NCBI GenBank assembly: GCA_026874595.1
Contig: CM049312.1
Coordinates: forward strand, 63,332,929-63,396,928
Source of the DNA: Sipunculus nudus
Lineage: Eukaryota; Annelida; Sipuncula; Golfingiida; Sipunculidae
DNA: 64,000 nucleotides
Direction of reading: 5' to 3'
Made by a program: the position numbers and the translations under genes. The stretch's first letter is position 1; each line of letters begins with the position of its first letter. The notes under the pieces were generated by a model, which was not told where the DNA came from, searched no databases, and was given only the letters and a program-made list of their open reading frames with translations. Below are positions 1 through 64,000 of this stretch, piece by piece.

Positions 1-3000
1 GGTCATCCCTGTTTGTATGTTTGTGGATTATGTCACGCGAAATCATGATGAACTGAACCTCATGAAATTTTCGCGTATTTCGGGAATGGATCAATTAAAT
101 TTTGTTGTGGATCCAACACATGATCCGATTTCAGGAACGCCATCAAGCAATATTCAAAAATGTACATCACTTTTGCCAAAATGACCCTGGATATATGGGC
201 AGAGTAAGTGAATGCAAACTCGCTTTTGGGAGCATCCGTTAAGGAACCCCCCCCCATGGCGGTAGCTTGCGCCCCTTAGAATATAAATTTCCTTTCTTGT
301 CAGATGGGACATCTTATGCTCTCCTCCACCAAAGGTTTGCCCTTTAAAGGTTTCTGTGTTACACTCCTGTTCCAAAATCATGGACCCAACCCTGCGGTTT
401 TTTACTGACATTATATCAAACTAAGCTCGCGGTATCAAGAGTTATGCGTTCCCTTATCCCTCTTGTACCCAACGGGTACAAATGTGTTTACATATACAAA
501 CCGACATATTGATTCCGTAATAGATAAGCTATAATAGTTTGTTCCTATAATAAGAAAAAATGAGGGTTCGTAAATATTTCTTTGTAGTATAACAATAACA
601 GAGGAAGAAGAGAAATCGTTTTCTTTCTCTGTGAGCGGTGTTGCAATCCCATTTGATAGGTGTATTTGTTTAACTTAATATTTTAACTTGCCAGTCGCCT
701 TTAGTTGGTATAAAGGCCAAACTGATTTGACAGAAATGAGTGGTTTAACAGTGAAACTTTCGTCTTGTCCACAGATGACTAGGGCTCTCTAATGTGAACT
801 TTGACCTCCATTTAATGGTAAATTCACAAGCATTAACGGATATTTGCAAAATACAGTCTTATTGATAGCTCTAATTACCTCAACTATAGTATCACTGTTG
901 TGTGGAGTGATGAGGTTGTAGGGTAAAGGGCGAGGCCGAATCGATCAATCAGACAACAACATGGCGGGGACGAAAACTAGAACATCAAATTGACAGAGAC
1001 ATTGAATGATTTCTCGTTTCACCAACCTTGTACTGGTTCCAACCATGTCTGTCAATGACATTGCATAGGACCCTTAAATAAATGTTCCTGAAATACTGGC
1101 TTGCAGAGCAAACTAAACTGTATTAAATATTACTCTGTAGTCGCAATTCGCTGTGAAGCAAATAGTTCCGCTCTGGAACTATACAGCGTACTTCGAAAGG
1201 GCAACGATTGATTCAAAGCGAAGAACCGTTGGTGAAATCTTTAAATCCCCAGCCAACTGTACATAACGAAGTCCCTACGATGGTCGTAATACTAAAGAAA
1301 AATGTCCTCAATTTTCTGTCGTAGACGTATGTGACTTAGGCTTTACCAACGCAATCAAACAGCGTCTGTACCCTCTATGTGAAGCAGGTATACCACTGAA
1401 CTCAATAAACCATAATATGCATGGGAATTGACGACATGGAGGTTCGAGTCACTAGGTGACACTCAAACCAGATAACTCTGACTCCAGAACAATAACATTT
1501 GGTGTTCATGCTTAAATTCACTACCTAAAAGCTTGTATTTGTATTGAGGACCTTCCTTAGATAAACTGCTATACACGAGTATTCTACCATCTCTCCTATA
1601 ATCATTCAAAAATATTGTTGGGGTCTAACTAAATATAAGTGACTTCTTATGTGCAAATCATACGAGATTGACAAAGAGAGGTTAAGAAAGCCCCACCTCC
1701 CCCCTTCCCACCCCCATTAATGCAGACGCAATGGGTCATTCTGGCTACCTGGGGCCTGATGATATAAATACAATATTATGGGCAGTCGGATAAAACTTTT
1801 GGTCGTTTTCTCCAAAAAAAAGATAGATTAATTGAACCTGATCTTTCTATAATTATTCAAATAATAAAAATAAATAACATGATTTAAGATGTTTGGATTA
1901 TTCGAGTCCATACATTAAGTGAAAGGTTAATGACTAATGAGTAGTTTTCCAGATCAACAAAAAAAGACTTAACTGCCAGAGAAATGAATATACTAACGTT
2001 ACCCTATACTGTTTATACATTGTCAGATACCTCGAACAGTTTACACGGACTCAACATGTTACTGTGTGTGAGTGATGGTGTGTGTGTGTGATCAGTGTCT
2101 TACCCCTTGAAGCAGTTTATTTAATATTTAAATGAAAAAGCTTCGTTAGTCTGGAAATTTCCGGCCACGAGCTGTCTTATGTGTTTCTTCATTTCAAGAC
2201 TTACTACGAAAGCTGATAAACCACTAACGAAGCCGACTGGTGATTCAACTATAAAGACTATTATTATTTTCAACTATTATTTTATCCTGAAACTGGACAC
2301 CGTCCAGTGGTCACGTGGTCTCTAGGTGTGATTCTCACGAGAACAGGGCCTCATTTTCTGGCCTGCGGCTGTCCCTGGGGGATTTCGTGTGGTTGGAAAT
2401 AGAACTAGGCAAGATATCACATTTCCAAAGGAACCAACAATGAAGCAACTTTCGGTCAATATTTGATTGTTTGTCCTTAAAAAAGGGTAGTTTCATGACA
2501 TGTAGGTGATAATGTCTGTCGAGAGTGGGAGAGGAGCTTACTTTATGTGGAAAAGATAGTATCATATTATTAAAAACGTGTGGACGTAGCTGTTGTTTGC
2601 ACGAGGCTCTCAATAATCCAGAAGTCATGACAACAAGGTTGTGTTTAGGTGTCAGCATTTTGACCAAAACCTCTGGTCGGGTTCTTACCAGCCAATGTCA
2701 ACTTTGAGCTCCAATGCTTTTTGTTAAGCTTAAATTGAAACGTTTATTATATTCAGAATATTTCCTTTTTAGTATATTATATAACTATAATCCTTAATTC
2801 TTTTGTTATCTCGAAATAACTACACTGTCATCTTTAGTACCCCAGAGCTAGTGTTCAACATAGCCCTGCGACAGCGTGTGTGTGTGTGTGTGTCTGTAAG
2901 AAAACAAAAAACATCTTCAGAGATTTCAATTAGCTTTCGCATTTTTTTAACTACTTCTTTAACCGACTTCACAGTCAACAACAGAGATGACAATGACGTC

Positions 3001-6000
3001 ACTCCTATGTCACTCCTCTCTCTATATATATATTTTAAACAAAAATAACATATTGTGACAATGCAATTTAATGTTATTTTCTATACTATAATGTAACAAA
3101 GAAAAATGTAATATTATAAATATTTATACAGTATAACACAATAAAACATGGATAATATTACAATAGGTTATAATGTGACCGAACAAAATAAAAGGTAACA
3201 AATAAAAAAAATAGATGTGGTCCGACAATGGTCCTCAGAGGGCCCCGCGTTTCTGCTAGTGCTTGACAAGTTTACATATGGAAGAAAATTTAAGTTAAAT
3301 TTGAAAAAAAAGGGCAAACAGAAACAGGTATTTATCAATATGCCCTGAAGTCAGCCAATCACCATTAAGCGTGTTGTGAATGAGTGTGACTGAGCGCCAT
3401 GCCTCTCACCCCATAGCTCCCTACCGCTGGGGAGTGGTCGTTAGACCGGCGTAAAGTCATATTACACTGATAAGCCCGGACCAACACAGCTAATTGGGAC
3501 AAACATTGCAGGGTTTTTAATTCTGTCGCCTGTTTTCTGGAGCGTCCTCTCGGTTAGGAGTGGGCATCATCTTAGGAGAGAGGTCTGAAATAATAATGAT
3601 AAAAAAATCCGAAGATGATTTAAATGGGACACGGAAGGAGAAAATAAGATGGATAATAAACTATTGTATGATTTTGGTGTCTTTTGTTGTTGTTTTTATC
3701 TTGTTCCATTAGTTACGAATATTTTCTATAAGATCTGAAACTAGCTTTCTGCAACAGCTTGCGAATAGTGGACCCCTCTACCCGCATCGTCCATAACCCA
3801 AATATGATAGGAAAAAGTCTATGCAGCGTACGACATGGACAATATAGGTAGAAATAAATGCCAAATAAAAAATTGCCACCTCTGACTATAGCTCTGACCA
3901 AAGGTAGGATTATAACAAATTTGCTGCTTTTTAGACCAATACAAACTGTACAGCTTCGAAACATACTGACATAGTGTCTGTAATCAGAATACCTAATAGA
4001 TTTTTCTTGTTTATTTGATGCGACATTCGATTGTCAAACACCAATCTCCAAAATATTAACACCCATAAAGCTGTTGAAATTCTTAAGTGCTTTGGAGTTA
4101 TTTATGATTTTAATGTATCAAATAGTGCTCCCTTTTAATGTCAAGAACAGAATAATAAAGGCTTTTCCATATGTTTAATAATGTTATCTGATTAAATATC
4201 ATGCAACTCCGGAAAAAAATTGCCAATTTTAAAGAACATCAAACTATCTAGTTTGCTTCGAGAAAATCTTCCTATTTGTAGATTAAACAACGTAGTCCTG
4301 ACAGGACTTGGTAAAGAGCTTCTAATTTATCGTCTTACTTTACCATCTTAAATGTACGCAACTTGTCAAAAGTAAAAAACTGACAACATTGATCAGACAG
4401 CTGGGCCACGATTGCTAGTAATGGATTCGGTATAGACGTTAGAAACTGCAAATGCTCGGAACGTCAGCGAACACTGAAGAGATTTTGTTTTTATCGCATG
4501 TGTGACGCGTGTTCTGCATGCAAACCAAGTGAAATCTTTAGCCATTCACCAAGGGCTTCTTTAGACCATGATATTGTCATCTACTTTGGTTTCATTATTT
4601 ATTTGGCTTTTATGAGGTTGAGTTAGCTTTTATATTATACGGTTTTCAAATTAGGTTGTACTTTCGGTTCAAAGGAGAAAAAAATCTGGGTGGGTTTTAG
4701 TAAATGGGCGACGTGACAACCTTGCAAAACACAGCAGGTAACTTTAAAAGACATTCTGGAGCATATATAATATGCATGTATTTTTATGAAAAAAAGTAAT
4801 GAACATTTTAAGTTAGAAACCTGATAAAATAGTCTTCTTTTATTTCCAACCAGATAGACCTTTATTATTAGATATTCCATTTTTGTCCAAGAAGTAACGG
4901 AGGGTTTAGGTATTTTTCCGGGGTTAGTTGTCTTAAAGCTATACAGACAAATAAATACTTCCCGTCTTGAGTTCCTTACCCGTTTTCGGCCTATGATATG
5001 AAGATTACTGGTCATAAAACAATATAACATCTTCTGAAAATCTCATTTAGGAAAACCTAATGGAAACGTTCAATCGAGAATTTTTCTTATTTCAAAAATT
5101 AAATGCATGACCCTGATTAATAGCCGATGAATTGTTTTACAGTACGATTGTCAGAGGCTACAGTATCTCTACAGTTAATTTTTGGAATACTCAATATTTT
5201 GGAACATGAAAAGATTTTCGGATACAACATGTATCCCTGATATTTGCATATATAAGTTGATAGAGATGTATGGAAAACTGCCGTTCTATTACAAGAAAAA
5301 CTGCAATTAATAGACAGGTTTAGGGGAAGGCAGCAACACCAATATATGAATTTAACAAAAAACGTAATATCAAACGAAATAAACAGGGTGAAAACATATC
5401 CATTTATATAAAAGGATGACATATCTCTCCAAATGTTTTGTTTACAGGAAAAAAATAATTTCCACAATCACTGCTCCCGTTCAGCTCTGGTTTATTGTAT
5501 AAGTAGCAGAAATACTCAAAATTATAAAATTAGAGAACAAGACACAACTATCTCCTGAGGCTAAACTAAGAGAACCAGATAAACGACGCATATCCTAAGG
5601 GAATTCCATTCCGTATATCCATTAAACTGGTATTACGGAAGGGTTTTTTTTCAGATTTAGATTTCACTGATAAAGGAGAGAACCATGCAGTTATATAATA
5701 TGACAAAGTGGCGACTTGCAGTAGCGGATTCAGAGGTTCGGGGGAGGGGGGTCAAGGGGGTTTTGATCCTCTCCCACTTTTTTCAACCGCCTTTTCCAAG
5801 GGTTTCAATCCCATTTATGCGGTCTTAACCCCTCCCCCTTCTCCGGACCTGAAGAGCTTTGTTAAGGTTGTCTGACTAGTGTTTCTGGGTTAAAGCTCCC
5901 CAACCACCCCTTTGAAGATCCTAGATCCGCCCGTTATCTAAAAGGCATGTTTCCCTTCGTTTCTTGATAGGTAATTATGGCAGAAAAAGTATTGTTATGC

Positions 6001-9000
6001 TACCACACACAATGTAATACAACCCCATCAGAGAGCTGCCCACTCTTGAGGAATATAAATGGAAATCAAATGGAATACCTTTGTCAGTTCTTCCCGGGAA
6101 GTAGCTCTCTAGTAATTTCCGATCTGCCTTATTCAGGATATCAAAGAAAACACAACGTCTTATAGCTCAGTCTAAAAAATCCACCGAATCATTTGGGCAA
6201 ATTTGGGCACCTTTATGAGACTAAAGTGTATTTCTTACCCGGTAAATTCACTTCCAGTCTATTTGGCACTGAATAGGATGGCATATAACCGATTACAAAA
6301 CATATTTTCTTTGTAAGATTCCGGTTCGACTTTACGTGACCTTTTTTTTATAAACTATATGTTACCTAATATTAATAAATTTCTTTAATTTTTTTTTCGG
6401 TATTGCAGACGGTGGTTGCGGACGACATATACGGATTACGAACATATGGAAACTATAAGTTATGTATGATAGGTACACTCTGAATCAAGAACTATTTGAC
6501 TGAGTTAAAAAAAATGATGTCAATGAGGATTAACTCTCAGAGATGATGACGTTTGCTGTAAATTTTGACAGATAACGAAGCTTGATATGAAAACATGTCA
6601 CAGGAAAGCACGTGGTGGGCCTAAAAAGCAGTGGTACTGTAAAATCGCATATATAAAGAACCGGCAGCGGAACAAGTACATGTCCCAGACGTTTCCCTTG
6701 TTTCTTTTCCGTCTATTAAATATCACTTTCACATATTATATTTCACATATTATATTATGTAATACGAACTTCCGCATTATTGAATAAACCTGAAATTTGA
6801 TCGAGTTTTCCAACTTCAACATTTTTGTCATCCTGATTCGCGGGCCTACTTTCATATAGCATGGCCTTGGATTGAGGACAACGGCGGTTATGTAATTATT
6901 TGCACTGACGCTGGAGTATGGACACTTATGCTTGAAAGGGAAATGAAAGTGAGTAGGGTACAGAACAGCGGAATAATTTGAGGAGTTACCGCCTTTCAAT
7001 GGTCCGAGTTGGAGCTTATTAAATGAGACGCATTACTTCCTCGGAGGTTCATTCAAAAATCCCTCGCTGAAAGTGGTATTTCCCTATCTTTGATTTACCC
7101 GCGTCAATGATAATCCAAACCGGTGGATTGATTACATAATAATAGATCATTATATACTTATCTGTGTATATAATATAATAAAATATACTTTAATATATGT
7201 GAATATAATGTGTATAAAAAGAGAGAACACTGCAACAGCCTATTTTAAATGTATGCAAACCCATAAAGTTGATTTCATATGTTCAATAATATTTTTTTAT
7301 GAAAATGAATGTAGCATTACGAGACTTTGTCATAATTTCTACGAAGGTTTTAAATCAACAGTTAGCAATATTGAAAAATTTATGTTTTCTCCAAAATATT
7401 CATACTAAATAGACGCGAAGATTTCGTGGAAAATATTTTTGTTGGCTTAAGTGAAGCAAAGAAGGAGAACTTTTCGGATATAGTAACATGGAATTACTCA
7501 TAATCACAAAAATTAAATTGGACATTTAATAAGAACTCTCCCGTGGGGTGTACACTTCAATTTATCACTCAGTGACATGTGCCGCCACCTAAACCTGAAC
7601 CAAGGACTTCTTTCTCGATAAAACATTACTATGCCAACTATGGTAATATATACAGGGTCCTGATAATCACTAGGTTGTTTGTCATCATCTTATAACTCAA
7701 TTATGGTCTGTCATTGTACGTTGGTGCACAATCTTTCCATTACTCAGAAAGCATTGTTTCCGAGATCACACACGGCCCAGTCAGGGAACAATGATCCATA
7801 ACGCCCCACTATTATTGATTTGCTCTTGTTGTGCGGTTTTTCATTCAAAAGTAACCAAGCCGTCAGTTGGCATTAATTCTTTCTGCAGGCAAATAATCTT
7901 GTAAAGATGTGCTGTCACATGGTGAAATGTGTCATTTCAAAAAGGGATTGGGTTAGAATTAATATTTGGACTTTCGAACTAAAGGTTAACTTGAAATAAC
8001 CGAATTAAAGAAAACAACAACAAAAAAATATCAGAGATTTGTTCTGAAAATGTTCTCATTTCATGATAGTCTAAAAGTCCTCAGTAAACAGGCTGCATAC
8101 AGTTCATTGACAATTCCAACAAAAATTCACAAAACGAACAACCAATTGATTTTAGCTCATTCGTGTCAGGCTGCAATAATGGTAAGGGAAGGGGTTTTAT
8201 AGCCTGATGTCACTGACCACGTCTCGTATATCACCATTGTCTTTCGGGCCTGTTCATCTTATAGTTTTTCTCAGCCCCTCGCAGAACACTTAACCCAAGT
8301 ATCCCTAAGACGCCTCTTACGCGGCTTTCTTTCTACATTTGCCTGACGCCCATGACTGCTTTAACCGTCAATCCCTTGGTGGAAATATCTTACCATTGCG
8401 GCAAAGACTTTGGTCAGGAGTCTAAGCACTAAAGGTGACCACGTCGGAAAATGAACACCAATTCGCTTCACCCGAAATCCCTCATAACAGAGGGGTTATT
8501 ACATTTCGCTGGAAGAAGGGGAGGAAGCTCAAATGCATAAAAACATAATAAGAAACAAATGAATTCTTATTTAACATTTTGTGAATCCCTTATGCTTATG
8601 ATCAATATTTGACGTTTCAATGAAATATGAAACTGACACTGTAATATTACTTGGTAGTACAATTGAAATCAGGATTTTACTATTTTGATAAATATCAGCT
8701 AATTTAAAATTCATAGCACTCCCGGTCATATGTTAGCTCCGGTCAGCGGGTGAAACGTGTATTCAAAGACTTCGGGAAAACGGTATATTTGAACTAACTT
8801 ACACCAGACAGAAAAAGTAATTGTTACAAACGCTTAATTTCAACGGGGAATATATATTATCGTGTATTACAGAAAAATACTTTAGGACTTAAATAACATC
8901 TAGTGTTTATGATTTGAACAAAATTTGAATCTAATCTTCTTTCCTGTGTTGGTATTTAAAATATATGGTCGATTACTGTCGCTGCAATATTTCTTTGCAA

Positions 9001-9110
9001 TTGATTACATGTGATTTATGGCGTGTTTTTAGTCTCCTTCTTAACTTATCAGTAATGAGGCTCTTTTAAAGAAAGTTACGAACAAACTGAATACGATCAT
9101 GAGCAAGACT
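1..9110 (+). repeat. Mosaic segmental duplication, copy 1 (non-coding)
   Basis: First copy of a multi-kilobase unit found again at 9,240-18,130, 20,647-24,760 and 24,763-27,985, always in the same orientation. Matching anchors include 1-420 with 26,620-27,060; 690-850 with 11,400-11,530 and 27,260-27,380; 1,135-1,480 with 11,855-12,200; 3,055-3,570 with 9,985-10,450 and 24,852-25,310; 4,035-4,700 with 13,935-14,650 and 22,973-23,660; 7,560-7,870 with 16,787-17,100; and 8,230-8,450 with 17,355-17,570. By eye the better blocks agree at roughly nine bases in ten, with many indels. Open frames in one copy (for example 131 codons on the minus strand at 4,635-5,030) are broken in the others, so I see no gene here. 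Copy 1 joins two blocks directly near base 4,025 and lacks sequence present there in the other copies, which suggests a deletion. The window edge cuts the left end. Confidence 0.85.
5717..5935. mobile_element. Small hAT-like MITE (degenerate)
   Basis: A segment of about 220 bp, absent from the corresponding place in the other duplication copies. It begins CAGTAGCGGATTCAGAGG and ends with a decayed inverted version containing CCTAGATCCGCC. Its interior is rich in G runs on the left and C runs on the right. CAGTGGCGGATC-type ends are typical of non-autonomous hAT elements. The target-site duplication is not recognisable. Confidence 0.55.
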
Positions 9111-10894
9111 TCCTATCTAGACCCAGACAAGTTTAGAAATGACGCGGTCTCTGTCTTCTTTTTCGGATTCATATAAAAGCAAGAGATTCGATGATCCCCC
9201 GTCAAAGGTCCAGATAAAATTTTTTACAATTCCATGTAATGAATATCGAAGTGGAATGGACTGCTAGAAAACTTCGATGATTCCGGATTCTACAAACATG
9301 GGTTTTATTAATTTAAGTGAACTGCGTCCCGTTTGGTAAAGCCTAAGTCATAAACAACCTACGATGTTGACTGTCGTATGATTTCAGCAGGGCAACAACA
9401 GATAGAAGCGTTGTGGGTGAGGAGAGGTTTTTTTCACGATTTGGTGGAAGCGTTCACATATAAAATATATTGTGTACGATGGTCGTGGGAAAAGTGGTCA
9501 GGGCTGTCGCTGTCAAATCGTACGCTCTTCGTACGAGAGTGGTTTGAGGGCCCTACGATTATCGTAATACAAAAGAAAAATTTCCTCGATCTTCTGTCGT
9601 AAACCTGTCGTGCGATGTATGTGACTTAGGCTAAACCCACGCAATCAATCGCCGGTGCCCTTTATGCGGAGCAGGTACCACTGAATTCACTTAACCATTA
9701 TATGCATGGGAACTGACGTCAGAGAAGTTGGAGTCACTGGGTGACACTCAAACCAGATTACTCTGGCAAGAAGCAATAACATGTGGCGTTCAAGCTTGCA
9801 TTCACTACCTATAGGTTTGTATGTGTATTGAGAACGTTCCTTAGATAAATTGCTATCCTCAGTCAGACATTGTTCCCTCTTTCCTATAGTCATTTAAAAT
9901 ATTATTTGGGTTTTGACTGAAAATATGTGACCTATTATGCCATGTGAGATTGCAACAGAGAGGTTATGAACCTCAACACTAATATTGTGACAATACAATT
10001 TGATATCATTTAGTATACCATGGTGTGAGAAAGAAAAATAAATATTACATTATACAATATAAGATAATAAAACATTAATTATTTTACAATAGGTAATAAT
10101 GTGACAGGACGAAATATAGCGTAACACATAAAAATGAAAAACAAAACAAATTATAACCATGGATCGATGAACGGCTTAAAACTGTGTTTTTTACTAACCC
10201 CTGGCATGCATGGATTGGGCGAGCACTGCCCCAATGGCCTTAAGTCTGCCAATCACCATTATGTGTGATGTGAATGAGTGTGATCGGGTGTCATGCCTCT
10301 CATTCTAAAGCTCCCTGTTACGGAGGACTGGTCGTTTATCCCGGGTATTTGATATTACACCGACAAGCCCGAACCAACACGGCGAATTCTAGGCCAAACA
10401 TTGCAAGGTTTTTTATTCTGTTGTCTGTTTTCTCGTCCTCTCGGTTAGGAGTGGGCATCTTCTGAGGAGAAAGGTCTTGAATTGAAAAAAAGAACTATAG
10501 TATGATTTTGGTCTCTTTAGTTGTTGTTTTTATCATTTTCCATTAGCTACAAGTACTTTCTATAAGATCTCCTCGAGGAATTCTAAAACTAGCTTTCTGC
10601 AACAGCTGGCGAAAAGTGGACCCCTCTTCCCTGCATCGCCCGTCATCCAAAGATAATAGGCAAAACACTATGCAGCGTACCTAGAAAAAAAGGTAAAAAA
10701 ATATAAATAAAAAAAAAATGCCACCTCTGATTATTACCCTGACTAAAGGTAGGCTTTTAACAAATGGACCGTTTTTGAAACCCATAAAAACTGTACAGCA
10801 TCAAAACATACTGACATTAGTATCTGTTTTTAGAATGTCTGATAAGTTTTTTCTTCTTAATTTGATGCGACACGAAAATTATTCATAAGTCGGT

Positions 10895-10897
<3 letters not shown>

Positions 10898-10933
<36 letters not shown>
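10898..10933. repeat. (GA)n microsatellite
   Basis: Uninterrupted GA dinucleotide run. The same block carries a GA run of different length at 25,783-25,832 and a very short one near 21,530, so the tract predates the duplication and has since changed length. Confidence 0.9.
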
Positions 10934-10938
<5 letters not shown>

Positions 10939-13900
10939 TGGGAAGGGGAGCAAAGTATAGTGCGGAATACCGCTTTTTAGCCACGCCCAAAATATAGTAC
11001 ATTACAGCGAGAAAAGGACTCTCTTGAGACATATTAGGGTGTCATTACAAAGTGTACTTTCCTTTTGAATATATAAACTATTGTGAAGTTAGAGTCATAC
11101 AAAAGAAATCAGACTGTCTTGGAATTTTGAAACAGAGTGAATATGAAAAAGCAATCTGCTTTTGAGAACATCCTACAAAAGGAACACCCACATGACGGTA
11201 GCTTGCACCCCTTAGAATAAAATTTTCTTTTCTTGTCAGGTGGGACATCTTTTGCTCCCCTCCACCAGATGTTTGCCCTTTAAATGTTTCTGTGTTTCCC
11301 ACTCCTGTTCCAAAATTCTGGACTCTCCCACACAGTAGCTACTGATATTATATCATACTATGCACGCGGTAACAAGAGTTATGTTTTCACTTTAGTGACT
11401 ACTTTGCTTTTAGTTCGTATTAAAGCCAATCTGATTTGACAGAAATTAGTGCTTTAACAGTGAAACTTCCTTCTTGTCCATAGATGCCTTCGGCTCTGTT
11501 ATGTGAATTTTGACCTCCAGTTGATGGCAGATTCGCAAGCTTTGACGGATGCTTACAAATTACAGTCTTATTGATAGTATCACTGCGGTGTGGAGTGATG
11601 AGGTTGAAGGGTAAAGGGCGCAGCCGATTCGATCAACCAGTCAACAACATGGCGAGGACGAAAACCAAGACATCAAATTGGAATGGTTCAAACCATGTTT
11701 GTCACTGATATTGCATAGTGACCCTAGATATTTATGTTCCTGAAGTATATGGACTGGTTTGCAGAGCACACTGGTCCTTGAACTAGATTAAAGCCTTTGA
11801 AACCGTGACTTATCTAAAGAATTATACTAAACTGTATTAAATATTACTCTGTAGTCCCAATGTGCTGTCTCGTAGGGGCCTGCCTAGTGAAAGGAAAATA
11901 GTTCCGCGCTAGAATAGCGTACTTCAAAAGGGCAACGGTTGATTGTCAGCGAAGAACCCTCGGTGAAATCTTTAAAAACGCAGCCAACTGTACCTAACGA
12001 GGTTCCTTCGATAGTTGTAAAACAAAAAAAAAATATCCTAAATTTTCTGTCGTAGACGTATGAGACTTAGGCTTAACCAACGTAAACAAACAGCGCCTGT
12101 ACCCTCTTTGTGAAGCAGGTATACCATCAAACCCACTAAACCATAATACGCATGGGAGTTCACGACAAAAAGTTTCGAGCCACTGAGTGACCCTCAAACA
12201 AGATTACTCCGACTAAGGAGCAAAAACATTTGGTGTTAATGCTTGCATTCACTACCTTTATGCTTGTATTTGTATTGAGGACGTTTACTTAGATATGTTG
12301 CTATCCACTGACATTCTTCCATCTTTCCTATAGTCATTCGAAAATATTGTTTCGGTCTAACGAAAAAAAGTCACATCTTATGTGCAAGTCATACGAGTTT
12401 GACACAGAAAGATTACGACCCCCCCCCCCCCCCAAGGTATTCATGCAGACGCACTGGTTTATTCGGACTACCGGGGGCCTGATATAAATACAATATTGTG
12501 GGCTGACGGATTGCACTATTGATCGTTTTCTCCCAAAACCCCATACCCACAGAATTTATATCAATAAACTTTGGATTGATTCAACCTGGTCTTGCTTAAT
12601 TATTTGCGGCAAATGATAATAAAAATAACATGATTTAAGATGTTTGGATTATTTCAGGTCCATACTTTAAGGGTAAAATTAATGATTTAGGAGTAGTTTT
12701 ACAGATAAAAAAATTAAAAACGGTCAGAGGGATGAATCGACTAACGTTACTCTGTACTGTTTACACATGTTCAGATACCTCGTACAATTACATGAACTCA
12801 ACATGTTACTGTGATGTGTCTGTGATGAATGTCGTACTGTTTGGGAACTTTACTAACATTTAAACGAAATAGCTGCATTAGTCTTGAATTATCCGTCACC
12901 TGCTGTACTATGTGTTTCGTCATTACAAGACTGTGTACAAAGGACGTACTGTAAAACCTGATGAACCACAAAGGAAGCCGTCTGCTGATTCAACTGTTAA
13001 GACGTGCATATTTGATCCTGCAGCTGGACACTAGGTGTGATTCTCACAAGAATATGGCCACATTTCTGACCTATTGCTGTCCCTGAGGGATTCCGTGTGG
13101 TTTTGAATGGAACTAGGCAAGATATCACATTCCCAAATGAACCTGCAATGAAACAACTTACTAGGCAATATTTGATTGTTTGGCCTTTAAAAGGGTAGTT
13201 TCATGACATGTAAATGATCGATGTCTGTCAAGTGTGGGCAAGGAGGTGACTTTATGTGGAAAGGATGGTATCATATTATTAAAACGTGTTGACGTAGCTA
13301 TAATTTGTAGAAGGCTCTCAATAATCCCGAAGCCATGACAACAACGTGCTAAGGTGTCAGCATTTTGAACAAAACCTCTGGTCGGGTGTCTTACCAGACA
13401 ATGTCAACTCTGAACTCAAATACTTTTGGTTTAGCTTAAATTGAAATGTATTTTATAATCACAATATTTTCTTAAAAGTATTTTATATTTTACCCAGAGC
13501 TATTGTTAAACATAGCCTTACGCCCGCGTAATTGTGTGTGTCCGTAAGCTGACCAAAAAACATCTCCAGCGATTTCAGTTAGCATTGGCATTTTACTGCT
13601 TCTTTAACCGAAAAAAGCAGAAAGTTAATGATACACTCCTTGCCGTATGTTACCAGTTGCAAACATCTCGCATCTCTTATATATATTTTTAAATTTATTT
13701 ATTTATTTTAATAACTTTGTACAGGGCTGCCTGACAATACATATCAAGGTTTACATGACAAAACAAAAATTCAAAACAAATACACGTTACACTAAATAAC
13801 TTTTAATATACATCAACTGAAATTATGAGAAATAAATGATTGTTCTTTTCGTAACGGTTGTATAATACATAGCAACTGTTGCATTTTCAGTAAAACGTGA

Positions 13901-16266
13901 AATTGACAATAATATCTCGTACTTTTTAATTCGATTTTCAAACACCACTCACCAAAATATTAACATCCGTAAAGCTGTTTAAATTCGATAGTGCTTTGGA
14001 ATTATTTATTATTTAAGTATCATATAATGCTAACTTTCAATGTCAGAAACAGAATAATAAAGGCGTTTCACATGTATAATACTGTTATATGATTAAATAT
14101 CATGAAACTCAGGGAGAAAATTGCCAATATTTAAGAAAATCAAACAATCATAGTTTGCTGCAAGTAAATCTTCTTACATGCTGATTAAAGAAAGTAGTCT
14201 TGGCAGGAATGGGTTAATAACTTCTGATTTATCGTCTCATTTTATCATATTTAATGTACGCAACATGTCAGAAGTAAAACCTGACAGCTTTTTATACAGT
14301 CAGCTGGGCCACGGTTGTAAGAAATGGATCCGTCTTTACAAGGGGTTTATCTACAGAGGTTGTGTCTTTACGCTAGTGGATTCACTTCTACAGCGTATAT
14401 GCGGTATAAAAGTAAAGGACCTATAACCTGATAACTTCAAAGGCTCTAAAGGTTAGCGAACACTGAACGAGATTTTGTTTTATCACATCTGGGACGTGTG
14501 TTCTGCATGCAAACCACGTGGAATCTACAACTATTCACCAAGGGCTTCTTTGGACCACAGCATTGTCGTAAACTGCGGTTTAAATATTCATTAAGCTTTT
14601 ATGAGAGTTATTTTACGGGTTTCAGATAAGACTGTACTTTCGGTTCAAAGGAGAAAAAAATGAAAGTAGCTCTCCAGGGATTTCCCATCTCCCTTATTAA
14701 GGATATCATGGAAAACGCTATGTCTTAGAGCTCAGCGTTAACAAGTCACCGAATCATTGGGGCAACTTATAGAAAGGAACGTTCATGTAACATAAAAAAA
14801 CTCTTCTTTATTAGACAAAGGTGTATTGGCTTCCTCGGTGAATTCACTTCCGGTCTATTTGGCACTGCATGAAAAGGATGGACTAAAACCGATTACAAAA
14901 TATATTTTTCTTTGTAATATTCCGGTTCAATTTCAGGAGACCTTTTTTATGAACTATATGTAACCTAATCTTAATGAACGGTAACTTCTTCAGAATATTT
15001 TTTCCGATAATGCGATCGGTGCTTACGGACTACGTATACGGATTACGTACATATAGAAACTTGCTGTATGAATAATGTACGATAGGTACACTCTGAAGCA
15101 AGTGTTATTAAACTCAGTTAAATAAGTGATGACAATGCTCTCGGTATCAGATAGTGGCGTTTGCTATAAATTTTGACAGATAACTATAATAACATGTCAC
15201 AGAAAGGCACATGGTGTGCCTATACAGCAGTAGCACTGTGTAATCACATACAAAATAAACCGGCTGCGGAACAAGTACGTCCCAGACGTTTCCATTTTTT
15301 CGGTGTATTCAATATCTCTTTCACACATTTATTATGTAAAACGAACTGCCGCATTGTTGAACAAACCTGAAATGTACAATGCAGATGTATTCGAAGATCT
15401 TTCATTTGATCGAGTTTCCAACTTCCGGATAGCTTGGCTTTGGGATGAGGATAACAGCGTTTATGTAATTGAAGAAATGTTTAAAATGACGCTGGGCTGG
15501 GGAAGCTTGTTCTTTAATAGGAAGTTTAATTGACCGGGGTTCAAGACAGCGGAACAATCTGAGGGGTTACGGCCTTTCAAGGGTCCAGTCTGGAGCATGT
15601 TAAATCAGACGGATTACTTCTTCTGAGGTCAATTCAAAATTCCCTCGCTGAAAGTGGAACTGTCCAAACTTTGATTTACTTACGCGAATGATACTCCAAA
15701 ACTAAATAATAATAAATAATAATAGCTACATAATAATCTGTGTTTATAATAAAATACATTATACAATATGAATATATGTGTACATAATTATAATAAAAAG
15801 ACAAAATACTGAAACAGCTCTTCCATTTGTATGCAAGTTGATTTTATTTTTCAATAGTATTTATATGAAAGAAATGTGGCATTAAGAGACCATGTAATGA
15901 TTTCTTCGAAAGTTAAAAACCAACAGGAAGCAATATTGAGAACTTTTTGATATCTCCAAAAGATTCATACAATATAGAAGCGAAGATTTAGTGGAAGAAT
16001 TTTTTGTTGGCTTAAGTGAAGCAAAGAAGCAAACCTGTTGGAATATGGAAACGAAATGAGAAATTATTTATAATCGCACAAATAAAATCTGAAATTTAAA
16101 TATTAAAGTCGATTAATGCTTAAACATTAACAACGATCATGCTTGAAAAGGACCGTGTAATATAAAAAAAGTAGGTAAAATAAATAAACAAGAGGCATAT
16201 AATACACTTACAGTAACATGAAAATCTTTACAACCATACCTAATACCTATTTGTAAAAGCAAGCGA

Positions 16267-16269
<3 letters not shown>

Positions 16270-16303
<34 letters not shown>
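16270..16303. repeat. (TA)n microsatellite
   Basis: Perfect TA run in duplication copy 2, with no counterpart in copy 1. Confidence 0.9.
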
Positions 16304-16304
<1 letters not shown>

Positions 16305-18130
16305 GTGATAAAAGGTGTACACATTATTTAGCAAAATTGTCACATGAAACAGCAACGTCAGTAATGTGGACCAATCACATGTAATATTTACTTTCAGCCT
16401 TATCGAAGTAAGGTAGGGGAGGGCATTGTAACACTTACAATGAAACAAATCATTGATCACATAATTCTATAATATTTCACGCTTGCTTTTAATTTTGAAA
16501 ATACTACCAGAAAAATGGGATGAGCTCTAGACTAATGTTGCTTTTCAGAAAAGGTGATGACAAAAAGGCACAGATTGACGTTACTGCACTTAAACTACCT
16601 TTCCACTTCATCTATAATCCAAGGGCCTGCCATCCCTGACATGTCAATATTTTACCTTGTACAAGGGTGTCATCGTCTTTTAAATAAACAACTCAAAAGA
16701 GGAAGGACGCTTAGTCGACACGACACAGGATCATCAATAAATACAAAAATTATACAGAACTGCCTTGTGGGATGTTAACCACAATTTATCACTCAAAGAC
16801 ATGTGCCTCCACCTAAACCTGAAACAAGGACTTCTTTCTCGATAAAACATTACAATGCCAACTATGGTAATACCATACAGGGTCCTCAGAGTCACGAGGT
16901 CGTTTGTTATCATCTCGTAACTCAATAATTGTCTTACATTGTAGGTTGGTGCACAATCTTTCCATTACTCAAAAAGCATTGTTTCCGAGATCACACACGG
17001 CCCAGTCAGAGAACAATGATCTAAAACACCCCACTGTTATCGATGTATTCTTGTTGTGCGGTTTTTCATTCAAAAGTAACCAGGCTGTCAGTTGGTATTA
17101 ATACTTTCTACAGGCAAATCGGCTTGTATAGGTGTGGTGTCCCAGGTTGAAAATTGCTATCAGAGATTAGTTCTGAAGAAATAATATTTCCTTTACATGA
17201 TGGTGATATAGTCCCTAGTTAACAGGCTGCATACAGTTCATTGGTATTTCCTTGAAAAATACACAGGAGAAAAAACAGTTGAATTTAGCTCATTCGTGTA
17301 AGGCTCTAATAAAGTTTAAGGTACGGATTTTATAGTCTGGAATCAATGATGACTTCGATATATCACCATTGTCGTTTTAGCATGTTCAATTTTTATAGCT
17401 TTTTCAGACCCTCGGGGGGAACACACAACCCAATCATCCCTAAGAGACCTCTTACGCGGGTTTCGTTCTCCATTTGCCTGACGCCTATGACTATTGTACC
17501 CGTTAATCCCTGGGTGGAAATGTCTAACCGTTGTGACAAAGAATCTGGTCAGCAGTGTTAGCACTAAAGGTAATCAGATAGGGTGACGAACCAAGATCTA
17601 ACCGTTTTGCCGATTCGCTCCAGCTGAGATCCTGCCTAACAGCATGGTTATTAAATTTTAAATATTAAATTCATTACAAAAAAATTCTTATATAATATTT
17701 TGTGAATCCTTAATGCTTGTGACCAATATCTGACGTTTCAATGAAGTATAAAACCGACACTTTAAAATAACTAAGCTTGCACTTAGTAGTACAATTTTAA
17801 TCGGCTTGTATATTACTATTTTGATAATTTCGGCTGATTTAAAATAAATTCTTTGAAGACTCCCGTTTACATGTTAGTAAGCTCCGGTCAGCGGATGAAA
17901 CGTGTATTCAAGGACCCCAGGAAAACGGCATATTTCAAGTTACACCAAATAAAAAAAAAAGAATTTACCTTAACACGAGCGCTTTATTTTAACGGGGAAT
18001 ATGAATTTTCTTACATTTTAGTAAAATACTTCAGGACTTAAATAAAAGCTAGCGTTTATGCTTTCATTAAATTTTGAATCTGATCTTTTTTCGTAAGCTG
18101 GTAGTCGAATACCCCTGCAGTATTTCTTTG

Positions 18131-18752
18131 CCCAAAACAAAAACTGGACATGAATACTTGCTGACAATTATGTACGCCTCTACCAGGTTCCCTGAAGCAA
18201 TGCCATTGCGCAAAATTAAGGCCAAAAGTGTTGTCAAGGCTCTGACCTAGTTTTCTACAATTTTTGGATTACCGAGATCCGTCCAGTCTGACCAAGGGTC
18301 TAATTTTATGTCTAGCTTATTCCAGCAAGTTATACTTGAGCTGGGTATAAAACAGTACAGCTCTTCGCCATACCATCCTGAAAGTCGGGGCGCCCTCGAG
18401 CGTTTTCGTCGGCATTAAAAAACATGATTAGGACCTATTGCTATGACACACAGAATGAGTGGGATGAAGAAATCAACCTATTGCTGTTTGCTGTCAGAGA
18501 ATCCTTTCAAGAGTCCCTGGGTTTCAGTCCCTTTGAACTAGTTTTTGGACACTCAGTCCGATGTCCATTGAATCTGCTTAAAGAAAAACTCTTGTGTTAA
18601 AATTCTGATTCTCTTAGTTTATTGGAGTATGTCTCAGACTTCCGCACTAAACTACACAAAGCTTGTGAGATTGCAAAGTCAAATCTAAAATTTGCAAAAA
18701 GTAAAATAAAAAAAAAGTATGACAAGCACACTGTAACCAGATGTGCTTAACA
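18131..18752 (+). pseudogene. Ty3/gypsy (Gmr1-like) integrase core, broken
   Basis: Translation from about 18,146 gives a retroelement integrase core: EYLLTIMYASTRFPEA, then QSDQGSNF, then PYHPES-GALERF. Integrase joins reverse-transcribed element DNA to the host chromosome. The second catalytic Asp (in SDQG) and the Glu (in LERF) are 35 residues apart, as in D,D35E integrases. The first Asp and the N-terminal zinc finger are missing because the element is truncated at 18,131. The frame is broken by a stop at 18,248-18,250, a frameshift near 18,415-18,425 and a stop near 18,598. A C-terminal part containing EEINLLLFAVRES follows, then a Lys-rich tail. Integrase lies upstream of the RT on the same strand. 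This is the copia-like order known in Gmr1-type Ty3/gypsy elements and not in ordinary gypsy elements. Confidence 0.88.
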
Positions 18753-19275
18753 ACCTTGATGCCAATCTGTCACACCTTACCGCACAACAATAACAAGACC
18801 TCAAGAACCTGCTGCGGAATTATGAACATTTGTTAAGTGACATTCCAACGCGAACTAACAAATTGTGCCATGGCGTCGATGTTGTCGAGGCAACCGCAGT
18901 CAAGCAGCATCCTAAAAGACTAAATCCAGAAAAGCAAAAGTATCTACAAAATGAGGTTCAATATTTGCTGGACAATGATTTTATTGAACCTAGTAACAGT
19001 AACTGGAGTTCACCTTTATTTTTGTGCCAAAACCCGATGGAAGTTACCGTATGTGCACAGATTATCGAAAACTGAACTCTGTCACTAAGACTGACACGTT
19101 CCCGATTCAGAGGATCGATGATTGTATTGATAGAGTCGGTAGCTCAAGATATGTCTCCAAGTTTGACTTGCTAAAAGGATTCTGGCTGACAGAACGAGCG
19201 AAAGAAATGTCCGCATTTGTGACGCCGCAAGGACTGTACCAGTATAAAGTTATGCCGTTTGAACTCGCCAGCGGA
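18752..19275 (+). pseudogene. Ty3/gypsy reverse transcriptase, N-terminal half only
   Basis: Follows the integrase on the same strand. It shows the RT entry region (DIPTRTNKLCHGVDVVEA, then EVQYLLDNDFIEPSNS-WSSP), then PKPDGSYRMCTDYRKLNS and SRYVSKFDLLKGFW, which holds the first catalytic Asp. It ends at QGLYQYKVMPFE. The rest of the palm, including the YxDD box, the thumb and the connection, is deleted: the sequence jumps to the RNase H leader around 19,262-19,300. There is an in-frame stop near 18,789 and a frameshift near 19,020-19,030. The protein cannot be active. Confidence 0.9.
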
Positions 19276-19709
19276 ATTCGAAAGCAACTCTGCAAAGCTC
19301 ACCAGTTTTGGTAGCTCCAGACTTTTCTGTACCTTTTAAGTTAGCTGTAGATGCCAGTGATACTGCTGCTGGTACTGTGTTGTTACAAGAAGGCAATGAT
19401 GGCATAGGTCATCCAATTTGTTATTTCTCAAGAAAGTTTAATGCAAACCAGAAAAATTACTCCACTATTGAAAAAGAATGTTTGGCTTTGATTCTGACAT
19501 TGCAACATTTTTAAGTTTATGTTAATTCATCAGTCAAGCCTATCGTTGTCTTCGTTGATCACAATCCCCTCACGTTCATGAACAAGTTAGAGTCTAAATA
19601 TCAAAGATTGTTGAGATTTAGTTTGTTCTGACAGGATTATAACCTTAAAATCAAATACATTAAAGGGAAGGACAATGTACTTGCTGATTGCTTGTCGAGA
19701 TGTTTATGA
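19276..19709 (+). pseudogene. Ty3/gypsy RNase H domain, broken
   Basis: The RNase H domain would degrade the RNA strand of the RNA-DNA hybrid. It begins with a short leader (SPVLVAPDFS), then FKLAVDASD (first Asp), YSTIEKECLAL (Glu), VVFVDHNPLTF (Asp), and ends KGKDNVLADCLSR (last Asp). The catalytic set is thus readable. A stop lies after LTLQHF (near 19,513) and another near 19,630, so no full-length product is possible. It is the last pol domain: a stop follows at 19,707, then short repeats, a polypurine tract and the LTR. Confidence 0.9.
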
Positions 19710-19771
19710 AATTTTGTAAATGAGATGTTTATGTAATGTTGTAAATAAGATGTTCTTGAGATATTGTAAAG
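19697..19771 (+). repeat. Three 25-bp tandem repeats at the end of pol
   Basis: Three near-identical 25-bp units (19,697-19,721, 19,722-19,746, 19,747-19,771), each starting with a form of GAGATGTTTATG and ending TTGTAAA. The first unit includes the pol stop codon. This is probably a local duplication inside the element's 3' untranslated region. Confidence 0.75.
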
Positions 19772-19830
19772 ATTAAGTGATTGTGATCGCAAAAAGAAAG
19801 TTTTCCGAGAAAACTTTCTATTTTTCTTAC

Positions 19831-20646
19831 AGGAGGGGGAGTGTTACAGATATCTGTGTACAGGGATGTTCCATGTGTTGTTGACATTTGGTTCGTGTAG
19901 CACGCATAGCTCGTTGCTATGACTGCATCGCCTGGCCGAGCAGGGCCGGCCCACGTGTAAACCATGACATGTGGAGACACGGCGTTCTTGTTCTAGATGT
20001 TATCTGTAACGCCTGTGTACTGTGTATTATGTATTGTTCTTTAGATTGTTCGGGAAATGGAAAGTTCTCGGCTTGAGATGAGAAGCTATAAATAGGGGGC
20101 TGTGTTTTAGAGCGGGTAGAGAGGAGAGAAATATTCCAGCGGACACAGAAGCGTGTAAGTTAGTTGTAGACCTTTTCCGATAAGTGCGGCAATTATAGAT
20201 TTTCTTCTAAATTTGTGACGGATCTTATATAGTTTTTAGTTTGCTTTCGGGATTACAACGTATTGATTTTGTGAATGAACTGGACTGTGATCCTCTGAGA
20301 AGATTTATGCGAACTGTTTATCTGGGTTGTATGTTATTAAGGACTTGTTATCGCTGTGACAGTGGTGGTATCCAGGTACTGTACACTTTATATTTATATA
20401 CTTGTATTGATTTGCTGTTTTAATGTTGTTATACTGAGTAATTATATTGATTTAGTGTATTGTAATGTTAGGATAGTTTTACGAATACAATTATAATTAT
20501 TTGTTAACAAAAAAACACTGACTTCTTTATTCATTCCCCTAGACATTTCACGCTGCCAAGTGTTACAGAATCTGATTTTTTTATCTCCATTACAAAATTT
20601 ATGTTCGTCTAGACTACGTGATCTGTTGATATTAGGTTCCGTAACA
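19831..20646 (+). mobile_element. Polypurine tract and 3' LTR of the gypsy remnant
   Basis: A purine tract (AGGAGGGGGAG, 19,831-19,841) directly precedes TGTTACAG at 19,842. This is the arrangement expected at the 3' LTR of a retrotransposon, where the tract primes plus-strand DNA. I place the end at GTAACA (20,641-20,646), which gives an LTR of about 805 bp with TGTTAC...GTAACA inverted ends. A TATA box (TATAAATA) lies at 20,087-20,094, so transcription would start roughly 25-30 bp downstream. The sequence after 20,647 returns to the duplicated unit. No 5' LTR, primer-binding site, gag or protease is visible, so this is a 5'-truncated copy. The exact 3' end rests on the inverted terminal motif only. 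Confidence 0.78.
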
Positions 20647-21716
20647 GTTATGCATACACACAATGCATGGCATCAGCATCAGGGGTGGTAATATAAAAGA
20701 CATGGATGGACAGACCGATTAAAACAGTTTTTTTTCTATCTCCCTCCTGGCGTGCATGGACTGGGCGAGCCCTGGCCTGGTGCCCCTCAATCTGCTAAAA
20801 CCATTTTGTGTGATATGAATGAGTGTGATGGGGCGTCATGCCTCTTATTCTATAGCTCTATATGGCACAGGACTGGTCGTTAAACCCGCGAAAAGTCATA
20901 TTACAACGACAGGCCCGGACCAACACAGCTAATTGGACAATATCTGGGCCAAACATTACAGGTTTTTTTATTCTGTCGTCTCTTTTCTGGTGTTTCCTCT
21001 CGGTTAGGAGTGGGCATCTTCTGAGGAGAGATGTCTAATTAAAAATAAAAAAAAAAAATTTAAAAATTCTTAAGATGGTCTCAGTGGGACACGGAAGGAG
21101 AAAAAAAAAAGATTCCTGATAATGAACTATTGTATGATTTTGGTCTCTTTTGTTGTTCTATTTATCTTGTTCCATTAGTTACGAGTTTTTTCTATTAGAT
21201 CTTCTCGAGGAATTCTGAAACTATCTTTCTGCAAAAGCTAGCGATCAGTGGATCCCCTCTCCCGTATCGCCCGTATCCGAAAGATAATAGGACAAAGACT
21301 GCGACCTGGACAATAAAGGTAAAAATAAATATGAAATAAAAAATGCCACCTCTGATTATTACTCTCACTAAAGGTAGGCATTTAACAAATGGACCGTTTT
21401 AGAAACCCATAAAAACTGTAGAGCATCAAAACATACTGACATTAGTGTCTGTTTTATGAATGTCTGATGAGGTTTTTCTTTTTTATTTGATGCGACAAGA
21501 AAATATTCCTATGTCGGCCTGAGACAGATAGAGAGAGAGAGTTTGGTGGGTAGTGAGCAAAGGATAATACGGGATAACGCTTTTTAGCCACGCCCAAAAT
21601 ATAGAACATTACAAAAGGATAAGGACTCTCTTATGACATATTATTGTGACAATACAAAGTGCCCTTTTCTTTTAAATATAAAAACTAAAATTTAGTAATA
21701 GCCATGCATAACAGGC

Positions 21717-21870
21717 TTCTGTGGGTCAGGAAAGAGCACAGGACTCAAAGCCGGGAGACCGAATTTTCATGGTCGTCCCCTCCAAGGATGAGCGCTTTGC
21801 AGGCTTAATTGACGGACTGACACGGTGATCACTATAAAAGCGGTGCTCTAAAATCTTAAAGCGTAAAGAG
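21717..21870 (+). mobile_element. tRNA-derived SINE, family A, decayed
   Basis: Starts with a tRNA-like head (GCTTCTGTGG, GAGCACAGGACTCAAAGCC) and continues into a body shared with the minus-strand copy at 41,580-41,707 (GCGCT.TGCAGGCTTAAT). Its B box is mutated. The body suggests a family independent of the local duplication, because copies 1, 2 and 4 lack it here. Confidence 0.6.
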
Positions 21871-22003
21871 GGTACAGATACACTGGAGAGCTCGTGCGCT
21901 GTGGTTTTGGAATGTTAACAGGCAGGCACACGCGGAGCAGAAAACAAGACGGCCTTGACATTAAATAATCCACATTTGTTGTCATCACTCAAGTTCTGCC
22001 TAC

Positions 22004-22076
22004 CAGTGGCGTCATTTTTTCTTCAAGGGTGGGGGGATGACTTTGTATATATACACACATTCACATATATGCACAA

Positions 22077-22148
<72 letters not shown>

Positions 22149-22177
22149 TTTCAGAGTCTCTGATTGACATATTCAAC

Positions 22178-22247
<70 letters not shown>

Positions 22248-22510
22248 CTAAATCAAATTTCAAATAAAATTATAATGTTTTAGAAAATATGTTATTTTTT
22301 TAATTATAAGCAAGGTTAAGATATAACATTTTTTAGTAAATGAATCCAAAGTCTTTAATTCTATTTATTATTATATTTCATTTGCAATTTTATTATATTA
22401 TTCTCTGAAATGTGTGTGTGTGTGTGGGGGGGGGGATTTTACATTGACCATCCCCTTCGCCAAAACGTGGGGGGTATATATCCTCACCCCCCCCCCCATA
22501 TTGACGCCCC
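22004..22510. mobile_element. hAT-like MITE containing (TA)n tracts
   Basis: Left end CAGTGGCGTCA; the right end contains TGACGCC in inverted orientation next to G/C homopolymers. It interrupts duplication copy 3. The interior is two long (TA)n tracts (22,083-22,143 and 22,178-22,248), a (TG)n-G run near 22,410-22,435 and AT-rich filler. The flanks give only a weak 8-bp duplication (about 6 of 8), so the boundaries are provisional. Confidence 0.5.
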
Positions 22511-25500
22511 TTCTACCAGCGACTGTTCCTCTTTTAACAACCTCTCACACGGCATGCATGGAAGGCATAACTTGCACTGCACAGGGGGGGGGGGGGATAC
22601 GTCTAGCACGATTAAAAAACCCCCTAAGAAAAAGAAGAAAGTTAATGATACACCCCTTGCCCTTAATTGCCAGTTGCAACCATCTCGCATTACTAATATA
22701 TTTGTGGAAATAATTTTTTTTTTCAACGTTGTGCATGGCTGTCCATCTGACAATAAATATCAAGATTTACATGACGGAAAATAAATATATAAGTACAAAA
22801 TGAAAACCCGATACAGTTAATGACATTTAAATTTTATCATAAAAAATATGAGAAATAAAGGGTGGCTCCTTTCTTAAAGGTTGTTTAATACAGAGCAACT
22901 GTTCGATTTTCTGTAAAATGTACAATTGTCAACAATATCTCGTACTTTTTAATTCAGTAAATTCGATTATCAAACACCACTCAACAAAATATTAACATCC
23001 GTAAAGCTGTTTGAATTCTTTAGTGCTTGAGAGTTATGATTTTAAAGTGTGAAATAATGCTCCCCTTTCATGTCAAGAACAGAATAATAAAGGCTTCCCA
23101 TATGTTTAATAATGTTATTTGATTAAACATCATGCAACCCTGGAAAAATTGTAACATTTAAGAATATCAAACAATCATAGTTTGCTCCGAGTATATCTTC
23201 TTATTTGAAGATTAAACAAAGTAGTCTTGATAGGAATTGGTAAATAACTTCTGATTAATCGTCTTATTTTACCATATTATATATACGCAACATGTCAGAA
23301 GTAAAACCTGACAGCTTTGATCAGACAGCTGGGCCACGATTGCGAGTAATGGATCCGTCTAAACAAGGGGTTTATCTCCCGAGGTTGTGTCTTTACGGTA
23401 ATGGATTCACTTCTACAGCGTCTGTACGGTATAGTCGTTAGGGACGTATAACCTGCGAACTTCAAACGCTCTGAAGATTAACGAACACTGAAAGAGATTT
23501 TGTTTTATCGCATCTGTGAGACGTGTTCTGCATGCAAACCACGTGAAATCTTCAGCTATTCAACAAGGGCATTGTCATCTACTGCGTTTCATTATTTATT
23601 AAGCTTTTATGAGAGTTATTATAAGGTTTTCAGATCAGGTTGTACCTTCGGTTCAAAGGAGAATAAATCCGGGTCTCAGATAATGGCTGACGTGAAAACC
23701 TAGGAAAACACATGAACATTGTATGTTAAAAACCTGATAAAATAGTATTTTTTAATTATTTTTCCAAACAGATAGACTTTTATGATTCGGTATTCCAATT
23801 TTGTTTCGATCCCCATTTTCCTTGTTTTCAGTTGTATACTGACTGGCAATGCTCCACGACAATAAACCCCGGCATCCCCTCCCCCCCCCCCCCCATCCCG
23901 AAGGCCATCTGCGGTAATTGTCTCCGAATATTATTGTCTCGAGTGGGATACTGTCCTGTCCAAGGAGTAACGGGGGTTGGGGTATTTTTAATGGTATTTG
24001 TCCGATTGCCATACAGAAAAATAAATATTTCCGGTTTTGAGTTTTTTAAAGTTTCTAACACGTTTTTGGCATGTGATTTGATGATTACCAGTTATAAAAC
24101 ATTATAACATCTTCTAAACGTTTCATTAAAGAAATTCTCATGGAAATGTTTAATCGAGAATTTTTCATATTTCAGAGAATGAAAGCATGACCCTAAATGA
24201 CGTCAGATGAATTGCTTTACAGTACGGTTTCCAGAGGCTGCAGTATATCCACAGTTAACGTCTAGAATACTCAATATATGAAAGATATTTGGGAACAGGA
24301 AAAGATTTTGGACACAAAATGTATCCCTGATATTTGCATACATTAGGTGATAGAGAAGGATGGAATAATTCCCCTTCTATTACAAGAAAAACTGAGAACC
24401 AAACGCATCAATCTTCACAGAGAAAACCAGATAAACGCGACTGTTATAAAACGACGCATAGCCTAAGGGAGCAATCTCATATCCATTTAACCGATTTTAC
24501 GGATTTTTTTTTTCAAATTAGGATATCACAAATAAGGGGGAGAACCAATTATATAAATGTATGTCCGTAAGCTAACTAAAAAAAATCTTCAGAGATTTCA
24601 CGTAGCATTGGCATTTTTTTACTGATTCTTTTATCGCCTTAACAGTCGTGAACACAGATGACAATGACGTCACTCTTATGTAAAGAGCATGATAAAATAC
24701 ATACGACTCCGTCAACGCTGTAAATAACGTTGTTATATAAGTGTTGTTCATTAACACAATTCAAAGCATCAGCATCAAGGGTGGTAATATAAAAGACAAA
24801 TACACACACACACACGCACACATATATATGTACTTAAAACCAAAAATAACATTGTGACAATACAGTTTGATGTAATTTAGTATATCCTGATGTGACAAAG
24901 AGAAATAAAATATTATATAATTTAATATAATACAATAAAACATGAATAATATCAGAGTAGGTAATATAAATAAAATTACGAAACAATATAATCATGGATC
25001 GACAGACGACTTAAAACAGTATTTTTTTTCTTACGCCCTCCTGGCGTCCAGGGACCCGGCGAGCCCTGGCCCAGTGCCCTTAAGTCAGCCAATCACCATT
25101 ATGTGTGATGTGAATGGGTGTGATGGGGCGTCATGCTTTCCATCCCATAGTTCTTTACTGCTGAGGACTGGTCGTTAAACCGGCGTAAAGTCATATTACA
25201 CTGACAGGCCTGGACCAACACGGCTAATTGGACAATATCTGGGCCAAACATTGCAGGGTTTTTATTCTGTCGTCTCTTTTTTGGTGCGTCCTCTCGGTTA
25301 GGAGTGGACATCTTCTTAAGAGGGAGGTCTGAAATTAAAAAAAAATCTGAAGATGGTCTCAATGGGACATGGAAGGAGAAAAATAAGAGATGAATCATAA
25401 TGATCTATTGTATTATTTTGGTCTCCTTTTTTTTATCTTGTTCCATTAGTTACAAGAATTATCCATTAAGAACGCGAGGAATTCTGTAACTAACTTTTTG

Positions 25501-25778
25501 CAGCAGCTGACGATCAAGACCCCTCCACCCTGTTTCGCCTATTACCAAAAGATAATAGGTAAAAAAGACTATGCAGCGTACGATCAAGGTAAAAATTAAT
25601 ATCAAAAGAAAAAAAAATGCCACCTCTCACTATTACTCTGACCAAAGGTAAGATTTTAACAGATAGACCGTTTTTGAAACACATAAAACTATTCAGCATC
25701 AAAACGTACTGACATTAGTATCTGTTTTAGAATGTCTGATAAGATTTTTCTTGTTTATTTTATGCGAAACAAAAACGG

Positions 25779-25782
<4 letters not shown>

Positions 25783-25832
<50 letters not shown>
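25783..25832. repeat. (GA)n microsatellite
   Basis: Perfect AG run of about 50 bp. Together with the (CT)n run at 26,470-26,513 it could form an inverted pair about 640 bp apart. Confidence 0.9.
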
Positions 25833-25836
<4 letters not shown>

Positions 25837-26467
25837 GTTGGAAGGGGAGCCAAGTATAATGCGGGATAACGCTTTTTGGCCACACCCAAAATATAATACA
25901 TTACAGCAGGATAAAGACTGTCTTATGGCATATTATGATGTCGGTACAAAGGGCACTTTTCTTTTAAATATAAAAACTAAGATTTAGTAAGAGTCATACA
26001 TGTGGAATCAGACTGGCATGGGATCTTGAAACAGAGTGAAGATGAATAAGCATTCTGTGAAATTTTGTGATAGCTTTAGGAATTGATAATCTGAGGTCAA
26101 AATAAAGAGCATATCTTATCAACATAAGTTAAACATTGTGTTGTCCCGTATTCAGCGCAACTGGTATGAACCAAATTATATTGTTCTGATATATCGCAGA
26201 CCCACACCACTGAGGTGGACGTGTATTGACCTTAGGCATCAACGTTTGGTCTTGTATAAACGGACCTGTCTGCGGGATAACAGGGAGGTCTGGTTTTCTG
26301 CCGTATACCCGGCACTCACTGCCTCCTGAGAGTCTAAAAGTAACGATCGACAATTAGTCACTCAGGGTCACACTCGCCACAAATGTAAATTGCATTTATA
26401 TCTATCATGTGACCAATACTTAGTATCTGCCACTCGGCAAGCGGTCATGTGCACTAGGAGGTTTTCG

Positions 26468-26469
<2 letters not shown>

Positions 26470-26513
<44 letters not shown>
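26470..26513. repeat. (CT)n microsatellite
   Basis: Perfect CT run of about 44 bp in duplication copy 4, in opposite orientation to the GA run at 25,783-25,832. Confidence 0.9.
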
Positions 26514-26515
<2 letters not shown>

Positions 26516-27985
26516 ATATGACTATGTATGTATGCACTGGAATATATTAATCCGTGCATGACTTTGAATGAAAGCTAGTTTAATATCACGGAAGTTATAA
26601 TCGACTCCGACAGGAGGTTATGTGTGCATCCCTGTTTGTATGTTTGTAAATTATTACACGCGCAATCATGATGAACTGAACCTCATGAAATGTTCGGGTA
26701 TACCGGGAATGGATCAATTAGATTCCGTTGTGGATCTAGCACATGATCCGAATTCAGGAATGTCATCAAGCAATATTCACAAATGTACATCACTTATGCC
26801 AGAATGACCCTGGACATATGGACCGAATTAGTGAATGCAAACACACTTTTGGGATCATCCTACACGAAGAACCCCCACATTTCAATAGCTTGCACCCCTT
26901 AGAATTTAGAATACAAATTTCTTTTCTTGTCTGATGAGACATCTTATGCTCACCTTCACCAGGGGTTTGTCCTTTAAATGTTTCTAGGTTTCCCACTCCT
27001 ATTCGAAAATCCTGGACAACCCCTGAAGTATTTACTGACGTTATATCAAACTATGCACGCGGTAACAAGTGTTTTGTATTTACTTCACCCTCTTGTACCC
27101 AACAGGGTGCAAATGTGATTCCTCATATACAAACCAACATATTGATTCAGTAATAGGAAAGCCATAATAGTGTGTTCCTAAATTTAAAAAAATGAGGGTT
27201 TGTTAATGAGCGGTGTTGCAATTCTATTTGATAAGTGTATTCGTTTGAATTAATTTTTGGTCTTTAGTTTCATATAAAGGCCAATCTGATTTGACAGAAA
27301 AGAGTGCTTTAACAGTAAAAGTTTCCTCTTGTCCACAGATGCCTTTGGCCCTGTTGTGTGAACTTTGACTTCCATTAAATGGCAAATTCGCATGCATTGA
27401 CGGATGCTTGCAAAATACAGTCTTATTGATAGCCCTAATTACCTCTACTATAGTATCACTGTGGTGTGGAGTGATGAGGTTGTAGGGTGAAGGGCGCGGC
27501 CTAGTCGATCAATCAGACAACAACATGGCGGGGACGAAAACCAGAACATCAAATTAACACAGACATTGAATGATTTCTCGTTACAACAACCTTGTACTGG
27601 TTCCTACCATGCCTGTCACTGATATTGCATTAGGACCTTAGATATTTATGTTCCTACAGTACTGGTTTGCAGCGATACTGAACTAGATTAAGCCTTTGAA
27701 ACCGTGACTCATCTAAGGAAATATACTAAACGGTATCAAAGATTACTCTTACTCGTTATTCGCCGTCTCGTAGCGGCCTGCCTTGTGACAGGCAAATGCT
27801 TCCACGCTGGAACTATACGGCGTACTTCAAAAGGACAACGGTTGATTGTCAGCGAAGAACCCTTGGTGAACTCTTTAATAACCCAGCCAACTGTACCTAA
27901 GGAACCCCTGGATGTTGTTCCTATGATCTCTTCCCTTCATTTTGGATTGAAGTTCCGTGAGTTGCCTCCGGCTTTCTGATTTGCA

Positions 27986-29092
27986 GGGGAGCATTAGGTA
28001 TCTAAAGACATTCATTAAGTAAACTAATGTACATTTGCTTGGCATATAATATCACTGCTTGTGTTCCTATCGTTAAAGTTCACACAGACATTGGCTTGGT
28101 ACACGTTTACTTATCTTGTCTTCTGTCCTTATTTTCAACTCATCTCCGACTGTAGAAAAGAAAAACAAGGAATAGTACATTTGTTTATTTATAATTTGAT
28201 ATGATTATTGTCTCCATCAGGTGGTTTCATCCCCGCTCGCGTGTGCGTGTTAATGTGTTTGTTCATAAATGATGAATCTCATGTATTTACAGCGCTTTTC
28301 GAAAATGGGCCACAAAGAGCCGATTATAATTTGGTGTGGATCCGGCTTTTGAATCGGATTTAGTAACTTCAACAAGGAATATTCACAAATGTTCGGTCAT
28401 TAATGCACGAATGAAACTGTCAATGTAGGCTGAAAAGTGAATGCAAACACGGTTTTATGGAGAATGGAGGAGGTTTGCATTCCTTAGAATGCACATTTCT
28501 AGTGAGAATTGGTATTTATCAATTTTCCAAAAGTCCGTCCAGTGATCCTAATGGAAAGCTGAAAATGAAAATATCCCCAGGCAACATGCGTTTACTGATC
28601 TAGCACTTACCTTTTATGTTTAAAATGAAATTATGAAATTTTGCTCTTAAAAAAAAAATTTACGTTCCACGTGAAAAAAGCCCATTACTGTTTTTAAAGT
28701 AACACTTAGAAAACACACTTTTTAGAAAGGGCTGCCATATTAAGCACCAGATGGTCCTACTCTTGTCTACAGCTCATGGCCAGTATCTATTTTAAACCAG
28801 TATATATTAAGTCCTGGTTAGGTAAGGGTTATCTCTTTAGTAAAGGCTTTTGGATTTTAGAGCGGAGGTGTGAAGAACGGGACTCAAATCCACAATTGTG
28901 TAGTCCCAAGTCAATGACCATGTAAGATCCACGTCCAACGAAAAAGTATGAGCCATATTTTTTTTACTGTCAAGTTCCTACTGGTACATTTTTAATTTTT
29001 TTTTGTTTGGCGGAGGTACCGACCTCTATTTGTAATAGTTCTAACACTACTCTAACTCTATAGATTGTTCATTTTGCGGGCTTCTTTTCAGG
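27986..29092. other. Non-coding stretch with a very diverged duplicate block
   Basis: No gene seen. At 28,200-28,520 the order of short motifs (a CATCAGG-rich start, a GGATCCGGCTTT-like step, then ATATTCACAAATG) weakly recalls the 26,620-26,900 block, so an older copy may extend here. The remainder is AT-rich. Confidence 0.4.
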
Positions 29093-29464
29093 GTGTGCCA
29101 GTCTGGGGCCTTCCTGTCAGGTGGCAGGGAATGTTATTCATACAATGAGCCCCGCGCTATCTCAGGTGTGAGCCTCAGCCAGCCAGCAGCTGGTTTAAAC
29201 ACACTGGATAAAGCCATTAGATCTTCCCGAAGCGACTGTCCGTACCTGTCGCACACACTGTCTTCGTCTGACCGGGAATGAGGTATGCACCAACGGCTCC
29301 GGTAAGGCCGAGCTCCCCGATATCTTCCCAAATATTTTAACAACCTGGGTAAAAATCCGGCATAGGAAGACACCTGCCGAAATCAGGTTCGAACCAACGC
29401 TTCCCAGTGCACCGGCTAAATAGTCAGACTCGCTAACCACTGGACCACCGGAACGGATAAATCT
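29093..29464 (-). mobile_element. tRNA-derived SINE, family B, apparently full length
   Basis: Read on the minus strand from 29,464. A tRNA-like head carries an RNA polymerase III A box (TGGTCCAGTGG) and, about 40-50 bp further, a B box (GGTTCGAACC, near 29,389-29,398). A body of about 290 bp follows and runs to about 29,093, rich in GC for this window. It contains no open frame of note. SINEs of this build are transcribed by polymerase III and mobilised by LINE enzymes. I do not recognise the central body as one of the named conserved SINE domains. The left limit is set where the base composition changes and no poly-A tail is evident, so the 3' end is uncertain. Confidence 0.7.
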
Positions 29465-31592
29465 TATATCCTGCATCAAGAACTATATCAATATATGCAA
29501 ATCCTTTTGGTTAGCATAACTTTAGCATATTTCATACAGTATAGCAAAAATGCACGACTGCCATTAAGTCAAAGGCGCGTGCCAAGAAGCGCACTCTTCC
29601 CATTAAATTGACCTTGAAGTGGTGGTGGCCCTAAAATTGGTGTGGTAAGTCCAGCCGAATAAAGCCAGTTGGAAAGACTGACAATATATCGATTATACAA
29701 TTCCAGAAACCATGGCTTGCGTAAGTGAAGCATACCACATGGAAGGATTCATGAAGCTGCATTTTTAGATAAAACTTATTAAGTGAAACATTAACATGCA
29801 TGGTATCGGAAAAGAGTGCCGGATTTTAAATCATAATTCTTTCAATAACGTCAGACATCCCAATTTTTCAAACAGTTTCCATACAAGGTGCGGGGGCTAT
29901 GCGAGCACTTAGTTCGAAATTCATTTATCCGCCACATCTATCCAAGAACCTATGGTAAGGCTACTCAGTACAATTTATTTAAAAGAACACATGAATATGG
30001 AAATATTTGAGCTTCTCGTTTCATAAAACAATATCCATAATGGACGTAAATATGCCAAAGGAATTGATATAATGCAGCCGAAAAAGTGCAGCAATGATAT
30101 TAACATTGTTCGTGTATATCCTGCCGTTGATGCATATTATCTAATATTGGTTTGTCTCGACGACCACTCATAGGAGGTACAAGAGCCGCTGCTCATTAAG
30201 AAGGAAAGTCTCCATTCAAAGGTTTTATTTGTATTTCGACCATAATGCGGTTAGATTTCACATTACCACATTACGAAAACTTATAAAAAAGAAGCACTAA
30301 CTTTAACATGATTACGTTAAGAGCTTTTGATTTAAGGTTATTATTTAATTATACCCAATGGCTATAAACCTCTCAGATGAGCAAGAAGTAATGATCTACA
30401 CGAGACATTTACCTGTTTAAGCGAAATATATAATTAAATCTCAAAGAAAATGTAGTTTGGACCAAAAGTTTTTACTGCATATAAATCAAATATTTTGTAT
30501 AACCCTAAAAGTAGACAAAGCGGTAAACTGCGCTGAAGGCTGCTCATTTAGTCCGTTAAAACATAATCGGTCCCATTAAGCGATGCCTGCAAAAGCATGG
30601 CGATAATTCTCTTAAATATTTATATATTCACATATTCAGGCAAAATTCTAAATGAAAAGACCGAAAGAATAGTACAAGATGACGTCATGGCAGGGCGTCA
30701 GTTTCACATTTGAGGACCCATTTTAGTTTAACGCGTCATGCGGCCACGTGGCATTTTGGCCCCATTTTTTTTTTCAGCTATCAGAATTTGTGATTATCTT
30801 TTTTCATCTCTCTCCTAGTAGGATTACGCAAAATGTATTGAACCAGTTTCCAATGAATTCGTTATTTATAAAATTATGTAATATGGTTCCAAGTTTGCCT
30901 CCTCTAGCTCGTGTATACCTTCGAATTGAGAGGTGTATAGAGAATTACTGATCATTTAAGATAAAGAGCATTCTAGACTAATCGTTAGCTGTGTTCGAAG
31001 TAACTCGAATAATTCATGCAGTTTCTTGTCGTTAATTGTCAGACGGGTTTACTTTCAAGAGTGGAGGTATGACTGAATATTTAATACAAAACAAATCCCA
31101 CTGGCAGATTTGTTTTTAAAATGCTGTGAAAAAAACCTATTGAATTCATTTGTTATTTTTGAATTTTACTTATGTAACGGTATTTGAATCCACATGTATT
31201 CGGAAATGCTATTGTATATATATGTTGTTTTTCGTATTTTCAAAACTTTTGATATTTCGGGAGAAAATACAAGATTTAATTCCTGCACATTTATCAGTTC
31301 AAGAAATAGCAATATGGTAATACAGAATATTTTGATATAAACCTGACAAAAATTACAATACATTACTGAGGTTACACAGGTGCAAGGTAGCGCAGATGCA
31401 CCTGGCGGGGAAAACGATTATATCAGCCCCGAGTGATAACAGGCCATTACTGGCAATAAAGGTTTTACATACAAGCTATTTGAGAACATTTATAAAATCC
31501 CGTAAAAAACTTTATCAAAGAGTTATTACGTTTTACGGCAAAGATCCGAATGACACAAATGGTCAGTAAACGTATGAGCTCAACCACGTGGA
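29465..31592. other. AT-rich stretch, nothing recognised
   Basis: No open frame with codon-like character, no RNA gene and no clear repeat structure. A 20-bp G run (31,593-31,612) marks its right end. Confidence 0.6.
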
Positions 31593-31612
31593 GGGGGGGG
31601 GGGGGGGGGGGG
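31593..31612. repeat. poly-G tract
   Basis: Twenty consecutive G residues, which may adopt a G-quadruplex. Similar C or G runs occur at 12,419-12,433, 43,480-43,493 and 47,626-47,643. Confidence 0.9.
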
Positions 31613-31869
31613 TTGTACCGTATCTACTGATTAGTCACTTTAAATCTTTATCGATGCATTTTTTATATGTTTATTTTTGCATCTCGTTTCTTAATTATAG
31701 GCTATAAACCTGGAATCTCTATGTGATAACTGCCATAATGTGATCTGACTTAATACATGAAACACTATTCCAAATTACACCGGGAGCGGCATTTATTAGT
31801 AACATTATAGTATAAATAACCTACCGACTGCTGTGAAAGTCCTGTTAATCGGGAAAACAAACAATTTAC

Positions 31870-32095
31870 CGGCGGCGCTGAAAATAATGATACCCATCCG
31901 GGTATGAGCTATCTGGCTCCAGCAGCAGCGGGTGTAGCATATAACGTGGCTTCCAGCAGGTGCAGAAAGCGTGTGACCATATGATTTGACTCATATACAG
32001 TCCCAGGTCACCATGACCACACAACAGGTAAGACTGATTGCTATAAATGGTTACATTAGTGCCAGGTGTCGCGTTTTCAATAAATACTGAAAGTG
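31870..32095 (-). CDS. Possible exon (weak), unknown protein
   Basis: On the minus strand an open stretch begins after a pyrimidine-rich acceptor-like sequence (TTTCCAACCCTCAG) and ends before a donor-like GTAAAT (31,864-31,869). The open frame reads LSVFIENATPGTNVTIYSNQ at its start and stays open throughout. I recognise no domain. A second coding-looking frame on the same strand lies just upstream (32,237-32,422), but the splice phases I tried do not join. It could be chance; transcript data are needed to decide. Confidence 0.2.
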
Positions 32096-32168
32096 CTGAG
32101 GGTTGGAAACAAAATACGCTGATGGGTGAATACAATGCACGCTTGTCCTACTGAATAGTCTCACTGAA

Positions 32169-32170
<2 letters not shown>

Positions 32171-32221
<51 letters not shown>
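32171..32221. repeat. (TA)n microsatellite
   Basis: Perfect TA run of about 50 bp. Confidence 0.92.
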
Positions 32222-32222
<1 letters not shown>

Positions 32223-32236
32223 GTTGGTGAAATCTC

Positions 32237-32422
32237 TTAATTATGCATATGGTTCACCAAGATCAAATGTCCAAAACTATGTTTTTTACTGTCTACTGTT
32301 TCGTCAGCATTTAATATCAGTAAATCAGCCAAATCCTGTTTAATTCCAGAGTCCGCCCTCGTAGAATGATGCGTATTCATTTCATGAAGCGTTTGCGTTT
32401 GTATTTGTTGAACAAAGCTCAT
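32237..32422 (-). CDS. Possible small ORF/exon, unknown protein (weak)
   Basis: A 61-codon ATG-initiated frame on the minus strand with even codon use and charged, non-repetitive residues (for example HSTRADSGIKQDLADLL). Immediately downstream are a (TA)n tract and then the other weak exon candidate at 31,870-32,095. No domain is recognised and there is no signal peptide or membrane segment. It is listed only because its composition looks more protein-like than the surrounding frames. Confidence 0.18.
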   Translation of the reverse strand: MSFVQQIQTQTLHEMNTHHSTRADSGIKQDLADLLILNADETVDSKKHSFGHLILVNHMHN

Positions 32423-32579
32423 ATAACTGATTAATGATTGAACATTACAATATGTCTGAGGCTATTGCAAGATAATATAAATTCTGTAATTTCTGTTACT
32501 GCTTTTCATACAGTCATGTAATTTCCAAACGTTCTTCTTTTGGTCTAAGACTAATATAGATATAACCATTACTGCAACT

Positions 32580-32812
32580 AACACCACTCCCACAAAAACT
32601 ACTAACCCAGCTTAATCACTATAATTACCTCTCGAACGTTTCTGTTCATTTTAATGCTACTACTTTCAACTACTGCTTCCATTTTTAATTATACCACTGC
32701 AACCATACACATACTTCTACATTAACTATTCGACTACCCCCATCACGACTCCTGCTACTACTGTAACTACTACTACCATTTTTTTTACTGTAAATACTAC
32801 TAATGCTTTCAC
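32580..32812. repeat. Degenerate ACT/CTA trinucleotide-rich stretch
   Basis: Loose repeats of ACTACT, CTACTA and similar triplets over about 230 bp on the plus strand. It resembles a decayed microsatellite and has no open frame of interest. Confidence 0.6.
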
Positions 32813-32854
32813 TAGTGCTGTTATGCTACCATCAGCGATGCAGTTGCGTCACGT

Positions 32855-32930
32855 TCACTTCAGTCCGAGTCCAAGTTCGAGTCCTTGAGGCTCGAGTCCT
32901 AATCAACCTTCTTCGAGCTCGATTCATCTG
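32855..32930 (+). repeat. CGAGTCC degenerate array
   Basis: Several variants of CGAGTCC or CGAGTCCAAG in tandem. The order of variants closely follows part of 52,940-53,060, so the two loci share a dispersed repeat. Confidence 0.65.
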
Positions 32931-33971
32931 GATCCCTTCACTGTGCACTTGTCTTGATCAATACCATACCGTCCCACTTACGGTACTTGTACTCTGATAC
33001 TAGCACGCCGTATACAGTCAATGGTATACCATATTTTCCCCTGGCTCATATAAAAACAGTTTAGGAGGTGCCCGTAAAATTCCCTGACCCTAGAGGGACG
33101 GGCGAAATAATTTCACGGGTTGCTGCTTGGTATCCATAAACATCAGACTAGCGGTTCGTTGAATTGCGGTTTACAAAAAAAAAAGAATAACCAAGGTCAG
33201 GTGAAAAACGCCTCAGCTATAAGGCCTCGGCTAAATCGACTCATCTCCTCTGAAGCCAAGCGTTCATTTAAAGGTTTCCGGTTTCTTTCAGCAGAGACAG
33301 GGAATTAGTGCTGGCGGGAAGTTTGAAGTTGATATAAGCAGCTGTTTGGGGGTTTATGTAGCTCGGGAACAACTCCAACAGGAATCCAATGTTGTGTTTC
33401 AATGTACCGGCAAAATCTAGTCCACATGCGCAGTCCGTGGTGGATTCTGATCCCTCTATGTAAGATTAACCACCTCCCCCCATGTCAATGTACGTAAGCG
33501 CTCGACAAATGCATCCGCAGAAAACAAAAAAACTACGTATCGACGGATCGGAGAGCTTCTCATGCGATTCGCTGATTGCGAAAATAAACCTGTTTCCAAA
33601 CTACAGATTCAGCTTAATGGGTACAGCAAATTCTGTTTTTTTTTTTACATTCGCATTTTTTAGGAAAAAATGAGCCTGTGAAGTTGTTGATACATGGAAA
33701 CACAGCCTAACACATAATAGTAGGAACGGAAATAATCTAGCTCAATTTCCGTTTCATGATATTCCAAATTAGAGTTATTTCCATCTGAAAGTGCAAGGAT
33801 TCGGAATATCAGGACTGGCCGTGATAGATCACATTCTCTCGTCAATTTAGATATGATACAAATAAAATGATGAAAATTGTATCATATGCGCTTACATACT
33901 CACCCACACGCACACTCCAGTATATATGTGTGTGAACCACATGTTGCCTATGTTCTTATTTCTTAACATGA
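32931..33971. other. Stretch with nothing recognised
   Basis: No gene, RNA or repeat that I can support. Short open frames on both strands look random. Confidence 0.5.
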
Positions 33972-34175
33972 CTGGACTTTAAAGGTACGTATTCCCATAC
34001 CATGCACGTTAAATAGACATGAACTTTTCTCTCCTTAAAGTACCATGATGTCTACCAATGGTTCGCTCTTAAACTGTTTGTTACATAAAGGGTAGCCGTA
34101 ATGCGCAACTTCACAAATCAACACCATGGTGTTTTAACGCGCATGGTATATGATGAGGTACATCCCTTTAAAGTG
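33972..34175. mobile_element. MITE with ~40-bp terminal inverted repeats
   Basis: The left arm starts CTTTAAAGG and continues to a CCATGCACGTTAAA-like segment. The right arm, read in reverse, starts CTTTAAAGG and reaches CCATGCGCGTTAAA. The arms match imperfectly over about 40 bp and leave a centre of about 120 bp. There is no coding capacity. The symmetric TTTAAA ends make it impossible to separate the target duplication from the element. Confidence 0.6.
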
Positions 34176-34197
34176 ATCTTGATTTGTGAAGTTGCGC
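34103..34197. repeat. Perfect 19-bp inverted repeat (hairpin)
   Basis: GCGCAACTTCACAAATCAA at 34,103-34,121 is repeated as its exact reverse complement at 34,179-34,197, leaving a 57-base loop. The loop itself contains the palindrome CACCATGGTG. Weaker complementarity continues outward for another 30-40 bp. Its right arm lies just outside the MITE at 33,972-34,175, so the two inverted repeats interlock. Confidence 0.85.
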
Positions 34198-34689
34198 GGT
34201 ACCTACGGTTTTAGAGCAAACTTCACAAGTAGATTTTGCAGGCTTTCAAACATTGTGGTTTTTTTTGTCTGAGGTTCTTAATGTGTCTACTCCTTTTTTA
34301 AGAGTTGACGTTAGATCGGGCCTTTGTCTGGCCACGCGGTCTTTATTTGGTATACAGCTAATCGTACCGGTATTTACTCATACCCAGAACCATAACAACG
34401 CATATAGCAGGTGAACTGGAGTTAGTATGTCCGTGTACAGGGATGGATTTGCTGGAACACTCTTGTAACTTTTTCGGCCAAAATGAACTTATATCGCGGG
34501 AGAATATAAGCATTATACATGTATTGCAAATGTTTATATACCTTGAAGCAGAATAAAAAAATATTATTGGACCACATATGAATCAATGGGTCACCTTTTT
34601 CATGGGAATGTGTTGCCTATTGCAGTATGTTTGGATTAAAAAGAACTATTTGCTCCTAATTATTGTTAAGAGCTTGATAGGTTTTGTAA

Positions 34690-34740
34690 TGGCCTTCTGT
34701 GGTTCAGGGTTGGAGCACAGGACTCAAAGCCGGGACATGG
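34690..34740 (+). mobile_element. SINE family A, head fragment
   Basis: Short fragment of the tRNA-like head (GGCCTTCTGTGGTTCAGGG, then GAGCACAGGACTCAAAGCC) matching 21,717-21,765 and the minus-strand copy at 41,640-41,707. It is truncated before the B box. Confidence 0.65.
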
Positions 34741-34811
34741 TTTCTTTAATTTGTGTTATGTATTTTGTATTATTGTGTACTGTATGTGTGTACTACTTGT
34801 ATTTGCTCCTT

Positions 34812-35005
34812 TAAAGTATATTATGGTATCATTGCATCATTTTATTTTTATTTTTTTATTATAATTGTATTATTTATTATTGCTTGTTTATGCATTGTGT
34901 TAATTGCTTTTATGAATTTTGTATGCTTTGTATTGCACAAGGAGCATTTGAATTGTATTATGGTATCATCGCATCAGTTTTTTTCTTATTATTATTGTTA
35001 TATAT
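34812..35005 (+). repeat. Two-copy direct repeat in TTTATT-rich DNA
   Basis: A segment containing TATTATGGTATCAT followed by GCATCA and a T-rich run occurs at about 34,816-34,872 and again at about 34,957-35,005. The open frames here are hydrophobic only because of the T-richness. Confidence 0.5.
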
Positions 35006-35236
35006 TTTGATAATACACAATTTTTCATTGAATATTTACTATTCTGTATACCTTATGCATGCAAGAATGTTGTATTTTTTTTATTTATTATGTTGTTAAT
35101 GTAAAGTTTGCATTTAATTAAACAAGATCAGTTGTACTTTCAGATACAGTACTATATCAGATTTATATGACAATAAACGGGATTTTAATTCCATTAACCG
35201 ATATGACACAAAGTGGGCTCGACTATATATGTATAT

Positions 35237-35639
35237 TGGTACGAAGACAAATTGTTCAGGGGAAAACATGGGCCAATCCGGGATTCGAACCACATGTCCG
35301 GCTTTCCAACCGCTTCGCTAGAAAAGCAAGCTTCGACAGTTCGATCCGCTTTTATAACACCCCGTAACAGACCCCCTCTTAAGGACTCTTAAGGACAAGA
35401 CTAATTATCCCAGGAGTCACACTTTGGTGAGCTTATTCCCTGGGCAACAAAGTTTACCGTCACGTTGGACGAGCCCCCGTTTTGTTACGAAGACAAATTG
35501 TTCCTAGGAAAACATGGGCCGATCCGGGATTCGAACCAATGTCGGTGGCCCACATGTCCGGGGTTCCAACCGGGGATCGCTAGAAAAGCAAGCTTCACTT
35601 GCGAGACAGTTCGCTCCGCTTTTATGTCACCCCGTAACA
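35237..35639 (-). mobile_element. Miniature LTR retrotransposon (TRIM-like), copy 1
   Basis: Complete 403-bp element, sense on the minus strand. The 5' LTR is 35,483-35,639 (157 bp) and the 3' LTR 35,237-35,369 (133 bp, two small deletions). They start TGTTACGGGG and end in a TACCA or TAACA form, giving TG...CA ends. Three bases inside the 5' LTR lies GGGGGCTCGTCC (35,467-35,478), the primer-binding site complementary to the 3' end of tRNA-Pro. The internal region is only about 113 bp and ends with a purine tract (AGAGGGGG) next to the 3' LTR. A 4-bp target duplication, ATAT, flanks it (35,233-35,236 and 35,640-35,643). It has no coding capacity, so any movement would need enzymes from another LTR element. 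The LTR carries a tRNA-like segment, annotated separately. Confidence 0.85.
35281..35320 (-). promoter_or_regulatory. Pol III A and B boxes inside the TRIM LTR (copy 1)
   Basis: On the minus strand, TAGCGAAGCGG (35,310-35,320) fits the tRNA A-box consensus, and GGTTCGAATCC (35,281-35,291) is a perfect B box about 20 bp beyond it. The spacing is shortened by a small deletion. The tRNA-like segment between them resembles D, anticodon and T arms, but no acceptor stem can be paired, so it is not a functional tRNA gene. The other LTRs keep the B box at 35,527-35,537 and 57,555-57,565, and an A box (TGGCGAAGCGG) near 57,335-57,346. Confidence 0.7.
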
Positions 35640-35643
35640 ATAT

Positions 35644-36187
35644 ATGCTAATGTATATGAAGGATTTGAATCACCCAGGGCTGAATGGATTTCCGCCTGAG
35701 TTGGTGTCTGTGATTGGCTGCACGGTACCAGCCGTTTTCTACATCTCTTTTAGGCGCATTATTCAAACAGCTGTCAAATTGTCAATGAAGTTGAAAATCA
35801 GTGAGCATGGCATGCAAACACAACCAGGACCATTACATCACCTGATTTGTATACATTAACGTCTGTTCTATTACCATAACAAACATTAAGCCCGGGATGA
35901 CGTCAACTTCCGCAACTAGTAAATGTACACATGATAAATGACGGTGTCGCAGCTGAAATAATCGTGCTGGATTTCGCTATTAGTGTGGGGAACTTTTATT
36001 TTTTTATTTAATCTTGTAAATAAAGATGTTTTCAACAAAAAGGCGCGCGATCATGCTTGTGAAGCGGATAATTCTCCGGAATTCGGACTTGTGAAAAAAA
36101 GTTGTCTTGCCCGCGTAGCGGTGGGGTTCATTACCTTGTTATTCATAATGGGTATATCGCCCATACTCCGTGTGTTTACAGTCTCTA
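35644..36187. other. Stretch with nothing recognised
   Basis: Unassigned DNA between the TRIM and the Penelope remnant. A 71-codon frame at 35,983-36,198 has no recognisable content. Confidence 0.5.
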
Positions 36188-36800
36188 GGCAATTTTAGTG
36201 CTGAAAACGAGTGCCTGTGGTTTAACCAACGCACAGTGCGATCTTACAGACAAAATTCGGCAAAATTTTCTTAAAAACTTGTGGCTGAAATTTTTAAAAT
36301 ATTCCCGCATTCAACAAAATATTCCACAAAAACAATCAGAAATCAGCTGCATTTGTATGAAGAACGTTAAATCAATAATCCAAAGCCGCAATATAAAATT
36401 ATTATCCGAAAGGCAACAAAAAGAATACAAAGTCTATGCAGCTGCCATCACAAATCTGACTGTCCTCTCAATGGGAAATGCCTAGCAACGTCCATTGTGT
36501 ACCAAGCCGACGTGCTCATCAAAGGTACAGTTAACACGTACATTTGCGTGACCGGAGGCCCCTTTAAGCAAAGGTATTACAACCATAACAAGCATAGGAC
36601 CAACTAAAACGAAAGCGAGCTTGCAAAACACGTATGGTCCCTGAACGACAACCAACAAAGTTTCACTATCACCTGGTCAATAATACAGCAGTCGAACACA
36701 GTCATTACCTCCTCACATCAAGGCAACTTATGTTTGGCCAAGAAACCAGCAATCATAAGAACTTATTGAACAAATGTTCGGAAATTGTTTTCCGAATTAG
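36188..36800 (+). pseudogene. Penelope-like element, C-terminal linker and GIY-YIG endonuclease, broken
   Basis: Pieces of the end of a Penelope-like polyprotein can be read across three frames. First ENECLWFN (near 36,192-36,218), then TKFGKIFLK, then FLKYSRIQQN and CMKNVKSIIQSRN. After a frameshift near 36,430 comes a Cys-rich motif ending CPLNGKC, and then IVYQADV and YICVTGGPFKQRYYNH, which correspond to the GIY and YIG parts of the GIY-YIG nuclease. The nuclease of such elements nicks the target DNA. A stop follows HRTN (near 36,604). Further homologous residues (ELAKHVWSLND, ITWSI, GNLCLAKK) run to about 36,770. The RT domain itself is absent. Several frameshifts and stops make it dead. 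A 3' motif is described under the hammerhead-like entry. Confidence 0.82.
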
Positions 36801-36815
36801 TTGGGCTTCAGTCAC

Positions 36816-36869
36816 CTGATGAGCCGATTAGGTGAAAGCGGCGGTAGTGATTCACTTCTTTACCGTAGC
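36816..36869 (+). other. Hammerhead-ribozyme-like core after the Penelope remnant (partial)
   Basis: Directly after the GIY-YIG homology is CTGATGAG (36,816-36,823), a possible short stem (GCC with GGT) and GAAA (36,834-36,837). The CTGATGA and GAAA segments match the hammerhead core. After GAAA there is an imperfect 9-bp stem, 36,838-36,846 with 36,861-36,869. I cannot find a convincing cleavage-site triplet or stem I. Hammerheads are known in Penelope-like elements, but this may be a decayed relic or chance. Confidence 0.35.
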
Positions 36870-36959
36870 ATATCATGATCTGTTGCTAAACATACAGCGC
36901 TGAGTGAGGAAAGGCTTCATTCCCGCAGATCATTTCTACTTCGCAAATTCATAATATGA

Positions 36960-37022
<63 letters not shown>

Positions 37023-37050
37023 TATATATATAGCTAATTTATAATATATC

Positions 37051-37083
<33 letters not shown>
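36960..37083. repeat. (TA)n tract, interrupted
   Basis: A TA run from 36,960 to about 37,017, another short one, and a last run to 37,083. It follows the Penelope remnant and may be the site of its insertion or later expansion. Confidence 0.9.
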
Positions 37084-37088
<5 letters not shown>

Positions 37089-38300
37089 ATCAAATTATGA
37101 ATTTATGAAAAAGGTTCTATTAAGAAATTCAGTATATTTCTTCAAATAATTTTAAATGGTAGATTTTAGATCTAGATACTGCGGCAATCAAATCAACACC
37201 AGTTTTCCTTAACCTTTGTTGTTGGAAGTCAGGCAAAGCACACGTTTCGGAACTGAATTATAAATCTAACAGACAGGGGTTTCATGACACCAATTCATAA
37301 TCCACGCCTAGCCATAATATAATTAACACCTTATAATGAAAATACTAGATTACAAGCGACAACAAATGGACCGTCTAGACAGGGTTGTCTATCAATTGCC
37401 TCAGGATAAAGTTGTTCATTGCAGTGTCATCTCGGAGATTATCACCTTCTCTTAAGATATCCTGCGGTAACTTCATTATTTTTAATTGATTTCCCGAACG
37501 GTGTTCAAATGTATTAACCTTCCATGAACTTTTTCAGTTTAAGTAAAGAGGATTTAACTAATCCATTTGCCCGGTGATTACATTAAACGCATGAAAGCCT
37601 ACATTTACATACAGAATATTTACAAAAGTAAATATGTCACAGTTTTGATAAGTTCCTCAACTATCAACGAACTGTAGGGTTGAAATTGACTAAAATGTCA
37701 AAAATATATGAGAGTGTGACATTACTTACCCATCTAACAACATTAAAAAAAACAAGCCTTTAAACAGAAACATTTGACATTCCCTCCAGGTCTTATTGAT
37801 TCGAAAAATAATTTTTGTTATAAGTTTTATTATTTTTGCAAAATAACGAGTCACGGGTCCAGGGGGCATGCAGTGATCGCTTAGCTAAGCGATTGCATTC
37901 ATCTTTCATATACAGTGGCGGATCCGATGGGATGGGGGTGGGGGTGGGGGGGGGGGGGCTGTTACATCTCTCATGTTATCTATTTATTTTCCCATTTATT
38001 ATTAATTAAGATTTTTTTTAGATATCCATTCTTGTTCCATAGCAATTTCACTATTGTTTATCTACAATTTATTACATTCTAATCCATAAGGTTAGGAAAT
38101 TAGTGAGTAGCTAGGTGATTAGGATAGCATCCAAATGTTTCTATACTGAGGGAGGCAGTCTTTCCGTTAATACACTCTGCCTGGTCATAACACCGAGCCC
38201 CTGGGCTTTTTTAGTTAATATCCAAATTTTGAAGTAATATTAATCTTATAGCTGGCCACACGTGAACCCCCACCCTCTGAAGTGTGAAAACGTTATGTAA
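37084..38300. other. AT-rich stretch with one orphan hAT-like end
   Basis: No gene seen. At 37,914-37,927 CAGTGGCGGATCCG followed by a G-rich run looks like one end of an hAT-type element, but no matching inverted end was found downstream. Confidence 0.45.
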
Positions 38301-38321
38301 ACACATTTAAGAGAACAGTAG

Positions 38322-38520
38322 TTGAGGACCAGAAAATCCTCATATTTTGTTGTGAATCAAAAAAGTGTCTCAAATGTCCACTTTGCATGGCATATAAAAA
38401 AAAATTCTCAAAAGGAAGGAGTTGTCCCCGTGTATCTGTTATTAAATTTTATTAAGGCTTTTGATTTTATTGATAAATTTGAAATAAAAAATAACAATAT
38501 TCATATTTTTCATAGGCTGA
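38322..38520 (+). pseudogene. Possible non-LTR reverse transcriptase scrap
   Basis: The translation contains VYLLLNFIKAFDFIDKF, which resembles the RT block with the F-x-D-x-x-KAFD pattern. The usual first Asp position reads Asn, so the site would be dead. The preceding SVSNVHFAWHI could match the segment before it in LINE RTs. It covers only about 60 residues and the rest of the enzyme is not visible. It is flanked by a (TA)n tract at 38,534-38,554. Confidence 0.3.
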
Positions 38521-38858
38521 AAATATATATTACGTATATATATATATATATATAAGTAGTAGCTTTTCATTTTAATCTGGGATTACTGATTTCTTTTTTT
38601 ACCAGAATGTGCAAAAAAAAAGACGGAAAATTAACATTCTGCATAATTGTATTTGTAAAAACTGAAAAAAATGAGATAAAACTCAAAGATAGAAAAAACT
38701 GAAAAATCTATATCGAAGCCATTCTTAATCCAAGCAAAACTTCTGTTATTAACAACATTGCAATATATACAATGAATGCTTGTACGGTATTTATACTTGG
38801 ATATATCATAAACATTAACCTAATGAAGACCAAACAGACTCATTAGTTAGGTTTATTC
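38521..38858. other. AT-rich stretch with (TA)n
   Basis: Short (TA)n tract at 38,534-38,554, then AT-rich DNA with nothing recognised. Confidence 0.5.
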
Positions 38859-39177
38859 CTAAGAAACCGATCTATACAAGTTGCCGACGTTGACACTGGG
38901 CGTGTTCAGCTCACTACTGCATCTTGTCCTCCAGCGCAGACATGTCATGGTAGCCGCGATCACGCGAAAAGTCTTTAATGGTGGTTGCCATACCCAATAC
39001 ATTCTTGAAGCCAGGGGACTAGGGGACCCTACAAATTGGACGTGTTCTTTGTACCGTATCTGACTAAATTCCATTAGTCTCAACAATGTATCATTCTTAA
39101 ATTTTGCCTTAACAAACTTTGACAAGTTTGAACCCCGATTTCGGCGGGTAAATATTGATATTGCTTAAAATACTTAC

Positions 39178-39334
39178 CAGCACAAGTTCGTCTTGACTTC
39201 CTCTTTCGAGCGGTAAACATGAAATATATGAAACACGAATTAACTATTCTATTGACAGAATCGGCGTCGATCAATTCTTCGATATATTCCAACGAATCTG
39301 TAGGATAATCGTATGACAAATTCGGTGGCGGCAT
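39178..39334 (-). CDS. Candidate first coding exon, unknown protein
   Basis: On the minus strand an ATG at 39,334 opens a 52-codon frame (MPPPNLSYDYPTDSLEYIEE..., with a later basic cluster ARKRKSRR). It runs straight into a consensus splice donor, CTG|GTAAGT, at 39,178/39,177. The acidic start, the basic end and the full-consensus donor make it look like a true 5' coding exon, leaving one base in the last codon. Downstream on the same strand around 38,900-39,040 there are two overlapping open stretches, one reading FKNVLGMATTIKDFSRDRG. I could not find an acceptor that joins exon 1 to that frame without conflict. A MITE ends about 30 bp upstream of the ATG. The family is unknown, and the exon could belong to a mobile element. 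Confidence 0.35.
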
Positions 39335-39365
39335 AGTAAAAACAAGAGAAAGGCATTTATTCGCG

Positions 39366-39662
39366 TTAGGCCAAAAAAAAAATTAATAAAAGGTACGATT
39401 CTCAGGCATAGCCCGCGTCAATTTTAACCCCCTGCATTAAAAAAAATATTTTGATTTTCATCTTTCAAGATGATAAAATAATACAATTTTAATAAGTTTT
39501 CCTTTGTTATGCAGTGATTTGCCTGTTTAAAAACATACTTTTTTTACATGCTTTTCCCTGATCATATGACATTTTTATCGAAACATACAAAAAAGGTAAC
39601 AAATAAAAAGCCCCCCCGCACTGAAAAAAGGTTCCTGAGAACCATACCTTTTCTTTGCCTTA
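39366..39662. mobile_element. MITE family M1, copy 1
   Basis: A 297-bp element with terminal inverted repeats: TTAGGCC, an A run and AAAGGTACGATTCTCAGGCA on the left; the inverted form ending GCCTTA on the right. The inner part of the repeat is shared with the copy at 56,790-57,152, and the interiors also agree (for example ATCATATGACATTTT). It is non-coding. The likely target duplication is TA or TTA, but it merges with the ends. Confidence 0.75.
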
Positions 39663-40740
39663 GTTCTGATTATTGCGAAGAACATAATAAAAAGTCCAGG
39701 TTTATTTGGATGAAAATTCGGGGTCCCCATAATGACTGACGTCATATCCCTATTTAAATGTTCCGATGCCGGTAACCGTCGAACAACAAAGATCGGCCTC
39801 ATATGCGCCAAGCTTGAGCTGATTATGTATGTTGTCCAACTATTTTCAGAAAAAAACTGGTGCACGGTGAGATAGAGATCGCTTTTTTATATCTTCACGA
39901 TTTCTTTTATTCATAACATTCAGGGTCCCATCTCCCGTTGCCTTAGTTATTGGTTCCGTGTATGTTTTTCAACCCTTCAGTGAGTCGCAGGTTTCCGCAA
40001 CCGACAGCGGTAGTGACCTTCACCTCTCCTGAATAGAGCACTCTCCATATAATCAAACCCTATTCTCAAGCGGTCCCCTTCCTATTGACATTTCAAGCAA
40101 AAACATCTGTGTGCAGGTTTTTCGTGGAACCCTTCAAACAAGGTGGTTTTTGCCGGTTGATGACTTATACTTTTTCCCTGCACATGGTGCTGGGCTAGCA
40201 GGTGTACTGTTAATGACCCAATCCGTCAAGTGGAGTCACTGAACAGTCAGCGACTGCTCCAAGACAGGAGCTGTTTATATGGTTCCAAAGTACAAACTAC
40301 TAGCTTCATTCCGGGATTTAAAAGCATACTTGTATGAATAAATGATTGAGTAAATGAACATATTTGTCTGTACATTGAAATGCCAACTTCTAGTGGAGCC
40401 CTCTTCAAACTTTCTACATGTTTTCCCCTGTCTTTCTACCTCTCTCTCATGCAAATAATTGCCTTATTGTAAATTCATAATTTTTGCACAGGCCTATTTT
40501 CGATATTCCAACCTCCTAATACGATCCTCCTCGTCAACACTTTTGTCCTCGGTCTCTTTCTCTCTCGCTCTCATAGATAAAACTTAATAGAATGCCTGAG
40601 GGGGCTCCATCTGATATATCATTATTTGATCGAAATCAGTTATATATATATATATATATATATAACCTTGTTAGTTTGTTATAGACAAGTACGATAGTTT
40701 ACAATAGGCTTTCCTTTTTTTCCTGGGGATTAGACACTTT
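39663..40740. other. Stretch with nothing recognised
   Basis: No supported gene or RNA. A (TA)n tract lies at 40,641-40,664 and a CT-rich patch at 40,555-40,575. Confidence 0.5.
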
Positions 40741-41241
40741 GCAGACCTGCCAAAGGTAAATGACAAAAAAAAAAGAGTAAGTGTTCTGGCAAAAAAAAAA
40801 AAAAAAAAAAAATAGACGTATTTGAAATGAATAGTGAAAATGGAGTTATTTAAGCGTCAATTTCCCAATTTTTATCACAGACTGAATAAAAAGATGTGCT
40901 TGGCACAGCACCGCACAATTGTTTATATACATATTGACACAAATCATTCACATAGACAGAAAATACATGGCGCATATACCGATTCATGAAGATAAGGCAT
41001 TTTCCCCAGGTTGTGACACATGCTGGACATTTGCACACAAAAATGTGAAATGTCCCACACTTATTCTATGTAGTCAGCTAAAGCAGGAGAAAAATAGTTT
41101 ATATTGGAATTCATTAATGAAAAAAAGAGGAAAAGGGAGTGCAGCTGAAAAAAAGTGAAAAAAAAGTAATAAGCGTCATTTTCAGGAAATCTTCAAAAAA
41201 AGAGTGCCATTTTTAAAAGAAGAGTGATTTGGCAGGCCTGC
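40741..41241. mobile_element. MITE, ~500 bp, CAGRCCTGCCAA ends
   Basis: Left end GCAGACCTGCCAAA, right end TTTGGCAGGCCTGC, a 14-bp inverted repeat with one mismatch. Inside are A runs, one of about 22 bases at 40,791-40,812. No transposase frame is present. The CAG start and the size suggest a non-autonomous hAT element, but I see no 8-bp flanking duplication. Confidence 0.55.
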
Positions 41242-41579
41242 TTCGAGTAGACAACATCCTGTTATTCCAACAGAACGTTTTACCTTTTTTCCAGTGATGA
41301 TTTTTCAAATCAGGTCGATTAAAAATCATTTCGTTTACTGTAGTTTGAGAGGCAATGACAACTCGCTTGGAAACACCTTTATATTATTTTTTTTTTTAAT
41401 TTTGTTGTTGTTGTTGACAGGGGAGTATCACTCTCATTTCATATCCTTGTGTGACTGCTGCTTCTGCGGGGCCTGGGTGTGTAATCGTCCCAATTGCTCG
41501 GTCATACCGCCAAAGTACCCCCGAAAGACGCACTTGTTTGTGAGATCGAGAAACACGGTTGTTTGACATGGTCTTTCCA

Positions 41580-41707
41580 TTAAGCCTGCACAGCGCCCTC
41601 CCTTGGTGGGAGCCGTCTGTGGAAACTCTCACAGCCTCGGCTGAGATTCGAACTCACGATCTCCCGGCTTTGAGTCCTGTGCTCTATCCCTGAACCACAG
41701 AAGCCGA
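41580..41707 (-). mobile_element. tRNA-derived SINE, family A, best copy
   Basis: Read on the minus strand from 41,707. The tRNA-like head has an A-box-like TGGTTCAGGG and a clear B box (GAGTTCGAATCTC, 41,645-41,657). The anticodon-loop position reads CTCAAAG, which recalls tRNA-Leu(CAA), but pairing is poor. The body then contains GCGCTGTGCAGGCTTAAT, shared with 21,717-21,870. No poly-A tail is seen. Confidence 0.7.
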
Positions 41708-43199
41708 TGTCGGATGAGCCTTTATAGCTTGGTGTCAGTAAACATTTAGAAATATCCTGCAACGGATCACTTTCGGGAATGTAGCCAGTTTGCGTTCACC
41801 GCAAGATGTTAGGTTATCCAGACTCCGTAAAAAATTGTGGCTGAGTTGTAAAACAGGTGGCGTGACCATACAACACTTAACCTGTCATGCAATCTGTTCA
41901 CGAAGGTGGCTGTGGTGGTTTACTGGTGCGGGAACTGAAGCTATGATATTCTACAAGCCGTTAGTATAAAAGCCCTTAAAACAAAACTAAAAGGCCTTTT
42001 CGAAAGAAATTTATAGGGCTTGGTAATCATAACGGAACAGCAATTCCAAGCTTCGGACCAAACTATTGCCTTAGTGGTAGTAGTTCAAACAAATCATTAG
42101 TAGGTCGAAGTTTACGTGTACAAAGATTAGATATATAGTTCATAACTGAAGCTGCTGGTGACATATACCCCGTTTTCGTGAGAAAAGCGTTGGTTGGTTT
42201 CAACCATCGAGATAAGTTTAACCGGGAGGAGGGGACTTGCTGTGTTGTAAAATTAATGTACGGACTATATAGATTTAATTACATAAATGATTGTGTACCC
42301 AGGCGGGAACCGAATCACCCGGCTATGCTAACGGGCCGAGAAAATCACGCAGTGAGCGACTGCCTAAGTCATTATTTAATGAAACGCCGGACGGAAATAA
42401 CTTGAGGGGCATCTAGAATAACTTACTGGATGTTGGTTTATGGCGGTGTGTGTGGTTGCAAAGATTACTCAAAGAAATTATTTGTGTTTTGCATACGTCT
42501 CATGTTCAATGTCAAATTCACGACTCTTGGTCGTATTCTAGCATTAGCTCTGGTCTCCTACGCTCTGAATCAGCGACAATTCAGTGTTGACTGACATTTG
42601 TCGGCCCTCTGACATTTGAGAGTCTACGACTAGCGTTTAAGCTTCAGAGCGCCTTTCAATCAAGGACCGCACCTCTGTAAAAAAAAAACATTGATGGAAT
42701 GTGCATGCAACTATTTTTTCATGTTTTACAACGCTTCCTGACCATCAATTACGCTGTCACTTGACACAAATGCGACCATACTTTCTAACTACACCTACCA
42801 ATTCATACTCGGCATTTTGGGAAAAACCTCTCCATTTTTTTATCATTTATTTCTGACCTCTTGGACACAAGCATGGCTCGCACGGGTTACTTGCACGACG
42901 TCCAACTTGTACGCGATAGCCTACAGGAATTGACTCGTTACAATACTGACGGATTATCAGTGAGACTTGCGAGTTCACTGGATGACCGTGGCAGTGCTTT
43001 CCCCCCCTTCTGCCTTGTTACGCGACTCAAGTTAGGTTTACCAGCAAAATAACCCTATCACACACAAAACGTTTTCAGACCGATTTGGGCATAGCGGTTT
43101 GGCAAAATCGGTTTCCACCCGAGCTGTGCGTTCACACGGGCAGCTACCACCAATGGGTGTTTTGTACATTTTACATGTGGAAACGTAAAGGTGGGGGTT
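41708..43199. other. Stretch with nothing recognised
   Basis: Unassigned DNA. Open frames at 42,178-42,405 and 42,861-43,052 have no recognisable features. Confidence 0.5.
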
Positions 43200-43454
43200 T
43201 ATAGTCTGATATCACCGACGATGTCAGTCTCATCCGACTTTACACTTTGCCTTCCTGGTCTTTCGGGCCTGTTTATTCTTGTAACTTTTCTCGGCTCCCT
43301 GGGGAGCATACAGCCCAAGCTGCCATATTAGGCGCTAGAAGGTTATGCCTTCCTCAAATGACCTGTACCCATTCACTCCTGGGTGGAGAGAGCTTAAGAC
43401 TTTGCCTAGGAGTCTTAGCGCAGACGGCTGTGAGAACGGGTTGCGAACCCACGA
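43200..43454 (-). mobile_element. Dispersed repeat with tRNA-like end, left part (split)
   Basis: Shares motifs with 8,230-8,450 and 17,355-17,570: TCTTTCGGGCCTG, CTGGGTGGA and GACTTTGCCTAGGAGTCT-like steps. It reaches a B-box-like palindrome (GGGTTGCGAACCCACGACCC) at 43,439-43,457. The continuation, CACAAGTCCAGCGCCCTAT and ATTACGCCATCACG, lies at 46,391-46,430. The hAT-like element at 43,463-46,382 was therefore inserted into it. Confidence 0.65.
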
Positions 43455-43530
43455 CCCTACGGCAGTGGCGTACCTAAGGGGGGGGGGGGGGGTGGCGGCA
43501 GGGACGGTCCACCCCGGGCGGCACATTTTG

Positions 43531-44760
43531 GGGGGCGGCATTTCGAGGAATTAGTATAATGAGTGGCACAAGTAATTTCTCAAAAAATACAAATGTGTCC
43601 TTTTTGTCCTATGTTCAAGTATTCCAGGGATTATAAACTGGACAATGGAACCTACCAAATGATTAGCGAACGATTTGTACATTTTTGGGGCGGCATTTCT
43701 GGGATTTAGTATAATCAGTGGCACAAGGAGTTTTCTAAATGTACAAATTTGGCCTTTTTGTCCCATGTTCAAGTATTCCAGGGATAATAAACTGGACAAT
43801 GGAACCTACTAAATGATTAGAGAACGTTTTGTACATTTTTTATGGGCGACATTTCTGGGATTTAGTATAATCAGTGGCACAAGGAGTTTTCTAAATGTAC
43901 AAATTTGGCCTTTTTGTCCCATGTTCAAGTATTCCAGGGATAATAAACTGGACAATGGAACCTACTAAATGATTAGAGAACGTTTTGTACATTTTTTATG
44001 GGCGGCATTTCTGGGATTTAGTATAATCAGTGGCACAAGGAGTTTTCTAAATGTACAAATTTGGCCTTTTTGTCCCATGTTCAAGTATTCCAGGGATTAT
44101 AAATTAGACAATGGAATCGACCAAATGATTAGCGAACGATTTGTACATTTTTTATGTTCGGCATTTCTGAGATTTAGTATAATCAGTGGCACGAGGAGTT
44201 CTCAAAAGTTCTAATTTGGCCTTTTTGTCCCATGTTCAAGTATTCCAGGGATAATAAACTGGACAATTGAACCTAACAAATGATTAGCGGACGTTTTGTA
44301 CATTTTTTTATGGGCGGCATTTCTGGGATTTAGTATAATCAGTGGCATAAGGAGTTCTCAAAAAGTACAAATTTGACCTTTTTGTCCCATGTTCAAGTAG
44401 TCCAGGGTGATTAACTGGACAGTGGAACCTAACATATGATAAGCGAACGTTTTGTAACTTTTTTTTTATGGGCGGCATTTCTGGGATTTAGTATAATCAG
44501 TGGCATAAGGAGTTCTCAAAAAGTACAAATTTGGCCTTTTTGTCCCATGTTCAAGTATTCCAGGGATATTATAGACTGGACAGTGGAACCTACAGAATGA
44601 TAAGTGAACGAATTTTACATTGGTGGGGGCGGCACTTATGGGATTTAGTATAATCAGTGGCATAAGGAGTTCCTCAAAAAGTTCAATTCGGCCTTTTTGT
44701 CCCTTTTCAAGAATTTCAGGGATTAAACACTTGGCAGTGGAACCTACCAAATTATTTGCG
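43531..44760. repeat. 156-bp tandem array, about 7.7 units, inside the hAT-like element
   Basis: The GGGCGGCATTT motif recurs at about 43,534, 43,689, 43,845, 44,001, 44,157, 44,313, 44,471 and 44,628, giving spacings of 155-158 bp. Each unit also has TTTAGTATAATCAGTGGC and TTTTTGTCCCATGTTCAAG. The inner units are most alike, as expected from unequal exchange. Because 156 is 52 codons, the minus-strand frames also repeat, but they carry stops, so I regard it as a satellite and not a gene. Confidence 0.93.
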
Positions 44761-44817
44761 GACGATCTCTATAGAGGCAAGCTATATGCGAAAAAAAAAC
44801 CAAATACATATCTGTAG

Positions 44818-45162
44818 TTATTCTTTGTTAGATCTGTGGTCTTGCAATGTCAGAACGCCATCGATAAACTGACCAATCATGCAAAAAGCCTGCATTTCAG
44901 GGCGGTCGTCGTTTACAGAAATCCCTAGCAGCACCTGATAATCACCAGGGAAAACCCTGCCAGAAGACCAATTGCCTCCGGTGGTGGGGGTGAGGTGTCT
45001 GTCATACACATTTTGCAAAAAAATATTTTGACGAATTGTGTTGCTCTTTCCTTGGAAAGTATCAAGAATTTCCATTCTTGAACCCTTGAATTCCCGAAAT
45101 TCCAGGATATTTAAACAGCCTGAAACAACCTGCAGAAACGCCCTTTTCCCACGATTCTTCAT
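44818..45162 (-). CDS. Coding-looking ORF within the hAT-like element, unknown
   Basis: A 114-codon ATG frame on the minus strand, just beyond the 156-bp array. The C-terminal half (GRVFPGDYQVLLGISVND, then MQAFCMIGQFIDGVLTLQDH) has balanced, non-repetitive composition, unlike the AT-driven frames elsewhere. I recognise no family, signal peptide or membrane segment. It may be a fragment of a host gene captured by the element or a remnant of the element's own protein. Upstream is a short overlapping frame (45,062-45,268). Confidence 0.28.
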   Translation of the reverse strand: MKNRGKRAFLQVVSGCLNILEFREFKGSRMEILDTFQGKSNTIRQNIFLQNVYDRHLTPTTGGNWSSGRVFPGDYQVLLGISVNDDRPEMQAFCMIGQFIDGVLTLQDHRSNKE

Positions 45163-46320
45163 ACTCTAACATCAGTCTGGTTAAAATATAGACGTTTACA
45201 CTATCGTGTTTATAATGAGTACTATCTATAAATGCTTGTGTCTTTTGATTAATCAATATGGCCTGCATGATCTTTTATGTAACGTTTATAAAAACAATAA
45301 ACACCCAGACCTATGTAGGAATTATTTAACTTTAAAATATAATTCTATTATAACTGTCCGGCGGGATGAATCCCCCTAGCCGCTTAGCCAATGTTCAATA
45401 TACGTATCAAGTATCAGTTTTAACTTTTAGAGTTCAAAACTTAAATTAAAGATATATTTACCTGTACTGTTAATTCTGTTAATAACAGTTTAATTATCCA
45501 CTACCTACAGACAATTGTTGTTAATTGTGACAAATCATTTGAAATTAAATTATAATATATATTTAAATTATATCATTACTAGAAATTTATTTAAATACTT
45601 TATTGAATAACAAATAGTCATAAGTTCTTAATTAAAACCTCACAAAGTGCATAATCACTATAATTCTTAAATGATTTTGATGTAGCCTTGAAATAAAGTA
45701 TGCTTTTAACCTGGAGGATTCTTTAATTAAACAAAGTCAGTTGGTCCAAACAGTGGATTTTTTTTATGTGAAAATATTAAACATGCCCTGCCTACATATA
45801 TAGCCTTAACTCATGAATTACGCTTTTTCTGTAAAGACTAAAGTGCCTTGCATGCAGCAATACCATGCATATCTCAATAGCTCTATTAGGTGTACCTGCT
45901 GTCATATGCGTTAACAAGGGGTGGAATTATAAATGTGACAAGGTATTTGTATACGTTGAGAATGGAATAACACTCACCAAATAAAGTTTTTTCCCAAGCT
46001 GAGTATAAAGTAATCATGAATCGTGTTTACATGATGAAAGTTTAATTTCACACATTACATGTGTATCCTGCAGTGTATTTTGTTTATAATTACAATTTAT
46101 TCGTTTTATTCCTTTCTGTTCACTTCATGATAAAATATAATTGTTTGAGCTTCGAGCGATCTTTTGATTTACATTAGCAAAGAGATGTCTGCTCTTTAAT
46201 ATGTGGAGGAAGAATTCCCTGCCAGTGAATCCATATAATTGCGTTGTGGTCAAATACAAGCCTGTAACAAGGACATTTGACACGATATATTTCAATATGT
46301 TATCCAGGTTTGTAATGTTT
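45163..46320. other. AT-rich interior of the hAT-like element
   Basis: No open frame or repeat that I can support. Very AT-rich around 45,300-45,700. Confidence 0.5.
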
Positions 46321-46390
46321 TGTTAGAGGGGCGGCAATTTCTAAGACCGCCCCGGGCGGCAATGAGGCTAGGTACGCCGCTGCCCTATGG

Positions 46391-46440
46391 TCACAAGTCC
46401 AGCGCCCTATCCATTACGCCATCACGCTCGATCCACAGTG
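46391..46440 (-). mobile_element. Dispersed repeat with tRNA-like end, right part
   Basis: Continuation of the repeat at 43,200-43,454 after the inserted hAT-like element. It contains CAGCGCCCTATCCATTACG, which reads on the minus strand like a tRNA D-arm region. Confidence 0.55.
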
Positions 46441-46657
46441 TTACAAGCTCCACAATGTAACAACTGAACAACATGCTGACACAAGTATTCGCGCTTGCGC
46501 TGTGACCGATTTGGTGCTTGAAAAATTGGGTCCAGTTCTTTCTAGATAGTCCAGCAGTCAGATAGGGGAACCGTGCATTGCGGTCCGCATATTTTTTTTT
46601 GCGGTTTCATGACCTTCGTACGGTGGCTTTTACAAGACATGCACATAATTATTTTTT

Positions 46658-47042
46658 ATTTCGTTCAAACGCGATAGTATATTGTGGCCACGCGATAATT
46701 ATCTCGTTCCCATACGATAGTATCTCGTGGCCATGCGATAATTTTCTCGTGGCCACGCGATAATTATCTCGTTCCCACGCGATAGTATCTCGTGGTCATG
46801 CGATAATTATCTCGTGGCCACGCGATAAGTATCTCGTTCCCACGCGATAGTATCTCGTGGCCACGCGATAATTATCTCGTGGCCACGCGATAATTATCTC
46901 GTTCCCACGCGATAGTATCTCGTGGCCATGCGATAAATATCTCGTGGCCACGCGATGATTACTAGTATCTCGTTCCCACGCGATAGTATCTAGTGGCCAC
47001 GCGATAATTAACTCGTTCCCACGCGTTAGTATCGCGTGGCCA
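46658..47042 (+). repeat. Self-complementary ~21-bp minisatellite, left arm
   Basis: Alternation of TATCTCGTGGCCACGCGATA and TATCTCGTTCCCACGCGATA with short AT linkers, about 17 units. The first form is nearly its own reverse complement, so each unit can form a hairpin. Differences between units are mostly in the GGCCAC/TTCCCAC centre. Confidence 0.93.
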
Positions 47043-47837
47043 CGTTAGTATGCCATGCTGGCTAAAGTGCTCATTTGGACCAGAATGTCTGTGGACTGTT
47101 GTATGTCGAGCGTTGATGAAATTTAAATTGTTTGTATGTATTTCATTGTATGTGCGTTTGCGCCGAATTCTTCGAGGTAAATTTCAGCTTTCATTGCGTT
47201 GGTTCAACTAGCCCATTTTATTTGTTCATTGGACACTGTGTTGTGTTTGCTTTAGGGTAAGGGTGATTTAAACCCTTATATACTAAACATATGAACTAAA
47301 TGAAACACTTGTTTGTATATCACATTCTTATTTTTTAAGGCCAGGGTTATGGTTATATAATTTCGGGTATACCGAACAGGGTAAACAATATGCCGGTTTG
47401 TGTTATGTCTCATGGGGGAATCTTACAACAAAAGGTGTCAGCCATGCCACTTCATTATGACTGGGGGGGGGGGAGGCAGGGAAAATGCCCACCTTACTTT
47501 TTAAGGAGACCTTTTTAATGAGAAATTTGCTCATTCTTCCCCCACACATCTTTCTTTCCACTATAATACTTCAGTTATGTAATTCAAATTATGACAATTT
47601 ATAATGACACATATTATTTCAATAACCCCCCCCCCCCCCCCCCTTCCCCGCTCGCACATTCTCTGAACAAACATAGCCCATGAGTGTTGTACGAGTCCCG
47701 GATGCCTCATTTCAGGTCTCAGCATATAAAGCCCGATCCAAATTCATGCAAATAATTGACCAAAGTCGTTATCCAGTGTAGATAAACATGCCTTGAAGAT
47801 TTAAGATGTAGGTCTTACTTTATTGTCTATTTACATT

Positions 47838-48009
47838 TATCTCGTTCCCACGCGATAATCTTCGCGTGGCCACGCGAAAGTATCGCGTAGGAACGAGATA
47901 ATTATCTCGTGGCCACGAGATACAATTGCGTGGGAACGAGATAATTATTGCGTGGCCAAGAGATACTAACGCTTGGGAACGAGATACTATCTCGTGGGAA
48001 CGAGATAAA
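47838..48009 (-). repeat. Self-complementary ~21-bp minisatellite, right arm
   Basis: The same repeat in opposite overall orientation (GTGGGAACGAGATA forms), about 8 units, more mutated than the left arm. Confidence 0.9.
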
Positions 48010-48084
48010 AATAATTTGGTGCATGTCCTATACGAGGCACCGCACAAAGAACCTACTCATTAATATAAGAGAGGCTGTCGCTGT

Positions 48085-49060
48085 GTAGCTGTTGCCATCA
48101 ATGGAATTTCTTATTTTGCTCATATATCTCGAAGTTCTGGTCCTATCAAAGAGGGTAAGGTGTTTACCCCTATGTTTTCATGGACGAGAAGTATGATGAA
48201 CCGTTTCAAACTACAATTCAATGAATATTCAATATGCAAATTAGCTCTCGCAGTTATTGGAAATTCTTATTTTGCTCATATCTCTTTTAGTTCTTGTCCC
48301 GTCTTAGAGATTAAGGTGTCTACATCTAGGTTTTCATGGTAGAGAAGTAGGATGAACCGTTTCAAACTACCATTCGATATACATTTAATATGCAAATTAG
48401 CTGTCGCCATTATTGGAACTTCTTATTTTGCTCATATCTCTCTTAGTTCTTGTCCTATCTCAGGGGTTAAGGTGTCCATGTCTGTGTTTATAGAAGAAGG
48501 TATAATGAACCGTTCAAACTACCATTCAATTTACATTTAATATGCAAATTTGCTGTCGCCATTATTGGAACTTTTTAATTTGCTAATATCTCTCTCAGTT
48601 CTTGTCCTGTTTTAGAGATTAAGGTGTCTACACCTGTGTTTTCATGATAGATGAGTATGATAAACCATTTCAAGCTACCATTCAATGAATATTAAATATG
48701 TAAATTAGTTGTCGCCATGATTGGAAGTTCTTTTTTTTTTGCTCATATCTCGCTTAGTTCTTGTCCTATTTTAGATATTAAGGTGTCTACATCCATATTT
48801 CCATGGTCAAGGCTTATTAAGAAGAGTTTCATTTAGTGATTGATTTTTTTTATAATTTGTAATATGCAAATTAGCTGTCATCATAATTTGAACTTCTTAT
48901 TTAGCTCATATTAGTTTTAGTTCCTGTCCTGTCTTAGATATTAATATTTCTACACCTATGTTTTCGTGGTAGAAGAGTATTATGGCCAGTTTCAAATTAC
49001 CGTTCAATTATTTGTTTTAATGCGCAAATTAATTATCGCCATTCTGAAAACTTCTAGCTT
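48085..49060 (+). repeat. ~156-bp tandem array, about 6 units
   Basis: The motif TTCTTATTTTGCTCATATCTC, or close variants, recurs at about 48,103, 48,262, 48,418, 48,570, 48,727 and 48,893. Each unit also contains TAGTTCTTGTCC, TTAAGGTGTCTAC, a GATGAACCGTTTCAAACTAC form and ATATGCAAATTAGCTGTCG. Spacing is 152-167 bp. Similarity fades to the right. The open frames that span units (48,160-48,540) follow the repeat and contain stops. I see no similarity to the 156-bp array at 43,531-44,760, although the period is the same. Confidence 0.9.
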
Positions 49061-49342
49061 AAATGGTACCTCTCTAAAGTGTCCTTCTTTATGTGTCCTT
49101 CGGTTGATTATAGACGCCATAAGTAAGATAGTAAGAATGTTTCTACTCGTACCATCAGAGGCGGGGTTGTGAACTGTGCTTGGAGAAGAAAACCAATGGG
49201 GAATCAAGTTTGTAAAAGAATGTCTGTAGTCACCTAATTTTGTATCACTGCTGTTTCTGACTATTTTCCGCGGCGAACGTCTTATTTTTTTTGTTATCCG
49301 ATCTGTTACGGTCCGTTTTTATCTAATTCGTCATTATTTTCA

Positions 49343-49816
49343 GTATCACTCGACGCTGTCCACTGGTATGGGCTTTCTCGAGTTGTTCTCATTATCATTT
49401 TAATAATCTTTGGTCTGTCTTGTATAGGACGAAACACGATCATTTTAACAATTTGCTTACTCGCTTTGCCACCCTGTCTTGTTTCGTTGGCTCATACTAT
49501 TGAAGGGAAACGATCTTATCTGGCTTTTATCAGCGGTTTCCTAGATTGTGATGACTGGAAGTAACATTCTACTTTCATCTTGCACAGTACATTACAAAGG
49601 GCTTTAGGAATCACGAATGACGTCATCTTACAAGATCAAAGAGAGGCTGCCGACTGCCTTATTTGTCAGCAACACAACATTTTAGAACATCCTATCATTT
49701 TGCGTGAACGACGAAGAAAATATCTTGAATATGTTGAAGGTGTATGTAAATATTCGCCTGAAAGCCACGTGTTTCCACTGTTAATGTTAAAGTTCAACAA
49801 TGCCTCTTTGAATTAA
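49343..49816 (+). pseudogene. Coding-looking frame with one internal stop, unknown
   Basis: After an acceptor-like ATTATTTTCAG (ending 49,342) a frame stays open for 73 codons. It encodes a hydrophobic stretch (VVLIIILIIFGLSCIG) and a second (TICLLALPPCLVSLA), both compatible with membrane segments. It meets TAA at 49,562 and is then open again in the same frame for 83 codons, ending at 49,816 (with QREAADCLICQQHNI and RERRRKYLEYV). No ATG opens the first part, which is why an exon or a decayed gene is more likely than a complete one. I do not recognise a family. Confidence 0.25.
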
Positions 49817-52200
49817 AAAAAAATTATCAGTTTAAAAGAGCTAAAGTGGTCTAAAGAAATTCGTTACGTCTAATTTGTCTTGTTGTTGGCGAGAATTATG
49901 GGACCTTTTATGGCCCCAAACAGATACTCATCGAGTTTAAATTGCCCTTTTATTAGCAAAAAGGCAGAAGACTTTGGAACGTATCATTGGTCACAATGGG
50001 TTACCTTTGATCCTTGGTAAACCTGACAAGCAGCGCATGCAGTCACTGGTTTATGGATGGGATGGCATTTTTAGATGGATTATCTTTAGAGGCATCTTCC
50101 AAAGGACAATATCATTGTATTTTCTCTAACCGGACTATAATTCTTCTCCATACTGCAGATGTTTCCCCCCATTTATTTGATCTGCGTCGTTTGTCTTCCT
50201 AACAATGTATGGAGAATAAGTCTTCGGGATGTTTAGCAGGGAAAAGTCAAGTCTTCCATGAAAAAGAACACACGGCCTGGCTCTATAAAATGATTGAGAA
50301 AGCTTACGGATATCCTGTTAGCACACAGAACCATCACCACCACTACAACTACCATCATCATCACCATCGTCTTCATATAAACTGTTTCAATATGTTAAAG
50401 TGTGAACGATTTGTATTCAAACGTATTGATTTCAGCCTGACTGCTACCCAAGCTTTAATGGCAGATTAAATGATTTTAAAGGTAAATAAAAGCCGTTCCT
50501 CAGTAACCTGCATATAAAAACAATAAAACAAATACGCTAGTATTGTTTCTATTGAAAACTTATGTGGTGTATGTATTTACGTGGTATAGCTGAGTCCAGA
50601 TTGAGGAAAAAATCACCTTTAAAGTAAGTTGGAATATCGCCCTCACATCTAACTCTACTGTAGTCATAAGTCAAATTCAATCTTACTCGATGTATTAGGG
50701 AAACAAAATCTAAAATATGAAAGGGGCAATTGCCTTTAATGTACGGCATTCGACACCCTAGAAAAAGGTTAAAAAATAAAATTCTGAAATATGTTTCATG
50801 AGCTATGAATAAATCTTTGTTTCGATAGAAACACGACAAGAACCGCGTTGGGAGTTAAATTGTGGTCATCGACCGAGAGAACAATCCAAAGTAATATTTT
50901 ATGGAAACGGGTAAAGTTTGTCATGAATTTATACGTTTCCGTACTTACTTCATATGATACTATGTATTTCCCTTGTAAATTGTATACAGCCACCATACAA
51001 TATGGTGGTATTGTTATACGTTACATACAACAGCGTTTTATAAATCAAAACGCAAATTACATACAATTCATACAATTTAGTGGTATTGTTATCCGTTATA
51101 TTTAATAAATTTCCAGTACAATTGCCGCATTGATACTATTAGAAAGATTTGTCAAACTATTTCGTTAGGTTGCATGATTTATTGATATAGATACTATTCT
51201 TTTCATCCAGGTTCCAGCCTGCTTATCTATTATACAATATATCAAGGACTAAAATATTTGGTATCTATTCTGTTCTTATGATTGACAGTAATGACGTGCG
51301 GAGTCGTCGTAAATATGTCACACAAACGTTCCCGGTAATTCCGCCAGACAGGTCTGCATGTTTTATGCATCATACCGTTGATATTGAGCTTATTTTATGT
51401 TTTTTGTTCAGCACCAAGGGACTGTCTAAGAGCCTATCCTGGTTGATGATCAATGCACTGAGGCAAATTGCCGTATATATCATTTGTTTGACTCTAAAAG
51501 TACACCTTCATTATGACGATGACAGTTCCTTTTATTTATCGATCTAATAACATTTTCTTGGTAAATATTATATCTAATAACTAACGTGAAACTACACCAA
51601 AACATGTCCTTAACTTCATTCTGATAACCAGTTGTATGAATTGTATTAAGTAAGTTCATATCCTCAAACACATTAAACAAATAAAATGAGAGAAAAGCCA
51701 ACATTAATTAAAGAATAAATACACTGCAAACTGGCAACCTATATTCAGATCAAGGATGAATGTATCGCAAAGAGCCGGTTTTTTTTGGACTGGCTGTCTC
51801 TCCCTGTTAAAAAATATGAAAAATGGGTTCAAGAATTTCCAATAACACTGCGTAATTAGTTTTTCTCGTTGGAAGTATACTAATAATCAATTAAAACTAG
51901 AGAGAGCGGTTCTAGGGCGGTCATTGGATAATTTGGTTAAGAAAATACATACTGGTAAAAAAACCACAACAGTCACTGGGCTTTATTTTCATTTAATTTC
52001 ATTTTAATTCACATATGATTTAAATGTAATGTTGTCAAATATGCGTGTAAACTTTATTAATTATAGTCGAAAGAAAATCTAACCTCTGATTTTTATTGAT
52101 TCAATCTCACCAATCTTTTAATTTAAGCAACATCGGCACAACGTTTCTCAAACAACTGAACTGAATTCACTCAATACTGAAGATGAAATTTCAAACTAAC
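49817..52200. other. AT-rich stretch, minor repeats only
   Basis: No supported gene. A CAY trinucleotide patch (50,328-50,372) gives a His-rich frame by chance. A short direct repeat containing GGTATTGTTAT occurs at about 50,992-51,030 and 51,070-51,106. Confidence 0.5.
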
Positions 52201-52204
52201 GTTA

Positions 52205-52206
<2 letters not shown>

Positions 52207-52252
<46 letters not shown>
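52207..52252. repeat. (TA)n microsatellite
   Basis: Perfect TA run of about 46 bp. Confidence 0.92.
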
Positions 52253-52253
<1 letters not shown>

Positions 52254-52935
52254 CCAGAACAAGTACTGAAAGTCAGGTTCAATTAATGTCAGTAAAGGCA
52301 AATAAATAATATTACATACAGTCATTAAGATTTCCTGTTTTAGTTGTTGCAGAAAGCCACCTGGGGACCTAACAAGCCCGGATTATACAACATACACATG
52401 GGTTGAAAACATTTTAATTCTCTTTCATGTGCTAGCCTCCATATGCAATAAATAAAGCACGCATGTTGGTAGAGATAAAGCGATCGTTATTTCTTGTTGC
52501 GCAGGCATGATTTGATGGTTTATAGTGATATATTGGTCTTCTCCTGTCATATTAATTGCGCATGCGTGATCGATCATTACATCCGGTTGCAGTGTTCGTC
52601 TCGTCTTGTCACATCGTTCATTTTACTGGAAAAAAGTGCGAATGCTGAACCAACAACAAGATTCATGTCTCCCTTTTTTATTCTCTTCGGAAAAAAAGAT
52701 ATTTCCGTCACGATTATTAAGCGCTATCATCACTGTGACGCATAACATTAATAAATTATTATTTTGTACTCTGGTATATTTGTTAGACTCTTTCATCAGA
52801 ATAAGTAACGAAGGACGAATCAATCGCTCATTCAAACAAGTTTTGCAACATCATAGTGACTGGGAACACACTTAATTTATAGTAAAATAAATTAACTTGA
52901 TGCTTGAAGTTCATAAGGAAAACCTTTCCCCAATG
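52253..52935. other. Stretch with nothing recognised
   Basis: Short frames on both strands at 52,494-52,875 overlap each other and look random. Confidence 0.5.
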
Positions 52936-52937
52936 CT

Positions 52938-53386
52938 GAAGTCCACACCATCCGAGTCCGAGTGTTATTCCGAGTCCAGGCCATTCGAGTCCTTGAGTTC
53001 CGAGTCCAAGTCAACCTTCGAGTTCGGGTCATTTTGAAACCGAGTCCAAATCCGAGTTCTGATCCAATATAAAGATCCTTAAAAAGCAATTTAGAATGGA
53101 TAATTTAGATTATAATGTACGCTTTTATGATAGTTCACACGTGCTTTAACTATAAGTTTCTCAAATATATTTGTTTAAAATGGTACTCGCAAAGGTAAAA
53201 ATAACGAACTTAAACATAATGTAAATGATGGATTGTCTGTAAGTCGCACATGTACATTAGTGTTTTAATATTTAACAGAGTATTTTACTACGGGACTTGA
53301 AATGGACCCGGTCAGGTTTCTCGAGTCCTTACTGCAAAATCCGAGTACAAGTCCGAGTCACGGACACTAGAGTCCAAGTCCCTAAC
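52938..53386 (+). repeat. CGAGTCC arrays flanking a ~260-bp AT-rich spacer
   Basis: Degenerate tandem CGAGTCC or CGAGTCCAAG units at about 52,938-53,060 and again at about 53,318-53,386, in the same orientation. The 32,855-32,930 locus shares the order of several variants with the left array. A reverse-orientation relative is at 59,235-59,345. The protein frames (repeats such as TRTRMVWTR on the minus strand) are by-products of the repeat. Confidence 0.7.
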
Positions 53387-54434
53387 AAGTGACCCATAGG
53401 TCATGAGGCTCAGCTGACTAAGAAGACATTCACAGAATATATATTATCATCTGAATGCCAAATTTTGTAGGTGGTATCCCAATTTAACTGTAGCAATGTA
53501 ATTTCTTCAAAATCAACAAGAAAAATAGTTTCATGAGAATATATCCAGCAATTTCCATGAAGTCTGTCAAGAAAGAAGATTCTAGATCGGTTAAGTTTTG
53601 TACCCTGTCTGGGTGCTTAAAATGTGTTTGGACAGTAATATAGGTCCCCATGACCTAATTTAAGGTTTCCATGGGGAGTGCCCAAGACTTCCCTGTTTAT
53701 TTCATTGGAACATTCAAGCTAGGGCTAGCAGATATGATTTGTGCCCGTATGATTTTCAGATCGCTTAAAATCAGATGACTTACAGTCAGCTGAGCTAACA
53801 AAGTGGACTTGAGTCAATATTTTTAGGGATTCGAACTCCTCTCCTCTTTTATTTATCTGTAAGTTAGTTGTGATAGACTATGCTGCTTAAAAATAAAATT
53901 AAGATCCAAAATAAATATCGAGTGCCAATGTATTACATGTGACCTTATACAGACCAAGGTCAGTTACAGCCATATTAGCCAAATTGCATATGTAGGGAAA
54001 AATCGGTAGCACTGGGCGATAATATGGGATATCAGCCATGTACGACGGGTCTGCGGCATTGGAGATTAAGTCACTTTCAAAAGTATGAAAATCAGGTGCA
54101 AATATGCAGCCTCAAACTAATTTTTTGCCCATATATATGTTTTTAAAAACCAGCCATATTGGAGATCTAGCTCAACACGGAGAGAATACAGTAAGCAATG
54201 ATCAGGACGTGCGTAACGATCATTTATTAGTTAATAGCAATCAATCATTCGCTCATTAATTGTAACCTAAATATATATCCGCAAAACAACACGACCTAAC
54301 TACATTATACAACAGAAATGGGCAAACCATTAATTATCACATTATTGTAAGAGCACCAAGCATCATACAAAGTTCATCGGCTGACACCATCTAAAGATCT
54401 AGACGACCAATGTATGAAAGCCAAGGGATTAAAT
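53387..54434. other. Stretch with nothing recognised
   Basis: Contains isolated B-box-like and A-box-like words near 53,780-53,840, but in the wrong order for a tRNA or SINE. Otherwise unassigned. Confidence 0.45.
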
Positions 54435-54435
54435 A

Positions 54436-54984
54436 TATAGAGGTGCGGACCGGACCGGACCTCCCCTGGTGTACCTGTCCACCGCCATAGCAGTCCGGTT
54501 CTGGTCCGTTCAAGCTGTAGCCGGATACAAAAGGTGGATCGGTCCAAGTGGTACGGTCCGTGTAATAAATAATAAATAAAAAAAAACTTATAACTTAAAA
54601 TTATAAATAAAAAATATTATACAAGAAAAAAATAAAATTATACAAACTGACGTAAATAAACATATTTTATAAGTAAGTAGACCAGATGACCCCATCAAAC
54701 CCTTTATACACCCTGAGATTCAATGTCTAACAAGAAAGCATGCCCGAAACAAAATTCCTGCCAGTGGTTCAAGTACATTTATTGAGGTTAAGGAGTCTTT
54801 TCTTACAAGCTTCCTACAATCACACTGTCTGAAATAAAGATTGCAGGTTTAAAATTATCACATGAAAGAAATTCAGCAATAGCACAAACCATTTTCAAAA
54901 GTGGCCTTGGCCTGTCCGGACCGTGTTGTCGGTCCAGCCCAATATTGTGGACCAGACCAGTCTACCTGTTCAGGTTAGCATCTC
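54436..54984. mobile_element. GGTCCG-rich element with inverted ends (hAT-like MITE?)
   Basis: Starts TAGAGGTGC followed by degenerate GGACC/GGTCC units. Ends with the same kind of units (54,900-54,965) and an inverted TAGAGATGC. The centre (54,560-54,890) is AT-rich and non-coding. TAGAGRTGC-type ends occur in hAT elements, but the flanking 8 bp agree at only about 5 of 8 positions. Confidence 0.5.
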
Positions 54985-55540
54985 TATAGAGCTAAAATAA
55001 AAAGAAATGATTTACAGACATACATATTCACGTTTCATAAACAATCTGGCTGACTTGAGACCAATAGAACGATTTTGTGATTAACATGATGTTGTTAAGA
55101 AATCAAGAGTAAAGTTACTATGTAATAAGAATATTCTGAAAGGCATGTTAAAACTGCTGGTCTTGCATCAACCACTATTTATTAAATCGTAACTTTAGCG
55201 AACGATTTAAGGCTTAGATATAATGAACTGTTGCCATTCAGTGTGCTCCATCCTGTGACGTATGGATGTTCGTGACAATACATTGAATTACTCTTTGACA
55301 TTTGTGATTACAAGAGAAGCAATAGATTAAAACAGATTAAAACGACCATCCAGGAAATATATGAATAATTAAAACGACCGTCCAGGCAACTTTTTTTCTT
55401 ATTTTTACCTGTATTAAGCTTTGGTAATATTCCTCCTTGAGAATATTTTTTTAAAGAAAAAATATTATAATTTTAATTTCCCGGGGGGTAACATCGTATA
55501 TATATATATTATATATATGTTTATTTATTTATATGAAAAT
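54985..55540. other. AT-rich stretch
   Basis: Nothing recognised. It ends in (TA)-rich DNA near 55,500-55,550. Confidence 0.5.
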
Positions 55541-55554
55541 ATGATATATATATA

Positions 55555-55651
55555 CATAACGAGAGATACAGAGACAGACAGAGACAGAGAGTACAGACAG
55601 ACAAGCAGAAAGTATAAGTACAGGCAAAAATAGAGACGTCGATAAACAGAC

Positions 55652-55697
<46 letters not shown>

Positions 55698-55821
55698 GAC
55701 AAAGAGACAGAGAGGAAAAAAAAGATATTAAGATTAAGACAAAGAGATACAGAATGACAGGATGTGAGAAGAACAGGCAAAAACAGACATACACACACAC
55801 ACACACATATATATATATATT

Positions 55822-55878
<57 letters not shown>

Positions 55879-55925
55879 CCGACAGACAGGCACGCATAAA
55901 AAACAGACAACAGTGAACAGAGATA

Positions 55926-55982
<57 letters not shown>

Positions 55983-55985
55983 GAC
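55555..55985. repeat. Compound purine-rich microsatellite cluster
   Basis: Long (GA)n runs at about 55,655-55,690, 55,825-55,876 and 55,929-55,978, with AGACAGAGAC-type degenerate repeats between them and a short (CA)n(TA)n at 55,790-55,820. The frames across it are low-complexity (RE repeats on plus, LS repeats on minus) and are not genes. Confidence 0.93.
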
Positions 55986-56789
55986 AAAATATACAAACTG
56001 AAATTGGACAAAAAACAGGCGATAATGTTTATGTTTACCGTACGTGACCCAAATAATAACGCACTGGATTAAAAGCCCGTGTCGGCAAACAACACCAGGC
56101 CAGTTGCCGACTCTCCCACTGTGCCTTATTTCAACCAGAATCTAACAGTTGTCTTTTCAGCTGTGTCTGCATGTATCCAGGCACAGGGCCAACATGTCGC
56201 TTTGAGAACCAAAAGCTGCTCTAATTCATTACATTACATATTCACAGTGCAATTTGCCAGGGTCTAATTTATTTTGATGAACTGCTGAAGTTGTCTCGAA
56301 TCGATGTCACTTCTGGCAGGCTTCAACCATGGAGCCGAAGACGTGTTATTTACAAGGGCGCCACCGTTGTCGTAAATACAAAAACTATTAGAATTAAACG
56401 TGAGCGGTTATTACGTCTACCGTTAATCGTCACTAGTGCCGCTAAGAGGAAGTTTAATAATTCTGCCATAACACGCGTACTATTCAACTTGCGAACTAGA
56501 TCATGATAAAATTTAATCGGCCGAGATTATCCTATCCAGCATCTTTAGATTAAACCCATAGATTACGATAATCCAGTCCATCAACTTATAACTAAATCAA
56601 TTTGAAGATGTGACCATCATTTTCAGAATATACTGAATAAGAAAGAAATCATAGTGTATATGGCATACTGAAATAAGATGCACCAAGAAAAGATATGGTA
56701 TATTTTAAGATGAGGATATTATATATATAGGAGTCCTGAGATAGAATGCAAATTTCCACAAATTGCCTCCTATGATTACGTTAGTATAT
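55986..56789. other. Stretch with two unrecognised short frames
   Basis: Plus-strand frames at 56,079-56,267 and 56,291-56,506 have fairly balanced composition (the second is Arg-rich) but match nothing I know. No splice or start evidence supports them. Confidence 0.35.
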
Positions 56790-57152
56790 TTAAGGCAAAA
56801 AAAATATATAAAAGGTATGGTTCTCAGGCACCGCCCGCATCAATTTTAAACCCCCGCATGAACATTTTTTATTTTGATTTTCAATAGAAACTTACCAATT
56901 TGAGCTCCAGCCGTTCGGACATTGCTTTCAAGAAGATGAAATAATAGGCCTACAAATTTGTCCTTTTAATAAATAAAATTTCCTTTGATTTAGAGTGCTT
57001 TTCCTTGTTATAAAAATCTGTTATTATCATGCTTTTCCCTTATCATATGACATTTTATAGAAACATACAAAAAAGGTAAAAAAAGAAACCCGTCCGCACT
57101 GATTTATGGTAAAAAGTGCCTGAGAACCAAACCTTATTTTTTTTTCGCCTAA
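56790..57152. mobile_element. MITE family M1, copy 2
   Basis: A 363-bp relative of the element at 39,366-39,662. The left end begins TTAAGGC with an A-rich run and AAAGGTATGGTTCTCAGGCA; the right end is inverted, ending GCCTAA. The interior has about 65 extra bases compared with copy 1. It is non-coding. Confidence 0.75.
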
Positions 57153-57248
57153 CACCGAAAACTTCTAGTGATCTCTCTTTCACAAACAATTCAGATCCAC
57201 CGCTCTTGTCCTGTAATTCTCTTTTATATCATGCATTTAACATGATGA

Positions 57249-57665
57249 TGTTACGAAGGCAAATTGCTTAGGGGAAAATACTGGGCCGATCCCGGTTTCT
57301 AGCCCATGTCGGTGGCGTACAAGTCCGGCGTACCAACCGCTTCGCCAGAAAAGCAAGCTTCACTAGCGAGACAGTTTGGTCCGCGTTTGTGTCACCCCAC
57401 AACACACCCCCTATCAGAACAAGACTAATTATCCCAGGAGTCATACTTTGGTGAGCTTATTTTCATGGGCCACAATGTTTGACCGTCACGTTGGACGAGC
57501 CCCCATTTTGTTACGAAGACAAATTATTCAGGTGAATAATATTGGGCCGATCCGGGATTCGAACCCACGTTGGTGGCGCACAAGTCCGGCGTACCGATCG
57601 CTTCGCTAGAAAAGCAAGCTTCACTAGCGAAATAGTTCGGTCCGCTTTTATGTCAACCCTTAACA
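57249..57665 (-). mobile_element. Miniature LTR retrotransposon (TRIM-like), copy 2
   Basis: Complete 417-bp element, sense on the minus strand. The 5' LTR is 57,509-57,665 (157 bp) and the 3' LTR 57,249-57,404 (156 bp). The primer-binding site TGGGGGCTCGTCC (57,493-57,505, read on minus) lies three bases inside the 5' LTR and matches the 3' end of tRNA-Pro over 13 bases. The ~104-bp internal region has no open frame and ends in a purine tract containing AGGGGG next to the 3' LTR. A 4-bp target duplication, ATGA, flanks it (57,245-57,248 and 57,666-57,669). The B box is intact in the 5' LTR (57,555-57,565); the A box is better in the 3' LTR. The internal region matches copy 1 closely. Confidence 0.88.
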
Positions 57666-57669
57666 ATGA

Positions 57670-58268
57670 TCTTTTATAGCTCATTGCATGCCGGACTGTA
57701 TATTAATGGAGTACTGTGTTTCTCGGGTAGATATAAGGGGTTTAACCCCACCCTTACTGTATGAAATTACCTTCTTTTAGTGTTTAACAGACACCTTCAC
57801 CATCGATGACATTTTTTCTAGCTTCCGGATAATTTCTTAAATTGCCTTTTATCAGAGTAATAGTCACTTGGGACAGACTCGCACCTAATAATTAAATTTG
57901 CTGTCCTTGATTTATTTCCAAGGGCGTCACATATATTTAGCCTTATATCGTACGGCGAAGCCTACTAGTCATTGCTGAGCGATTCCGGACCTCTAGCTAA
58001 GACTTACCTTAAATTTGTAGGTCATGCCTTTTTTTCATACGTGTATGAATACAGCTGAATTAAACCGTCGGCAAATATAATGAGACATACACACGCACCT
58101 GTTGGTTCAATAATAACCCAATGAAAGGATACACCTTACCTCCTGAATACAGGTGTGTCGAGGAACAGGTACAAGACTACCGACACGAATAAATGATCGA
58201 AACCACGTGAGAGAACATCATATGAACCAGGCGCTTAGGAATGCATGTGTGTGTACTTCATGCTGACG
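57670..58268. other. Stretch with nothing recognised
   Basis: Unassigned DNA between the TRIM and the next candidate frame. Confidence 0.5.
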
Positions 58269-58463
58269 TCAGCGTGACTGTAGGATGGTTCGTGATGTGA
58301 CCGCGTTTTTTGGTATATAGTAGATTCTGCCAAATGGCTGTCTGTAGGGCTCATAGCTGTTAGCAGGCAGATATTTCTCGTAAGCGAATTTGAAAGCGGT
58401 GGTACAGCCTACAAGAGTAGGTACAACAATTTTGTTCTCTGAATAACATTCTCCTATTTTCAC
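58269..58463 (-). CDS. Possible small ORF, unknown (weak)
   Basis: A 64-codon minus-strand frame with balanced composition (VVPTLVGCTTAFKFAYEKYL, then EPYRQPFGRIYYIPKN). It may be an exon: an AG precedes the frame (GTGAAAATAG) and the frame would be open from there. No family, membrane segment or donor is recognised. Confidence 0.22.
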   Translation of the reverse strand: MKIGECYSENKIVVPTLVGCTTAFKFAYEKYLPANSYEPYRQPFGRIYYIPKNAVTSRTILQSR

Positions 58464-59230
58464 AAGTTTCCCTCTCCATTTTCATGCATAAAGTTGTGCG
58501 AGATTTAAATGTCTTTCATTATAAAGTGCCATCTGTTGACAATACTCCTGTTTTTAAAACATATCTGAAGGACACACTTTGTAACATGGTGGGGCATATA
58601 TGTTAAGTCATTGAACCCTCAGAGTCACGTTCAATCTTCTATATTCGTTACAGGACCCATTTTATGTAAACACGACTTTCCACAACGCTTCACGCTGGGT
58701 ATTCCTTCTAGGCAAGCCAATGAGGGTTGCGTATTGAATGTCTGCAATTGTGGAAACCTAGAATTCTCCGCGCGAGTAGGCTTTATGAGTTTATCCCTTT
58801 AGCCAACTTCTCTATTTTCTTTGTCAACAGTGCTGTAGCGAGCAGTATACAGTTAAGCATAGGGTTCTAGACCGAATGCTGCGCGGCTTCTGCGAATGGT
58901 ATGTAGTTCAAGAGAGTGATATAGGAATCGAGACCCGACTTTTTAGATTCGAAATTAAACACGGACTCTGTGGAAGTGATTCCAAGAAAACAGGCCATCT
59001 CAAATCTATTAGAAAAAGATAAGCTCTTTCAAATGCAATGAATTCATAACTATTTACAGAATATTAAAAAAAAATGACACATATTACCAAATGTGGTAAC
59101 ACATTTAAGTAAAAAGCGTGCGTATAAATTAACATAATAGACATAAGATAATCTCAAATTTCTCTGTTTCAGTTTCTTTAATTAAGGAGACGTGTATTGG
59201 ACTCAGGCTAGTGCGTGGAATCTGGTTACA
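58464..59230. other. Stretch with nothing recognised
   Basis: Unassigned. A 63-codon frame at 58,611-58,802 has no recognisable feature. Confidence 0.5.
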
Positions 59231-59234
59231 AATG

Positions 59235-59345
59235 ACTTGGACGGACCTGGACTGGTACCTGAAGGTCTCGGACTTTTGGTCGGACTTGGGGTCGGATTTG
59301 AAGTCGGACTTGCCCTCGGACTCGCATACTGTGGACTCGACTACA
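59235..59345 (-). repeat. CGAGTCC array (reverse orientation)
   Basis: Degenerate GGACTCGG/GGACTTGG units on the plus strand, the reverse of those at 32,855-32,930 and 52,938-53,386. The Gly/Leu/Val-rich frame across it is a by-product. Confidence 0.7.
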
Positions 59346-61481
59346 TCGCTCGTTCAAGCCATTCCTATCCCACCTAAAAATGTCTTACAAATCCCAGGTG
59401 TTGGATGGCCTTTGTGTATAATGGTATAATTGTCAATGCACGGAAAAGTCACCCAGGATACCTTGAGAGCTAGGCTGATTCCGCGCCTTATTTCTTTCCT
59501 CGTCGTGTCCTCCTCGAACATGACACGGAAACCAGTCTAGTTTCAAAGCATTCTTTATTCATATATTCAAGATTTCTTTATGATAAATTCTATACCACTG
59601 TTTGCAGTATAATAATTTCTAGGTTATACAGTTAGTGATCTTTAGTATATATGTTGACCATAAAATTGGTAAAAAACGAAATCCCTGTCGGTATTTTCTA
59701 GATTAACTAATCTTCAGTTCCATTTTAGGTAAACAGACAGATTCATAAAAATCAAGTGGGTGGAAATACGTCTACGCAAAAAGAAAAAAGTATTTAATTT
59801 AGCAGCTGTCACATCTAGCGCTTTCCACAACAATGGTAAAATATTTTACGGTGATCAAATAGAAAACAACATATTACTGGAAGAAAATAGAATGAATTAT
59901 TCTATAACTTATCGCACTTCAGGCAGAATGAAGTCATACGGATTGTATTGTAGGAAGTAGTATCAAACGAACGTGGGAGCCTGCTCTAGCTAATGTATAA
60001 ATGAAAGAGTTTCAAAACTCAGTAATAAAATATATATTTTTTTCTTTTATGCTGAGCAATTGATTTCCTAGAGGGAACAACGTTTTCAAAGTCTACTCGC
60101 CTTTTAGGCTCAGCTTTTTTATGTAACACTCCCAACAAATTTAGACAATCATATAGAATTCTTACAAAATAATAAAAAATTGAAAAAAAATAAGTACGCA
60201 CTTTGGGAGACAATATTTTCGCATTATAGACGCCCTTGCCGCGTGCACTCCGTTTCATCACGCATACAGATGTCCCAGTCTTCGCCTCTCCCGCATGCCA
60301 AAACATAAAACCTCGAATGTTAACAAAGTAAAACCATTTATCCGTATGATTTTGTTGAATAACTCTTCTATAAAACTTTGTTTTCTCATAAGGGGGTGAT
60401 ACACAGCGCAGTAAGAGCTGTCAACCTGCGTTTCATATACCAAGGGTATGGGTATTCGCGCTCTGTACATTTAACAGTTTAGAAAACATCAATATTTGAC
60501 AAAGTTTGAAAACATTATTTCGTGAGATAATATTATCACTTTGCAAGTATCGCATATTTTGGACTGTTCATTTCGTAATAGACACCGACAAGGCACATGC
60601 GATTTGAGTCCTATGACAGTTATATAATTGTCGAATTTACCCAGTTGGTAAATTTACCCGGTAATTAAATTGACAGCTGAGCTAATCAAAATGACACAGA
60701 AATGTTCTGTTCCTGTTTTAATTGTGGTACGGATAGGAATCCTATCGTTTCGAAGCATGTTTAGAGAGAAGTAGAAATTTAGTATAAATTTGCACATTTG
60801 ATGAAAAGAGATAAAAGAGGACAATGTCCCAGGCATCCATTGTTTTAACGAAGCATTAAAAGGAATTTATTACAAGGAATAATTTGCTTCCTACATTGCG
60901 TTGTTTTTGAGCATTAAATGGGCGTATAAGGTTAGCTTGAAACTTGTAAGAAAACGAACACTTAAATCATATAATTAAATTCCGGTCCCATCCTTAATGT
61001 CAACCGAGATGACATACTACAAGAGGAACTGACCTTATGTTGATGACACTTATAATATGATATCCGGTGTCTTGATTATGTACACCCGGAAATCCATGAA
61101 ATTACCTCAGTATGAACAAACTTCAATCAATCAGTCCTACAGTATCATGTGATATACCAGATCTGTTTAATAGAATATGAGGAGAGGAGAGTGATTAATT
61201 GAAGATGGAGTCTTATATCATATTTATATTAACTTTTCTTGTCATTACATGACAGATGCACAAGTAATTCATATTCTGAGAAAGCAATGTATTCAGAAGT
61301 TTAAAGAAGAAAACACTTGCTTTATCTTTCTTGTTGGGACTCTGGCCACGACAATTGATAAAATTTACGAACCAACTCTTGTAAAAGCGCCCATTGGTAA
61401 TTAAAAAAAATATATATACAACCATAAAAACATAACTGGTGTTGTGAACTTATCAATAACTGGTATTTTGGTCCTCTCCTC

Positions 61482-61485
<4 letters not shown>
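59346..61485. other. Stretch with nothing recognised
   Basis: Minus-strand frames at 60,019-60,306 and 60,258-60,470 overlap but are in different frames and match nothing I know. Confidence 0.5.
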
Positions 61486-61521
<36 letters not shown>

Positions 61522-61532
61522 TAATAATAATA
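61486..61532. repeat. (AAT)n microsatellite
   Basis: About 15 AAT/TAA triplets with one interruption. Confidence 0.93.
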
Positions 61533-64000
61533 TTTATTTTGTTAAGCGTAATATCTACGATGCTCTAAACTGTTATTACAAGCAATCAATTGCATAGAAA
61601 TAGAATGACTGTGAAAAAATATCATTCCTTGAAATTAAGAAACAGGCTTTGTACTCACGCCATTTTAAATCTGGATAAACCAAACTCCGACTGATAACAT
61701 CGATTAAGTTATGCTGTGATCCTCCACTAGCGAAGATTTTGTAATATCCCTAATTAGTATTATGATGGTATGGCTTCATTGAGGGGTAACTAGCCCTGGA
61801 TACATGTTATTTACAGGACTTACGGAAAATGTCCGGTCAATTTATTTCATGGTGATCAAGAAAATATTTCCATATCTGCGGCCTGTTGAATAAAGGCATC
61901 ACAAGGCCGTGAAGAGTCACAACAATGTCAAGCTCAAACGTCGACTGTATAAACCTATCGCATCGCTGTGACGTGTCGAAACCCACCAACCATTTGCGAC
62001 ACCGACATTTCCGAGGTCGCAAACCTATCATTGCTATTTCACTTCCAAAGAATACTATCCACTTTTCACTTATGATGCAATAGGGGGTAAATAAATCGTT
62101 ATTTCATATATTAATATATAGATTATTAAACTATATTATATCATAATAATCAATAAATATAAGTTCAAGTTTTATCAGTAACGGGATATATTACCATCTA
62201 GATAACCATGTATGAAATAAAGGAATATTTATGGATTCGGAATACAAAAGACAATTTTAAATGGAAGTTGCTTACTGTGAAATTCGTATTATTTTATCAC
62301 ACTCTTTAAATGTTAGTAAATTTGTAACATGACTTCTGTTTTATCTGAACGATAATTAACCACATAGAGCGACCTCATGACCAGTTTTTCCAAAGTTTGA
62401 AATCTTAATTTACATTCAAATGCGCCTTCCAAGGACGGGTCAGGAATTTATCTTGGAAAAATGCTGAACTCCGACAAATGAAGTCCGAGTACCTGTTAAA
62501 GAAAGATATAGTCCTAAGCCGTGTGTATCCAAGTATTTCAGGGTAATTTTCACTAACATGTAGAACTCGGATTTAACGGCTTTGTGTGGAGACAACAGGC
62601 TATGTTTTCTTAAACAGATAGTTCGTGGGTCCTGGCTGCCTTTTTTCCTTTCGTCAGTGTGGGGTAAGTTTATCATACAAATCGAAAAAGAACCGTCCTT
62701 TCGACGCCGGGCGCCCAATTCAAGCCATCCACACAACGCATCAAAGTGATGAACGACCACTAAAACCTTCACGGTTGCCTTTTCCTCGGGTACTGAGACC
62801 TTTTCGATTTAGTCTTTATCGCTTACCGCGGTGATAACAGACACATTAAGGTCTCAATAAAGACGAACAGTGTAAGTTTAAACTTTGTATAGAAGGTCAC
62901 CGGTGGTTGTTTACAGTGCAGTAGCGTACTTAGTTGCAGATCTATTGGTACTTCCGAATGTCTCTTGAAGAATTCCCTCTCGCGTGGACGGTTAAGTTTA
63001 TGCACCAAAGGCCTTTATCTTTAAGCACCAGTGGCGTCCTTTCTTGAATGACATGTTGATAGTTATAACGTCCAGGTTATGTAACGTTATAGTGTAAATT
63101 TGTCTGTACACTCTGACTCCAACTGTGGTGGATTGTCTGTCATGATCATATATAGCACATTTAACACGTGGCCATGCTCTACCTATCCTGGGAGACATCT
63201 AAATGTAGATTTGGACTTGGGTATATATACCGGGTGGGCTCTACCCGACTAACACATTCACTGCAACAGTATATAAACGTATGTGCGGATGATATAACCG
63301 TGTGTCGACAGTATTTCCGTCATTCAGACAGATTTAAATAAGGAAATATCACGTTCGCGGGCTCAGGTTTAGAGAGTTTGAGACGCAAGCCCCAGGCGCT
63401 CCTTCAGCAACGAAAAAGATGTTGGCTAAAGAAGTGTTAAACTTTACAGTCAGATATTAAGGGAGATACAGTAGAGACAGAGACAGGTATATGAAAGCCT
63501 TATGTTGACAGATGTAATACTCAGCCTTTTAAATATAATAGATGTTTATATATGAAAGGCTTACAATTTTCTGATCACTAGCCTTCTTCTGCCACTGAGT
63601 CATCGGGTCGAGGTAGAGCATGTCAGATTTTGATATTCTGGTATTTATGTTGATTCTGTATTTAATGTGTGAGTTATTTTACATAAATGGTTATCATACA
63701 GACTTTTATTTGCACACTTCTGACACAATCAAAGATTATTTGATTAGCCACCAGATTTCCTTCATTTATATTATAGAGATTTTTGTTCAACATTTGCTTT
63801 GCTGGGATTTTTCTAGATAAAGAACAAATTTATTTATTTTATTTCATTGAATGGTATGATTTTGTGTTTTGTAGTGGTCTAATTTGAGGTTATGTGCTTT
63901 TTTTCGTTAAAAGTACATTTCAGCGAATTATTTTATCATACAGTCTAAATGTATTGCTTTTATATAATTTTATATAATTTATATCTTTATTTATTGAAGC
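61533..64000. other. Stretch with nothing recognised
   Basis: No supported gene or RNA. The 110-codon minus-strand frame at 62,440-62,772 overlaps a plus-strand frame and has no recognisable domain. A TATA-like palindrome (GGTATATATACC, 63,220-63,231) has no evident gene downstream. Confidence 0.45.

Follow-up and report, generated by a model that had tools for sequence, protein, structure and literature searches.

The genome of Sipunculus nudus harbors a dispersed family of miniature LTR elements (TRIMs) which, judged by its architecture against the published description, is of the Helenus type. We consider it very likely that such an element is moved through an RNA made from its LTR, likely by polymerase III, which would travel in the particles of a Gmr1-clade gypsy, be primed by tRNA-Pro and be inserted by the gypsy integrase. 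Directly observed were the anatomy of the elements, their dispersion and target duplications, empty sites for two copies, a gypsy that shares their primer site and LTR ends, chimeras between the two, and a copy ending in primer-tRNA sequence; polymerase III transcription, co-packaging and the use of gypsy proteins are the steps that we infer.

Structure of the elements and their distribution in the genome

The window, a stretch of 64,000 nucleotides from chromosome 7 (about 63.33-63.40 Mb), contains two members of the family and a remnant of the candidate partner gypsy, with the following features.

57249..57665, minus strand: element 1, a complete Helenus-type TRIM of 417 bp
57509..57665, minus strand: 5' LTR of element 1, 157 bp
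57249..57404, minus strand: 3' LTR of element 1, 156 bp, 84.1% identical to the 5' LTR
57493..57505, minus strand: primer-binding site of element 1, 13 bases, complement of the tRNA-Pro(TGG) 3' end plus CCA
57405..57412, minus strand: polypurine tract of element 1, AGGGGGTG, adjoining the 3' LTR
57555..57565, minus strand: box B, GGTTCGAATCC, in the 5' LTR of element 1
57598..57608, minus strand: box A position in the 5' LTR of element 1, reading TAGCGAAGCGA
57645..57652, minus strand: TATA-like site, CATAAAAG, 44 bases upstream of box A
57245..57248, no strand: left target-site duplication of element 1, ATGA
57666..57669, no strand: right target-site duplication of element 1, ATGA
35237..35639, minus strand: element 2, 403 bp, of the same Helenus family as element 1
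35233..35236, no strand: left target-site duplication of element 2, ATAT, in AT-rich surroundings
35640..35643, no strand: right target-site duplication of element 2, ATAT
18129..20646, plus strand: decayed remnant of the candidate partner gypsy, internal pieces 87-90% identical, partial LTR 73%

Both elements are antisense to the window strand, a correction to the earlier note. In the sense direction they run LTR, spacer AAA, primer site TGGGGGCTCGTCC (one mismatch in element 2), about 104 internal bases, purine tract and LTR, with LTR ends of the TGTTAC...GTAACA type, and at 77.9% identity they represent two insertions of one family. The earlier description of two elements of about 400 bp with LTRs of about 157 bp and such ends holds, save that the 3' LTR of element 2 is truncated to 133 bp (35237-35369). 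Likewise, the 13-base tRNA-Pro site said to lie three bases inside the 5' LTR is exact in element 1 (TGGGGGCTCGTCC, 57493-57505, behind the AAA spacer), where it matches the host tRNA-Pro(TGG) over 13 bases with CCA added, whereas that of element 2 (CGGGGGCTCGTCC, 35467-35479) has one mismatch. The purine tract reported at the 3' LTR is present in element 1 (57405-57412), the two different 4-bp duplications, ATGA and ATAT, were both recovered, and the short non-coding interior of a TRIM was borne out. The ATAT of element 2, sitting in AT-rich DNA, proves little taken alone.

The genome search with the LTR and the internal region that the earlier note had proposed returned thousands of dispersed matches: 4,582 for the LTR core, 2,183 for the internal core and 1,355 for the LTR-primer-internal junction, each against none in the control. 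The two cores stand at a ratio of about 2:1, and the occurrence mainly as long tandem arrays that the note had raised as a contrary outcome was not seen in the material examined. Short tandem arrays (LTR-internal-LTR-internal-LTR) do exist, at loci L010, L015, L027, L028 and L033; the L028 array, with four LTRs, is bounded by a single ACCT duplication. At L056/L057 (C1:7856983, 7857043) a 60-base tandem unit consists of the LTR 3' end plus the primer site.

We examined 41 copies, a set biased towards good matches, which comprises the two window copies and 39 fetched regions (46 non-window rows, stemming from 40 scored of 3,978 first-look candidates; 47 rows including the window). An exact 4-bp duplication flanks 25 of the 41, compared with 118 of 1,640 mismatched left/right flank pairs. 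These 25 duplications represent 17 different sequences, and G or C is present in 16 of them; the insertion target is loosely ATAT. At 5 bp no copy matches (0/41), and at 6 bp six do, five of which also match at 4 bp. Some of the 16 copies that carry no 4-bp duplication are truncated or are pieces of arrays. The exact 13-base primer site is present in 23 of the 41 copies. Copies with two LTRs are mostly about 430 bp long (417 and 403 bp in the window), with about 104-120 internal bases. The family therefore shows what defines a TRIM, namely a length below 1 kb, two LTRs, no coding capacity, a primer site and a purine tract, together with target duplications and dispersed insertions for which empty sites exist.

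Empty sites were sought by comparing the joined flanks of copies with the genome. The copy at L041 is inserted in a copy of the gypsy described below, and five other gypsy copies are uninterrupted at the matching point; L040 lies within another repeat, two empty relatives of which align with it base by base. Candidate junction-spanning matches were also obtained with the joined flanks of L010, L020, L022 and L032. The expectation of empty sites was thus borne out at L040 and L041 and not for element 1, whose flanks are unique in the genome and gave no empty site. Flanks shared throughout, as in a larger repeat, were likewise not seen: among the 200-base flanks of the 41 copies there are five similarities, of 40-129 bases, and the longest (L017/L027) is further Helenus sequence belonging to arrays.

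Divergence between the two LTRs of an element averages 9.8% (range 1.9-21.3%; 36 two-LTR elements), so the examined copies are old. Between elements the mean is 12.1%, and an LTR is nearest to its own partner in 13 of the 36. A search for structured internal RNA in Helenus gave no support (z -0.35).

tRNA-like boxes in the LTR and the Helenus class

The LTR has a feature that the earlier note overlooked: two tRNA-like boxes, A and B, spaced by 43 bases. A pattern of box A, 25-45 bases and box B is found in 48 of the 88 LTRs from the examined copies and in none of 5,280 dinucleotide shuffles, and in 45 of these 48 the starts of the two boxes lie 43 bases from each other. The 40 LTRs lacking the strict pattern include the 5' LTR of element 1, because its box A, TAGCGAAGCGA, is one base off; the most frequent form of box A is TAGCGAAGCGG (n = 88 LTRs). 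The TATA-like site CATAAAAG has a mean conservation of 0.955; 40 LTRs have both it and box A, and in 39 of these it starts 44 bases ahead of box A. Boxes A and B are conserved at 0.934 and 0.936, compared with 0.929 for the rest of the LTR; there is no excess, and we do not count conservation of the boxes as a sign of selection. In 33 of the 48 pattern-matching LTRs a TTTT closely precedes box A, and in 43 a TTTT follows box B within 30 bases, where it could be an early polymerase III stop.

ARAGORN called no tRNA in the window, and Rfam covariance models found none in element 1 or in 18 copies; of the six hits that the search of the 18 copies gave, five were miRNA families and the sixth was a bacterial small RNA. 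A 5S promoter of the Cassandra/Ajax type is ruled out for element 1, as no Rfam match to 5S rRNA appeared at E values up to 1 (window 57200-57700). Separate from the family, a tRNA-like box A/box B pair, GGTGGTCCAGTGGTTAGCG ... GGTTCGAACC, lies at window position 29386 on the minus strand and possibly belongs to a tRNA-derived SINE.

Helenus was described as TRIMs with tRNA-derived sequence in the LTR and, in animals, 4-bp duplications (Kojima 2024; PMC10886601). The tRNA-like boxes in the LTR (48/88 LTRs) place the S. nudus repeat in this class, and its duplications are of the length seen in the animal families (25/41 at 4 bp, 0/41 at 5 bp). According to the same source, boxes A and B are known from Helenus of fungi, animals and plants; Censor and tRNAscan-SE were used, a functional tRNA was not required, and polymerase III transcription stands as unproven there as well (PMC10886601, in the text available). 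No functional tRNA was found in the published families, nor in ours by the searches described above. Animal TRIMs, presented in the earlier note as rarely reported, are commoner in print than that: the Helenus hosts belong to six animal phyla, and Annelida/Sipuncula are absent from the host table (PMC10886601, as available).

The closest likeness is to the animal families of Helenus, above all those of pteriomorph bivalves, which resemble the S. nudus TRIM in length, boxes A and B, primer site, purine tract and 4-bp duplications. In bivalve Helenus, tRNA-Pro is among the primers and Gypsy-13_CGi uses tRNA-Pro, as in S. nudus (PMC10886601). By the published account, our TRIM differs in host phylum and in that its partner is supported by chimeras with one gypsy family. 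Cassandra of plants and Ajax of nemerteans are also TRIMs with the promoter of a small-RNA gene in the LTR; theirs derives from 5S rRNA (PMC10886601), whereas element 1 is without a 5S match. The biv-TRIM of bivalves is another animal TRIM with solo and tandem forms, but it differs by description in having repeats of 202-218 bp, an internal region of 77-80 bp, a purine tract that is mostly GGGGAGA and no unambiguous primer site (PMC6934838, in the part available). Among the open-access papers that our searches listed, we found no earlier report of Helenus in Sipuncula and, judged by title, nothing closer than PMC10886601. The class of element is already published; what seems new, within the literature searched, is the host group together with the evidence from chimeras, the primer copy and the snap-back forms.

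The candidate partner gypsy and its chimeras with Helenus

The earlier note also suggested looking for a gypsy whose LTR ends and tRNA-Pro site agree with those of the TRIM, and such a gypsy exists. We searched for TGGGGGCTCGTCC with any base but A behind it, so as to pass over the commonest TRIM form; this gave 804 matches, compared with 2 in the control. Among the 30 of these that were listed, all on C1 and sorted by eye, there are eight gypsy starts, ten Helenus variants, two Helenus-gypsy hybrids (L053, L073), six rearranged Helenus (L056, L057, L059, L062, L063, L072) and four others; the 30 include the local duplicates L050/L051, L056/L057 and L062/L063. The gypsy LTRs are about 760 bp long, start with TGTTACAG and end with CGTAACA, and are followed by the same tRNA-Pro primer site as in Helenus, a leader of about 160 bases and gag. 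The LTR-primer-leader junction has 574 matches (control 0), and in four long copies the LTR pairs are 92.5-94.6% identical. Beyond the 14-base primer site and the short LTR ends, comparison of the Helenus parts with gypsy L081 gave no significant similarity, and the LTRs, about 760 and 157 bp, cannot be aligned. At L058 a tRNA-Pro primer site is followed by a leader of another kind and a 309-residue open frame; this may be a second gypsy that uses tRNA-Pro.

In the copy at L079, an ORF at 3259-3768 matches Integrase_H2C2 (E 1.5e-24) and the integrase core (E 1.1e-7; at 32.4 bits, 0.2 under the Pfam cut-off of 32.6), and reverse transcriptase (RT) and RNase H follow downstream on the same strand in an ORF at 4805-5914. 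A piece of the gag ORF of L081 matches the SCAN domain (PF02023, E 6.5e-12), and a protease motif, DTGSGQT, was noted by eye in a piece to which Pfam assigned no family. An integrase upstream of RT and a SCAN-type gag are described as marks of the Gmr1 clade (PMC8220671, PMC4131045), SCAN being found in over half of Gmr elements but not in all (PMC4131045). The partner shares both, and it is this domain order and SCAN gag that mark it as a putative member of the Gmr1 clade. Its own duplications are weak, being mostly within AT repeats; the sole one outside, at L077/L085, reads acat/gcat (3/4 match).

At 33 places (≤3 mismatches; control 0) the end of a Helenus LTR is joined directly to the gypsy leader, some of the weaker of these junctions diverging in their last bases and being possibly non-chimeric. 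We painted 12 junction loci (11 sites) and found the join in 12 of 12; the structure was traced further in six painted sites, and also in L078, a locus not among the 33. Some chimeras contain gag and two also the protease motif. The chimera in which both Helenus LTRs are complete is L097 (1,671 bp): a Helenus LTR is followed by gypsy 4-1269 (leader and gag), Helenus internal sequence and a Helenus LTR, and the unit has its own duplication, CAAG. In L096/L101 a Helenus LTR precedes gypsy sequence up to 2358, Helenus internal sequence from position 8 and a truncated LTR, and in L087/L100 it precedes gypsy up to 2771 and the final 32 LTR bases, with ATAT on either side. L095 (the site of L073), in an array bordered by AT repeat, joins gypsy leader to Helenus internal sequence at the gag start. 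L090 and L091 have truncated ends and an identical junction from gypsy 810 to LTR position 44, with a 6-base microhomology; their flanks do not align, and they are two sites. L078 has a Helenus-type 5' LTR, a gypsy body and a gypsy 3' LTR, and lies in AT repeat.

In L097, L096 and L095 the switch falls between positions 8 and 21 of the Helenus interior, within the primer site or immediately after it. The primer site is where minus-strand copying runs out of template. The chimeras are consistent with switches of template between RNAs packaged together. In L090/L091 the switch at LTR position 44 agrees with the spacing of TATA and box A, but we do not use it to map the RNA start, since the microhomology explains the position equally well. 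We also set aside the five hits (2-3 mismatches) for a gypsy purine tract directly before a Helenus 3' LTR, some of which resemble ordinary TRIM tracts.

Primer tRNA sequence in Helenus copies and a proposed mode of movement

A 22-base stretch of tRNA-Pro has 23 exact matches in the genome, 16 of them within C14:19.08-19.32 Mb, and the one of these 16 that was examined is called as tRNA-Pro(TGG) by ARAGORN. The host gene continues with GTG, not CCA. Three of the seven matches outside the C14 cluster are Helenus copies (L062, L063, L103). Counted from TGG on, the match to the primer complement extends over 15 and 18 bases in the gypsy copies L069 and L052, and in Helenus over 13 bases in element 1, 19 in L072, 26 in L062 and 38 in L103, where it reaches into the anticodon arm. 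L103/L104 (C2:26772800-26773180) consists of Helenus internal sequence, LTR, a short A-rich spacer and the 38 tRNA-Pro(TGG)-complement bases, beyond which it continues as sequence without strong matches. Such an end is expected if plus-strand copying continued beyond the primer site into a tRNA that had not been removed.

In the inverted copies L062/L063 and L072 the tRNA-Pro-like stretch runs into the antisense of the element's own LTR at box B. From this geometry it seems that GGGATTTGAACC folded back onto GGTTCGAATCCC of the LTR and primed synthesis. The pairing falls beyond the primer site; between the tRNA-like part of the LTR and the primer site, the available text of the Helenus paper reports no complementarity (PMC10886601). 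We considered whether the LTR promoter arose from the primer tRNA and do not claim it, because the captured primer sequence is antisense.

We propose that RNA would be made from the Helenus LTR, most likely by polymerase III via boxes A and B and with help from the upstream TATA-like site; that this RNA would enter particles of the Gmr1-clade gypsy and be primed by tRNA-Pro at the primer site; that reverse transcription would proceed with strand transfers between the LTRs; and that gypsy integrase would insert the DNA, leaving 4-bp target duplications. A more specific proposal strikes us as evenly balanced between right and wrong: that in shared particles template switches repeatedly placed gypsy leader, gag and protease between tRNA-promoter LTRs, at least some hybrids being integrated as units, and that a plus strand running past the primer site can snap back on box B of the LTR, which matches the T-arm of the primer tRNA, a side reaction that only LTR elements with tRNA promoters would undergo (L062/L063 and L072, with L103 as the un-folded intermediate).

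The same gypsy might instead serve a TRIM that polymerase II transcribes from the TATA-like site, the tRNA-like boxes being a fossil passenger. The well-kept CATAAAAG, whose place 44 bases upstream of box A fits a start near LTR position 44, speaks for this, as do boxes no better conserved than other LTR sequence, the TTTT after box B in 43 of 48 LTRs and the lack of a tRNA model match. A passenger, however, is hard to reconcile with a tRNA-like spacing kept in 45 of 48 matching LTRs or with the presence of the boxes in fungal, animal and plant Helenus (PMC10886601), so that we hold polymerase II transcription to be possible yet somewhat doubtful, and the balance of probability favors RNA polymerase III.

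Two further explanations concern the partnership and the nature of the element. If the chimeras were products of recombination at the DNA level or of nested insertion, and the true driver another tRNA-Pro gypsy family, then the sharing between Helenus and this gypsy, limited to the primer site and short ends, the tRNA-Pro site ahead of a different long ORF at L058 and the truncation of the chimeras L090, L091, L096 and L087 would be readily understood. We think this improbable: L097 has a Helenus LTR at each end and its own duplication, the gypsy sequence breaks off at different points in L097 (about 1269) and L096 (2358) yet meets the Helenus primer site in both, the end of the minus-strand template, and L090/L091 have their common microhomology junction at two sites with non-aligning flanks. 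That the repeat resembles an LTR element by chance, being in truth a SINE or of the kind of a satellite-like tandem repeat, can be practically discounted, for all that its tRNA boxes are SINE-like and that short tandem arrays occur (L010, L015, L027, L028, L033); we reject such an identity on the duplications, the empty sites and the 2:1 ratio of LTR to internal sequence. The primer site also stands against it, as do the copy of primer tRNA that ends one element and the enclosure of the four-LTR array of L028 within one ACCT duplication.

The Helenus family of S. nudus adds a host phylum to a published kind of element. For animal Helenus, Gypsy has been held the likely driver, the mover having been deduced so far from similarity of primer sites (PMC10886601); S. 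nudus adds chimeras. Together with the partner copies that are empty at a Helenus insertion point and with the fossil trace of the primer tRNA, these link a TRIM with a tRNA promoter to a single gypsy clade and a single tRNA, and it now becomes testable how a gypsy particle accepts an element that shares little with it beyond the primer site and the LTR ends.
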